From an uncultured Thermomicrobiales bacterium (lineage in GTDB: Bacteria > Chloroflexota > Chloroflexia > Thermomicrobiales > UBA6265): DNA of 49,666 bases. The stretch is taken from assembly GCA_902806405.1 (NCBI GenBank), contig CADCWL010000250.1, positions 1-49,666 of the forward strand, read 5' to 3'. A model generated the notes under the pieces. That model was not told where the DNA came from. It searched no databases and saw only the letters and a list, made by a program, of their open reading frames with translations. Both the position numbers and the translations under genes were made by a program. Within the stretch, counting starts at the first letter, position 1; each line of letters starts with the position of its first letter. Of the stretch, positions 1 through 49,666 are shown piece by piece.

Positions 1-294
1 GGCCGCTTCGAGGAGACGTCTTGAGGTGAAGAAGGCGGCGACGCCCAGCAGGACAACGTAGAGCCGATAACCATCCGGAACGATGAACCAGAACGCGAAG
101 ACCACGAACAGGGGTGCGGCCGTGAGGTCGGCCAGTCCGTCGTCCTCCCACGCCCGGTACGCCCGGCGCTCGGCCTCGACGGCCAACCGATCGGTACCGG
201 CTCGCCCGTCTACCCCGCGACCTCCTCCACCGGGGTCCCGACCTCGCCCCAACGGAAGTGCAAAGCGTCCCGCTGAGGCGTTTGGCTTCGGCAT
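1..294 (-). CDS. partial small membrane protein (runs off window start)
   Basis: Hand-translated from ATG at 294: MPKPNASAGRFALPLGRGRDPGGGGRG...RRAYRAWEDDGLADLTAAPLFVVFAFWFIVPDGYRLYVVLLGVAAFF; open to base 1, starts 3 nt after the upstream gene's stop; absent from ORF track because no stop in window. Confidence 0.6.
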   Translation of the reverse strand, partial: MPKPNASAGRFALPLGRGRDPGGGGRGVDGRAGTDRLAVEAERRAYRAWEDDGLADLTAAPLFVVFAFWFIVPDGYRLYVVLLGVAAFFTSRRLLEAA

Positions 295-297
295 CGA

Positions 298-914
298 TTA
301 CCCCTGGTACCCCGTGATCGGATTCGTCCGCAGGTAGTGCCGCGGCGCCCACGCGCCGCTCGCGGCCAGCCCGAGACCGATTGCCCCGAACGGCACCGGC
401 AGGTCGCGCAAGGACCCCTCCTCGATCGGCCAAGCCACGGCGGCGGCGATGCCGGGCACGACGGACAGCGCGTAGTAGCGGCCATGGCCCGTCTTCCACG
501 CTCGCCCAAGGAAGACGATGACCCACATCGCGAACGGCACGAGCGGAAAGAGGGACGGTAGCGAGGGATTGCGACTCTGGATCAGGGGGATCAGCCCGGT
601 GACGGCGTAGCTGCCGACGACGAGCATCACGATTCGCCGATCGGTGAAGATGGCGCGCGGCCGCGGGGGACGAACGAAGCCGGTGCGACGGTAGGCCACC
701 CGCCGCTTGACCGCCCGCAACGAGCGATCGAGCACGAAGACGGCTGCCACCGCCGCCGGCCAGCCGACCGGACGCCATCCGCTCGGTACCGCCGCCGCCG
801 CCGCCATGAGAGGAACATGGTGCCGAGGAACACGTCGTCCAGCCCGTCCTGGAAGAAGGCCTGCCACGTTCGCCGCTCGGCAGAGGCCAGCCCTTCGGTG
901 TTGACCGCTGCCAT
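298..914 (-). pseudogene. membrane protein gene, apparently frameshifted near nt 790-815
   Basis: AGGAGGAGGCG-ATG start at 914 gives MAAVNTEGLASAERRTWQAFFQDGLDDVFLGTMFLS, then the frame degenerates into poly-Arg; the hydrophobic continuation MAAAAAVPSGWRPVGWPAAVAAVFVLDRSLRAV... is in the frame of ORF 298..867; the switch lies at a GCC(n) run. Confidence 0.55.
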
Positions 915-1038
915 CGCCTCCTCCTATCGCGCGCCAACTGGTTTGTACTGCAGACTAGGACGATGATAGATACCGGAACGGGCGACGTCAGGAGGGGTCG
1001 GCTCCACCGCACGGGGAGGGACCGAGCGAGCCTCGCCG

Positions 1039-1803
1039 TCAGTCCAGCAGTAGCCGCGCCCGCCGGAAGCGCCGCATCGCCAGCAGCAGCGGCGCGACCG
1101 GCACGAGGAGGGTCGCGAGGCCGGCCAGGATCACGAGCGGGATCCACCCGCCCGCCTCCACGGCGTCGCCGACGGGGCCGGTGATCGCGGCCGGCAGCAG
1201 CCGGGCGACGACGAACGCGAGGACGGAGAGGAGGATGACCAGGAGGAGCGGGCCGAAGGCGGCGAAGAACATGGCCTGGCTCGCCTGCTTCACCGTCGGC
1301 GCGCGGAGGGAGACGAGGACGCCGACGCCGACCAGGTAGAGGCAGAGGAGCAGGGCGCCGCCGGTCGCCGCCCACCAGCCGCCGCCCGGCAGGATTGCCG
1401 CGCCGTCGAGGACGAGGTTGAGCGCGACCAGGCCGGCGAAGCGGGTCAGCAGGATCAGTCCCCAGCCGACCGCGACGATCGCGCCGACCTTGCCGAAGAG
1501 GATCGCCCGGTCCGAGAGCCGGCTCGCGAGCAGCGTCTCGAGCGTGCGCCGCTCCCGCTCCCCGGCGAAGGCGTCGGCGACCATCGGCAGGACGGCGAAG
1601 ATCACGCCGATGGTGCCGTAGGCGCCGCCCCCTCCGCCCCCGGAGGCGCCCTCCGCCCAGGCGCGGCCGTTGAAGAGGGGCAGGGCGACCCCCAGCACCG
1701 CAACGGTGAAGAAGAGCCCCGCGAAGGTGCCGAGGCGGGAGCTTCCCTGGTTCAGGAGCTCCTTCCACTCCTTGCGCATCACCGTCCAGACGTCGCCGAT
1801 CAC
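1039..1803 (-). CDS. ABC-2 type transporter permease
   Basis: 254 aa, multiple TM segments, ADAFAGERERRTLETLLASRLSDRAILFGK motif typical of ABC-2/NatB-like permeases; 4-nt overlap with the ATPase gene. Confidence 0.85.
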   Translation of the reverse strand: MIGDVWTVMRKEWKELLNQGSSRLGTFAGLFFTVAVLGVALPLFNGRAWAEGASGGGGGGAYGTIGVIFAVLPMVADAFAGERERRTLETLLASRLSDRAILFGKVGAIVAVGWGLILLTRFAGLVALNLVLDGAAILPGGGWWAATGGALLLCLYLVGVGVLVSLRAPTVKQASQAMFFAAFGPLLLVILLSVLAFVVARLLPAAITGPVGDAVEAGGWIPLVILAGLATLLVPVAPLLLAMRRFRRARLLLD

Positions 1804-2732
1804 CGCGTCTCCTTCATCAGGCCGAGGAAGGCCTCCTCCAGCGTGGCCGCCCCCCGCCGCACCTCTTCCACGGCGGCGCCCCCGCCGACCAGCAGGGCCA
1901 CGATCGCCGCCACGTCGGCCCCGGCGCGCAGGTCGAGCAGGAGCCGCCCGTCGCGGAGCTCGGCGGTGGCGACCTCCGGCCGGTCCCGCACCCGCGCCAG
2001 CATCGCGGCGTCGAGGCCGCGGGCGACGATCTCGGCCCGCGGCCCGCCGGCCCGTGCCCGCAGCTCGTCCGGGTGACCCAGCGCCAGGAGCCGCCCCCGC
2101 CGGATCACTCCGACCAGGCCGCAGAGCTGCTCCGCTTCGGCAAGGTTGTGGGTTGTCAGGAAGACGGTCCGGCCCTCCCGCCCGGCGAGCGCGGCGATGT
2201 CGTGGCGCAGGCTAGCGGAGGCGACCGGGTCGAGACCGGCGGTCGGCTCGTCCAGAAAGATCAGCTCCGGGCGGTGGAGGAGCACGCGGGCGATCGCCAG
2301 CTTCTGGCGCTGGCCCCGGCTCCAGGCGCCGACCCGCTCCCGCCGCCGCTCCCACAGCCCGAGGTGCCGCAGCAGCTCCTGGCCTCGCTCCAGCCGCTCC
2401 CGCTCCGAGAGACGCCAGGCCCGCCCGAAGAAGTCGAGGTTCTCCTCCGCCGTGAGCCGCTCGTACAGCCCGGGATGCTCCAGCAGCGCGCCGGAGCGGC
2501 GCCGGATCTCGTCGGCGCCCAACCGCGAGTCGTGGCCGAAGACGGTCGCGCGGCCGCGACTCGGCTCCAGCAGGCCGAGCAGGAGGCGGATCGTCGTCGT
2601 CTTGCCGGAGCCGTTCGGGCCGAGGAAGCCGAAGACGGTCCCCGCCGGCACCGCGAAGGAGAGGCCGTCGACGGCGCGGAAGCCGCCGAAGTCGCGGCCG
2701 AGGTCGTCGACCTCGATGGTTGGCGTGGTCAC
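1800..2732 (-). CDS. ABC transporter ATP-binding protein
   Basis: Walker A GPNGSGKTT, signature WSRGQRQKLAIARVLLHRPELIFLDEPTAGLDP; likely GTG start VTTPTIEVDDLGRDFGG at 2732. Confidence 0.93.
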   Translation of the reverse strand: MTTPTIEVDDLGRDFGGFRAVDGLSFAVPAGTVFGFLGPNGSGKTTTIRLLLGLLEPSRGRATVFGHDSRLGADEIRRRSGALLEHPGLYERLTAEENLDFFGRAWRLSERERLERGQELLRHLGLWERRRERVGAWSRGQRQKLAIARVLLHRPELIFLDEPTAGLDPVASASLRHDIAALAGREGRTVFLTTHNLAEAEQLCGLVGVIRRGRLLALGHPDELRARAGGPRAEIVARGLDAAMLARVRDRPEVATAELRDGRLLLDLRAGADVAAIVALLVGGGAAVEEVRRGAATLEEAFLGLMKETR

Positions 2733-3106
2733 CCGCTCGCTGCCCCCGCATCCGACGGCGTTTGCCGCCCGGTATGGCGCAACGGCGGTGCCATCCGGTC
2801 TCGGCGCCGCCTCGTTCCGCCCGTAGCCGGGACAGGGTGGCATCGCCGCTCCTGGTCAGGCGCCCCGACGGATGGGTCGTCCGGGGGTGCCTCCCCGGGC
2901 AGACCCGACGAAGCCCTTTCGGGGGCTGAGCACAAGCAGACGTTGGCTGGGAGTTGGCGGATACCGAGAGAGGTTCGCGAGCGAGCGTTCCCTTTGCAGT
3001 GGTCCGGACAGAGGGACCGGTCGGCCCTGCTCGCGGCCGCGCGTCCGGTGAGGCACCCGGCGCCCAGGAGACCGGTCCCCCGCGCCCAGAACCGCGCTGG
3101 GTCCCG

Positions 3107-3742
3107 TCAGGAAGCGGGCGTTCCCGCCGCCACCGGCTCGAGCGGGACGTAGAGCGATCCGTCCGTCGCTTCGAGGGCGAGTTGCTGGGCGTCTGCGGGG
3201 AGGTCGAAGACGAGGACATCCGGGTAGGCGATGCCTGGCTGGCGGGGCGCGAAGGAGGGGTCGTAGCGGAGGTCGAGGAGGTAGGCGGCGCCGGCGGCGC
3301 GTGAGGCGAGATCGAAAACGCGCCCTTCGCCGTCGACGGCCCGGATGCGGTCCGGGGCGAAGCTTGCCGGCTCGCCCGTCAGGTTGGTGACCGCGATCGG
3401 GACCACCAGGAAAACCCCCTCCGCCGCCACCGGGGTCAGGCCGTCGCGGCGACCGACCTCCGGTCGCCGCTCGACCGGCCCGACCACCTCGATCCGCCAC
3501 CGTTCGCTCAGGAGCGGCGGCGGCGGCGTCGCGGGCGGCGGGGTAAGCGCCATGATCGTGGCTTGCCGTCCGTCGGCCAGGTCCCGCAGGTCGGCGACCT
3601 CCGTCTCGTAGGCGGCGATGGTCGCCCGCGGGCGCTCCGGATCGGGGCCAATCCCGGACTGGCAGCCGGCGAGCGCGAGGGCGCCGGCGGCGGCGATCAG
3701 CGCCGTGCCCCGTCGCCGCCCAGGGCCCGTTCCCGCCGCCAT
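3107..3742 (-). CDS. lipoprotein with DUF4352-like / Ig-like extracellular domain
   Basis: Starts MAAGTGPGRRRGTALIAAAGALALAGC (lipobox); ...VEGVFLVVPIAVTNLTGEPASFAPDRIRAVDGEGR... ; ATG overlaps stop of upstream ggt (TGATG). Confidence 0.65.
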   Translation of the reverse strand: MAAGTGPGRRRGTALIAAAGALALAGCQSGIGPDPERPRATIAAYETEVADLRDLADGRQATIMALTPPPATPPPPLLSERWRIEVVGPVERRPEVGRRDGLTPVAAEGVFLVVPIAVTNLTGEPASFAPDRIRAVDGEGRVFDLASRAAGAAYLLDLRYDPSFAPRQPGIAYPDVLVFDLPADAQQLALEATDGSLYVPLEPVAAGTPAS

Positions 3743-5352
3743 CAGTACCCCAGCGCCAGGCCGTCGGCGCGGGGGTCGGCCCCGCCCAGGAGCAGACCCC
3801 GCGACTCGTCGCGGAGGATCATCTGGGCGTGGCCGAACGAGACGTCCCAGTCGGCGGCGCGGGCGACGGCGTGTCCGCGGGCAGCGAGGCGCGCGAAGGT
3901 CTCCTCCGGGAAGCGCCCTTCCAGCGCGACGGCGCGGGGGTCGGCCCCGCCCGCGCCGGCGACCCAGCGCGGCGCCTCGATCGCCTGCTGCGGGTCCATC
4001 CCGTGGTCGACGAGGTCCGTGACCAACTGGAGGTGAACCTGGGCCTGGGCGTCGCCCCCCTGGGTGCCGATCGGTCCCAGAAGGCGGCCGTCGCGCAGCA
4101 GCATCGCCGGCATCAGGGTGTGGCGCGGCCGTTTGCCCCCCTCGAGCCGGTTCGGGTGGTCGTCGTCGAGGCCGAAGGAGGCGCCGCGGTTCTGGAGGAC
4201 GATCCCGGTCCCCTCGGCCAGAATGCCGGCACCGAACGCCATGTAGAGGCTCTGGATCAGCGAGGCGGCGTTGCCGTCCCGGTCGACGGCGCAGAGATAG
4301 ACGGTGTCGCCGGCGGCGGCAGGGGCCGCGGGCCCCGCATGCGCCGGGTCGTAGGACCGCCAGAGATCGCGGGCGTACGACTTGGCGACGAGCCGGTTGG
4401 CGTCGACGGCGACCAGAGCGGGGTCCCCGATCGTCGCGTCCCGCACGCCGAACGCAAGCTTCTTCGCCTCGATCAGCGGGTGGAGGTGGTCGGCCGTTCC
4501 CCAGGGAGCAGGCACCGCCAGCTCCGCCAAGTTGAGCGCCAGGAGCGCCGTCAAGCCCTGCGAGTTCGGCGGCAGCTCGGCGACGGTCGTGCCCCGATAA
4601 TCGGTCGTCAACGGCTCGACCCACTCACCCTGGTGGCGATCGAGGTCGTCGGTGGTGAACGTGCCGCCGAGCCGCTGCGAGGTGGCGACGATGGCCTCGG
4701 CGATCGAGCCCCGGTAGAAGGCGTCCCGACCGTCGCGGGCAATCACCGAAAGGGAGGCGGCGAGCTCCGGCAGGCGGAGGCGGTCGCCGGGGAGCGGTGC
4801 GCCGCCCCCTGGCAGGTAGCGGGCGCCGAGGGCCGGGTCGGCCCGGAGGAGCGGTTCGACGGCCGCGAGCCGGGCGGCGAGGCGGGCGGAGACGGGGAAG
4901 CCGTCTCCGGCGTACCCGATCGCGGGCTCCAGGAGTTGCGCCAGACCGAGCCGGCCGAAGCGGGCGACCGCCTGCGCCCAGGCGTCGATCGTGCCCGGGA
5001 CGGTGACGGCGTGGATACCGCGGGGCGGCATCGTCGTGTGCCCGGCGCCGAGGAGGGCGGCCCGATCCGCCGCCGCCGGCGCTCGCCCCGACCCGTTGAA
5101 GCCGTGCAGCGCACCGGTCGCGGCCTCGCGGTAGAGGAGGAAGCAGTCGCCGCCGATCGCCGTCTGGTCCGGGTAGACGACGGTCAGGACCGCGTTGGCG
5201 GCGACGACGGCGTCCATCGCCGTCCCGCCGTCGCGCAGCGCCGCCAGGCCGGCGCCGGTCGCCAGTTCGTGCGGGGTGGCGACCATCGCGCCCGTCGCCA
5301 GCGCCGTCGGCCGTCGCGTCTCCATGCCGCTCCCCCTCCGCTTCTCCGGCAT
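3742..5352 (-). CDS. ggt: gamma-glutamyltransferase family protein
   Basis: ATPHELATGAGLAALRDGGTAMDAVVAANAVLTVVYPDQTAIGGDCFLL; NSQGLTALLALNL; IGTQGGDAQAQVHLQLVTDLVDHGMDPQQAIEAPRW. Confidence 0.9.
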   Translation of the reverse strand: MPEKRRGSGMETRRPTALATGAMVATPHELATGAGLAALRDGGTAMDAVVAANAVLTVVYPDQTAIGGDCFLLYREAATGALHGFNGSGRAPAAADRAALLGAGHTTMPPRGIHAVTVPGTIDAWAQAVARFGRLGLAQLLEPAIGYAGDGFPVSARLAARLAAVEPLLRADPALGARYLPGGGAPLPGDRLRLPELAASLSVIARDGRDAFYRGSIAEAIVATSQRLGGTFTTDDLDRHQGEWVEPLTTDYRGTTVAELPPNSQGLTALLALNLAELAVPAPWGTADHLHPLIEAKKLAFGVRDATIGDPALVAVDANRLVAKSYARDLWRSYDPAHAGPAAPAAAGDTVYLCAVDRDGNAASLIQSLYMAFGAGILAEGTGIVLQNRGASFGLDDDHPNRLEGGKRPRHTLMPAMLLRDGRLLGPIGTQGGDAQAQVHLQLVTDLVDHGMDPQQAIEAPRWVAGAGGADPRAVALEGRFPEETFARLAARGHAVARAADWDVSFGHAQMILRDESRGLLLGGADPRADGLALGY

Positions 5353-5536
5353 GGTAGCAGGCGCTCGCCCCCCGGGCGGCGCACCCTCCCCGCGCGGATC
5401 TCCCGATTCTGTCGCTGCCGGGAACGGCGATGACTGCCGGCGCGCTCCGAGACGTCCGTTCCCACCCGCGTTCGTCTCCCGGGACGGGCCTCGCCGGTTC
5501 GTGCCGAGGTGGTGCGGCGGGATAGGGGAAGGCGGG

Positions 5537-6496
5537 CTAGGGGGTCTGGGTGGGGACCCACTCCCCGGTTGTCCCCTCGGCCGGCGGCACGGCTCCCGGG
5601 TCGGTGACGACGGGGACCGGGTCCTGCGGCACGGGCACCTGACCCGGGTAGGCGGTGGGCACTCCGTACTCGCCGGAGATCGGCTGCTGGCCGGGTTGGG
5701 CCGGCACCTGACCGCCTTGAATCGGCTGTCCGCCCGCGCCCGGCGTCTGCCGACCGGTAGGGCCCGGCACCGGCTGGTTCGGTCCGCCGCGGTCGGCCTG
5801 CGGGTTCTGGGGGAGGTCTGCCAGCAGGGTGCCGCCCGTGCCGGGCGGGTCGATCCGGAAGAGGAGGGAGCCGATCCGGCGCTCGCCGACGAAGACGTAG
5901 ACGCCGTATTCGCCGGCCGGCAGCGCGCCGTTCAGCGTCAGCGGCAGCCCGACCCAGCTCGCCTCGGCGTCGGACTCGATCTCGACGTTGGAGGTGCCGA
6001 CCGTGCCGCCGAACGCGTCGACGAAGCGGGCGGCGACGACCTGGCCCTCGGCCACGCCCTGCAGGAAGGCCGCGACGTAGGCCGTGCCGGCGTCGGCGGG
6101 CACGCTCGCGTAGGCGCCCAGGGGCGCACCGTCGCCGCCGAGGCCGAGGGTCATCGCGATACTGCCGAGCGTCGGCGGGGGCGGCGGCGTGGGCTTCGGC
6201 GTCGGCGTCTTCGGGAAGAACCGCTCCGCCGTCCGGGTCGCCTGCTCCCGGGGCAGGTTCGGGCTGGCGGCGGCGTCCCGCTGCTGGCCCCGCCGCGCCT
6301 CCTGGGCGGACCCCCCGGCGCAGGCCGCGAGGGTCGCCAGGACGGCGAGGCAGGCGAAGGCGTAGGACGCCAGCGCCAGCGACTTTCGCGACTCGAAACG
6401 CCGCGCGGGCAACCGAGGCTTCGCTCCCGGCGCGGCGACGGTCTCCGGCGGTGCGTCAGCCGCTGGGGCGGGGCGGCCGGTACGGGCCGAACGCAT
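5537..6496 (-). CDS. Pro-rich secreted/lipoprotein-like protein of unknown function
   Basis: Hydrophobic segment with lipobox-like LATLAAC, then PTPKPTPPPPPT linker and Pro/Gln-rich C-terminus; listed start overlaps the recombinase gene by 41 nt, so the start is uncertain. Confidence 0.6.
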   Translation of the reverse strand: MRSARTGRPAPAADAPPETVAAPGAKPRLPARRFESRKSLALASYAFACLAVLATLAACAGGSAQEARRGQQRDAAASPNLPREQATRTAERFFPKTPTPKPTPPPPPTLGSIAMTLGLGGDGAPLGAYASVPADAGTAYVAAFLQGVAEGQVVAARFVDAFGGTVGTSNVEIESDAEASWVGLPLTLNGALPAGEYGVYVFVGERRIGSLLFRIDPPGTGGTLLADLPQNPQADRGGPNQPVPGPTGRQTPGAGGQPIQGGQVPAQPGQQPISGEYGVPTAYPGQVPVPQDPVPVVTDPGAVPPAEGTTGEWVPTQTP

Positions 6497-7547
6497 CCTG
6501 GTACTCCTCGGCGACCTCGACGGCCGTCTTGTGGACGTAAATGCGGGTCGTCGCCGGCGAGGCGTGGCCGAGGATCGTCTGAACCGTCGACTCTCGCACG
6601 CGGCGCCGGACCAGCTCCGTCGCCAGCCCGTGGCGGAAGGAGTGGGGCGTCACCTCGCTCTCGATCCCGGCCCGGGCGCAGAGCTCGGCGACGATGTGCT
6701 CCACGGTCCGGGGGCTGATCGCCCCACCCGGTACGCCGAGTTTATCCCGTCCGCTGAAGGCGGGGAACGATCCGGCCCCCCGCACCGCGTCCTGCCGCGC
6801 CGCCCAATAGGCGGTCAGCGTCTCCCCGGTCTCGTGGTCGAAGTGGACCGTCCGGCTCTTGCCCCCCTTGGCGCGGTAGATGCCCGCCGTTCCCTGGGCG
6901 ACGTCGACGTCGCGCCGCCGCAGCGCGCAGAGCTCGGAGACGCGAACGCCGGAGCGGAAGAGGAAGCGGATCATCGCCCGGACCTTGAGACGCCGCAGCT
7001 CGAGCTGCGGTTTCGCCTCCCGGGGCAGATCGTTGACGAAGGCGACCAACCGCTCCAGGTCCCCCAACTTGACGTCGGGCGGTGGCGGCGTGAAGCGGGG
7101 CATCATCGCCGCGATGCGGACGCGCAGCCGCTCCGTCGCCAGGTCGGCATGGAGGTCGTAGGCGGCGAGATAGGAGCAGAACTTGCGCACGGCGGAGAGG
7201 TTGTTCTGCGCCGTGCGCATCCGGGAGACCTCCTCCGGCGTGCGGATATCGGCCGGGACGAGGAGGGTGGCGAAGGCGGTGATGTGGTCGGCCTGGATCG
7301 CCGTCACCGGCGCCTTCGCAGGGTCGAGCCCCTCGTGCCGCTCCAGATGGCGGACGAACTTGGCGACGCCGTGGCGGTAGGTCTTTTTGGAGCGGGGCGC
7401 CAAACGCAGGTCGCCGAAGAACATCTCGACGGCGGCGGCGATCGAGAGCACCGCCGCGGCGTCGCCTCCGGCGGCGGTCCTCGTCGCCGCGTCATCGCCC
7501 GCCCCGTCGGGCATCGCGGCCGGTGTCCGCTCGTCCGTGGTCGGCAT
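6456..7547 (-). CDS. tyrosine recombinase/integrase, XerC/D-like
   Basis: Catalytic R (FRSGVRVSELCALRRRDVD), K (KGGKSRTVHF), HSFRHGLATELVRR, LGHASPATTRIYVH; start MPTTDERTPAA at 7547 with GGAGGG SD. Confidence 0.9.
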   Translation of the reverse strand: MPTTDERTPAAMPDGAGDDAATRTAAGGDAAAVLSIAAAVEMFFGDLRLAPRSKKTYRHGVAKFVRHLERHEGLDPAKAPVTAIQADHITAFATLLVPADIRTPEEVSRMRTAQNNLSAVRKFCSYLAAYDLHADLATERLRVRIAAMMPRFTPPPPDVKLGDLERLVAFVNDLPREAKPQLELRRLKVRAMIRFLFRSGVRVSELCALRRRDVDVAQGTAGIYRAKGGKSRTVHFDHETGETLTAYWAARQDAVRGAGSFPAFSGRDKLGVPGGAISPRTVEHIVAELCARAGIESEVTPHSFRHGLATELVRRRVRESTVQTILGHASPATTRIYVHKTAVEVAEEYQDAFGPYRPPRPSG

Positions 7548-7810
7548 CCGTTGCCCTCCATCCGCGTGGCGCCCGTCCGGCCGGCGCCGCGGCCGCGCGG
7601 TCGGCGAACGCGGTGGCGTGTACGTACACCGTGAGCATAGCACAGGGTGGACGCCGCTCCGGAACGCGGCGCCGGGAACCGGGGGAGGAGGAGACCGACC
7701 GGGGGTGCGGTGTGGGGCCGGATGGGCAGCGCGCGGCGACGGGGCGACGAGCGGCGGCGGCTCGGCGTGTCGACCTGAGGGGGGCGCGGTGTGCTCCCGG
7801 CCGGGGCGGG

Positions 7811-8245
7811 TTAGGCCGACTGCGACCCGGTCTGGGCGTAGCGGCGGAGAAGCCCGACCGTGTCGCGGTGAAAATCGCCGTTGGAGACGATGCGCGTCAC
7901 GCCGGCGGCCTTCGCCGCACGCCGCCCCTCGACGTCGACGTGCGGCCCGAAGGCGAGGATCGGCGTCGGGACCGCCGCATCGGCGGAGAGCGCGGCGACC
8001 GCGTCCCACTCGACCGTCCCGTTCATGTCGATCACGGCGAGCGCCGCCGGTGGGTCGCTGCTCCGCACCAGCGAAATGAAGGCTTCGGTGTCGCGGGCGA
8101 AGGCGGCCGCGAGGCCGATCGAGCCGAGCGCGTTGCGGATTCGCATTCCGAACATGAGGTCACGGTTCAGCACGATGACCAGGCCGGGCTCGGACGGGGC
8201 AAGCGGGGCGTCACCGCCGCTCGCCGACAGATCTGCACCGGTCAT
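7811..8245 (-). CDS. receiver-like (CheY-like) domain protein, atypical
   Basis: PGLVIVLNRDLMFGMRIRNALGSIGLAAAFARDTEAFISLVRSSDPPAALAVIDMNG...PILAFGPHVDVEGRRAAKAAGVTRIVSNGDF resembles a REC fold; SD GGGGGAGGGCG-ATG. Confidence 0.65.
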   Translation of the reverse strand: MTGADLSASGGDAPLAPSEPGLVIVLNRDLMFGMRIRNALGSIGLAAAFARDTEAFISLVRSSDPPAALAVIDMNGTVEWDAVAALSADAAVPTPILAFGPHVDVEGRRAAKAAGVTRIVSNGDFHRDTVGLLRRYAQTGSQSA

Positions 8246-8825
8246 CGCCCTCCCCCTCAACTCCTGATCGATCGGACGTCGCTCGGGCCCGTCCAATGCC
8301 ATGGCGAACCGCCGGGGACGAGGCCGAGGACCGCCCCGGTGCCGTCCCGCCGGGCGGCTGACCCGGGGACGGCCATCCCACGTCTCGCGGACCAAGTCAG
8401 TCTATCCCGCCGCCGTGGCGCCGATCGGTATCGGTTCGGCGTCGTCGCCCGTTCACCTGAGCGGCAGGGGAGCGGAGCCCGTGACCGACGCCGGTTGCAC
8501 CGTCGTTGCCGCCGCCCCGCGGACCCACCGGGCGAAAAGCTCCATCGTCCGTTCACGATCGATTCACGAAGGTCCCCTACCGTAGAAGAACGGCGCACCG
8601 GGAGGACCACCGTCCAAACCCGCCTTCCGTCTGCCGAGCGGGAGCCTCGTCGGAGCGGCCGATCGCGAGCGACGCCTCTTGACAACCGAATCATCGTCTG
8701 GGAACCTATCATCGTTCGGAGAAAATAACGACGTTCGAAACTGTGCGACCGCGGGCAGGATCGGAAGCGGAGTGGCCGCCCGTCGCGGGTGCGCCAGGAG
8801 AGAGAAACCCCGGGAGGGACCGCCG

Positions 8826-11114
8826 ATGTCATCGATCTTGTCGACCGCGAAGTTGGCCAGGGCCAGCGCCCGCCGCCCCTGGCTGGTCGTGGCAGCGTGG
8901 GTCGTCGTCTTCGTCCTGAGCGGCCTCGCCGCCGCGACGATGCTCGGCGGGGCGCTCACCTCCGACGTCACGATGACGAACAACCCGGAGTCGTTGCGCG
9001 GGGTCGATCTCCTGGCGGAGCGGATGCCGGAGCAGACCGATCCGATCGCCGAGACGGTGATCGTCCGCTCGGAGACGGCGACGGTCGACGACCCGGCCTT
9101 CCGCGCCGTTGTCGAGGCGGCGACCGCCGATCTACGGGCGGTTCCCGGCGTAACCCTCTTCAACCACTACGAGGCGGCCGCCGCGGGCGACCCGGCCGCG
9201 GCCGGCCTCGTCTCCGCCGACCGCCATGCGACGCTGCTGCCGGCGGCCTTCGCCGGTTCCCAGGAGGCGGCGGCGGGCCGCTTCGAGGCCTTCTCGGAGG
9301 CCCTCGCCGCGCACCGCGGCGACGGGTACCAGGTGCTCACCGTCGGCAACCTGAGCGTCGACGAAGCGTTCAACTCGACGGCCGAGTCGGACCTGCTCAC
9401 GGCCGAGATCATCGGCCTGCCGGTCGCGCTCGTGATCCTGGTCGCGGTCTTCGGCGCGCTCGTTGTCGCCGGCGTCCCCCTGGTGCTCGCCTTCGTCTCG
9501 ATCGCGGTCGCGATCGGGCTCACCGCCCTGCTCGCCCAGGTGATCGAGATCTCCTTCTTCGTCGTCAATATGATCACGATGATCGGGCTCGCCGTCGGCA
9601 TCGACTACGCCCTCTTCATCGTCGACCGCTACCGGGAGGAGCGCCGTCGCGGCGTGCCGACGCGGGAGGCGATCGGTATCGCCGGCGACACCGCCAGCCG
9701 CGCCGTCCTCTTCTCCGGGATCACCGTCGTCCTCGCCCTGACCGGAATGCTGCTGATCCCGACCACCATCTTCCGCTCGCTCGGCCTCGGCGCGGTCCTG
9801 GTCGTGGTCGTCGCCGTCCTCGCCTCGCTGACCCTCGTGCCTGCCATGCTCAGCCTGCTCGGCGACCGCATCGACTGGCCGCGCCGCCGCCGCGCCGTCG
9901 TCGCGCCGGCCGTTGCCGCCGAGGACCACGAGGGGCCGGTCTATCGGCCCGGGTTCTGGGGCCGCACCTCCCACCTGGTGATGACCCACCCCGCCGTCAG
10001 CCTGATCGGCGCGGTCGCCATCCTCGTCGCCTTCTCGCTGCCCTACTTCGACCTCCGTAGCGGGCAGGCCGGGGTGGAGAGCCTGCCCGCGAGCGACGTC
10101 AAGACGGCCTTCACGATCCTCGACCGCGACTTCGGCGCCGGTCGCCTCGGCCCGGTCGAGATCGTCGTCGACGGTCGACGCGGTGCTGAGGTCGAGGCCG
10201 GCCTGGAGCGCCTCATCATGGCGATCCGCCAGGACGGCGACTTCGCCCAGGTCAACCCCCCGGTCTGGAACGGGGCGGGGGATCTCGCCCTCGTTACCGC
10301 CTCCCTTCGGATGAGTGCGACCACCGCCGGCGCCTACGACGCCATCGATCGCCTCCGGGACGAGGTCGTGCCGGCCGCCTTCGGGGACGCCCCGGCCGAA
10401 GCGCTGGTGACGGGCGAGACCGCGTTCAACGCCGACTTCCTCGCGGTCGTCGACGGTTGGACCCCGATCGTCTTCGCCTTCGTCCTCGGCCTGAGCTTCC
10501 TGCTCCTGCTGCTCGTTTTCCGCTCGGTCGTCATCCCGGCGACGGCGATCGCGCTCAACCTCCTCTCCGTCGGCGCCGCCTACGGCCTGATGGTCCTCGT
10601 CTTCCAGCGGGGCGTTGGCGCCGACCTGCTCGGCTTCCAGACGACGCCGACGATCGAGGCCTGGGTGCCGATCTTTCTCTTCTGCGTCCTCTTCGGGCTC
10701 AGCATGGACTACCACGTCTTCCTGCTCAGCCGGATCAAGGAGCACTACGACCGGACCGGACGCAACGCCGAGTCGGTGGCGGTCGGCCTCCAGGCGACGG
10801 CGCGCTTGATCACCGGCGCCGCCCTGATCATGATCGCGGTCTTCGTCGGCTTCGCCCTCGGCGAGCTGGCGATGTTCCAGCAGGTCGGCTTCGGCCTCGC
10901 CGTCGCCGTCTTCCTCGACGCGACGCTGATCCGCTCCGTCCTCGTTCCGGCGGCGATGGCCCTGCTCGGCCGATGGAACTGGTACCTGCCCGCCTGGCTC
11001 GGCTGGCTACCCGACCTCGGCGTCGAGGGGCCCCGCGCTTCCTCCGGGGCATCGTCGGTGTCCGCCGCCGCGCCGTTCCATCCCTTCCCGGCGCCGGACG
11101 GTGCCGCTGACTGA
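8826..11114 (+). CDS. MMPL/RND family transporter
   Basis: MSSILSTAKLARASARRPWLVVAAWVVVFVLSG; GIDYALFIVDRYREERRRG and GLSMDYHVFLLSRIKEHYDRTG duplicated MMPL signatures; SD GGAGGGACCGCCG. Confidence 0.93.
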   Translation: MSSILSTAKLARASARRPWLVVAAWVVVFVLSGLAAATMLGGALTSDVTMTNNPESLRGVDLLAERMPEQTDPIAETVIVRSETATVDDPAFRAVVEAATADLRAVPGVTLFNHYEAAAAGDPAAAGLVSADRHATLLPAAFAGSQEAAAGRFEAFSEALAAHRGDGYQVLTVGNLSVDEAFNSTAESDLLTAEIIGLPVALVILVAVFGALVVAGVPLVLAFVSIAVAIGLTALLAQVIEISFFVVNMITMIGLAVGIDYALFIVDRYREERRRGVPTREAIGIAGDTASRAVLFSGITVVLALTGMLLIPTTIFRSLGLGAVLVVVVAVLASLTLVPAMLSLLGDRIDWPRRRRAVVAPAVAAEDHEGPVYRPGFWGRTSHLVMTHPAVSLIGAVAILVAFSLPYFDLRSGQAGVESLPASDVKTAFTILDRDFGAGRLGPVEIVVDGRRGAEVEAGLERLIMAIRQDGDFAQVNPPVWNGAGDLALVTASLRMSATTAGAYDAIDRLRDEVVPAAFGDAPAEALVTGETAFNADFLAVVDGWTPIVFAFVLGLSFLLLLLVFRSVVIPATAIALNLLSVGAAYGLMVLVFQRGVGADLLGFQTTPTIEAWVPIFLFCVLFGLSMDYHVFLLSRIKEHYDRTGRNAESVAVGLQATARLITGAALIMIAVFVGFALGELAMFQQVGFGLAVAVFLDATLIRSVLVPAAMALLGRWNWYLPAWLGWLPDLGVEGPRASSGASSVSAAAPFHPFPAPDGAAD

Positions 11115-11145
11115 GCACGAGCCTCTGCCACCGCCGATCGGGTCC

Positions 11146-11179
11146 GCCGCCCCCCGCGCCGAAGAGCGCGGGGGGCGGC
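11146..11179 (+). terminator. strong intrinsic-terminator-like hairpin after the MMPL gene
   Basis: GCCGCCCCCCGCGC-cgaaga-GCGCGGGGGGCGGC perfect stem. Confidence 0.75.
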
Positions 11180-11389
11180 TTCGTGCTCGGCCCTTGGTCT
11201 CCGCGCGAGGTTCCGGTGCCCTTGAACCCCAGGGATCCTGGCCCGACGATCGGGGTGTCACCGCGGCTCGGGCAAGGGTTGTCGCTCCGCAAGCAGCGGG
11301 GGCCGAAGAGAGGGCAGACACGCGGACCTGCCACGTCCGAGGCGCCACGACAACGCTGTCGCTCGTCGTTGTCGTCGTGTAGCCTCGGC

Positions 11390-11985
11390 TCCACCCGGAC
11401 CCGGCAGAAAAGGAGGTTGATCGCCGGCGCCAGAATGGCGGTGTTGAAGGCGAAGGCGAGGAGGGAGTGGCCCGGCACCACCTGCCGGAAGCCCACGTCG
11501 CTGACTGAGTCGTCGGAGACGGCGAACGTCATCCCGATGCCGAATGCGGCGTCGGCGAAATCTTCGTCTTTGGGCGGATCGTCGCCGAAGCGGGGGCGCC
11601 CAGGTCGCCGTCTTCCCGACAGGAGAGGTGCGGGTCGTGCACCCCGGATGCGGTGTGCATCGATACCGAGGAGCCGACGACCGCCAGCGGCCCGAGTGCG
11701 ACCGGCAGCCCCTCCCAGACCGGTGGCGCGAACCGGTCGGGTCGGCACACGAGGACGAGGGTGGCCATCCGACCGACGACGCTGGCGGGGAGTGAGATGA
11801 GGAGGCTGCCGACCGCCCCGGGGGCCTTCGCGCGCCGCCCGACGCCGGGTCTCCGCCCCGTCCGAGCGGACGATGACCCATCACGGCAGCACGAGCAGCG
11901 CCGCGTCCCACCCCGCCACCGCCCCCACCGCCCATCCAGAGTCGCCGGGCAGGGCAGCGCCGACGGCCGCCGCCAGCGCGGCCGC
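11390..11985 (-). pseudogene. DUF1345 family membrane protein pseudogene (multiple frameshifts)
   Basis: Fragments in successive frames: VAAALAAAVGAALPGDSGWAVGAVAGWDAALLVLP* ; VIVRSDGAETRRRAARE ; AVGSLLISLPASVVG ; LAVVGSSVSMHTASGVHDPHLSCREDGDLGAP ; DDPPKDEDFADAAFGIGMTFAVSDDSVSDVGFRQVVPGHSLLAFAFNTAILAPAINLL. Confidence 0.7.
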
Positions 11986-12103
11986 GACTGGCTAGCGGCG
12001 CGCCGCTCGCAAATCAGGGATCCGCCGGTTCCCGCTCGCCGCCGCGGCCGAGGGGCCGGGGCGGCGGGAGGAGGCGCTCATGCGGTGCCTCGCCCGTCCG
12101 CGG

Positions 12104-14359
12104 CTACACGCCAACGGGTGCGACCTGCGCCGCCCTTGGCGGCGAGGTGGGCAGGGAGACGACGTAGGCGGTCTCGATCCCGGGGATCGCCGTCAACTCG
12201 GCCAGCGCCGCCGCCGGGATCTCGTCGTCGACGTTGAGGACCATGATCGCCTCGCCGCCGCGCCGTTGGTCGTGCCGCCCGACCTGCATCCCTGCGATGT
12301 TGACCTCGTATCCCCCGAGGATGGTCCCGATCCGGCCGATCATCCCCGGCCGGTCGTGGTGGTGGGTGATCAGCACGTCGCCGGCGAGCGGGCTGTTCAG
12401 GCCAAAGCCGTCGACCTCCCAGATCCCGGCCTCAATCCGATCCCAGCGGATCGTGACGTGGTGCGGCGGGTCCCCGACCGCCCCCGCCACCTCTAACGAG
12501 AACTCCGGGAGCCGGCTCGGCTCCGGATCGTCGACCACCGTCCGCACCGCGACCCCGGAATCGGCCGCCACCAACCGGGCGTTGACCGGCGTCACCCGAT
12601 CGGCGGTCCAGCGCGGCAGAGCCTCGCTCAGGGCGACGCCGCCGACATGCTCCGCCACGTCGGCCGGCACCATGCCGCGCACGGTCAGGGTGAATCGCGA
12701 CGGCGGCATCGGCTCCAGCACCGCCAGCAGGCGGCCGGCGGCGGCGGCGACCGTTGTCAGCCGCTGCAGCTCCGGCGCGTCGAGCGAGGCGGCCGGCAGG
12801 TTCACGGCGTTCGGCACCGACTCGCCGCGGAGCGCGGCCAGCGTGCTCGTGCTGATCACCTCTCCGACCGCCGCCAGCGCCTCCGCGCTGGAGCCGCCGA
12901 CGTGCGGCGTGAGGACCGCGTTCGGCAGGCCGAAGAGGGGCGAGTCGGTGCAGGGCTCGTGGGGAAAGACGTCGACCCCGGCGGCGGCGATCCGGCCGTC
13001 GTGCAGCGCCGCCGCCAGCGCCGCCTGGTCGACCACCTCGCCGCGGGCCACGTTCAGCACGATCGCGCCCGGCTTGAGGCGCCCGATGGCCTCCGCGTCG
13101 AGCATCTCCGTCGTCTCCGGCGTCGCCGGGACGTGGAACGTGACGACGTCGGCGGTGGCCAGCAGCGTCGGGTAGTCGACGGCCGTTGCGCCCAGCTCGG
13201 CGAAGCGCTGCGGCGTGATGTAGGGGTCATGGGCGAGGATGGCCATCTCGAACGCGCGCAACCGCTGCGCCACGATCGAGCCGACGCGGCCCAGACCGAC
13301 GATGCCGACCGTCCGCCCGCGGAGGTCGATCGGCGTCTGCTTCCGCCGCTCCCAGCGGCCGGCGTGGGTCGACGCGTTCGCCCGCGGGATCTGGCGCGTG
13401 ATCGCCAGGAGGAGGGCGATCGTGTGCTCGCCGGCCGAGATCGCGTTCGCTCCGGGCGCGTTCAGCACCACCACCCCGGCCCGGGTCGCCGCCGGCAGGT
13501 CGATGTTGTCGACCCCGACCCCGGCCCGGGCAACGACGCGCAACCGGGGCGCTGCCGCCAGCACCGGCTCGGTCACCTCCGTCTCGCTGCGGACCACCAA
13601 CGCGTCGGCGTCGGCGATCGCCGCCAGGAGGGCGGGGGTGTCGGTGCCGTCGACGTCGACGACCTCGGCCTCGGCCGCGAAGCGGGCGCGGGCGATCGGA
13701 TGGATCGCGTCGCTGACGACGACGCGGGGCCGCCCGGGACGCCGTGGCGCGGCGCCGTTGCTCGCGAGGGGGGACGGACCGGCGACGGCGACGGCCGATG
13801 GCCGCCGCGCGACGAGGCGCCCAAGGGCCGTAAGGCCTTCGACTTTCACGATCCGGTCGTCGCCCTGATCGAGCGGCACCTCGTCCGCGTTGACCAGAAA
13901 GCAGGTGAGGCCCGCGGCGGCGTAGGCGCGGGCGTGGCGGAGGCTGTCTTCGACCGCGTGGCCGAGCCCGTGGCGGAGCGCCACCTCCGCCTTGAGGTCG
14001 GCGTAGAGGATCTCGCAGTCGACGAAGCCTTGCCGACGGAGCCAGGCGCGCGTCATCCCCGCCGACCCCTCCGGCCGCGCGGTGATGATCTTGACGTTCC
14101 CGTCGCCGAGCAGGTCGACGACCCCCCGGAGGAAGGCGGCGCCGTCGGGCGCGGGGCGCAGCCGGGACGCCGGACCGTCGTCGCCGTAGACCCAGTCGCA
14201 GACCTCGGTCGGAATGTTCAGCCCTGCGGAGTCGACGAAAGCGTTCTCCGGCAGATCGAGCCCGAACCGGGCGGAGGCGGCGACGGCGAGCGGCCGCGGG
14301 TGCTCGGTGAGGACGCCGTCGAGGTCGACCGCGAGCTTGGTGGGGGACGTGGGCTGCAA
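12104..14359 (-). CDS. serA: fusion: N-terminal HAD-superfamily (NT5C/deoxyribonucleotidase-like) domain + D-3-phosphoglycerate dehydrogenase with C-terminal ACT domain
   Basis: N-term KLAVDLDGVLTEH...VKIITAR...DLKAEVALRHGLGHAVEDS (HAD motifs); SerA GRTVGIVGLGRVGSIVAQRLRAF, DVFPHEP, LTPHVGGSSAEA; ACT LITHHHDRPGMIGRIGTILGGYEVNIAGMQVGR. Likely TTG start at 14359 preceded by AGGGAGAG; the ORF track start 14542 lies upstream of a promoter. Confidence 0.85.
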   Translation of the reverse strand: MQPTSPTKLAVDLDGVLTEHPRPLAVAASARFGLDLPENAFVDSAGLNIPTEVCDWVYGDDGPASRLRPAPDGAAFLRGVVDLLGDGNVKIITARPEGSAGMTRAWLRRQGFVDCEILYADLKAEVALRHGLGHAVEDSLRHARAYAAAGLTCFLVNADEVPLDQGDDRIVKVEGLTALGRLVARRPSAVAVAGPSPLASNGAAPRRPGRPRVVVSDAIHPIARARFAAEAEVVDVDGTDTPALLAAIADADALVVRSETEVTEPVLAAAPRLRVVARAGVGVDNIDLPAATRAGVVVLNAPGANAISAGEHTIALLLAITRQIPRANASTHAGRWERRKQTPIDLRGRTVGIVGLGRVGSIVAQRLRAFEMAILAHDPYITPQRFAELGATAVDYPTLLATADVVTFHVPATPETTEMLDAEAIGRLKPGAIVLNVARGEVVDQAALAAALHDGRIAAAGVDVFPHEPCTDSPLFGLPNAVLTPHVGGSSAEALAAVGEVISTSTLAALRGESVPNAVNLPAASLDAPELQRLTTVAAAAGRLLAVLEPMPPSRFTLTVRGMVPADVAEHVGGVALSEALPRWTADRVTPVNARLVAADSGVAVRTVVDDPEPSRLPEFSLEVAGAVGDPPHHVTIRWDRIEAGIWEVDGFGLNSPLAGDVLITHHHDRPGMIGRIGTILGGYEVNIAGMQVGRHDQRRGGEAIMVLNVDDEIPAAALAELTAIPGIETAYVVSLPTSPPRAAQVAPVGV

Positions 14360-14494
14360 CGGACTCTCCCTGATCCCGTGCTGGGCACGGCGCGAGCCCT
14401 GCCCGGCTGGGTCGCCACGGACGCGGGCAACACGCTGGGGCGCCCGGCGAGGCCCGGGCACGGCGTCGTGCGGTTGGGTCGGGGCGATGTTCGG

Positions 14495-14523
14495 AGGGTA
14501 GCACCCCCGGCGCGGCACATCAA
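14495..14523 (-). promoter_or_regulatory. sigma70-type promoter for serA fusion
   Basis: TTGATG (14523-14518), 17-bp spacer, TGC-TACCCT (-10 at 14500-14495). Confidence 0.5.
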
Positions 14524-14563
14524 CGAGCGGGCGCGTTCGCACACGCTCGCCTCTCGGCCGCCG

Positions 14564-15433
14564 CTACGCACCCAGAAACCCAAGCAGCAGGCCGTTCAGG
14601 CGGTCCGGCGCGTCCCGCTGCACCCAGTGGCTTGCCTCCGGCAGGTAGACGATGCGGAGGTCCGGCGCCCATCGCTCCAACCCGTGGGTGAGCCGGGTCG
14701 AGAGGAAGACGTCTTGTGTCGCCGAGACGACCAGGGTCGGGCAGGCGATCTGGGTCACCGCCTGCGCCCCGCGCCGCGGGTGCCGGAAGGCGGCGCGGTA
14801 ATAGTTCATCCCGGCGGTGAGGGCCCCCGGCCGGTCGATCGCCTCGACGTAGCGCCGGATCTCGTCCTCCCCGAACGCGCCCGGCCGGACCGGCTGGCGG
14901 CGCAAGGTGCGGCGCATCACCCAGTAGTCGTTGGCGCGGAAGAGCGCCTCCGGGAGCCCGGGAATCTGGAACGCGAAGGCGTACCACGACCGCGCAAGCT
15001 GATTGGGGCGACGGAGCTCCCGGGCCAGGGTCGCCGGGTGCGGCGCGTTGACGACCGCGAGCCGCTCCACGAGCGCCGGCTGCCTCATCGCCAGGAACCA
15101 GGCGATGATGCCGCCCCAGTCGTGGCCGACGATCGCCGCCCGCTCCGCGCCGAGGTGCCGGACGAGGCCGACCACGTCGTCGGTGACCGTCTCGATCCGG
15201 TACGGCTCGACCCCGACCGGCTTCTCCGACAGGTTGTAGCCCCGGAGGTCCGGTGCGACGACCCGGTACCCGGCGCCGACCAGCGTCGGGATCTGTGGTG
15301 CCCAGGCGTACCAGAACTCGGGAAAGCCGTGGAGCAGGATCACGAGCGGGCCCGATCCCGCCTCCACGTAGTGGAGGCGAACCCCGTTGACCGTGGCCTC
15401 GCGGTGCGCCCAGCCGTCCGTTGTCGTCTCCAT
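14564..15433 (-). CDS. alpha/beta hydrolase (epoxide hydrolase-like)
   Basis: VRLHYVEAGSGPLVILLHGFPEFWYAWAPQIP; VGHDWGGIIAWFLA nucleophile elbow; C-terminal SHWVQRDAPDRLNGLLLGFL. Confidence 0.92.
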   Translation of the reverse strand: METTTDGWAHREATVNGVRLHYVEAGSGPLVILLHGFPEFWYAWAPQIPTLVGAGYRVVAPDLRGYNLSEKPVGVEPYRIETVTDDVVGLVRHLGAERAAIVGHDWGGIIAWFLAMRQPALVERLAVVNAPHPATLARELRRPNQLARSWYAFAFQIPGLPEALFRANDYWVMRRTLRRQPVRPGAFGEDEIRRYVEAIDRPGALTAGMNYYRAAFRHPRRGAQAVTQIACPTLVVSATQDVFLSTRLTHGLERWAPDLRIVYLPEASHWVQRDAPDRLNGLLLGFLGA

Positions 15434-15554
15434 ACTCGCTTTCCCCGTGATGGCCCACGGCCCGTGTCGATCGCAAAGCAAGCTCCGCGCCGGAGCGGTG
15501 CTAGAATCGGCGCCCGCCGAGACGGAACGATGTCGCGAGAGAGGATGGGGGGCG

Positions 15555-16685
15555 ATGGCCAGCGAGTCGGAGCAGACGGACCAGTTCGAAGCGGTCTACC
15601 GATCGCGGGACCGCCTCGCGCGGGCGCAAGGGGAGATGGCGCGGCAGGGCGTTGACGTTCTCCTCGTTGGCCCCTCCTCCGACCTCCGCTACCTGCTTGG
15701 CCTCGACGCCCACGTCAGCGAGCGGCTGAACCTCCTCGTGCTGCCGCGGGACGGCGATCCCGCCTACGTTGTGCCCACCCTGGAGGCCCCTCAGCTCGCC
15801 GGCCTGCGCGATCTGCTCGACGTCCGCGTCTGGGAGGAGACCCAGGAGCCGGCGGCGCTGGCGGCGGCCGTCGTCGGGGACCCGGCGGGCAAGACCATCG
15901 CCGTCGCCGACCAGCTCTGGAGTGTTTTCCTGCTCCGCCTCCAGGCCGCCATGCCGGCGGCGAAGTGGACCGTCGGCGCGCCGGTGATGCGCCCGCTCCG
16001 CATGATCAAGGACGGGCGGGAGATCGAGCTGCTGCAGGAGGCGGCGCGAAGAACCGACGACGCCTGGGAGGCGTTCATCGCGCAGCCCCTGGCCGGCCAG
16101 ACGGAGCGGCAGGCCCTTGCCCGCCTGCTCGACCTCACCCAGGCCCGCGGCCTCGGCTACGGCTTCGGCCTCTGCGCCAGCGGCGCCGGCTCCGCCTCCC
16201 CGCACCACCACACCGGTGACCGCGTCATCGAGGAGGGGGACGCGGTCGTCTTCGATTGGGGCGGCACCCTCGACGGCTACAACTCGGACGTCACCCGTAC
16301 CGTCCACGTCGGCCCGCCGACCGACGAGTTCGTCCGCGTCTACGAGGCGGTCCGCGACGCGAACCAGGCGGCGCTCGACGCGGTCCGCCCGGGTGCCGCC
16401 TGCGAGGAGATCGACCTCGCCGGCCGCGGCGTGATCGAGGCGGCGGGCTACGGCGCCGCCTTCATTCACCGCCTCGGCCACGGGCTCGGCCTCGACGTCC
16501 ACGAGGAGCCGTACCTCGTCGCCGGCAACGCCACGCCGCTGGCGAGCGGCATGGTCTTCAGCGACGAGCCGGGCGTCTACCTTGAGGGCCGCTTCGGTGT
16601 CCGGATCGAGGACGCCGTCCTGTGCACCGACGAAGGGGGCGAGCGCCTCAACAACGCGACGCGCGAACTGACGATCCTCCGCTGA
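15555..16685 (+). CDS. M24 family aminopeptidase / Xaa-Pro peptidase
   Basis: VVFDWGGTLDGYNSDVTRTVHVG; HRLGHGLGLDVHEEPYL; MVFSDEPGVYLEGRFGVRIEDAVLCTDEGGERLNN. Confidence 0.93.
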   Translation: MASESEQTDQFEAVYRSRDRLARAQGEMARQGVDVLLVGPSSDLRYLLGLDAHVSERLNLLVLPRDGDPAYVVPTLEAPQLAGLRDLLDVRVWEETQEPAALAAAVVGDPAGKTIAVADQLWSVFLLRLQAAMPAAKWTVGAPVMRPLRMIKDGREIELLQEAARRTDDAWEAFIAQPLAGQTERQALARLLDLTQARGLGYGFGLCASGAGSASPHHHTGDRVIEEGDAVVFDWGGTLDGYNSDVTRTVHVGPPTDEFVRVYEAVRDANQAALDAVRPGAACEEIDLAGRGVIEAAGYGAAFIHRLGHGLGLDVHEEPYLVAGNATPLASGMVFSDEPGVYLEGRFGVRIEDAVLCTDEGGERLNNATRELTILR

Positions 16686-16941
16686 GCCTCCGTAGCGACG
16701 CTTCCCGACTTGGAGACCGTGCCGTCGTGCCGCGGACCGCGCCCATCCGGTACGCCAAGGGACAGCGGGTGGGATAAACGACATAAAGTTGGCCGCGGTC
16801 TCGCCGGGCAAGGAGCGGAGCCCGAGGGAGACGATTGGCGGGATGGGGTGGGGCGCGTCGATCAGCCGCATACCGGGCTGGGGATCGGTTGACGGCAAGA
16901 CGGACGTCCGCGTCGAAGCGACGGACAGGGGGGACGACACC

Positions 16942-18156
16942 GTGCGGATCGACGCCACTCGCCTCCACGACAGTCTGGACCAGATGGCGAAGATCGGCGC
17001 CACCCCCGGCGGCGGCGTCACCCGCCTCGCCCTCACCGACGAGGACAAGGCCGCCCGCGATCTGCTCCGCTCCTGGCTGGAAGCCGCCGGCCTCGCCGTC
17101 CGCGTCGACGACGTCGGCAACATGACGGGCCGCCGCCCCGGCGGGGAGGACGGACCGGCCGTGATCCTCGCCTCCCACCTCGACAGCGTCCGGGAAGGGG
17201 GCCGCTTCGACGGCGCCCTCGGCGTCCTCGCCGCCCTTGAGGTCGTCCGGACGCTGAACGATCGCGGCATCGCTACCCGGCGCCCGATCGAGGTCGTGAA
17301 CTGGACCAACGAGGAGGGCGTCCGGTTCGAGCCGGCGATGCTCTGCTCCGGCGCCGTCTCCGGCCGCTTCGACCGCCCCTACGTCTACGGCCGGGTCGAC
17401 CGCGACGGCCGCCGCCTCGAGGACGAACTGCGTCGGATCGGCTACCTCGGCGCGGCGGCCGATCGGCCGCGGCCGGGCGTCGCCTACCTCGAGCTCCACA
17501 TCGAGCAGGGCCCGGTCCTGGAGGCGGAGGGTTGCCCGGTCGGCATCGTCCCCGGGATCGTCGGCATCACCTGGCTCGACGTCCGCCTCAGCGGCCGCGC
17601 CGACCACGCCGGTCCCAGCCCAATGGGGTTGCGCCGCGACGCCCTCGCCGCCGCCGCACGCCTCGTGTCCGGCGTGGAGGCGATGGCCCGCGAAACGGAC
17701 GACGCCGTCGCCACCGTCGGCCGTCTCGTGGTCGAGCCGAACAGCATCAACACCATCCCCGGCCGCGTCACGATGAGCGTCGACCTCCGCCACCCGTCCG
17801 CCGCGACCCTGGACGCCCTCGCCGCGCGGTTCGAGAACCTGGTGGCCGAGGTGCAGGGGATGAGCGGCGTCGAGATCGCCGCTGACCGCTTCTGGACGAG
17901 CGAGCCGACGCCCTTCGATGCGGGCGTGCTGGCGGTGGTCCAGGATGCCTGCGACGACCTGGGCGTCCCCGCCGGTCGCCTCTGGTCGCGCGCCGGCCAC
18001 GACGCCAAATACGCCCAGGACCTCTGCCCGGCCGCCATGATCTTCGTCCGCAGCCGCGACGGCCTGAGCCACAACGAGGGGGAGTACAGCGCGCCCGAGG
18101 ATCTCGAGGCGGGCGCGCAGGTGCTGCTCGGGGCGGCCGTGCGGCTCGCGGGGTAG
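16942..18156 (+). CDS. M20 family Zn-dependent amidohydrolase (allantoate amidohydrolase / N-carbamoyl-L-amino-acid hydrolase type)
   Basis: VILASHLDSVREGGRFDGALGVLAALEVVRTL; NEEGVRFEPAMLCSGAVSG; LELHIEQGPVLE; SRAGHDAKYAQDLCPAAMIFVRSRDGLSHNEGEYS; GTG start with SD AGGGGGG. Confidence 0.92.
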   Translation: MRIDATRLHDSLDQMAKIGATPGGGVTRLALTDEDKAARDLLRSWLEAAGLAVRVDDVGNMTGRRPGGEDGPAVILASHLDSVREGGRFDGALGVLAALEVVRTLNDRGIATRRPIEVVNWTNEEGVRFEPAMLCSGAVSGRFDRPYVYGRVDRDGRRLEDELRRIGYLGAAADRPRPGVAYLELHIEQGPVLEAEGCPVGIVPGIVGITWLDVRLSGRADHAGPSPMGLRRDALAAAARLVSGVEAMARETDDAVATVGRLVVEPNSINTIPGRVTMSVDLRHPSAATLDALAARFENLVAEVQGMSGVEIAADRFWTSEPTPFDAGVLAVVQDACDDLGVPAGRLWSRAGHDAKYAQDLCPAAMIFVRSRDGLSHNEGEYSAPEDLEAGAQVLLGAAVRLAG

Positions 18157-18281
18157 AGGGGGCGACGGGAGCCCGAGGCCGGGCGTTGCCCCCTCCCCGG
18201 CCGTCTGGTACGGTGCTGTTCGTACACCGAAGGCGGAGGGGTCCCGACGGGGCCACGGATGGCACGGACGGAGGGAAGAGG

Positions 18282-19190
18282 GTGAATCTGACACGCACCT
18301 GGCGGGGCTCCGCGGCACTCGTCCTACTTCTGGCGCTGATCGTCGGGATGTTCGTGGGCGGGACGTCTCGCGGCGCCGCCCAGGACGACGCGAACGGCGA
18401 CGGCGATCCCGAGGGCCGTCCCGTGTCCGTCGTCGCCGGTGGCTGCGACGGCGACGAGGCGGGCGAGGTCGTCGCCGCCTTGAACGACCTGACCCCGGCC
18501 GAGGGGGACGCCGTCGGGCAGGAGAACCCGTCGGGGTTGGCGGAGACCTCCTTCACCAACGTCGAGCTCACCCTCGACGATCTGCTTGCCGACGACCATG
18601 CCGTCGTCGCCGGGTTCGCGGCCGACGACGACGAACCGCTCGTCTGCGGCGAGATCGGCGGGATCCTCGACGAGACCGGTAGCCTCGTCGTCGGCCTGCG
18701 CCAGCAGAACGAGTCGGGTTTCACCGGCATCGCCTTTTTCGCCGACGCCGACGACGGCGCGACCACCAACGTGTCCGTCTTCATCGCCCAGACCGACGGC
18801 GCCCGCTCCCCCGCCGGCGGGGTCGCTGCTCCCGACGCGGCGACACCGGGGGCGGCCGTCGGGGCGACGCCGGTGGTCGCTTCGGCCGCGACCGGGTCGC
18901 CGGCGGAAGCCGAGCCGGAGACGGTCGACGTCTCCCTGATCGAGTTCGCGATCGACATGGAGACGGCCCTCGACGACGGCCCGTTCGTGTTCGAGGTTAC
19001 CAACGACGGGACCGTCCGCCACGGCTTCGCGGTCGAGGGCGAGGGCGTCGAGGCCGCGCTGGACGGGAACCTGCAACCCGGCGAGTCGGCCACGCTCGAG
19101 GTCGAGTTGCCCCGCGGCAGCTACACCGTCTACTCCCCGACCGGCCGCGACCGCGACCGGGGGATGGAGCTGGAGCTGACCGTTCGATAG
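18282..19190 (+). CDS. secreted protein with C-terminal cupredoxin-like domain
   Basis: GTG start VNLTRTWRGSAALVLLLALIVGMFVGG signal; C-term VDVSLIEFAIDMETALDDGPFVFEVTNDGTVRHGFAVEGEGVEAALDGNLQPGESATLEVELPRGSYTVYSPTGRDRDRGMELELTVR. Confidence 0.8.
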   Translation: MNLTRTWRGSAALVLLLALIVGMFVGGTSRGAAQDDANGDGDPEGRPVSVVAGGCDGDEAGEVVAALNDLTPAEGDAVGQENPSGLAETSFTNVELTLDDLLADDHAVVAGFAADDDEPLVCGEIGGILDETGSLVVGLRQQNESGFTGIAFFADADDGATTNVSVFIAQTDGARSPAGGVAAPDAATPGAAVGATPVVASAATGSPAEAEPETVDVSLIEFAIDMETALDDGPFVFEVTNDGTVRHGFAVEGEGVEAALDGNLQPGESATLEVELPRGSYTVYSPTGRDRDRGMELELTVR

Positions 19191-19221
19191 ATCTCCTCCA
19201 CCGTCGGGTCTTGGCGTGCGC

Positions 19222-19249
19222 GGAGCCCCCGGCCGGAGCCGGGGGCTCC
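19222..19249 (+). terminator. intrinsic-terminator-like hairpin
   Basis: GGAGCCCCCGGC-cgga-GCCGGGGGCTCC, 12-bp perfect stem 32 nt after the stop. Confidence 0.75.
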
Positions 19250-20053
19250 GGACGTTCCCGCGTCTCCCCGCGGAGCGCGCCCGCGTGCCCTATCGATCCG
19301 GACCGGGGTGCGAGGACCGCGCATGCCCCCATAGGCGGCGCGAAGGGCGGCAAGGGATGAAAGCGACCCAAACCGGTTCTCCATGGTTTCAACGCCGCGG
19401 TCTGCTGCCGCAATGCGGACGGTGTGGAGCGAGACGCTCCGCACGGCCGCGACGGCTATCGGCATCGAGGAACTATGCCCGAAAGTGGTTCGGCAGCACG
19501 GTTCCGCTCCGATCGGTCCATGCGCTTCTGGCACCCGTCGCTATCCGGGAAGCGTCGGAGACGGCCGGACGCCGCCGGCGGGCGTCCGGAGCGTCCGGGG
19601 GGGAGGGCCTGTCCTACGGAGAAACGCCTCACGCCGCGATCGCTCTGGCTTCGCCTCGGCTCTCCGTCGTGCTTTGGCGGAAAGATAACGGCGCTTCCCG
19701 GCCGGCGTCGGAGATCCCTTCGCTGACATTCCGCTCCCGTGCCCTCAGCTTCGCCTCCGATCACGTCACCACCGTCGCCGCCACCCAGGTTGTCGGGAGG
19801 ATCGGGCGAAGGCAGCGCCGACCGCGTCTTCGCCGGCGGCAACCTCGGCTTCGTCGAGTCGGGCGAGAGGCAAGGAGTCGATCGGGGGACCAGCTTATCG
19901 CGAGAGGTTCTCGAGCAGGGCTCGACCTCGCCGGGAGACCGGGATGGCAGGGGGGCCGATCGCCGTCGCCGAGGGGGACGACTACGCTACCGTCGTTGGC
20001 CGACGTTGGGACCCCCGCTGTGGGTCAGGACTGAGGCGGAGACGGAACGCGGC

Positions 20054-21649
20054 CTATCGGCGTGTCTCCGCGTACCGCCCCGCCTTCAGGTTCGCGATCG
20101 CCTCCTGGGCCGCGTTATGGCCGGGAGCGCCCATCACGCAACCGCCCGGCCAGGCGCCGGAACCGCAGAGGTAGAGGCCGCGGATCGGTCCCTCGTAAGA
20201 GGAGGAGCCGGGAACGGGGCGCAGGTCGAACGCCTGCTCGGGGACCAGTTCCCCCTGGAAGATGTGGCCGCCGGTCAGACCGAAGCGGGCCTCGATGTCC
20301 GGCGGGGCGAGCGTCTGGCGGGCGATGACCGCGTCCGCTACGTTCGGCGCGTACTCGGCGAAGCGGCGCAGCGCGTGGTCGGCGATCTCCTCCCGGCGCT
20401 CGTCCCAGGTTCCCTCGGCCAGCTTGTACGGGTAGTACTGGGTGAAGATCGAGAGGGTCGCCTTTCCCGCCGGCGCCACCGTCGGATCGACCGCCGACTG
20501 CATGTGGACGCTGAAGATCGGGTGGTCGGAAGGGCGGCCGTTCCGGGCGTCCTCGTACGCCCGCTGCATATAGTCGATCGAGGGACCGATAAAGCAGCCG
20601 CCCCGGTGGGCCAGCTCCTGGGGCCGGCCGTCACGCTCCAGGGCAGTGAAACGCGGCAGCTCCTCCATCGCCAGGTTTAGCTTCATGACGGGCGAGGCGA
20701 TCTGGATCTTCTTGATGTCCCGCAGGAAGTCTGTCGGCAGGAGGGCCTGCTCGACGAGCCGCAGGTAGGTCCGCTTCGGGTCCGCGTTCGAGAGGACGAT
20801 CGAGGCCTGGAACTCCTCGCCGTCCTTGGTCAGGACGCCGGTCGCCCGCCCGTCCTGGACGCAGACCTGCTGCACCTCCTTGTCGGTCCGGATCTCGACG
20901 CCGAGGCCCCGCGCCACGCTCGCCAGCGCGTTGGAGACCGCCCCCATCGCCCCCCGCACGTAGGCCCACTTGCCCCGCTTGCCGGTCGCGGTCCCCATCG
21001 CGTGGTAGAGCTTGACGTAGGCGGTGCCGGCGTCGCGTGGCCCGCGGAAGGTCCCGATCAGGCCGTAGGCGGCGGCCACCGCCTGCATCTGCTCGCTCTC
21101 GAAGAAGTATTCGGCGACGTCGGCGGCCGAGCCGAGGATCATCTTCTGGAAGATCCTGGCCTCCTCCGGCGTCTTGAACTCGGCGGCGAACTCGGCGAAG
21201 GAGGGCGGCCGGCGCAGGACGTACTTGTCCATCACCTCCGCTGCCCGCTCGACGAAGGCGTCGTAGCGCGGGTAGTTCTCGGCGTCCTTCTTCGAGAAGC
21301 GGGCGATCTCCTCGAGGAAGCGGCTCTCGTCCTCCCACGCCAGGAGATACCGGCCGTCCGGGAACGGCATGAACAGCCGCGGGTCCCGCCCGATCAGCTC
21401 GATCCCGTGCTTCCAGGCGTCGAGGTCGTCGAGGATGCTGCGCGGCATCAGCGACAGGACGTACGAGCCCTCCGAGAGGTGGAACCCCGGATGGACCTCC
21501 TGCGTGTAGGCGGCCCCACCGACCCCGGTGTACCGCTCCAGGACGACGACGCGGAACCCCGCCTTCGCCAGGTAGCACGCGGCGACCAGCCCGTTGTGGC
21601 CACCGCCGACGATCACCGCGTCGTACCGGTTCCGGGGGATCTGCAGCAC
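20054..21649 (-). CDS. NAD(P)/FAD-dependent oxidoreductase, phytoene desaturase/PYROXD2-like
   Basis: RYDAVIVGGGHNGLVAACYLAKAGFRVVVLERYTGVGGAAYTQEVHPGFHLSEGSYVLSL; C-term GLYLCGSGAWPGGCVMGAPGHNAAQEAI; likely GTG start at 21649. Confidence 0.9.
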   Translation of the reverse strand: MLQIPRNRYDAVIVGGGHNGLVAACYLAKAGFRVVVLERYTGVGGAAYTQEVHPGFHLSEGSYVLSLMPRSILDDLDAWKHGIELIGRDPRLFMPFPDGRYLLAWEDESRFLEEIARFSKKDAENYPRYDAFVERAAEVMDKYVLRRPPSFAEFAAEFKTPEEARIFQKMILGSAADVAEYFFESEQMQAVAAAYGLIGTFRGPRDAGTAYVKLYHAMGTATGKRGKWAYVRGAMGAVSNALASVARGLGVEIRTDKEVQQVCVQDGRATGVLTKDGEEFQASIVLSNADPKRTYLRLVEQALLPTDFLRDIKKIQIASPVMKLNLAMEELPRFTALERDGRPQELAHRGGCFIGPSIDYMQRAYEDARNGRPSDHPIFSVHMQSAVDPTVAPAGKATLSIFTQYYPYKLAEGTWDERREEIADHALRRFAEYAPNVADAVIARQTLAPPDIEARFGLTGGHIFQGELVPEQAFDLRPVPGSSSYEGPIRGLYLCGSGAWPGGCVMGAPGHNAAQEAIANLKAGRYAETRR

Positions 21650-21861
21650 CGCCGAACTTCTCCTCGCGCCCGGAGCGGGGGCCGCGCTCGCCCCGCGGAA
21701 GGACGGCAGGGTATGCCGCCTCCACGCCGTCGTCAATGCCGACGGTCGACGCGCTGGCCGCCGGGCTCGGCTCCGGCGATAATCCGCTCCACACCGCCCC
21801 CTGGCCCCCGGACCTGGGGACGCGATCCCGGGAGCGACGACGTCCGTGCGCCCCCGCGAAC

Positions 21862-23049
21862 ATGGGGATCAGGGGTCCAGCAAGCTACGGGGATGCCGCC
21901 TTGCGCACCACCGCCGAAGCCGTCGTCGTCGGTGCCGGGATCATGGGCTGCGCGATCGCGCATGCTCTCGCCGAGCGGGGAATGACCGAGGTCGTCGTCC
22001 TGGAGCGGGACGCGATCGGCGGTGGCTCGACGGCGGACGGCGCCGGCGGCGTCCGGCAGCAGTTCTCGACCGAGACCAACGTCCGCCTCGCCACCCACAG
22101 CGTCCGCGTCTGGGAGACGTTCGGGGAGCGGTTCGGCACGGAGATCGGCCTGCGCCAGCAGGGCTACCTTTTCCTCCTCACCGATCCCGCCGAGGAACCG
22201 GTCTTCCGGGCCAACCTCGCGCTCCAGCAGGGGCTCGGCGTCCCCTCCCGCTGGGTCGAACCGGCCGAGATCCGGGAGCTCAATCCCCACGTCGCGATGG
22301 ACGATGTCCGCGGCGGTACCTTCTGCCCGGAGGACGGCTGGTGCGACCCCTCGGCGGCGACGATGGGCTACGCCCAGGCGGCGCGCCGTCTCGGCGTCGC
22401 GATCGAGGAGGGAACGCCCGTCACCGGGATTCAGGTGGACGGGGGACGGGTGAGCGGCGTGCGAACCCCGCGGGGCGATGTCGCCACGCCGCGCGTGATC
22501 GTCTGCGCCGGGCCGCAGAGCCGGGCGGTCGGCGCCCTCGCCGGCGTGGAGCTGCCGGTCGACCCCTCCCGCCGGATGAGCTTCGTGACCGAGCCGTTCG
22601 CCGCCCTGCCGCCCACCTTGCCGATGACGATCGAGTTCGCCTCCGGCCTCTACTTCCACCCGGAGAGCCGCGGCTTCCTCTTCGGGATGGCGAACCGGGA
22701 CGAACCCGTTGGTTTCGACAAGACGGTCGACGAAGGGTGGATGGCGACGACCGTCGAGGCCCTGGTCGCCCGCGTCCCGGCCTTCGGGGAGGCGAACATC
22801 CTTCGCGGGTGGGCCGGCTTCTACGAGGTCACCCCGGACGACAACCCGCTCCTCGGCCACGTCGACGATCCGGAGGGCCTTTTCGTCGCCGCCGGCTTCA
22901 GCGGCCACGGCTTCATGCAGGGACCGGCGGTCGGCGCCTGCCTCGCCGAGCTGGTCTGCGACGGAGCCGCTCGCACCGTCGACATCTCCCCCTTCCGCCC
23001 GTCCCGCTTCGCCGAAGGGGCGCCGGCTCAGGAGCACAACGTGATCTGA
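21862..23049 (+). CDS. FAD-dependent oxidoreductase, DAO family (sarcosine oxidase beta-like)
   Basis: AEAVVVGAGIMGCAIAHALAERGMTEVVVLERDAIGGGSTADGAGGVRQQF; GWAGFYEVTPDDNPLLGHVDDPEGLFVAAGFSGHGFMQGPAVG. Confidence 0.92.
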   Translation: MGIRGPASYGDAALRTTAEAVVVGAGIMGCAIAHALAERGMTEVVVLERDAIGGGSTADGAGGVRQQFSTETNVRLATHSVRVWETFGERFGTEIGLRQQGYLFLLTDPAEEPVFRANLALQQGLGVPSRWVEPAEIRELNPHVAMDDVRGGTFCPEDGWCDPSAATMGYAQAARRLGVAIEEGTPVTGIQVDGGRVSGVRTPRGDVATPRVIVCAGPQSRAVGALAGVELPVDPSRRMSFVTEPFAALPPTLPMTIEFASGLYFHPESRGFLFGMANRDEPVGFDKTVDEGWMATTVEALVARVPAFGEANILRGWAGFYEVTPDDNPLLGHVDDPEGLFVAAGFSGHGFMQGPAVGACLAELVCDGAARTVDISPFRPSRFAEGAPAQEHNVI

Positions 23050-23403
23050 GCGAGCGCAAGGGGGTCGGGGGCTGGGCCGTCGAGCACGCGCGGGCAGCGA
23101 GCGGCGGGCAGCCCCACCGACCGGATGGCGGAGGGCCGACGGAGGGGAGCCGACGGAGCCTGCCCGCTCGCGTTCGCTACCCGCAACGCCGCACAACAAG
23201 ATCGCCGCCGTCCCGGAGCTCCGAACCGCCCCGCTGCGATCACGAGTATGCGAGGGTACGGTCCGCTGGGGGGTGGGCGTGGGAAAGTCCCTTCATTTCC
23301 CGATTACGATCGCACTCGGCACCCGGCTTTTGATAGCCGCCGGTGCTTGAGGCGCTCCCGAGGTGATGCAGAGCCCCGACACTCGTCCGGCGCGGAGGGC
23401 ACG

Positions 23404-23877
23404 ATGGACCACGACGACGCAACCTTCGAGATCGAGCACGGTCACGACGACTACGCGGTCGGCGAGCTGCTGGAGCAGGCACAGTCCAATGCCCAGGCCG
23501 CGATCATCGCCACCGTCGCCTTCCTCCGGGATCGGGAGATTCCGCTCGACGACTGGACGCGAGCGATCGGTTGCCGGTTCGCCGAAGGCTGGGACGAGCC
23601 GCGGCCGTGGGACGCCGGCGAGTTCATGGACGCGATGCTGACCAATCTTCGATCGCTCGGCGCCGAGATCGTCACCGTCGAGCTCGCCCCCGAGCGGGCC
23701 GAGGCGGTCACGACCGGCTTCCCCGATCCCGACCTCTGCGCCCTCTTCGGCGTCGAGCCGGCGCTTGCCGCCCGCTTCAACGACGCCACCGGCACCATCG
23801 CCCGCGACCGCGGCCTGGAGTGGGGATGGCGCCTGGAGGGTGACCGCACCCGCCACGTCGTCTCCCGCCTGGCATAG
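23404..23877 (+). CDS. conserved-looking hypothetical protein, 157 aa
   Basis: MDHDDATFEIEHGHDDYAVGELLEQAQSNAQAAIIATVAFLRDREIPLDDWTRAIGCRFAEGWDEPRPWDAGEFMDAMLTNLRSLGAEIVTVEL; ordinary composition, ends 12 nt before DUF503. Confidence 0.7.
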   Translation: MDHDDATFEIEHGHDDYAVGELLEQAQSNAQAAIIATVAFLRDREIPLDDWTRAIGCRFAEGWDEPRPWDAGEFMDAMLTNLRSLGAEIVTVELAPERAEAVTTGFPDPDLCALFGVEPALAARFNDATGTIARDRGLEWGWRLEGDRTRHVVSRLA

Positions 23878-23889
23878 GGAAGGGCGGCG

Positions 23890-24192
23890 ATGGCGACCAC
23901 GATCGGCGTCGCGCGGATCACCCTCTACCTCGAGGGGAGCTTTTCTCTGAAGGACAAGCGGCACGTCGTCCGCTCGTTGACGAAGAAGGTGCGCGACCGC
24001 TTCAACGTCGGCATCGCCGAGGTCGAAGACCTGGACGACGTCCGCGTCGCCACCCTAGCGGTCGTCTGCGTCTCCAACAGCGCCCCCCACGCCGACGAGA
24101 TGCTCGCGACCGTCGTCACGTTCATCGAGGCCCGCGTCGAGATGGGCGTCCTCGGCGAGATCGGCACCGAGCTCATCCCCTACGGAGACTGA
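23890..24192 (+). CDS. DUF503 family protein (YlxP-like)
   Basis: GVARITLYLEGSFSLKDKRHVVRSLTKKVRDRFNVGIAEVEDLDDVRVATLAVVCVSNSAPHADEMLATVVTFIE is diagnostic for DUF503. Confidence 0.92.
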   Translation: MATTIGVARITLYLEGSFSLKDKRHVVRSLTKKVRDRFNVGIAEVEDLDDVRVATLAVVCVSNSAPHADEMLATVVTFIEARVEMGVLGEIGTELIPYGD

Positions 24193-24258
24193 CCCGCCCG
24201 CGCCGCAAGCGTTTCCTTTCCTCGCCAAGGGGAGGAGGGGCAGGGAGGTGACGGTCTC

Positions 24259-27200
24259 CTACCGCGGCGGCCCCGGGAGCGGCGCCGACGTCGGGGCCGC
24301 CGCGCCGGCCACGGAGACGGTCTCGTCGACCGGCGGCTGCGCGATCACGATCTGAGCCAACGGCGGTGTCGCCTCCCGTTCCTCCCGAACGACCGCGTCG
24401 CGACCGATGTCACCGATCAGGAGCGCTCCGTCCGGCGCCACGGCCACCCCGACCGGCTGCTGGAGCGGATTCCCGCCGGCCGCGTCGATCGCCTCCAATC
24501 GGGTGCCGCCCCCGTCGAAGACCTCGACGCTGCCGCTCTCCGCCGAGGTGGCGTAGAGCCGGCCCGCCTCGTCGAACGCGAGGTAGGGCTGAAAGCCGGG
24601 GCGGACGCCGCCCGGGTCCGGCTCGGGCCAGGCCGCGACCGGCCACTGCGTGACCGGCGTGCCGTCCGGCGTGAAGACGGAGATGCGGGCGTTGCCCGAG
24701 TCGGCGACGTAGACCAGCCCGTCCGGCCCGAGCGCGATCCCGACCGGCTCGATCAGCCGGTTCGGCTCGCTCCCGTAGCCCCCCCAGAGCCTGCGAAAGG
24801 TGCCGTCGATGCCGAACACCTGGACCCGCTCGTTCCCCGTGTCGACGACGTAGACCTCCTGGTCGGTGACCGCCACCGCGCGCGGCCCGAAGAACTCTCC
24901 CGGCGCGCTCTCGACCAGGGCCGCGTCGTCGCCGATGTCGCTCTCGCGGCGCCCGTCCCCCACGTCGCCTGCCGCCCCGATCTCGCGGATCTCCTCTCCG
25001 TCCGGCCCGACGACCACGACCCGGTGGTTCCAGGTGTCGGCGACGTAGACCAGATCGTCCGGGCCGACGGCGATCCCGGTCGGCCCGAGACCGCTCTCGG
25101 TCCGGGCGAAATCGAGCCCCCCTTCCTCCTCGCCCCAGATGCCGAGGAACTCGCCGTCCGCGGCGAAGCGCTGGACCCGGGCGTTGCCCTGGTCGACGAC
25201 ATAGGTCGTCCCCGCGCTGCCGACCGCGATCCCGATCGGCTGGTTGAACTGCCCCCGCCCGGCGCCGGCGCCGGGCCGATCGCCCAGGGCGTACGGCCCG
25301 GTCGTCGGGAAGACGCGCGCGGCCAGTTCGGCGTCGAGGCCGAGGGCGACCGTCTGGACCGCCGCCGCCGCGGGGCCCTCGCGGAAGAGGAGGAAACGGA
25401 CGCCCTCTAGCCAGCGGTCGGGCCGGACCAGGGCGCCGAGGATCGGCCCCGCCTCCGGCGCCGCGTAGGCCGGCGGCACCCGGTTCAGCCACGGCACCTC
25501 GCGCGGGGTGTACCCCGCCTCGGCGAGTCCGGGGTCGTCGGCGGCGATCACCACCTGTGTGCCGGCGAGTGCCTCCTGACCGCCATCGACCGTCGTGAAG
25601 TCGGGAAAATCGCGGAAGTACCACTGGAAGGGCCAGCGGACGTCGCGGCCGGCGGCGATGCTCAGGCCCCGGCCACCTGGGGTGTCGCGGACCGAGCCTT
25701 CGAGCAGCGTCACGTCGCGGGAGAGGCGCTCCAGCCGCTCCACCTCCGGCCGGATCGCGGCCGTCGGCGTCCGTTGGGCGAGGAGCTCGGTCCCGTCGCC
25801 GGCGCGATAGAAGTTGAGCAGGATCGACGATCGGAGCGTGAAGCCGGCCAGCAGCAGCCCCGGGACCAGCAGCGCCAGCAGTGCCGGCTGGCGGTGCCGA
25901 CCGGCGGCGCGCTCGGACCCGATGAGGTGGAAGACGGCGTAGGCGAGCGGGACGACCGCCAGCATCGCCACGACCGTGGCCTGCACGGCAGCCGCTCGTG
26001 GATCGAGCGAGGTATCGACCCGGCCCAGCAGGATTGCCACGGCGGCGACTGCGACTAGCAGCCCGAGATAGGCCAGCGCCAGCAGACCGCCCCGCCCGCG
26101 GAGTGCGTCGCGGCGATCGACGGCCGCGACGAGGTCGCCGAGGACGCCGCCGCCGAGCAGGACCAGCGGCAGGGCGACGTGGACCGCGTGCTCCGGCGCC
26201 CGTCCGGCGCTGAAGCTCCAGAGCAGGAGGGCGGTGACGAACCAGGCCCCGAAGACCGCCCAGCCGAGCCCCTCGCCTCGACCCCGGCGACCACGCAGCG
26301 CCGCCACGACCGCGAGCAGCACGGCCAGCGGTTCGTAGAGCAGCGCTGCCAACATGAAGAACTGGGTCGGCGTGTCGACCGAGGTCTCCGCGAGCAGCCT
26401 CCCCCAATCGGCGACGAGCGCACCGACCCCGACGATGGCCGCCAGGTCGCTGAAGAATCGGGTGAAGAGAACGACCGCGGTGGCGACGAAGGCGACGGCC
26501 GCGCTCGCCGCGGCGCCGGGCACGCGGACCAGCGCGCCCAATCCCCGCCGCAGGGGGCCATCGCCCTCGGTGACGATCGCCACTCCGACCCCGACGCCGA
26601 GGGAGATCAGGACCGTGATCGCGCTCGGGCCGGAGCCGATCAGAGCGGCGAGCGCGATGCCGGCGGTCGCCGCCCAGGAGCGGGCGCCGGCATCGCTCAT
26701 CTTGGCCGCGCCGCCGCGGAGCAGGGCGACCAGGAGCAGCAGGGCGATGCACGCGACCGCGATCTCCGGCGTCGCCGAGCGGGAGGCGAAGACGAGCGTC
26801 GGCGAGAAGGCGGCGAGGGCGGCCATCCCCAGCGCGGCCGGCTTCCCGACGAAGGGTCGCAGCGCCAGCGCCAGCGCGACCAGGACCAATCCGAGGAGGG
26901 CAGGCGCGAGCCGGGCGGTAACGTCGGAGGTGCCGAAGAGGAAAAACGTCAGGCTCTGGGCCAGCAAAAAGAGCGGCGTCGTCTCCGACAGCGCCTCCCC
27001 GGCCGGCGCCGGCTGCCCCCGGTAGAGCAGCCAGGCGTCGAACGACCGCCGCGCCTCCTCCGGCGCCATCGCCCAGACGTCGAGTCCCGGGAGGCGCAGG
27101 GTCAGCGCCACCGCCACGGCCCCGACCGCCGCGATCGTCCCCCAGGTCACCGTGCCGAGGTCGAGCGCGCGATCGAGCAGCGTCGCGGCCGGTGCCGTTC

Positions 27201-27321
27201 GCCGCCCGTCCGCCTCCAGGGCCGTATGCTCCACGAGATCCTCCCGAGCGATTGCTGACGGTGAGCGGCCGGACGCGGAGACTGCGGGTCCCGCCGCCGC
27301 GATTCGCCCGGCGAGCTTCAA
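24259..27321 (-). CDS. polytopic Agl23/ArnT-like glycosyltransferase-family membrane protein fused to C-terminal NHL-repeat beta-propeller
   Basis: ~13 hydrophobic segments then repeated FNQPIGIAVGSAGTTYVVDQGNARVQRFAADGEFLGIWG / LGPTGIAVGPDDLVYVADTWNHRVVVVGPDG / FGPRAVAVTDQEVYVVDTGNERVQVFGIDG / PVGIALGPDGLVYVADSGNARISVFTPDG NHL repeats; exact start uncertain. Confidence 0.85.
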   Translation of the reverse strand: MKLAGRIAAAGPAVSASGRSPSAIAREDLVEHTALEADGRRTAPAATLLDRALDLGTVTWGTIAAVGAVAVALTLRLPGLDVWAMAPEEARRSFDAWLLYRGQPAPAGEALSETTPLFLLAQSLTFFLFGTSDVTARLAPALLGLVLVALALALRPFVGKPAALGMAALAAFSPTLVFASRSATPEIAVACIALLLLVALLRGGAAKMSDAGARSWAATAGIALAALIGSGPSAITVLISLGVGVGVAIVTEGDGPLRRGLGALVRVPGAAASAAVAFVATAVVLFTRFFSDLAAIVGVGALVADWGRLLAETSVDTPTQFFMLAALLYEPLAVLLAVVAALRGRRGRGEGLGWAVFGAWFVTALLLWSFSAGRAPEHAVHVALPLVLLGGGVLGDLVAAVDRRDALRGRGGLLALAYLGLLVAVAAVAILLGRVDTSLDPRAAAVQATVVAMLAVVPLAYAVFHLIGSERAAGRHRQPALLALLVPGLLLAGFTLRSSILLNFYRAGDGTELLAQRTPTAAIRPEVERLERLSRDVTLLEGSVRDTPGGRGLSIAAGRDVRWPFQWYFRDFPDFTTVDGGQEALAGTQVVIAADDPGLAEAGYTPREVPWLNRVPPAYAAPEAGPILGALVRPDRWLEGVRFLLFREGPAAAAVQTVALGLDAELAARVFPTTGPYALGDRPGAGAGRGQFNQPIGIAVGSAGTTYVVDQGNARVQRFAADGEFLGIWGEEEGGLDFARTESGLGPTGIAVGPDDLVYVADTWNHRVVVVGPDGEEIREIGAAGDVGDGRRESDIGDDAALVESAPGEFFGPRAVAVTDQEVYVVDTGNERVQVFGIDGTFRRLWGGYGSEPNRLIEPVGIALGPDGLVYVADSGNARISVFTPDGTPVTQWPVAAWPEPDPGGVRPGFQPYLAFDEAGRLYATSAESGSVEVFDGGGTRLEAIDAAGGNPLQQPVGVAVAPDGALLIGDIGRDAVVREEREATPPLAQIVIAQPPVDETVSVAGAAAPTSAPLPGPPR

Positions 27322-27549
27322 CCGACGGGCGGCTGCCCGCCGTAGACCCGCCTAGATTCGCCGCACTTCCTCTTCCCCGACCCGACGCCGCGCTCCCCCG
27401 AGGCCCCGCCGTTCCCCGAACGCGGCGTCGTCATCCCCGCGAAAGAGGGATCCCGTTATCGCGCGCGACACCGGGCGGCGGACGACCTCCAAGTCCTCGC
27501 GACCTCGGCGGGGTGCCGGTGCCGTTTCCGCCGGAGTGCCTCTGCAGCC

Positions 27550-30321
27550 TCAATACCGGATGGTGTTGAAGAGCGGCACGAGGTCGTCCCGGACGAAGAG
27601 GGTGTAGCGGTAGGTGCCGTCTCGCCAGCCGATCGGGTGGGGCAGATCCCGGTACATGAGCAGGCGGTAGAGACGCTGCTGTCCCGCCGGTTCGAGCTGG
27701 GTCGCTAGGCTGTCGAGGATCGAACCGACGACCGCCCCCGGCCCGTACGGCGGGTCGTGGTTCTGCGCCGCCGACCAGCTCGGTGCCAGCTCCGGCGCGA
27801 TCGCGAAGTTCCGGTAGATCGGCCCCTCCGGGAACCACCACCGGAGCACGTACTCCTGCGCCGTGTACCCCTCCAGCCGATCCCAAACCTGGAATTGCGG
27901 GTTCTCGTTGGCGACGATCGCCACCGGCGCCTCCGCTGCTTCCCCGGCGGGGCCTTCCCGCAGATCGCGGTTTGGGAAGTCCCGGAGGTACCACTGGAGG
28001 GGCCACGAGGTCCGGCTGTCGTAGGCGATCTCCATCCCCTTGCCGCCCGTCAACTCTGCCGAGAGCTGGCCGAGCTCTCGCACCATCCGCGAGACGTCCG
28101 GCGACGTCTGCGTGTAGATCAGCATGTCGCGCGGCACGTCCCCCTCGGCGAAGCTCGTTCGCCACCCGGAGTGGATCTGGATGAGCACCAGACCGATCGT
28201 CACCGCCGCAAGCGCCGCTCGGCCCGCAACCCGCGCCCCGCGCAGCAGCCAAGCGAGCCCGAGCAGCGCCAGCACCGCCAGCGGCGGAACGGCGAGCAGC
28301 CACCAGCGATCGGCCGCCGTCGGCGCGACGATCCGGTCCCAGCCGCCGGGCGTGGTCCCCTCCACGAACGCGCCGTACGAGAAACGCCCTGCCAGAAGGA
28401 ACCAGCCCGCCCCTGTGAACAGCAACGCCGCGACCAGACTCGGTTCGGCCCATCCCGGTCCCGTTCGACCCCGGTCCGCTCCGGCCGCCGACGCCCCGTT
28501 CCGGTCGGCGGCGATGCCGACGGCGGACCGCCGCGACTGCCATCGCTCCGCAAGCTCGCCGAGCAGCGAGCCCGCGAGCAGCGTCGCCGGGAGCGCGATG
28601 TGGATGATCAGCCAGGGCATCTTCTCGCCCGCCCACGACAGCGCGGCGAAGATGCCGACGAACCAGACGGCCAGGAAGAGTCGGAAAAAGAAACGCGGTC
28701 CGACCGCACCGCGGCGGACGAGCGCACGCGTGGTGGAAATCCCGACCGCGACCGTCGCCGCCCCGCCGAAGAGGACCGCGAAGAACTCGTACTGCGGAAG
28801 CAGGAGCAGGTAGTAGAACCAGGGCTGGTTGCCCCGCCGGTACCCGTGCTGGCCGAGCCAATAGGGGAGGGTGCCATCGGTCGCGACCGTGGCCGTGAAC
28901 AGCCCTTCCGGGTTCGTGAAGAGGCTCGTGTAGAGGACCGCGAAGATGACGCCGCCGGCCGCCAGGGCCGACACCACCCACGCCGGGTGCCGTCCCGTCG
29001 CCAGCAGCGCGGCCTCGACGCTCCCTGGCCTCGCTCCGCCGAAGATGCCGGTCAGCCACGCCGCACCGCCGCCGACGGCCTTGCGCACCCTCGCCAACCC
29101 GACGCTGCCGGCGACCAGGCCCGCGGCCAGAAGCGCGCCGGCGGCAAGAAAGCGCCAACGCCCGGCCCCCGCCAGCGGCTGCCAGGCGCCGATGCTCGTC
29201 CGACCCGTCTCGTCGACCACAACGATCGTCGCCACCCAGAACGCGGCGACCGCGACCGCGAGCGCGGCGCAGCCGAAGATCGGGCTGCCGCCGTTGGCCG
29301 CGCTCCCTCGACCCGAGACCACCAACAGGCCCGCCGTCAGCGCCGCCACCGCCAGGAGGGCGAGGGCGATCGCGAGCGGGTGGGTCAGGAGCTCCTGGTA
29401 GAACGCGAGCTGGTTCTCGCGGGTCGGCCGCGGCGCGTCCTCCCCGCCACGGTCCCAGGGGATCTCGGGCAGCGCCCGCCCCAGGGGACCCGGCTTGACC
29501 GCGTACAGCAGCGCGGCCGCCCCTCCCACCATCAGGTGGAGCGGCACCAGCTTTCGGAGGCGTCCCCAGAGCAGGGCCCCCCACAGCACGCCGAAGAAAA
29601 TCGCGGCGATGCCGAAGACGATCTCGTGGTTGGTCAGCAGGAAGCCGAGCGATGCGCCGGCGGTCACCAGCCAGCGCCGCTCCGGCCGCTCCAGATAGCG
29701 AACGATCGCGATGAAGAGCACCAGCGCGCCGACCACCGTGTAGATATCGTGCCGGATGTAACGGCTCTGATAGAGGATCGCCGGCGAGACGAGCAACAGC
29801 CCCGCCGCCGCGAGCGCCCCCCACCGGCCCAGGTGCCGTGGCCCGCGGAGCAGGAACGGCAAGCCGACCAGGACGGTCCCGAACAGGGCCGGCACGAACC
29901 GGCTCGTCGCGTCCGAGGCGCCGAAGAGCAGGTAGACGAACGCGTTCGCGTGGAAGAGGAATGGCCCGTGCATCAGGGGGTCGTGGATGTACCCCTGGCC
30001 GGTGGTGAAGAGCCACGAGTAGTAGGCGTGCAGGCTCTCGTCGTGGTGGAGCGTCCGTGAGCCCAGGTCCCAAAAACGGGTGATCGCGGCCAGGGCGATC
30101 AGCAGGACGTAGAGCCCGCCCTCGACGGACAGGGCCCACCGTCGGGACTCGTGTCCCCCGCTGGGATCGGCCTCGTCGCCCCGGGCCCGGTCGTCCTGTT
30201 CGACCCAACGGGGCGCGACCGGCGGCGCGCTCACCACCGCGACGCTCCCGTTCCCGTTCGCCTGGGTGTCCAGGGACGGGATCACGGCGGGATCGGGCCC
30301 GGTCTGCTTTGGCTCTCCCAC
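27550..30321 (-). CDS. TIGR03663-like (flippase-associated Agl23-type) membrane glycosyltransferase family protein
   Basis: ITRFWDLGSRTLHHDESLHAYYSWLFTTGQGYIHDPLMHGPFLFHANAFVYLLFGASDATSRFVPALFGTVLVGLPFLL; SWAGEKMPWLIIHIALPATLLAG; likely GTG start VGEPKQTGPDP at 30321. Confidence 0.85.
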   Translation of the reverse strand: MGEPKQTGPDPAVIPSLDTQANGNGSVAVVSAPPVAPRWVEQDDRARGDEADPSGGHESRRWALSVEGGLYVLLIALAAITRFWDLGSRTLHHDESLHAYYSWLFTTGQGYIHDPLMHGPFLFHANAFVYLLFGASDATSRFVPALFGTVLVGLPFLLRGPRHLGRWGALAAAGLLLVSPAILYQSRYIRHDIYTVVGALVLFIAIVRYLERPERRWLVTAGASLGFLLTNHEIVFGIAAIFFGVLWGALLWGRLRKLVPLHLMVGGAAALLYAVKPGPLGRALPEIPWDRGGEDAPRPTRENQLAFYQELLTHPLAIALALLAVAALTAGLLVVSGRGSAANGGSPIFGCAALAVAVAAFWVATIVVVDETGRTSIGAWQPLAGAGRWRFLAAGALLAAGLVAGSVGLARVRKAVGGGAAWLTGIFGGARPGSVEAALLATGRHPAWVVSALAAGGVIFAVLYTSLFTNPEGLFTATVATDGTLPYWLGQHGYRRGNQPWFYYLLLLPQYEFFAVLFGGAATVAVGISTTRALVRRGAVGPRFFFRLFLAVWFVGIFAALSWAGEKMPWLIIHIALPATLLAGSLLGELAERWQSRRSAVGIAADRNGASAAGADRGRTGPGWAEPSLVAALLFTGAGWFLLAGRFSYGAFVEGTTPGGWDRIVAPTAADRWWLLAVPPLAVLALLGLAWLLRGARVAGRAALAAVTIGLVLIQIHSGWRTSFAEGDVPRDMLIYTQTSPDVSRMVRELGQLSAELTGGKGMEIAYDSRTSWPLQWYLRDFPNRDLREGPAGEAAEAPVAIVANENPQFQVWDRLEGYTAQEYVLRWWFPEGPIYRNFAIAPELAPSWSAAQNHDPPYGPGAVVGSILDSLATQLEPAGQQRLYRLLMYRDLPHPIGWRDGTYRYTLFVRDDLVPLFNTIRY

Positions 30322-30625
30322 GCGTTCCAATCCCTCGTGCGCCCTCGCGCGCGTACCTCGGACCGAAGGGCCGTGTCGGTCGTCTTCGGCGGGGCCGCCC
30401 GAGTATACGACGCGCCTCGGCGGCCATCGAACCATCGCGGCCGATCTGCTGTCGGCAACGGCGGTTAGCGACGACGGTTGACGGCCGTTCTTGGGCCATT
30501 TGCACAAGTTCGTTCGCGACAATCGGCCCGGCGGCACGTACCTTTCGCCGGGTCGCCCTCCTAGACTGGGATTTCCGCACGGGAACGGGAGCGTCGCGTC
30601 GTGAGGCGGAGGGGACGGGGAACAG

Positions 30626-31858
30626 ATGGAAGTCAACGCGGGCGATACGGCATGGGTTCTGATGTCGACGGCGCTGGTCATGCTGATGACCCCCGCGCTG
30701 GGCTTCTTCTACGGCGGTCTCGTTCAGCGCAAAAACGTCCTCTCGACCATCATGCACTCGTTCTTTATCCTGGCGCTGATCAGCGTCCAGTGGGTGCTCT
30801 GGGGGTACACGCTCGCGTTCGGACCGAGCCAGGGCGGCTTCATCGGCGGCTTCGACTTCCTGGGGATGAATGGCGTCGGGGAAACCCCGATCGGCTACGC
30901 CCCGACGATTCCCCACCTCGCGTTCGTCGCCTACCAGATGATGTTCGCGGTCATCACACCGGCCCTGATCACGGGCGCCTTCGCCGAGCGGAAGCGGTTC
31001 AAGGCCTTCGTCGTCTTCTCCCTGCTGTGGGCCACGTTCGTCTACGCTCCCGTCGCGCACTGGGTCTGGAATCTCGACGGGTGGCTCCTGAAGTATGGGG
31101 CGCTCGACTTCGCCGGCGGCACCGTTGTCCACATCACCTCCGGCGTCACCGCCCTCGTGGCGGCGGGCATGCTCGGCAAGCGGATCGGCTTCGGCAGCAA
31201 GGACGCGCTGGAGCCGCACAATCTGACCTACACCGTGCTCGGCGCCGGACTCCTCTGGTTCGGTTGGTTCGGCTTCAACGCCGGCAGCGCGCTTGGCGCG
31301 ACGGGTCGCGCGGCGAACGCCTTCCTCGTCACCAACACGGCCGCCGCCATGGGCGCCCTGACCTGGATGACGGTCAGCTGGCTGCGCCACGGGCAGCCGA
31401 GCGTGCTCGGCGCGGCCGCCGGCGCGGTGGCCGGCCTGGTGGCGATCACCCCGGCCGCCGGCTTCGTCGACACCCAGGCTTCGATCCTGATCGGCCTCGG
31501 CGCGGGCGCGTTCTGCTTCTTCGCCGTCGATCTCTTGAAGAAGGTCGTCAAGCTCGACGACGCGCTCGACGTCTTTGCCGTCCACGGCGTGGGCGGGATC
31601 TGGGGTGCGCTCGCGACCGGTCTCTTCGCGAGAGAAGCGGTCAGTGGCCTCGACGGGGTCAACGGTCTCTTCTTCGGCAATCCGGAGCAACTCCTGAAGC
31701 AGGCGGTCGCCGTCGGGGTGGTGATCGTCTACGCCGGTGCGGTCAGCTGGATCATCCTCAAGGCGATCGACCTGGTGATCGGCCTCCGCGTCCCGGAGCA
31801 GGAGGAGGTGCTCGGCCTCGACACGACGACCCACGGCGAGCTCGCCTACCAGCTCTAG
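30626..31858 (+). CDS. amt: ammonium transporter
   Basis: NAGDTAWVLMSTALVMLMTPALGFFYGGLVQRKNVLSTIMHSF; APVAHWVWN; GTVVHITSGVTALVAAGMLGKR; FGWFGFNAGSALGATGRAANAFLVTNTAAAMGALTWM; VHGVGGIWGALATGLFA. Confidence 0.97.
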   Translation: MEVNAGDTAWVLMSTALVMLMTPALGFFYGGLVQRKNVLSTIMHSFFILALISVQWVLWGYTLAFGPSQGGFIGGFDFLGMNGVGETPIGYAPTIPHLAFVAYQMMFAVITPALITGAFAERKRFKAFVVFSLLWATFVYAPVAHWVWNLDGWLLKYGALDFAGGTVVHITSGVTALVAAGMLGKRIGFGSKDALEPHNLTYTVLGAGLLWFGWFGFNAGSALGATGRAANAFLVTNTAAAMGALTWMTVSWLRHGQPSVLGAAAGAVAGLVAITPAAGFVDTQASILIGLGAGAFCFFAVDLLKKVVKLDDALDVFAVHGVGGIWGALATGLFAREAVSGLDGVNGLFFGNPEQLLKQAVAVGVVIVYAGAVSWIILKAIDLVIGLRVPEQEEVLGLDTTTHGELAYQL

Positions 31859-31916
31859 CGGCCCCAGGAATCTACGGTCCGGCGTTCTGGGCCATGTTCT
31901 CAGGAGGAGACCCGAC

Positions 31917-32051
31917 GTGCTGATTCTCGCCTTTGCCGCTTTCGTGATCCTCGTCCTGGCCTGGCTGGTCGCCCCCAACGGCGAAGTCGCGGTTGGCCCG
32001 TCGCCGGCGACCGTGGAGCCTCTGACGATCGGGGAACCCGCCACCGCGTAG
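31917..32051 (+). CDS. 44-aa single-TM microprotein downstream of amt
   Basis: GTG start 9 nt after a consensus AGGAGG: MLILAFAAFVILVLAWLVAPNGEVAVGPSPATVEPLTIGEPATA*, 58 nt after the amt stop; absent from ORF track (below length cut). Confidence 0.7.
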   Translation: MLILAFAAFVILVLAWLVAPNGEVAVGPSPATVEPLTIGEPATA

Positions 32052-32109
32052 CGACGCGGAGAGCCTGGGACGGGGCATCTGGCCGTCGCCGCACCCGACC
32101 GGGACCGTC

Positions 32110-32143
32110 GACGAGGGGCGAGCCGACCAGCTCGCCCCTCGTC
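32110..32143 (+). terminator. intrinsic-terminator-like hairpin after amt operon
   Basis: GACGAGGGGCGAG-ccgaccag-CTCGCCCCTCGTC, 13-bp perfect stem. Confidence 0.75.
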
Positions 32144-32239
32144 GCGCCCGCGGTGGTGTGCGCTCCGCTCCGCCGTGGGTGACAATCGCGCCGCGGGAAC
32201 GCGGCGCCTGAGCCGTCCCGATCGACGAGGAGAGAGACG

Positions 32240-32584
32240 GTGGTGGACGTGGACGACGAGCGACGGGCCCCTGGCGACGCCACCGATGACGGACCGGAGA
32301 CCGTGACGAAAGACCCCGCCGAGCAGGAGGCGCTGGCCCGCGACCTCGGCGAGGAGCTGACCGATCTGTTCGCCCGCTACGTCCGGGCGGAGATCGATTT
32401 CGCGGATCTCAGCTTCCTCACGTACGAGACGCTCCAGGACCTCTACGTCATCGCCAGCGGCGCCTACGAGCTGGAGTACGAGGAGGACGAGGAGGAAGGC
32501 GGGGACGACGAGGAGAACGGATACGACGCGGCCGAGGCGACGGAGCAGCAGGAGAACCTGGCCCAGGAGCCGGCGGGACGGTAA
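32240..32584 (+). CDS. small acidic protein of unknown function
   Basis: SD GGAGAGAGACGG; EQEALARDLGEELTDLFARYVRAEIDFADLSFLTYETLQDLYVIASGAYELEYEEDEEEGGDDEENGYDAAEATE. Confidence 0.75.
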   Translation: MVDVDDERRAPGDATDDGPETVTKDPAEQEALARDLGEELTDLFARYVRAEIDFADLSFLTYETLQDLYVIASGAYELEYEEDEEEGGDDEENGYDAAEATEQQENLAQEPAGR

Positions 32585-32733
32585 TGAGGGCGGACGTGCC
32601 GGCGTTCGCTTCGGGCAACGGCCGTGGGCCTGCTCGCCTCGGATCGATAGCGGACTGAACGGCCGATGGGTCAGCGGCGCGCCCTAGCATCGCCACACGG
32701 ATGCCCGACTCTCCGTTCTTCGGTCGCCATTGC

Positions 32734-33216
32734 TTACCCCGCGTGCCGAAACCCCGCCTCCCGCATACCCAGTGGCTCGCCTGCTTGCAGCACAGCGGCC
32801 TCGATTACCTCCGCCAGAAAGACCACCGAATCCCCGGCTTCCACCTCCGTCTCCACCCGGCACACCGCATAGCCGAGCGCGTCGGCGAGGGCGGGACAGC
32901 CGGAAGCCGTCTCGACGATGGGGAGGTTGAGCGCCGCGTACTTGTCGCCGGCCCGGGCCTTCGGCCGGCCCAGCGCGCCGGCCAGCTCCCGCTGGTGGGA
33001 CGCCAGCGGGCAGAGCGCGAAACACCCGCTCCCCCGGATCAGCGGCAGCGTGGAGCTCTCCCGCTCCACCGAGAGCATCATCATCGGCGGATCGAACGAG
33101 GCCTGGCTCAGCCAGTTGGCCGTGAAGACGCCCCGTTCCCCTCCGTACGCCGCTGTGACCGCGTACAACCCGTACGTTACCTGTCGCAGGACCGTCTTCT
33201 TCGCCTGTGGGTCCAT
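32734..33216 (-). CDS. flavin reductase family protein (FMN-binding split barrel)
   Basis: VTYGLYAVTAAYGGERGVFTANWLSQASFDPPMMMLSVERESSTLPLIRGSGCFALCPLASHQRELA. Confidence 0.9.
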   Translation of the reverse strand: MDPQAKKTVLRQVTYGLYAVTAAYGGERGVFTANWLSQASFDPPMMMLSVERESSTLPLIRGSGCFALCPLASHQRELAGALGRPKARAGDKYAALNLPIVETASGCPALADALGYAVCRVETEVEAGDSVVFLAEVIEAAVLQAGEPLGMREAGFRHAG

Positions 33217-34230
33217 ATCGTCTCCACGCTCCGATCTTGATGGACGATGTCCGGCCGTTCGCGGCGACGCGGCGCCCGGTCGACGAGCGACCCGATCAAA
33301 CCGACGACGCCGTTCACGCGGTGGCGATAGGCCGACATTGAGTCTGGGGCCGTCCGCCTTGCCGTGCCACGCCATGCGATGGCTGGGCGGCCGCTCCCTT
33401 CAAAGACACCCCGGCTCGGCGAGCACCAGCGCGACGACCTTCAGTAGTAGACGACCTCAAGACCGCTCCGTGGGCAGCAGCGTCCGCGGCAGGTCGGGGA
33501 CGAACCGAGCCCCGGGCGCGGCGGTAACGAAGCGGAGTCAGGGACGACGAGCCGTAGAGCCGTGCCGTCCTCCGGTTCCGGACCGCTGCGGCCGGCGCGG
33601 ACGGCAGTGGCATGCGGGGTTGGCGCGGTGGACAGCATCGGAGCGGGCGGGGAGCGTCGGCGTTTCGTCCCCGGTCACGACCCAGCCCCCGGTGGTGCGG
33701 CGACCCACGACGAGGGGTGATCGGAGCCAGGACCGAGGGGACGTTCGGGCCGATGTCGGTCTACGCCGTCCGCGGATGTTCCCGGCGGATCTTCGCCACC
33801 TTCTGATCGCCGTCGACGGAGGCGGTCGCATGGGCAGTGCGATCGATCCGCTCCTCGACGGGGAACTCGTTCGGAGCGATTGGACTGGAGGGAGGAGGGC
33901 ACCGTCCCGATCCGGCGGCCGCGGACTCTCCTTCTCCGTTCGCCGTGACCCGTGACCTCAAGGTCGTCGACCACGCCGGATTCTCGTCCGGTCGGCGCCG
34001 CTGCCTCCCCGTCTCGCCAGCGGGTCACGCGCCGGCCCTCGGCGCCGCGTGGCCGCCTTTAGATGGTCGGCATAATCGGTGGGACCAGGTTCCGGACGTC
34101 GGCGTGTGGCCCGGGCCCGCCGATGCGAGTAGCCTTAGCACCGACCACGAGGGTCGATTCCGCGGCGCCGCGCGTCCTCGACACGTTGATCGTATCGTAG
34201 GATCGGCAGCCAGCGGTTGCCTCGGTCGGG

Positions 34231-34785
34231 GTGGATTCGATGCCCTACGCGCTCGTTCCGGCATTGTTCATCCTGCTCATGATCGGCCGCATCTACCGAC
34301 CCCGGGCGGCGAAGGCGCCGGGCGAACCCGTGCGGCGCCACCCGCTGCCGCTCCTGTCACGCCTCCGGCTCCACGCCTGGCCGGCGTCGGGGGCCATTCT
34401 CGGCGTTGCTGTGGGCGCGGCGCTCGGATGGGTGCCATCGTGGGTCGTTGCCGTCTTCCTAGCGGCCACCGCCGCCGTGGTCCTGGTTCCGGTCGCGTAC
34501 CTCTTGACCACCGAGGGGATCGTCTGCGGCTGGACGTCACCCCGGCGCTGGACCGAGTTCGCGGGGGTCGCCCGTCGCGCCGGCGGCGCCCGTCTCCAGG
34601 GGATCGGCGGACGCGGCGGCCTCAGCGTCTGGCTCGCCGGCTCCCACGACATCGACGAGACGGTCCTGCTCCTGCGCCGCCTCGTCCGCGGCTCGTACCA
34701 GGGACACGCCGCCGGCGCCGCCTCGGCGGCCACGCCAGACAATCCAGCGCGTCCGGTGGGGATCGCTTCGGCCTCCGTGCGCTAG
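34231..34785 (+). CDS. small membrane protein (PH-like C-terminal region?), unknown function
   Basis: Three hydrophobic stretches (ALVPALFILLMIG; SGAILGVAVGAALGWV; VVAVFLAATAAVVLVPVAYLL) followed by TTEGIVCGWTSPRRWTEFAGVARRAGGARLQG. Confidence 0.6.
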   Translation: MDSMPYALVPALFILLMIGRIYRPRAAKAPGEPVRRHPLPLLSRLRLHAWPASGAILGVAVGAALGWVPSWVVAVFLAATAAVVLVPVAYLLTTEGIVCGWTSPRRWTEFAGVARRAGGARLQGIGGRGGLSVWLAGSHDIDETVLLLRRLVRGSYQGHAAGAASAATPDNPARPVGIASASVR

Positions 34786-34796
34786 GGCGATCCTAT

Positions 34797-34817
34797 CGGC
34801 TCCGCGTGGCGGAGCCG
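34797..34817. terminator. bidirectional hairpin between convergent genes
   Basis: CGGCTCCGC-gtg-GCGGAGCCG. Confidence 0.5.
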
Positions 34818-34826
34818 CCGCGCGCT

Positions 34827-37259
34827 TCAGCGCTCCGCGAGCTCCAGGGCCAGCATCGCCGCGTTGACGATGTGCGCCGCGTCGATGCCGACGTGGTCGT
34901 AGAGGGCCTCCCGTGAACCGGATTGACCGAACTGGTCTACGCCGAGCGGGACGACCGGGACGCCGTAGACGCTCCCGAGGAACGCCAGCGAGTGCGAGGC
35001 GCCGTCCTGCACTGTCACGATCGGGGCGTGCCGTTCGTCGACCGGGATGAGCGTTGCCAGGTGACCGAGGTCGGCGGCGCGGGAAGCGTTCGCTAGCTGG
35101 CCGCGGCGCGCCGTCCGCAGCGCGCTATAGAGCCGATTTGCGCTCGTCACGTTGACCACGGTGGCGGCGACCCCCTCGGCGTGGAGCTGTTCGGCGGCGG
35201 CGACCGCCTCCGGCACCATGATCCCGCCGACGGCGATCTGGACCGCGTCCGCGACCGGCAGGGCCGGCGCGGCGACGGTCCGGTCGACGATCCGGTAGCC
35301 GCCGAGCAGCACCTGCCGCCGCAGCTCCGCCTCCCCAAGGCGGGTCAGGGGCTCCGCCAGCAGCCCCTGGTCGACCGGCTTCGTCGAGAGGCGGAGGTAG
35401 GTCGAGAGGCCGTGCTCCCGGTCGCAGCAATGGCGCAGCGCCTCCAGCAGCGTCCACTCCACCTCGCGCCCGAAGCACGGCTCGTAGAAGAGCAGCCCGG
35501 GCAGCTCGATCCCGAGCGACGGCGTGACGGTGCTCTGGTGGGCGCCTCCCTCGGGGCTGAGCGAGACGCCGGCCGGCGTCCCCGCAAAGACCATCTTGGC
35601 CCCGCCGTAGAGGCCGTAGATGAGCGCGTCCAGGCCGCGGCAGACGAAGGGGTCGTAGACGGTGCCGATCGGGATCAGGTGCTGGCCGGTCAGCTCGTAG
35701 GAGAGCCCGAACTGGCCGAGCGCCATGAAGAGGTTCATCTCGGAGATGCCAAGCTCGATGTGGCGCCCTTCGGGACCGGGCCGCCAGCGGAGCATCCGGG
35801 GTCCGCTCCCCTCAAAGTCTTCCGCCGCCTCCGGGGCAAAAACACCGACCTTGTTGATCCAGCCGGCGAGGTGCGTCGATGTCGCCACGTCGGGGGACAG
35901 CGTCACCACCCGCTCGCCGAGCGCCGGCACGTCGGCCAGGCGCATCAGGATGCGGCCCAGCGCCTCCTGGCTCGAGGTCACGGCGGGGTGCGCCGCGGCG
36001 AGACCGTCCGGGATCGCCCTCGGTGTCAGTGGCGCCGCTGATGCTCTGGGGGGCGCGTCGAGCCGTTGCGCCGACATCGCGCACCACCGGCCCTCGGCCG
36101 ATGACGGCGGGAAGGGGGCCCAGGGATCGTCGGCGGGAACCGCGGACGTCTGGCGCAGATCCTCCATCTGCGCCCCGGTCAGCAGCTGGGAGTGGTTGAG
36201 CGGGTCCCCGGCGAAGGGGAGGCCGTACCCCTTCACGGTGTAGGCGAAGATGACGACCGGCGCGCCGGTCACCGCGTCCGCCTCGTCCAGCACCTCCAGC
36301 AGGCGAGGCAGGTCGTGGCCACCGAGGTTCGCGACGAGGCGGGTCAGTTCCTCGTCCGGCGTGCCGGCCACGGCCGCCCGGATCGCCTCCGCCTCGGCCG
36401 GGTCGGGGACGTCGCCAAGTCGGCGGCGCAGCGCCGCCGGGTCGGGGAGCCGGATCAGCGCCTGGTACTCCTCGTTGCTCATCGCGTCGATCCGTCGCCG
36501 CAGTGCCTCTCCGCCCGGCGCCGCCATCGCCGCTTCCAGCCGCGAGCCGTACTTCGCCTCCAGGACGTGCCAGCCGGCGCCCGCGAAGAGAGCCTTGAGC
36601 CGGTCCGCCCGCACCCCCGGGATCACCCGATCGAGGCTCTGCCGGTTCAGGTCGACGATCCAGACCACGTTGCCGATGCCGGAGATTGCCTCCTCGGCGA
36701 CCGTCTCCCAGACGTTCCCCTCGTCGAGCTCGGCGTCCCCGAGCAGCGCCAGGAAGCGGTCCGAGGTGATGTCCCCGAAATGCGCCGCGGCGTAGCGAGC
36801 CGCGGCGGCGGCGAAGACCGGCGCCACCGCCCCCAACCCCACGGACCCGGTCGAGAAGTCCACCGGGTCGGGGTCTTTGGTTCGGCTCGGGTAGGCCTGG
36901 AGCCCGCCAAACTCGCGCAGGGTCGGCAGATAGCGGCGGTCGAGCCGGCCGAGGAGGTACTGGGCGGCGTGGAAGACGGGGGAGGCGTGTGGCTTGATCG
37001 AGACCCGGTCCCCGGCGCGTAGGTACCGGAAGTAGAGCGCGGTCAGGATCGTCACGACGGAGGCCGACGACGCCTGGTGGCCGCCCACCTTCGACTTCTC
37101 CGGATTGGGCCGGACGTTGTTGGCATGATGCACGATCAGCGTCGACAACCAGAGGAGGCGACGCTCGATCGCCTCCAAAGTCGCCAGGTCGTCCGGCGGG
37201 AGGCCACCGTTGGCCGGCGGTGCCGTCCGATCGACCGGGGGGTGGACGGCGAGGGCCAT
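34827..37259 (-). CDS. transketolase-like TPP enzyme, pyruvate dehydrogenase E1 (AceE)-like
   Basis: KVGGHQASSASVVTILTALYFRYLRAGDRVSIKPHASPVFHAAQYLLGRLD; LLGDAELDEGNVWE; WIVDLNRQSLDRVIPGVRADRLKALFAGAGWHVLEAKYGSR; start MALAVHPPVDRT. Confidence 0.85.
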   Translation of the reverse strand: MALAVHPPVDRTAPPANGGLPPDDLATLEAIERRLLWLSTLIVHHANNVRPNPEKSKVGGHQASSASVVTILTALYFRYLRAGDRVSIKPHASPVFHAAQYLLGRLDRRYLPTLREFGGLQAYPSRTKDPDPVDFSTGSVGLGAVAPVFAAAAARYAAAHFGDITSDRFLALLGDAELDEGNVWETVAEEAISGIGNVVWIVDLNRQSLDRVIPGVRADRLKALFAGAGWHVLEAKYGSRLEAAMAAPGGEALRRRIDAMSNEEYQALIRLPDPAALRRRLGDVPDPAEAEAIRAAVAGTPDEELTRLVANLGGHDLPRLLEVLDEADAVTGAPVVIFAYTVKGYGLPFAGDPLNHSQLLTGAQMEDLRQTSAVPADDPWAPFPPSSAEGRWCAMSAQRLDAPPRASAAPLTPRAIPDGLAAAHPAVTSSQEALGRILMRLADVPALGERVVTLSPDVATSTHLAGWINKVGVFAPEAAEDFEGSGPRMLRWRPGPEGRHIELGISEMNLFMALGQFGLSYELTGQHLIPIGTVYDPFVCRGLDALIYGLYGGAKMVFAGTPAGVSLSPEGGAHQSTVTPSLGIELPGLLFYEPCFGREVEWTLLEALRHCCDREHGLSTYLRLSTKPVDQGLLAEPLTRLGEAELRRQVLLGGYRIVDRTVAAPALPVADAVQIAVGGIMVPEAVAAAEQLHAEGVAATVVNVTSANRLYSALRTARRGQLANASRAADLGHLATLIPVDERHAPIVTVQDGASHSLAFLGSVYGVPVVPLGVDQFGQSGSREALYDHVGIDAAHIVNAAMLALELAER

Positions 37260-37524
37260 GGTCCGGCTCCTTCGGTGTACTCGCGGGTGCGACGTGCAGG
37301 GCCTTAACAGGCGGCCGATATCAGCGCCCGAGCACAGCTGGGAGGTCGACTGGACCTCGGAAGGGAACCTGAACCGCTCCTGCGCGGCTCGGGTTGCGCC
37401 GAGAGGTCCGTCCGCGGCGACGCCAATCCTGCGTGGGCGGCCCGCTCGCTCCTCGGCCCGTAGCCCCTGGCCGGACGCCGTCCATGGTAGCGATGGTTCC
37501 ACCCGGAGTGTGCCCGAGCGCGCC

Positions 37525-37545
37525 GGTCCCGGCAAGGCCGGGACC
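37525..37545. terminator. hairpin downstream of SGNH hydrolase gene
   Basis: GGTCCCGGC-aag-GCCGGGACC. Confidence 0.55.
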
Positions 37546-37574
37546 AACGAGCCTGCGCAGAGCGGCTGTTCGCC

Positions 37575-38462
37575 TTAGCGTGGGTCGGCGGTTGGCGAAG
37601 GGGAGGCGCCGGAGTCGGAACGCGGAGACGCCGGCAACGGTCCACCGGGGGAGCCGGACGCCCCACCATCCTCGGCCGCTCCGTCGTACTCGAGCGCGGC
37701 CCAGACCGCGTCCGCGATGGCGCGGTGCCCCGCGTCGCTCGGATGGATGTCGTTCGGGTACAGGGTCATTTCCGCCTCGCGCCCGTGGAACGCGCTGGCG
37801 ACGTCGACCCACCGTGCCCCGGCGCGCTCCGCTTCCGCGGCGATCGTCCGATCGAGCTCGGCGAGCCACCACCCGTCGGAGCCCTCGACCGCGGAGGGGG
37901 ACCTGGAGGCGTCGTAGTAGCCGGTGACGACGATGTCGGCAGTCGGCCGACCCGCGCCGTCTTCCGTTGCGGCGCGGAGGCGGGCGAGCAAGTCGCCCAG
38001 ATTCCGGGCCACGCCGACGAGGGCCGCGGTCCGCTCCCCCGGGCTGGTCCCGGCGCGCAGAAGGTCATTGGCGCCGATCGTGACGCTGATCGGGCTGATC
38101 CGCAGGCCGTTCCGCCCCGCCGCGTCGAGGAACCGGAGCGCCCACGTCAGCTGGCTGCCTTCCAGGAGCGCCCCGCTCGTTTCGCCCGGTACGGCCAGAT
38201 TGAGCCGCTGAATCGGGGAGGGGGCGAGGCGGTCGAGGTAGCCGGCCAGGATCGCGGCGTAACCCCCTTCGTCCGGTCGGCGGGCGCCGATCCCGGCCGC
38301 GATCGAGTCGCCCAGCGCCAGGTACCCGTCCCCCGGGCCCACCGTCTCGGGCAGTGGCTCCACTGCCGTGCCCTGGGCGCGGACGGGCGCGACGGAGATC
38401 GACGCACAGGCCCCCAATACGACCACAAGCGCAAGCGTCAGAACGCTTCTGGCCAACATCAT
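37575..38462 (-). CDS. SGNH/GDSL hydrolase family lipoprotein/secreted esterase
   Basis: MMLARSVLTLALVVVLGACASISVAP; GYLALGDSIAAGIGARRPDEGGYAAIL; ISVTIGANDLLRAG; PNDIHPSDAGHRAIADAVW. Confidence 0.9.
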   Translation of the reverse strand: MMLARSVLTLALVVVLGACASISVAPVRAQGTAVEPLPETVGPGDGYLALGDSIAAGIGARRPDEGGYAAILAGYLDRLAPSPIQRLNLAVPGETSGALLEGSQLTWALRFLDAAGRNGLRISPISVTIGANDLLRAGTSPGERTAALVGVARNLGDLLARLRAATEDGAGRPTADIVVTGYYDASRSPSAVEGSDGWWLAELDRTIAAEAERAGARWVDVASAFHGREAEMTLYPNDIHPSDAGHRAIADAVWAALEYDGAAEDGGASGSPGGPLPASPRSDSGASPSPTADPR

Positions 38463-39373
38463 CGTCCCGCTCCCCCTATCGCTCCGTCGTCCACCAAATC
38501 CGCAACCATCGGCGCGTCCTCGCCGAGCACGTCCCCGGCCGGGAGGGCCAGCCATCGTGCCCCCGCGGCGAGCGCCGCCCCCTCTGGGACGGCGAAGGCA
38601 AGGCCACCGCCGGCCTTCGTCGTTTCCCTGGCCCCCGCCCAGCCGACGAGCTCGGCTTCTCCGACCACACGGTCCACCGCCCGCCGTGCCGCTTGCCAGA
38701 GTGCTTCCTCGGGGCCGGCCACCGCCCGCGGCAATCGCCACCCGTCCTCGCCCTCCTTGGCAAGCACACGATCGCGGCCCGCGTTGACGATGACGCAGAC
38801 GACCTCGTCGGAACCGCCGAGCTCGCGTTCCAGGTCGGCCCGTACCTTGGCGTAGGTGGCCGGGATCAGCTCCGGCATGACGGTCGTTCCGGCGAGGATC
38901 GGCATGAAATTGGCGTCCCCCTCCCAGCGAGGGACGACGTGCTCGTGGAGGTGGTCGGCGACGCCAGCGCCGGCGTCCGCGCCGACGTTGATGCCGATAT
39001 TGAACCCGTCGCAGCGGAGCACGCGTCGCAGTGCCCGCAGCGTCGGCGGCACCAGCGCGGCCATCTCCGCGAGAGCCTCCGGTGCCGCCTGCTCCGGGCC
39101 GGCCACGTGCTCGTTGGGGACGAGCATCAGGTGGCCCGTGTTGTACGGATAGAGGTTCATGATCGCGAAGGCGTGCCGGCCCCGGTGCAGGATCAGCGAG
39201 CGCACGTCATCCCGGTCGGCCAGCCGCCGGCAGAAGACGCACCCAGACTCCCCGCTCCCCCCCACGTATCGCATCCGCCACGGCGCCCAGAGCCGCTGCT
39301 GGTCGCCGGGTTGGGCAGGGACCGATGCGGGGTCGGACGGCGGGGCTGGGAGGCCGGCGTTGGGGCACTTCAT
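38459..39373 (-). CDS. HIT-domain protein with C-terminal degenerate Nudix-like domain
   Basis: MKCPNAG...LWAPWRMRYVGGSGESGCVFCRRLADRD..., HLHEHVVPRWEGDANFMP HIT motif; C-term VCVIVNAGRDRVLAKEGEDGWRLPRAVAGPEEALWQAARRAVDRVVGEAELVGW. Confidence 0.85.
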   Translation of the reverse strand: MKCPNAGLPAPPSDPASVPAQPGDQQRLWAPWRMRYVGGSGESGCVFCRRLADRDDVRSLILHRGRHAFAIMNLYPYNTGHLMLVPNEHVAGPEQAAPEALAEMAALVPPTLRALRRVLRCDGFNIGINVGADAGAGVADHLHEHVVPRWEGDANFMPILAGTTVMPELIPATYAKVRADLERELGGSDEVVCVIVNAGRDRVLAKEGEDGWRLPRAVAGPEEALWQAARRAVDRVVGEAELVGWAGARETTKAGGGLAFAVPEGAALAAGARWLALPAGDVLGEDAPMVADLVDDGAIGGAGR

Positions 39374-39380
39374 CGCGGAA

Positions 39381-39389
39381 ATGATAACA
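39381..39389 (-). promoter_or_regulatory. extended -10 promoter positioned for a leaderless transcript of the HIT gene
   Basis: TGTTATCAT, 7 nt (TTCCGCG) before ATG. Confidence 0.4.
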
Positions 39390-39439
39390 CCGGGCAATCC
39401 GGCTCCCCGAGAAAGGGGACCGGCTCCGCGATGGCGGAG

Positions 39440-40447
39440 CTACCGGGATCGGGGTGGCCGCTCCGTCGGATCGGCGGCGGCGAAGTGGTCGGCGAGGTAC
39501 GCCTTCTGCCGGAGCGCGCCGAGATCGCGGTCGACCAGCTCGGCGGCCGTCACGCCCGCCGTCGCCGCTGCCTGGCCCGTCAGCGCCAGCGCGGCGTGGC
39601 ACCGCGCGGCTTGGTCCTCCGTCCCGTCCGTGACCCTCTCCCAGCGCCGGGCTTCGGCCAGCAGGAGCCGCGCCGCCATCGCCGCATCGAGCCCCGGAAC
39701 AGCGGTTGCCAGCGCCCGGTCCGGCCGCAGCGCCTCCCACGTGACGCCCGCCCGCAGCGCCACCAGGGTGACCCAGTAGAGCACCTGGGTCCCTTCGAGA
39801 ACGAGGTCCTCCCGCCGGTCGCCGTGGCGGTGGCTGCCGTCGAGGACGCCTGCCAGTTCCCGCAGCTCGTCGGCGACCCGTGGTGTTACCCGCTCCTGAC
39901 CCAAGCGGAGGCGGCGGGATGTGGCGGAGACGTCCGTGAGGTCGGTGTCGCGCAGGAAGGCGATCGCCGCGTAATGGAGACGGGTCGACAGCTCTAGGGC
40001 CTCGCTCGGCGCAGTCGAGGAGGCGAGTGCGTAGACCTCGTTCGGATCGAAAAGACGCTCCCGTACGACGGTCAGGCCGCCGTCGGGCTCGATCCTTCGG
40101 TAGAAGCAGGTCGGGTAGCCGTCGTGGCAGACCGCGCCGATCTGCCGCACGGTCAGCAGCAGGCTGTTCCGCTCGCAGTTGACCGCGATCGCCTCCACGA
40201 TTTGCTCGTGACCGGAGGTCTCGCCCTTGCGCCAGAGCCGGCCCCGGCTCCGGCTCCAGTAGTGGACACGGCCGGTGGCGCGGGTCGCCGTCAGCGCGGC
40301 CTCGTTCATGAACGCGACCATCAGCACCTCGCCGCTCGCCGCGTCCTGGGTCACGACCGGCACGAGGCCATCGTCGTCGAAGCGGACGGGGAGCGCGTCG
40401 CCGGGCACGCTGCCGAGCGCGGCACCGAACCCGTCGCCCCGGTTCAC
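39440..40447 (-). CDS. hisI: phosphoribosyl-AMP cyclohydrolase (HisI) with ~210-aa C-terminal extension
   Basis: [82 protein letters not shown] start overlapping hisF stop. Confidence 0.9.
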
Positions 40448-41253
40448 AGCCGCACCGGGACGCCCCGCCGGGCGAGGTGCTCCTTCGCGTGGCGCACCCG
40501 GTACTCCCCGAAGTGGAAGATCGACGCCGCAAGCACCGCGTCGGCGCGTCCCGGGGCCAGCGCCTCCACCAGATGGTCGAGCGTCCCGGCACCGCCGGAG
40601 GCGATCACCGGCACATTGACCGCGCCCGCGACCGCGGCCAGCAGCGCCAGGTCGTAGCCGTCCCGCGTTCCGTCCTGGTCCATGCTCGTCAGCAGGAGCT
40701 CCCCCGCCCCCCGGGCCACCGCTTCCGTGGCCCAGGCGACGGCGTCCAGGCCGGCCGGGCGCCGCCCGCCGTGGGTGTAGACTCCCCAGCCGGAGCCGTG
40801 CGCCTCGCGGCGCGCGTCGATCGCGACCACTATGCACTGGCTGCCGAAAACGTGCGCCCCGGCGGCGATCAGCGCCGGGTCGGCGATCGCCGCCGTGTTC
40901 ACCGACACCTTGTCGGCCCCTGCCGAGAGCAGCTCGCGCATGTCGCCGACCGAGCGGACGCCGCCGCCGACGGTCAACGGGATGAAGACCTGGTCGGCGG
41001 TCCGCTCCACCACCGCGGTCATCGTCCGCCGGCTGTCGGACGAGGCGGTGATGTCGAGAAAGACGAGCTCGTCGGCCCCCTCCCGATCGTAGAACGCCGC
41101 CATCTCCACCGGGTCGCCCGCGTCCCGCAGGTCAACGAAGGAGATGCCCTTCACGACGCGGCCGTCCGTCACGTCGAGGCAGGGGATCACCCGCCGCGCG
41201 AGGCCGGAGGCGGGGGGAGCCGCGACCTCGGGCTGGGCCGCCACCACCGTCAT
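40444..41253 (-). CDS. hisF: imidazole glycerol phosphate synthase subunit HisF
   Basis: [86 protein letters not shown]. Confidence 0.98.
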
Positions 41254-41981
41254 CGCGCCAGCCCCGCTTCGCTGGCCGCGGCGATCGCGGCCGGCAAGTC
41301 GACGCGACCGTCGTAGAGGGCGCGGCCGATGATCACCCCGGCCGCGCCGGTCTCCGCCACCCGTGCCACGTCCTCAACCTCCCCGATCCCACCGGACGCG
41401 ATCACCTCCGCGTCGATCGCGGCGATCATGCCGCCGAGGGCACCCAGGTTCGGCCCCGCCAACGTCCCGTCCCGGCCGATGTCGGTGAAGACGAAACGCC
41501 GCACTCCCGCGGTTTGGAGACGGGCCGCCACGACGGTCGCCAGAGCGTCGGTCTGATCGAGCCAGCCGTCGGCCGCGAGGCGCCCGTCCCGCGCGTCCAG
41601 CCCGACCGCCACCCGCTCACCCCAGCGCTCCACCGCGTGCGAGACGAGCTCGGGCGATCGCAGGGCCGCCGTTCCCAGGATCACCCGATCGATCCCCGCC
41701 GTGACGGCCGCCGCAAGGTGTTCCTCCAGGCGCAGGCCGCCGCCGAGCTGGATCGGCACCCCGACGGCGGCGCGGATGCGACGGACCGCCTCCGTGTTGA
41801 CCGGCTCCCCCACCACCGCTCCGTCAAGGTCGACCACGTGCAGCCACTGCGCCCCCGCCGCTTCCCACCGCCGCGCCGCGTCGGCCGGTTCGGCGTCGAA
41901 GACCGTCTCCCGGGCAAAATCCCCTTCCACGAGCCGCACGCAGCGGCCCGCCCGGATGTCGATCGCCGGGTAGACGATCAC
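41250..41981 (-). CDS. hisA: HisA isomerase (ProFAR isomerase)
   Basis: [91 protein letters not shown]. Confidence 0.97.
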
Positions 41982-42604
41982 GCCGGTATCGCCCGTCGCC
42001 GCGCGCCGGCCGACTCGGCGACAAAGGCGCGGACCAGGGCGAGGCCGTCGCCGGCGCTCTTCTCCGGGTGAAACTGGGTTCCCCAGACGTGCCCCCGGAC
42101 CACGACGCTGGGGAAGACCTCCCCATAGCTCACTTCGGCGGCGACATCGGCGGGGTCGTCCGGCACGACCACGTAGGAGTGGACGAAATAGTAGTCCCGT
42201 TCCTCGCCCGACGCGCCGAGCGGTCCGGGGCGTACCACCCGCGAACGGTTCCAACCCATGTGCGGCACCTTCACTCCACCCGTCAGCTCGCGGACCCGTC
42301 CGGGCAGCAGGCCGAGCCCGGCCGTGTCCCCCTCGGCCTGGTGGCCGAACAGGAGCTGCATCCCGAGACAGATCCCGAGGAACGGCGTTCCCTCCGCCAC
42401 CGCCCGCTCGACGACGGGCGTCAGACCCAGCTTTCGCAGCCGCGCCATCGCCGCCCCGGCCGCTCCCACGCCCGGCAGGACGACGGCGTCCGCGTCCGCC
42501 ACCCGACCGGCGTCGGCCGTCACGACCACATCGGCCCCGGCCGCCTCCAACGCGCGGCGGATCGAGCGGAGGTTACCCGCTCCGTAGTCGATGACGGCGA
42601 TCAC
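41978..42604 (-). CDS. hisH: imidazole glycerol phosphate synthase subunit HisH
   Basis: MIAVIDYGAGNLRSIRRALEAAGADVVVTADA; FLGICLGMQLLFGHQAEGD; HVWGTQFHPEKSAGDGLALVRAF. Confidence 0.97.
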   Translation of the reverse strand: MIAVIDYGAGNLRSIRRALEAAGADVVVTADAGRVADADAVVLPGVGAAGAAMARLRKLGLTPVVERAVAEGTPFLGICLGMQLLFGHQAEGDTAGLGLLPGRVRELTGGVKVPHMGWNRSRVVRPGPLGASGEERDYYFVHSYVVVPDDPADVAAEVSYGEVFPSVVVRGHVWGTQFHPEKSAGDGLALVRAFVAESAGARRRAIPA

Positions 42605-43209
42605 GCGAGGACTCCTTTCGTCGAGGGGACCGCGGCCGGGTCGCCCACCGCACGGCTGGCGTCGCGGAGGGCCAGGGCTCCGGCCTTGAAGATCGCCTCG
42701 GCCGCGTGGTGGGCGTTGCGGGCGCGGAGGAGGTCGATGTGGACCGTCAACGCGGCGTTGGTTACGACGGCCCGCCAGAACTCCTCAACGAGGCTGGAGG
42801 CGAAGCCAGTACCGATCGTCGGCTCCGGCATCTCGGCCGCGAAATGGAGGAAGGGCCGGCCCGAGCAGTCGACCACTACCCGCGCAAGCGCCTCGTCGAG
42901 GGGGGCGTAGGCGTGGCCGTAGCGGGCGATTCCGGCCCGGTTGCCGAGCGCCTGCCGCACCGCCTGACCGAGGGCGATGCCGACGTCTTCGACCGTGTGG
43001 TGAGGGTCCATCGCCGCGTCGCCCGCGCAGCGCACCCCCAGACCGAACCGGCCGTGTCGCCCGAGGGCGTCGAGCATGTGGTCCAGGAAGGGCACCTCGG
43101 TCGCGACGTCGATAGCACCCCCATCGAGCTCGAAGGCGAGGGTGATCTCCGTCTCGAGCGTCGACCGCTCGACATAACCGGTCCTTGCCGCCAGTTCCCC
43201 GGCGCTCAT
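42601..43209 (-). CDS. hisB: imidazoleglycerol-phosphate dehydratase
   Basis: FLDHMLDALGRHGRFGLGVRCAGDAAMDPHHTVEDVGIALGQAV; NAHHAAEAIFKAGALALRDA. Confidence 0.97.
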   Translation of the reverse strand: MSAGELAARTGYVERSTLETEITLAFELDGGAIDVATEVPFLDHMLDALGRHGRFGLGVRCAGDAAMDPHHTVEDVGIALGQAVRQALGNRAGIARYGHAYAPLDEALARVVVDCSGRPFLHFAAEMPEPTIGTGFASSLVEEFWRAVVTNAALTVHIDLLRARNAHHAAEAIFKAGALALRDASRAVGDPAAVPSTKGVLA

Positions 43210-44321
43210 GCCACGGAGCCGAGGACCGTGTCCAGCTCCGACAGGAAGATGCCGTTCTCCTCCGGCGTCCCGACCGACACCCGGAGGCAATCGGCCAGGC
43301 CAAGATCCGGCCGCGAGAAGTGGCGGACGTGGACCCCTCGGGCGCCGAGGCGGCCGACGATCGGCGCGGCATCCGCGACCGGCAGGCGGACGAGCAGGAA
43401 GTTCGTCGCCGACGGAAGGGGCTCGACCCCTGGCAGCTCGGCGAGGGCATTCGCCAGCGCGTCCCGATCGGCGACGATCCGGGCAACGTTTGCGTTGAGG
43501 TAGGGGAGATCGTCCAACGACGCGATCGTGGCCGCGGCCGAGCCGGCGCCGACGTTGCCGAAGGCGGGCATCACCCGCAGGAGGTACGGCATCAGCGCCT
43601 CGGGAAAGACGCCGTACCCGACGCGCATCCCGGCGAGGCCGGCGAACTTGCTCATCGTACGCAGGACGGCGACGTTCGGATAGCGCTCCGCCAGCGGCAG
43701 GTGCGCGACCCCCGCGAACTCGGCGTACGCCTCGTCGATGGCGACCAGGCAGTTCGCCCCGGCGACCGCCCGCTCGACCGTGGCCGCGTCGAACAGGTTG
43801 CCGGTCGGGTTGTTCGGATTGCAGATGATCGCGAGCTTTGTCCGCCCGTCGATCGCCGCCGCAACGCCGTCGGCGTCCAGCGCGAAGCCGGGGAGGAGCG
43901 GCACGTCGACCACCTCCGCGCCGTGGAGCGCGAAGAGCGGTCGGTAGAGGCCGAACGTCGGCTCCGAGATAACCACCCGGTCGCCTGGCTCGATCAGCAG
44001 CATCGCGAGGGTGTTCAGGACGTCGTCCAAGCCCGCGCCCACCACCACCCGCTCGCCGGCGGCGCCCACGTAGCGTCCGAGCGCGTCCCGCAGCGTCCGG
44101 GCGTCGATCTCCGGGTAGCGATGCATCGCGTCGAGGTCGGCGAGCGCCGCCCGCGCCTTCGGCGACGGTCCGTACGGGGACTCGTTCCAGTCCAGCCGGA
44201 CCACCCGCGCGGGCCGCTCCGGCGACTCTGCCTCACGGGCGTAGACCGGCGCCGCCCGCACCACCGGCCGCACCGCCTTCTCGACGTCGAACGCGGCCCC
44301 CCGCGCCGCTACCTGGATCAC
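43206..44321 (-). CDS. hisC: histidinol-phosphate aminotransferase
   Basis: VRLDWNESPYGPSPKARAALADLDAMHRYPEIDARTLRDAL; ICNPNNPTGNLFD; AIDEAYAEFAG; RTMSKFAGLAGMRVGYG; GTG start with GGAGG at 44321. Confidence 0.95.
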   Translation of the reverse strand: MIQVAARGAAFDVEKAVRPVVRAAPVYAREAESPERPARVVRLDWNESPYGPSPKARAALADLDAMHRYPEIDARTLRDALGRYVGAAGERVVVGAGLDDVLNTLAMLLIEPGDRVVISEPTFGLYRPLFALHGAEVVDVPLLPGFALDADGVAAAIDGRTKLAIICNPNNPTGNLFDAATVERAVAGANCLVAIDEAYAEFAGVAHLPLAERYPNVAVLRTMSKFAGLAGMRVGYGVFPEALMPYLLRVMPAFGNVGAGSAAATIASLDDLPYLNANVARIVADRDALANALAELPGVEPLPSATNFLLVRLPVADAAPIVGRLGARGVHVRHFSRPDLGLADCLRVSVGTPEENGIFLSELDTVLGSVA

Positions 44322-44448
44322 GCGACCCTCCAAACACTGATTGAGATCGCGGCTAAGCCCTGTGATCCAGCAATTCACGGTCGGCGTGTCGGCATCATAG
44401 CGGATCGGCCGAGACCCTCGTTCCGGCCGGTCAATGGCTCCCAGCCCG

Positions 44449-45390
44449 TCAGAGCATCAGCTTCTCGAGCGACGACACCAGAATCTCCGTCGCGCCCGCG
44501 GCCCGGAGCCGCTCGATCGACTCCCAGAAGGCGTCCTCCTCGATCGCGGTGTGGACCGCGACCCAGCCCGGGTCGGCCAGCGGCACGATCGTCGGCGCCT
44601 TCAGGCCGGGGACCACCGCCCGGATGGCCGGCAGCGCTGCCTCCGGCGCGTTCATCATCAGGTACTTGTAGCGCTTGGCCGCCCGGACCGCCCTAATTCG
44701 GAGCAGGAGGCGGTCGATGCTCGCCCGCCGCACCGGATCGGCCAGCGCGTCGGGATGCGCGGCGAGGACCGCCTCCGACTCGAGGACCGTGGCGATCGGC
44801 CGCAGATCGTTCAGCATCAGCGTCGAGCCGGTCGCCGTTAACTCCACCACGGCATCGGCCAGCCCCAGCGACGGAGCGACCTCGACCGACCCGCTGAGGG
44901 TGATGATCTCCGGCGAACCGCCGAGCCCCGCGAAATAGCGCCGGGCGGAACCCGGGTAGGAAGTCGCCACCTTGGCCGCGAGCAACTCGGCCGGTTCCTG
45001 ATACGGCGCGTCGCGAAGGACGGCCACGATCAGCGAGCAGTAGCCGAAGCCGAGCGGCATGAGCTCTTCGACCGCGACGTTCTCCTCGTGGAGCAGGTTT
45101 CGGCCGACGATCCCGAGGTCGACCGTCCCCAGGGCGACGTACTCCGGGATGTCGTCGTCCCGACCGTAGAGGATCGAGAGCGGGAAGTTGCGGCAGTGGG
45201 AGAAGAGCCGCTGACCGTAGCTCTCGAACTCTAGCCCGATCGAGCGGAGCAGCTCCAGCGTATCGTCCGTCAACCGCCCGGAACGCTGGACCGCGAGCTT
45301 CAGCCGGGGCTCGCCCGGCTCGTCGCCGGCGAGGAGGGAAGCGAAGCCGGTGGCTTGGCCGGCTGCCGGGCGGTTGGCGTGGCTTGTCAT
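44449..45390 (-). CDS. hisG: ATP phosphoribosyltransferase, long form
   Basis: RLKLAVQRSGRLTDDTLELLRSIGLEFE; VALGTVDLGIVGRNLLHEENVAVEELMPLGFGYCSLIVAV; VELTATGSTLMLNDLRPIATVLESEAVL; C-terminal regulatory domain present. Confidence 0.95.
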   Translation of the reverse strand: MTSHANRPAAGQATGFASLLAGDEPGEPRLKLAVQRSGRLTDDTLELLRSIGLEFESYGQRLFSHCRNFPLSILYGRDDDIPEYVALGTVDLGIVGRNLLHEENVAVEELMPLGFGYCSLIVAVLRDAPYQEPAELLAAKVATSYPGSARRYFAGLGGSPEIITLSGSVEVAPSLGLADAVVELTATGSTLMLNDLRPIATVLESEAVLAAHPDALADPVRRASIDRLLLRIRAVRAAKRYKYLMMNAPEAALPAIRAVVPGLKAPTIVPLADPGWVAVHTAIEEDAFWESIERLRAAGATEILVSSLEKLML

Positions 45391-45562
45391 GGGGGATGGG
45401 GTCCTCGACCGCGATCGGCAACGAACGACGGTCCGTCGCGGAAGAGCAGACCGGACGGCCCGTTGTCTACCACGCTCGCCCCACGCCGCACAAGCATGGC
45501 CGACGTTCGCCCGGGGGACCCGTCCCCGCTCTCCCGCGCCGGGCAGGCCCGGCAACGGGTCC

Positions 45563-46759
45563 TTACGAAAGCCCGGTCAGGGCCTGGTCGATTTCGGCCC
45601 GGACCGTCGCCTCCGGTTCGACGTGGCGCCGGCTGTCGAGGGTCTTGCGCACGCTGGCGCCACCTAGGTGCGCGAGCGCCCATGCCGCATGCCCTCGGAC
45701 CAGCGGCTCGTCGTGTCCGGTCAGCGCGGCGGCAAGGACCGGAACGTCCGCCTCGGAGCCGACGTTGCCGAGCGCGACGGCGGCGTTGCGGGCCAGCCCC
45801 CGCCGCTTCGCCCGCGGCACGGGGGTGCCCCGGTAGGTGTCCCGGAACTCGACCTCCGTGATCGTCAGCAGCCGGTGGAGCGACGGGTACGCGTTCTCGA
45901 GCGAGCGGGGAAGAAAAGCGGGGTCCGGGTCTGGCCGGGCGGCTCGGGTGTACGGGCAGACGTCCTGGCAGACGTCGCAGCCGAAGACCCAATCGCCAAG
46001 GTGCGGACGGAGCGCGACCGGGATCGCGCCCCGCTGCTCGATCGTCTGGAAGGAGAGGCAACGGGGCGTCTCGACGGTGTACGGTGCGACGATGGCGCCG
46101 GTCGGGCAGCGGTCGAGGCAGATCCGGCAGCGCCCGCAGTTCCGTGCTAGCGGCGCATCCGCCTCCAACTCCAGATCGAGCAACAGTTCGCCGAGGAGCA
46201 CCCAGGACCCGCGCCCGGGCACGATGATGCACGCGTTCTTGCCGTACCAGCCCAGCCCGGCGCGGGCGGCCACCGCGCGGTCCACGATCCGCGCCGTGTC
46301 GACGAGATGCCGGGCCTCGACCGCTCGCCCGACCAGGTCCTCGATGGCCCGGTGGAGGGACCGCATCCGCTCCTTGAGGAGGTCGTGGTAATCGACGCCC
46401 CAGGCGTAACGCGCGATGCGACCCCGCGGTACCCCGTCGTCCGGCTTCCCGGGATCGACCGACCAGTACGCGACCCCGACGGCGACGATCGAGAGCGCGG
46501 ACGCCTGGAGGTTCCGCGGGTCGGCGGAGAACCGGGCGCGGTCGGGCGTGAACCAGTCGAGCCCGCGGACCCGACCGGCCGCGATGTGCGCCTGCAGCCG
46601 GTCGGCCACCTCCGGGAAGGCTTCGGCGGTCGTGACCGCCGCCACGTCGAGCCCGTGCTCCGCGGCCAGTCGCTTGACACGTCCCGTCAGCGTCTCCCGC
46701 GGGGAGAGCAGGCGGACGGACGACGGCGAGACGGTACCGGCGGGCCGAAGATGCTCCAT
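45563..46759 (-). CDS. queG: epoxyqueuosine reductase
   Basis: CGRCRICLDRCPTGAIVAPYTVETPRCLSFQTIEQRGAIPVALRPHLGDWVFGCDVCQDVCPYTR two 4Fe-4S motifs, HEAT-like C-terminus. Confidence 0.95.
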   Translation of the reverse strand: MEHLRPAGTVSPSSVRLLSPRETLTGRVKRLAAEHGLDVAAVTTAEAFPEVADRLQAHIAAGRVRGLDWFTPDRARFSADPRNLQASALSIVAVGVAYWSVDPGKPDDGVPRGRIARYAWGVDYHDLLKERMRSLHRAIEDLVGRAVEARHLVDTARIVDRAVAARAGLGWYGKNACIIVPGRGSWVLLGELLLDLELEADAPLARNCGRCRICLDRCPTGAIVAPYTVETPRCLSFQTIEQRGAIPVALRPHLGDWVFGCDVCQDVCPYTRAARPDPDPAFLPRSLENAYPSLHRLLTITEVEFRDTYRGTPVPRAKRRGLARNAAVALGNVGSEADVPVLAAALTGHDEPLVRGHAAWALAHLGGASVRKTLDSRRHVEPEATVRAEIDQALTGLS

Positions 46760-46836
46760 GGTCGAGGAGTATGCGCGATCGCGGCCCGATGCCGCAGGGA
46801 CCCCGACCATCGGTCTGATGCCGATCAGACCGGCGA

Positions 46837-46869
46837 ACGCCCCCGTGCCGGCATGGGGCACGGGGGCGT
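46837..46869. terminator. strong hairpin between queG and the GGGDF-repeat gene
   Basis: ACGCCCCCGTGCC-ggcatgg-GGCACGGGGGCGT, 13-bp perfect stem. Confidence 0.7.
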
Positions 46870-46922
46870 CCGCTCGTTGTGCCCGGTGCAGGGCCTGCAA
46901 ATCGGGCGAACCCGGGCCGGGT

Positions 46923-47609
46923 TTAAAAGTCGCCGCCGCCGAAGTCGCCGCCGCCGAAGTCGCCGCCGCCGAAGTCGCCCCCGCCGAAGTCGCCGCCGGC
47001 ATCCCCACCGCCGACGTCACCGCCGTCACCGGCTCCCGTGTCCTCGGCGCCGGCGTCGCCGCCCTCGCCCCCTTCGCCGTCGCCGCCGCCCGATTCGTCG
47101 TTGTAGCCGGAGTCGTTGAAGAACTGGTTGGCGATCGCGCTCCCGACCATCACGCCGGCGATGCTGCTCAGGAACGAGCCCCCGAGCATGCCGCCCATGC
47201 CCATGCCCCCGATCCCGCCGCCCATCATGCCTTGGCGTCCACCGCCGAACGTCCGCTCCATCGTGCCGGGCTGGCGCATCTCGGCGCGGGTGGCAGTCCG
47301 GGCCAGAGCCTGAGGATCGTCCCCGGCCTGGGTCGCCGCCGCCCGCTCGGACTCGGGGAGCGTCTGCGTCAGCTCTTGCAGCACCGTCCGCCGCTGTTCC
47401 GGCGTCAGCTGGGCGAACGCCTCGGCGTGCGCTTGCTCCATCGTCTCAGGGGGAGCGGTCTTCAGGAGGTAGCGGTAGCGCTCAATAGCGCGCTCGTCGT
47501 CGGTCCGCGCCGTGCGCGCAGCGGGCCGGGAAGCGGGCCGAAGCGTGGTCGGGCGGCGTTGCCGCTCCGGTTGGTCACTGCCGCGGAATAGACGTTCCAG
47601 GAAGCCCAT
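46923..47609 (-). CDS. membrane-associated Gly-rich protein with C-terminal GGGDF repeats
   Basis: MGFLERLFRGSDQPERQRRP...LTPEQRRTVLQELTQTLPESERAA...GGFLSSIAGVMVGSAIANQFFND...GGDFGGGDFGGGDFGGGDFGGGDF. Confidence 0.8.
   Translation of the reverse strand: MGFLERLFRGSDQPERQRRPTTLRPASRPAARTARTDDERAIERYRYLLKTAPPETMEQAHAEAFAQLTPEQRRTVLQELTQTLPESERAAATQAGDDPQALARTATRAEMRQPGTMERTFGGGRQGMMGGGIGGMGMGGMLGGSFLSSIAGVMVGSAIANQFFNDSGYNDESGGGDGEGGEGGDAGAEDTGAGDGGDVGGGDAGGDFGGGDFGGGDFGGGDFGGGDF
46924..46996. repeat. 15-bp tandem repeat gaagtcgccgccgcc (about 4.5 copies, one with a single-base variant)
   Basis: aagtcgccgccgccgaagtcgccgccgccgaagtcgccgccgccgaagtcgcccccgccgaagtcgccgccgg; encodes GGGDF units on the minus strand. 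Confidence 0.9.
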
Positions 47610-47740
47610 GATCGATCTCCTTGGTGGTGCCGGCCGGGTTGCGAAACGGATGCGCGGGTGATGTCCGCCCACTCGTGGCATTGCACGTTACATGCCCAAT
47701 GCCCGCTCAGCGGTTGTCGATCGGAGGCGCCCTGCACGGA

Positions 47741-47768
47741 GAAGGGGACCCGAACGTGGGTCCCCTTC
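47741..47768. terminator. hairpin downstream of the SH3/lysozyme gene
   Basis: GAAGGGGACCC-gaacgt-GGGTCCCCTTC, 11-bp perfect stem. Confidence 0.65.
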
Positions 47769-47807
47769 CCTCTTGGATGGAACGGTGCTTGGACGCCGCA
47801 AGTTCGC

Positions 47808-49445
47808 CTACTGGCAGACCCATTCGTTGCGGCGTCCAACCGACCACATCCAACCCGCCGCATTCGCGTTGGCCTCGGGATCGAAGATGTCCTCGTCGGC
47901 GTAGGGCGTTGTCTCCCAGGTGCTCGCCACAAACTGGAAGAGTCCATACGAGCCCGACGCGTTGACCGCGTACGGGTCGAGGCTCGACTCGCACTCGGCG
48001 ACGCGGAGCATGTCCGCCCGTGGCTGATCGTAACGGTCGGCCGCCGCGTAGATCACCCGCACGATCTCCTCCCGACTGTAGACCCGCGGCGACGCTGCCC
48101 CTCGGCGCGACGTCTCCGGCGTCGGGTCCGGCGGCATCCCGAGCGCCGACATCGAGACCCAGCCGATCTCGCCGCCGTACTCGACGCGGACGAAACCGCC
48201 TTCCATCACGCCGGTTAGCGCAACGGGGTCGCCCGCGGGGATCGTCCCCAGTTCCGGGTACGAGGCGCTCGGTCCCGAGCGCAGACTCAACCGATTGGAG
48301 GCGTAAGCCTCCCCGGAACCGGGACCGCCCACGCCGCTCGGCGCGGTCGACTCCCGCCGAGCGCGGGGCGTAGACGTCGGCTCAAGCGCCGCCATAGCGG
48401 TCGGTTCCGCCACCGCCTCCGGCTCGGACGCTAGCGGCTCGGCGAGGAGGGCGAAGTCGACCCAGCCGACGATGCCCATGAAGTCGACGGAGACGAAGCC
48501 GTTGACGTAGCTCCCCATCCGCGTCACGGTGCTCCCCGCCGGCACGGTGAAGCGCGTCTCCGAGCCGCCGACCGGCTGCGCCACCAGCGGCAGATTGACC
48601 GTCGCCGTTGCCGGTCCTCGGACCACCGGCCGCGGCGTCGCCGTCGCCTCCGGCGTCGGGGAAGGCGCCGCCGTCGGCGACGCCTCAGCGGTCGCTGCCG
48701 AAATCGTGATTGGAGTCGACTCGGCGGTGGGGCTCGACCCGGTGGCCGGGAGTGAGCCGGGCGTGCCCACCGGCTCGACCACCGTTGTCGCCTGGGCGGT
48801 CTCGACCGGCGCGGCAGTCGCCGAGGAGGGGGCGACCGCCGTCTCCGCGACGGGGGCTGGCGTGCTTGACGGTGCCTCAACGGTCGCGGTCTCGGGACCG
48901 CCGGCCACAGGCGTCGGCGCCGCCGGCGGGACGGTCGTTGCCGTCGCCGCGGCCGGCACCGTGGTCGGAGGTACCGCAACGGTCGAGACCACCGGCCCAG
49001 CGGCTTCCGCCACCGGGACCTCGGTCGGGACCGGGGCCGTCGGTTCTGGTGCTTCCGTGGGCAGCGCGGGCACCATCGCCGGGGCAACGGGCTCTGCGGT
49101 CGGGGCGTCCGCCTCCGTCGCGGGTACCGATGGGTCGAAGACCGGCAGCGGTGGTGCCGGATCGTCCTTGGTCACTATCAGCGCGGCGGCCGGTGCCCAA
49201 CCGAACGTCCCCCCGAACGTCACCGGGTAGAACCCGCCTTGGGGAGGGCCGTCCAGGGACAGCGGCGACCCCGCCGGCACGGACGCCACCACCCCAGCGT
49301 CCGCCCCCGGCGTCGCGCGCAGCTCGAACGCGGTTGCCGCCGTGGCGGACGCCGCGCTCGCCGATCGCGGCGTCGCCGCCACCGACCAAACCATTCCGAG
49401 GACCGAGAGTACGGCGCACACGCGGAGCACCGGGACACGCATCAT
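47808..49445 (-). CDS. secreted multi-SH3b protein with C-terminal lysozyme/transglycosylase-like domain
   Basis: Signal peptide MMRVPVLRVCAVLSVLGMVWSVAATPRSASA; SH3b-like FELRATPGADAGVVASVPAGSPLSL..., SNRLSLRSGPSASYPELGTIPAGDPVALTG; C-term ADMLRVAECESSLDPYAVNASGSYGLFQFVASTWETTPYADEDIFDPEANANAAGWMW. Confidence 0.88.
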   Translation of the reverse strand: MMRVPVLRVCAVLSVLGMVWSVAATPRSASAASATAATAFELRATPGADAGVVASVPAGSPLSLDGPPQGGFYPVTFGGTFGWAPAAALIVTKDDPAPPLPVFDPSVPATEADAPTAEPVAPAMVPALPTEAPEPTAPVPTEVPVAEAAGPVVSTVAVPPTTVPAAATATTVPPAAPTPVAGGPETATVEAPSSTPAPVAETAVAPSSATAAPVETAQATTVVEPVGTPGSLPATGSSPTAESTPITISAATAEASPTAAPSPTPEATATPRPVVRGPATATVNLPLVAQPVGGSETRFTVPAGSTVTRMGSYVNGFVSVDFMGIVGWVDFALLAEPLASEPEAVAEPTAMAALEPTSTPRARRESTAPSGVGGPGSGEAYASNRLSLRSGPSASYPELGTIPAGDPVALTGVMEGGFVRVEYGGEIGWVSMSALGMPPDPTPETSRRGAASPRVYSREEIVRVIYAAADRYDQPRADMLRVAECESSLDPYAVNASGSYGLFQFVASTWETTPYADEDIFDPEANANAAGWMWSVGRRNEWVCQ

Positions 49446-49516
49446 GGGGCCAGCCCTCCCCTCAGCGTCCCGAAGGACAACCGATATTGTTGGACGGAAA
49501 CCTACCGTCCCAAAGC

Positions 49517-49545
49517 ATCGTAACCCTATCGCTCCACCATGACAA
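49517..49545 (-). promoter_or_regulatory. sigma70-type promoter for the SH3/lysozyme gene
   Basis: TTGTCA (49545-49540), 17-bp spacer, TACGAT (49522-49517). Confidence 0.5.
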
Positions 49546-49607
49546 TTGTTGACAATTAGGCAACCTAAGGCGAATAGAGGCTCAAGCGTGTGCCGCCGGC
49601 GCATGCA

Positions 49608-49637
49608 CCCCATCCATCGGCGGAGCGATGGATGGGG
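49608..49637. terminator. perfect hairpin at window end
   Basis: CCCCATCCATCG-gcggag-CGATGGATGGGG, 12-bp stem. Confidence 0.6.
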
Positions 49638-49666
49638 CCGGTGCTTCCCGATCTAAGGTGACTGAG

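Follow-up and report, generated by a model that had tools for sequence, protein, structure and literature searches.

A membrane microprotein as a putative accessory subunit of Amt ammonium channels in a Chloroflexota lineage mostly without GlnK

Background

Control of Amt channels is known to lie with PII proteins, which are soluble, or with the C-terminus of the channel itself. The stretch of DNA analysed here (hereafter the window), 49,666 nt of an uncultured Thermomicrobiales bacterium (Chloroflexota; contig CADCWL010000250.1), carries an amt gene that is followed by an unannotated 44-codon open reading frame (ORF), and it raises the question of whether a tiny membrane protein can belong to an Amt channel and, if so, what it would do there. 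The original prediction, made from the letters of the window, read the locus as one unit of amt, microprotein and terminator, and proposed that the microprotein might regulate or stabilise Amt. Here, we ask whether the ORF is a gene, how far it and its linkage to amt extend across Chloroflexota, and how its distribution relates to that of GlnK/PII, and we then weigh the roles that such a protein could have.

Results

The ORF was recovered as predicted from its Shine-Dalgarno motif to its stop, with an identical peptide (Table 1), while the predicted distance of 58 nt from the amt stop holds for the GTG and not for the AGGAGG. Since this GTG is the earliest ATG, GTG or TTG downstream of the previous in-frame stop, the start is unambiguous among common start codons. 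The C-terminal region of the window Amt is retained (RVxxxExxGLDxxxHGExAY), so that the channel is not degenerate in this part, which in E. coli AmtB contributes to GlnK binding.

Table 1 Features of the amt locus in the window
Feature	Position	Strand	Remarks
amt	30626..31858	+	ammonium channel, 410 aa; PF00909 E=3e-132, TIGR00836 above cut-off
Shine-Dalgarno AGGAGG	31902..31907	+	9-nt spacer before GTG; read from sequence
microprotein gene, GTG start, 44 codons	31917..32051	+	single-TM, Amt-linked family
hairpin, 15-bp perfect stem, 6-nt loop	32109..32144	+	no U-tract; likely end of amt-microprotein unit
acidic ORF, 114 aa	32240..32584	+	3' of hairpin; unannotated

Two checks named in the original prediction, conservation of the peptide and its Shine-Dalgarno motif downstream of amt and a synonymous bias among substitutions, both came out in favour of a gene. 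In 41 related genomes, the 44-aa query produced seven foreign matches with loci (L002-L008), all seven adjoining amt genes that are 73-85% identical to the window amt. When 26 amt genes of the same and the sister family were scanned, 24 were followed, at a distance of 23-233 nt, by a small hydrophobic ORF, mostly with a Shine-Dalgarno motif. In relatives, 72 of 78 microprotein genes have a motif of Shine-Dalgarno type, and median spacing is 55 nt. Differences in ten non-overlapping pairs of microprotein genes fell on codon positions 1, 2 and 3 in the numbers 59, 41 and 149 (p=3e-18), and almost every pair compared had a dN much lower than its dS, a pattern which indicates that the codons are under purifying selection. 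On this comparative evidence the ORF is a real gene, chance being excluded by the recurrence of a hydrophobic ORF at 24 of the 26 loci together with the selection on codon positions. A second conserved unannotated gene, the 114-aa ORF of Table 1, lies beyond the hairpin; it has homologues of 47-68% identity downstream of amt and the microprotein in relatives (e.g., L002, L004, L006, and L008) and no match in Pfam or NCBIfam.

The hairpin that follows the microprotein gene is real and folds better than shuffled sequences (z -3.9), and its stem is longer than the 13 bp (32110-32143) first reported. Its reading as a terminator survived in part: it lacks a T-run, a pattern scan for intrinsic terminators did not call it, and it is not a canonical U-tract terminator, but a role as the end of an amt-microprotein unit is plausible. 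Among 73 loci, stems of at least 13 bp were found 3' of the microprotein at 34, in the spacer between amt and microprotein at 8, and in shuffles at 3. Strong hairpins that follow the microprotein and seldom interrupt the spacer fit a single unit, and we infer that amt and the microprotein gene are co-transcribed.

The family is compact and its conserved part is a helix. Among 86 distinct proteins of 25-50 aa (median 43), all within the size of single-helix accessory microproteins (about 50 aa or less), the shared motif is A-x3-F-x2-L-x3-W-x3-P, with A conserved in 80%, F in 90%, L in 68%, W in 95%, and P in 98% of members. The spacing of three to four residues (i+3/i+4) places all five on one face of the helix, and the tail behind the P is variable, poorly conserved, and as short as four residues. 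That the window protein has one transmembrane helix, as predicted, was borne out by hydropathy and by an AlphaFold model of the protein alone, which has a helix at residues 2-18 and a low-confidence tail and is uninformative on partners. K and R are missing from the first ten residues of all 86 members, position 2 is D or E in 49, and the 12 residues behind the P include K or R in 61. Read with the positive-inside rule, the absence of K/R at the N-terminus and their presence after the P suggest a topology with the N-terminus outside and the C-terminus inside. In an AlphaFold model of an in-frame read-through chain from another locus (L097; Amt, linker, and microprotein, the stop replaced by Gly as a tether only), the microprotein again formed a confident helix, and the PDB matches of this model were Amt structures only.

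Linkage to amt extends far beyond close relatives. A profile of 24 members was run over 399 Chloroflexota genomes without positional information, and 26 of its 30 top-ranking loci adjoin amt. Among the remaining four, a lipoprotein (L147) was rejected as a false match, and the other three are genuine relatives in sequence that lie away from amt in their contigs. All 40 genomes with a match at E<1e-3, a count that includes one lipoprotein match, also hold amt, compared with 150 of the 399 overall at the threshold used. The microprotein, moreover, adjoins divergent Amt paralogues of about 32-35% identity (L041, L060, L083, and L261). At these loci, from SAR202 and other Chloroflexi, the microproteins (L041 732-869; L060 2323-2487 and 2698-2778; L083 2724-2858; and one at L261) adjoin or separate divergent and canonical amt genes, and some have basic C-termini, e.g., LPKLFLKK. 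With a wider profile, whole genomes behind 44 named amt loci were searched, and all seven that matched bear Chloroflexi-type titles (Chloroflexi, Chloroheliaceae, Oscillochloris, and SAR202), several of them with the microprotein next to a divergent paralogue, with no match in the genomes of other phyla behind these loci; judged by these genomes, the family so far appears only in Chloroflexota. Genetic association with one transporter family, Amt, is thus what we observe, and the Amt association put forward in the original prediction is strongly supported genomically across the phylum.

These data bear on two readings in which the microprotein would have no part in the channel. It could be a toxin-like or selfish hydrophobic peptide riding at the 3' end of the amt unit, as small hydrophobic peptides are common among type I toxins and one of the 24 profile members has a marginal match to HokA (E=0.047), the only one to the Hok family; however, orthologues stably linked to amt throughout the phylum, the purifying selection on codons, the absence of any Rfam element at the locus, and the lack of a toxin-family match for the window protein make this highly improbable. 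Alternatively, the protein might be co-expressed with amt, remain unbound, and do a nitrogen-stress job of its own, such as recruiting a protease or another enzyme. Neighbours in an operon need no contact, and the three members away from amt (L127, L141, and L144, each a good family member whose stretch of contig shows no amt) would suit such a role, but the co-location with amt is phylum-wide and includes the divergent paralogues, and every genome with a good match also has amt, and we rate this reading as distinctly unlikely. The genome of L141, one of the three, has an amt-linked microprotein as well, which makes L141 its second copy.

The absence of GlnK noted in the original prediction was confirmed, with no PII gene next to amt and no PII-domain protein detected in the window's genome, which is 91% complete. 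Across 234 amt loci, the microprotein was found without a detected adjacent PII gene at 79 (71 without nearby PII and 8 with too little sequence to exclude it), PII without the microprotein at 92 (84 plus 8), both at 2, and neither at 54, the rest being undetermined. The two carrier families are represented by 34 genomes, of which 31, that of the window among them, yielded no PII domain; the three exceptions are a partial match at a contig edge and two weak matches. Within the same order, a strong PII gene lies some 100 nt from amt in all 15 genomes with the other kind of amt. A wider sample of the phylum gave 45 genomes with the microprotein and no PII, 3 with both, 24 with PII only, and 24 with neither, and, as most of these genomes are drafts, single absences of PII are weak evidence while the overall pattern is not.

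A Fisher test at the loci (p 1e-7) ignores ancestry, and we do not use it as repeated evidence, because the tree offers no independent replication and a phylogenetically independent comparison of microprotein and PII has no power. In the amt tree, microprotein-bearing loci fall into what is essentially one large clade, within which the microprotein is absent here and there, for which reason its mutual exclusion with PII looks like one evolutionary event, a single handover and not a repeated replacement. The microprotein-bearing amt lineage would, on this distribution, mostly have lost GlnK. Some loci of this lineage have no nearby microprotein, and in one genus two close amt relatives (L110 and L112) lack a recognisable one. 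Two loci (L202 and L206) have amt, glnK, and microprotein together and stand, by the order of the drawn tree, at the edge of the microprotein-amt clade.

Whether the microprotein took the place of GlnK is a separate matter. Its helix or cytoplasmic tail might gate Amt by nitrogen status and so provide acute control without PII, a reading to which the near-exclusion of the two genes at amt loci, the genome-wide lack of PII in most carriers, the occurrence of both genes at transitional loci on the edge of the clade, and the predicted cytoplasmic C-terminus all lend weight. We nevertheless consider it unlikely: a single lineage makes the exclusion a single event, the tail is variable, can shrink to four residues, and has no visible sensor, and neither protein accompanies amt at 54 loci. 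Nor did a docking signature on the cytoplasmic face withstand its control. Of 20 Amt positions that separate microprotein-bearing from PII-bearing channels, 19 lie in the cytoplasmic half, and splits among other clades mostly gave 15-19 of 20 (range 10-19), so that we rejected this candidate. In an Amt alignment over L009-L248, almost every clade other than those of the microprotein lineage has most of its defining positions in the cytoplasmic half, and this holds less within that lineage; depth differs.

Discussion

We consider it probable that the microprotein is an accessory subunit of Amt, in a lineage mostly without GlnK, and we present it as a putative one. The linkage survives divergence on the scale of a phylum and is to amt rather than to any other gene, and what is conserved in the protein is a helix face; together these argue for a dedicated Amt partner, though the linkage could stem from shared expression rather than contact. 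The role of regulator or stabiliser given in the original prediction fits everything observed. In such a scheme, the microprotein would probably be translated from the amt transcript and cross the membrane once, its N-terminus facing out and its C-terminus reaching the cytoplasm; the helix face that carries the conserved residues (A, F, L, W, and then P near the cytoplasmic membrane surface) could pack against Amt, and the packed helix might stabilise, assemble, or tune the Amt trimer. It may have assumed part of GlnK's control or, alternatively, be no more than the sign of a channel for which GlnK has become dispensable. Bolder still, and possible but on balance doubtful, is the proposal that a whole bacterial Amt lineage swapped control by GlnK for a transmembrane microprotein dedicated to the channel, which would be the first such integral subunit known from the Amt/Mep/Rh superfamily in bacteria, with the loci at the clade edge that hold both genes recording the handover.

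Compared with known systems, the microprotein resembles GlnK/PII (PF00543) in being encoded next to amt and, by our reading, in acting on Amt, but PII forms soluble trimers and blocks the pore from its cytoplasmic side, whereas the microprotein is a 44-aa single membrane helix with no Pfam match, PF00543 included, and is found where PII is mostly absent. Tiny proteins with one transmembrane helix and ties to a transporter are alike in form. AcrZ, KdpF, MgtS, and MgtR/MgtU stabilise or modulate their transporters (PMC10710835; AcrZ structure, PMC7267776), but these belong to other transporter families and share no sequence family with the microprotein, for which no curated family in Pfam or NCBIfam, including those of KdpF, AcrZ, MgtS, and other named small transporter proteins, gave a match. 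In the sections drawn on here, a 2023 review of transporter modulators describes small proteins for several transporters and gives Amt only GlnK/PII partners (PMC10710835). Small subunits of the CcmD, TorE/NapE, and CcoQ type are likewise single helices in membrane complexes, and CcmD has its N-terminus outside and its C-terminus inside (PMC10903887), but they belong to haem export or respiratory complexes, and only a marginal match to FixQ was seen, in two members (E=0.034). Marginal and unrelated matches of this kind are all that family members gave, and the family extends across Chloroflexota yet is missed by current annotation libraries.

In the open-access literature, where we found no integral membrane partner or membrane microprotein for a bacterial Amt, the nearest published case is sP36 of the archaeon Methanosarcina mazei, a soluble, GlnK-dependent protein of 61 aa that modulates AmtB1 via GlnK1, being cytoplasmic under nitrogen limitation and moving to the membrane after an ammonium upshift (PMC10714827). 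Both would be small proteins that modulate an Amt, putatively so for the microprotein. By its description, sP36 is set apart from the microprotein, which is a predicted integral membrane helix of bacteria mostly without PII; no PII protein was detected in the window's genome. With an amt-linked family that hardly ever occurs at PII-linked amt loci, two questions become testable, namely by what means Amt is controlled where PII is missing, and whether this transporter superfamily has tiny helices as true subunits.
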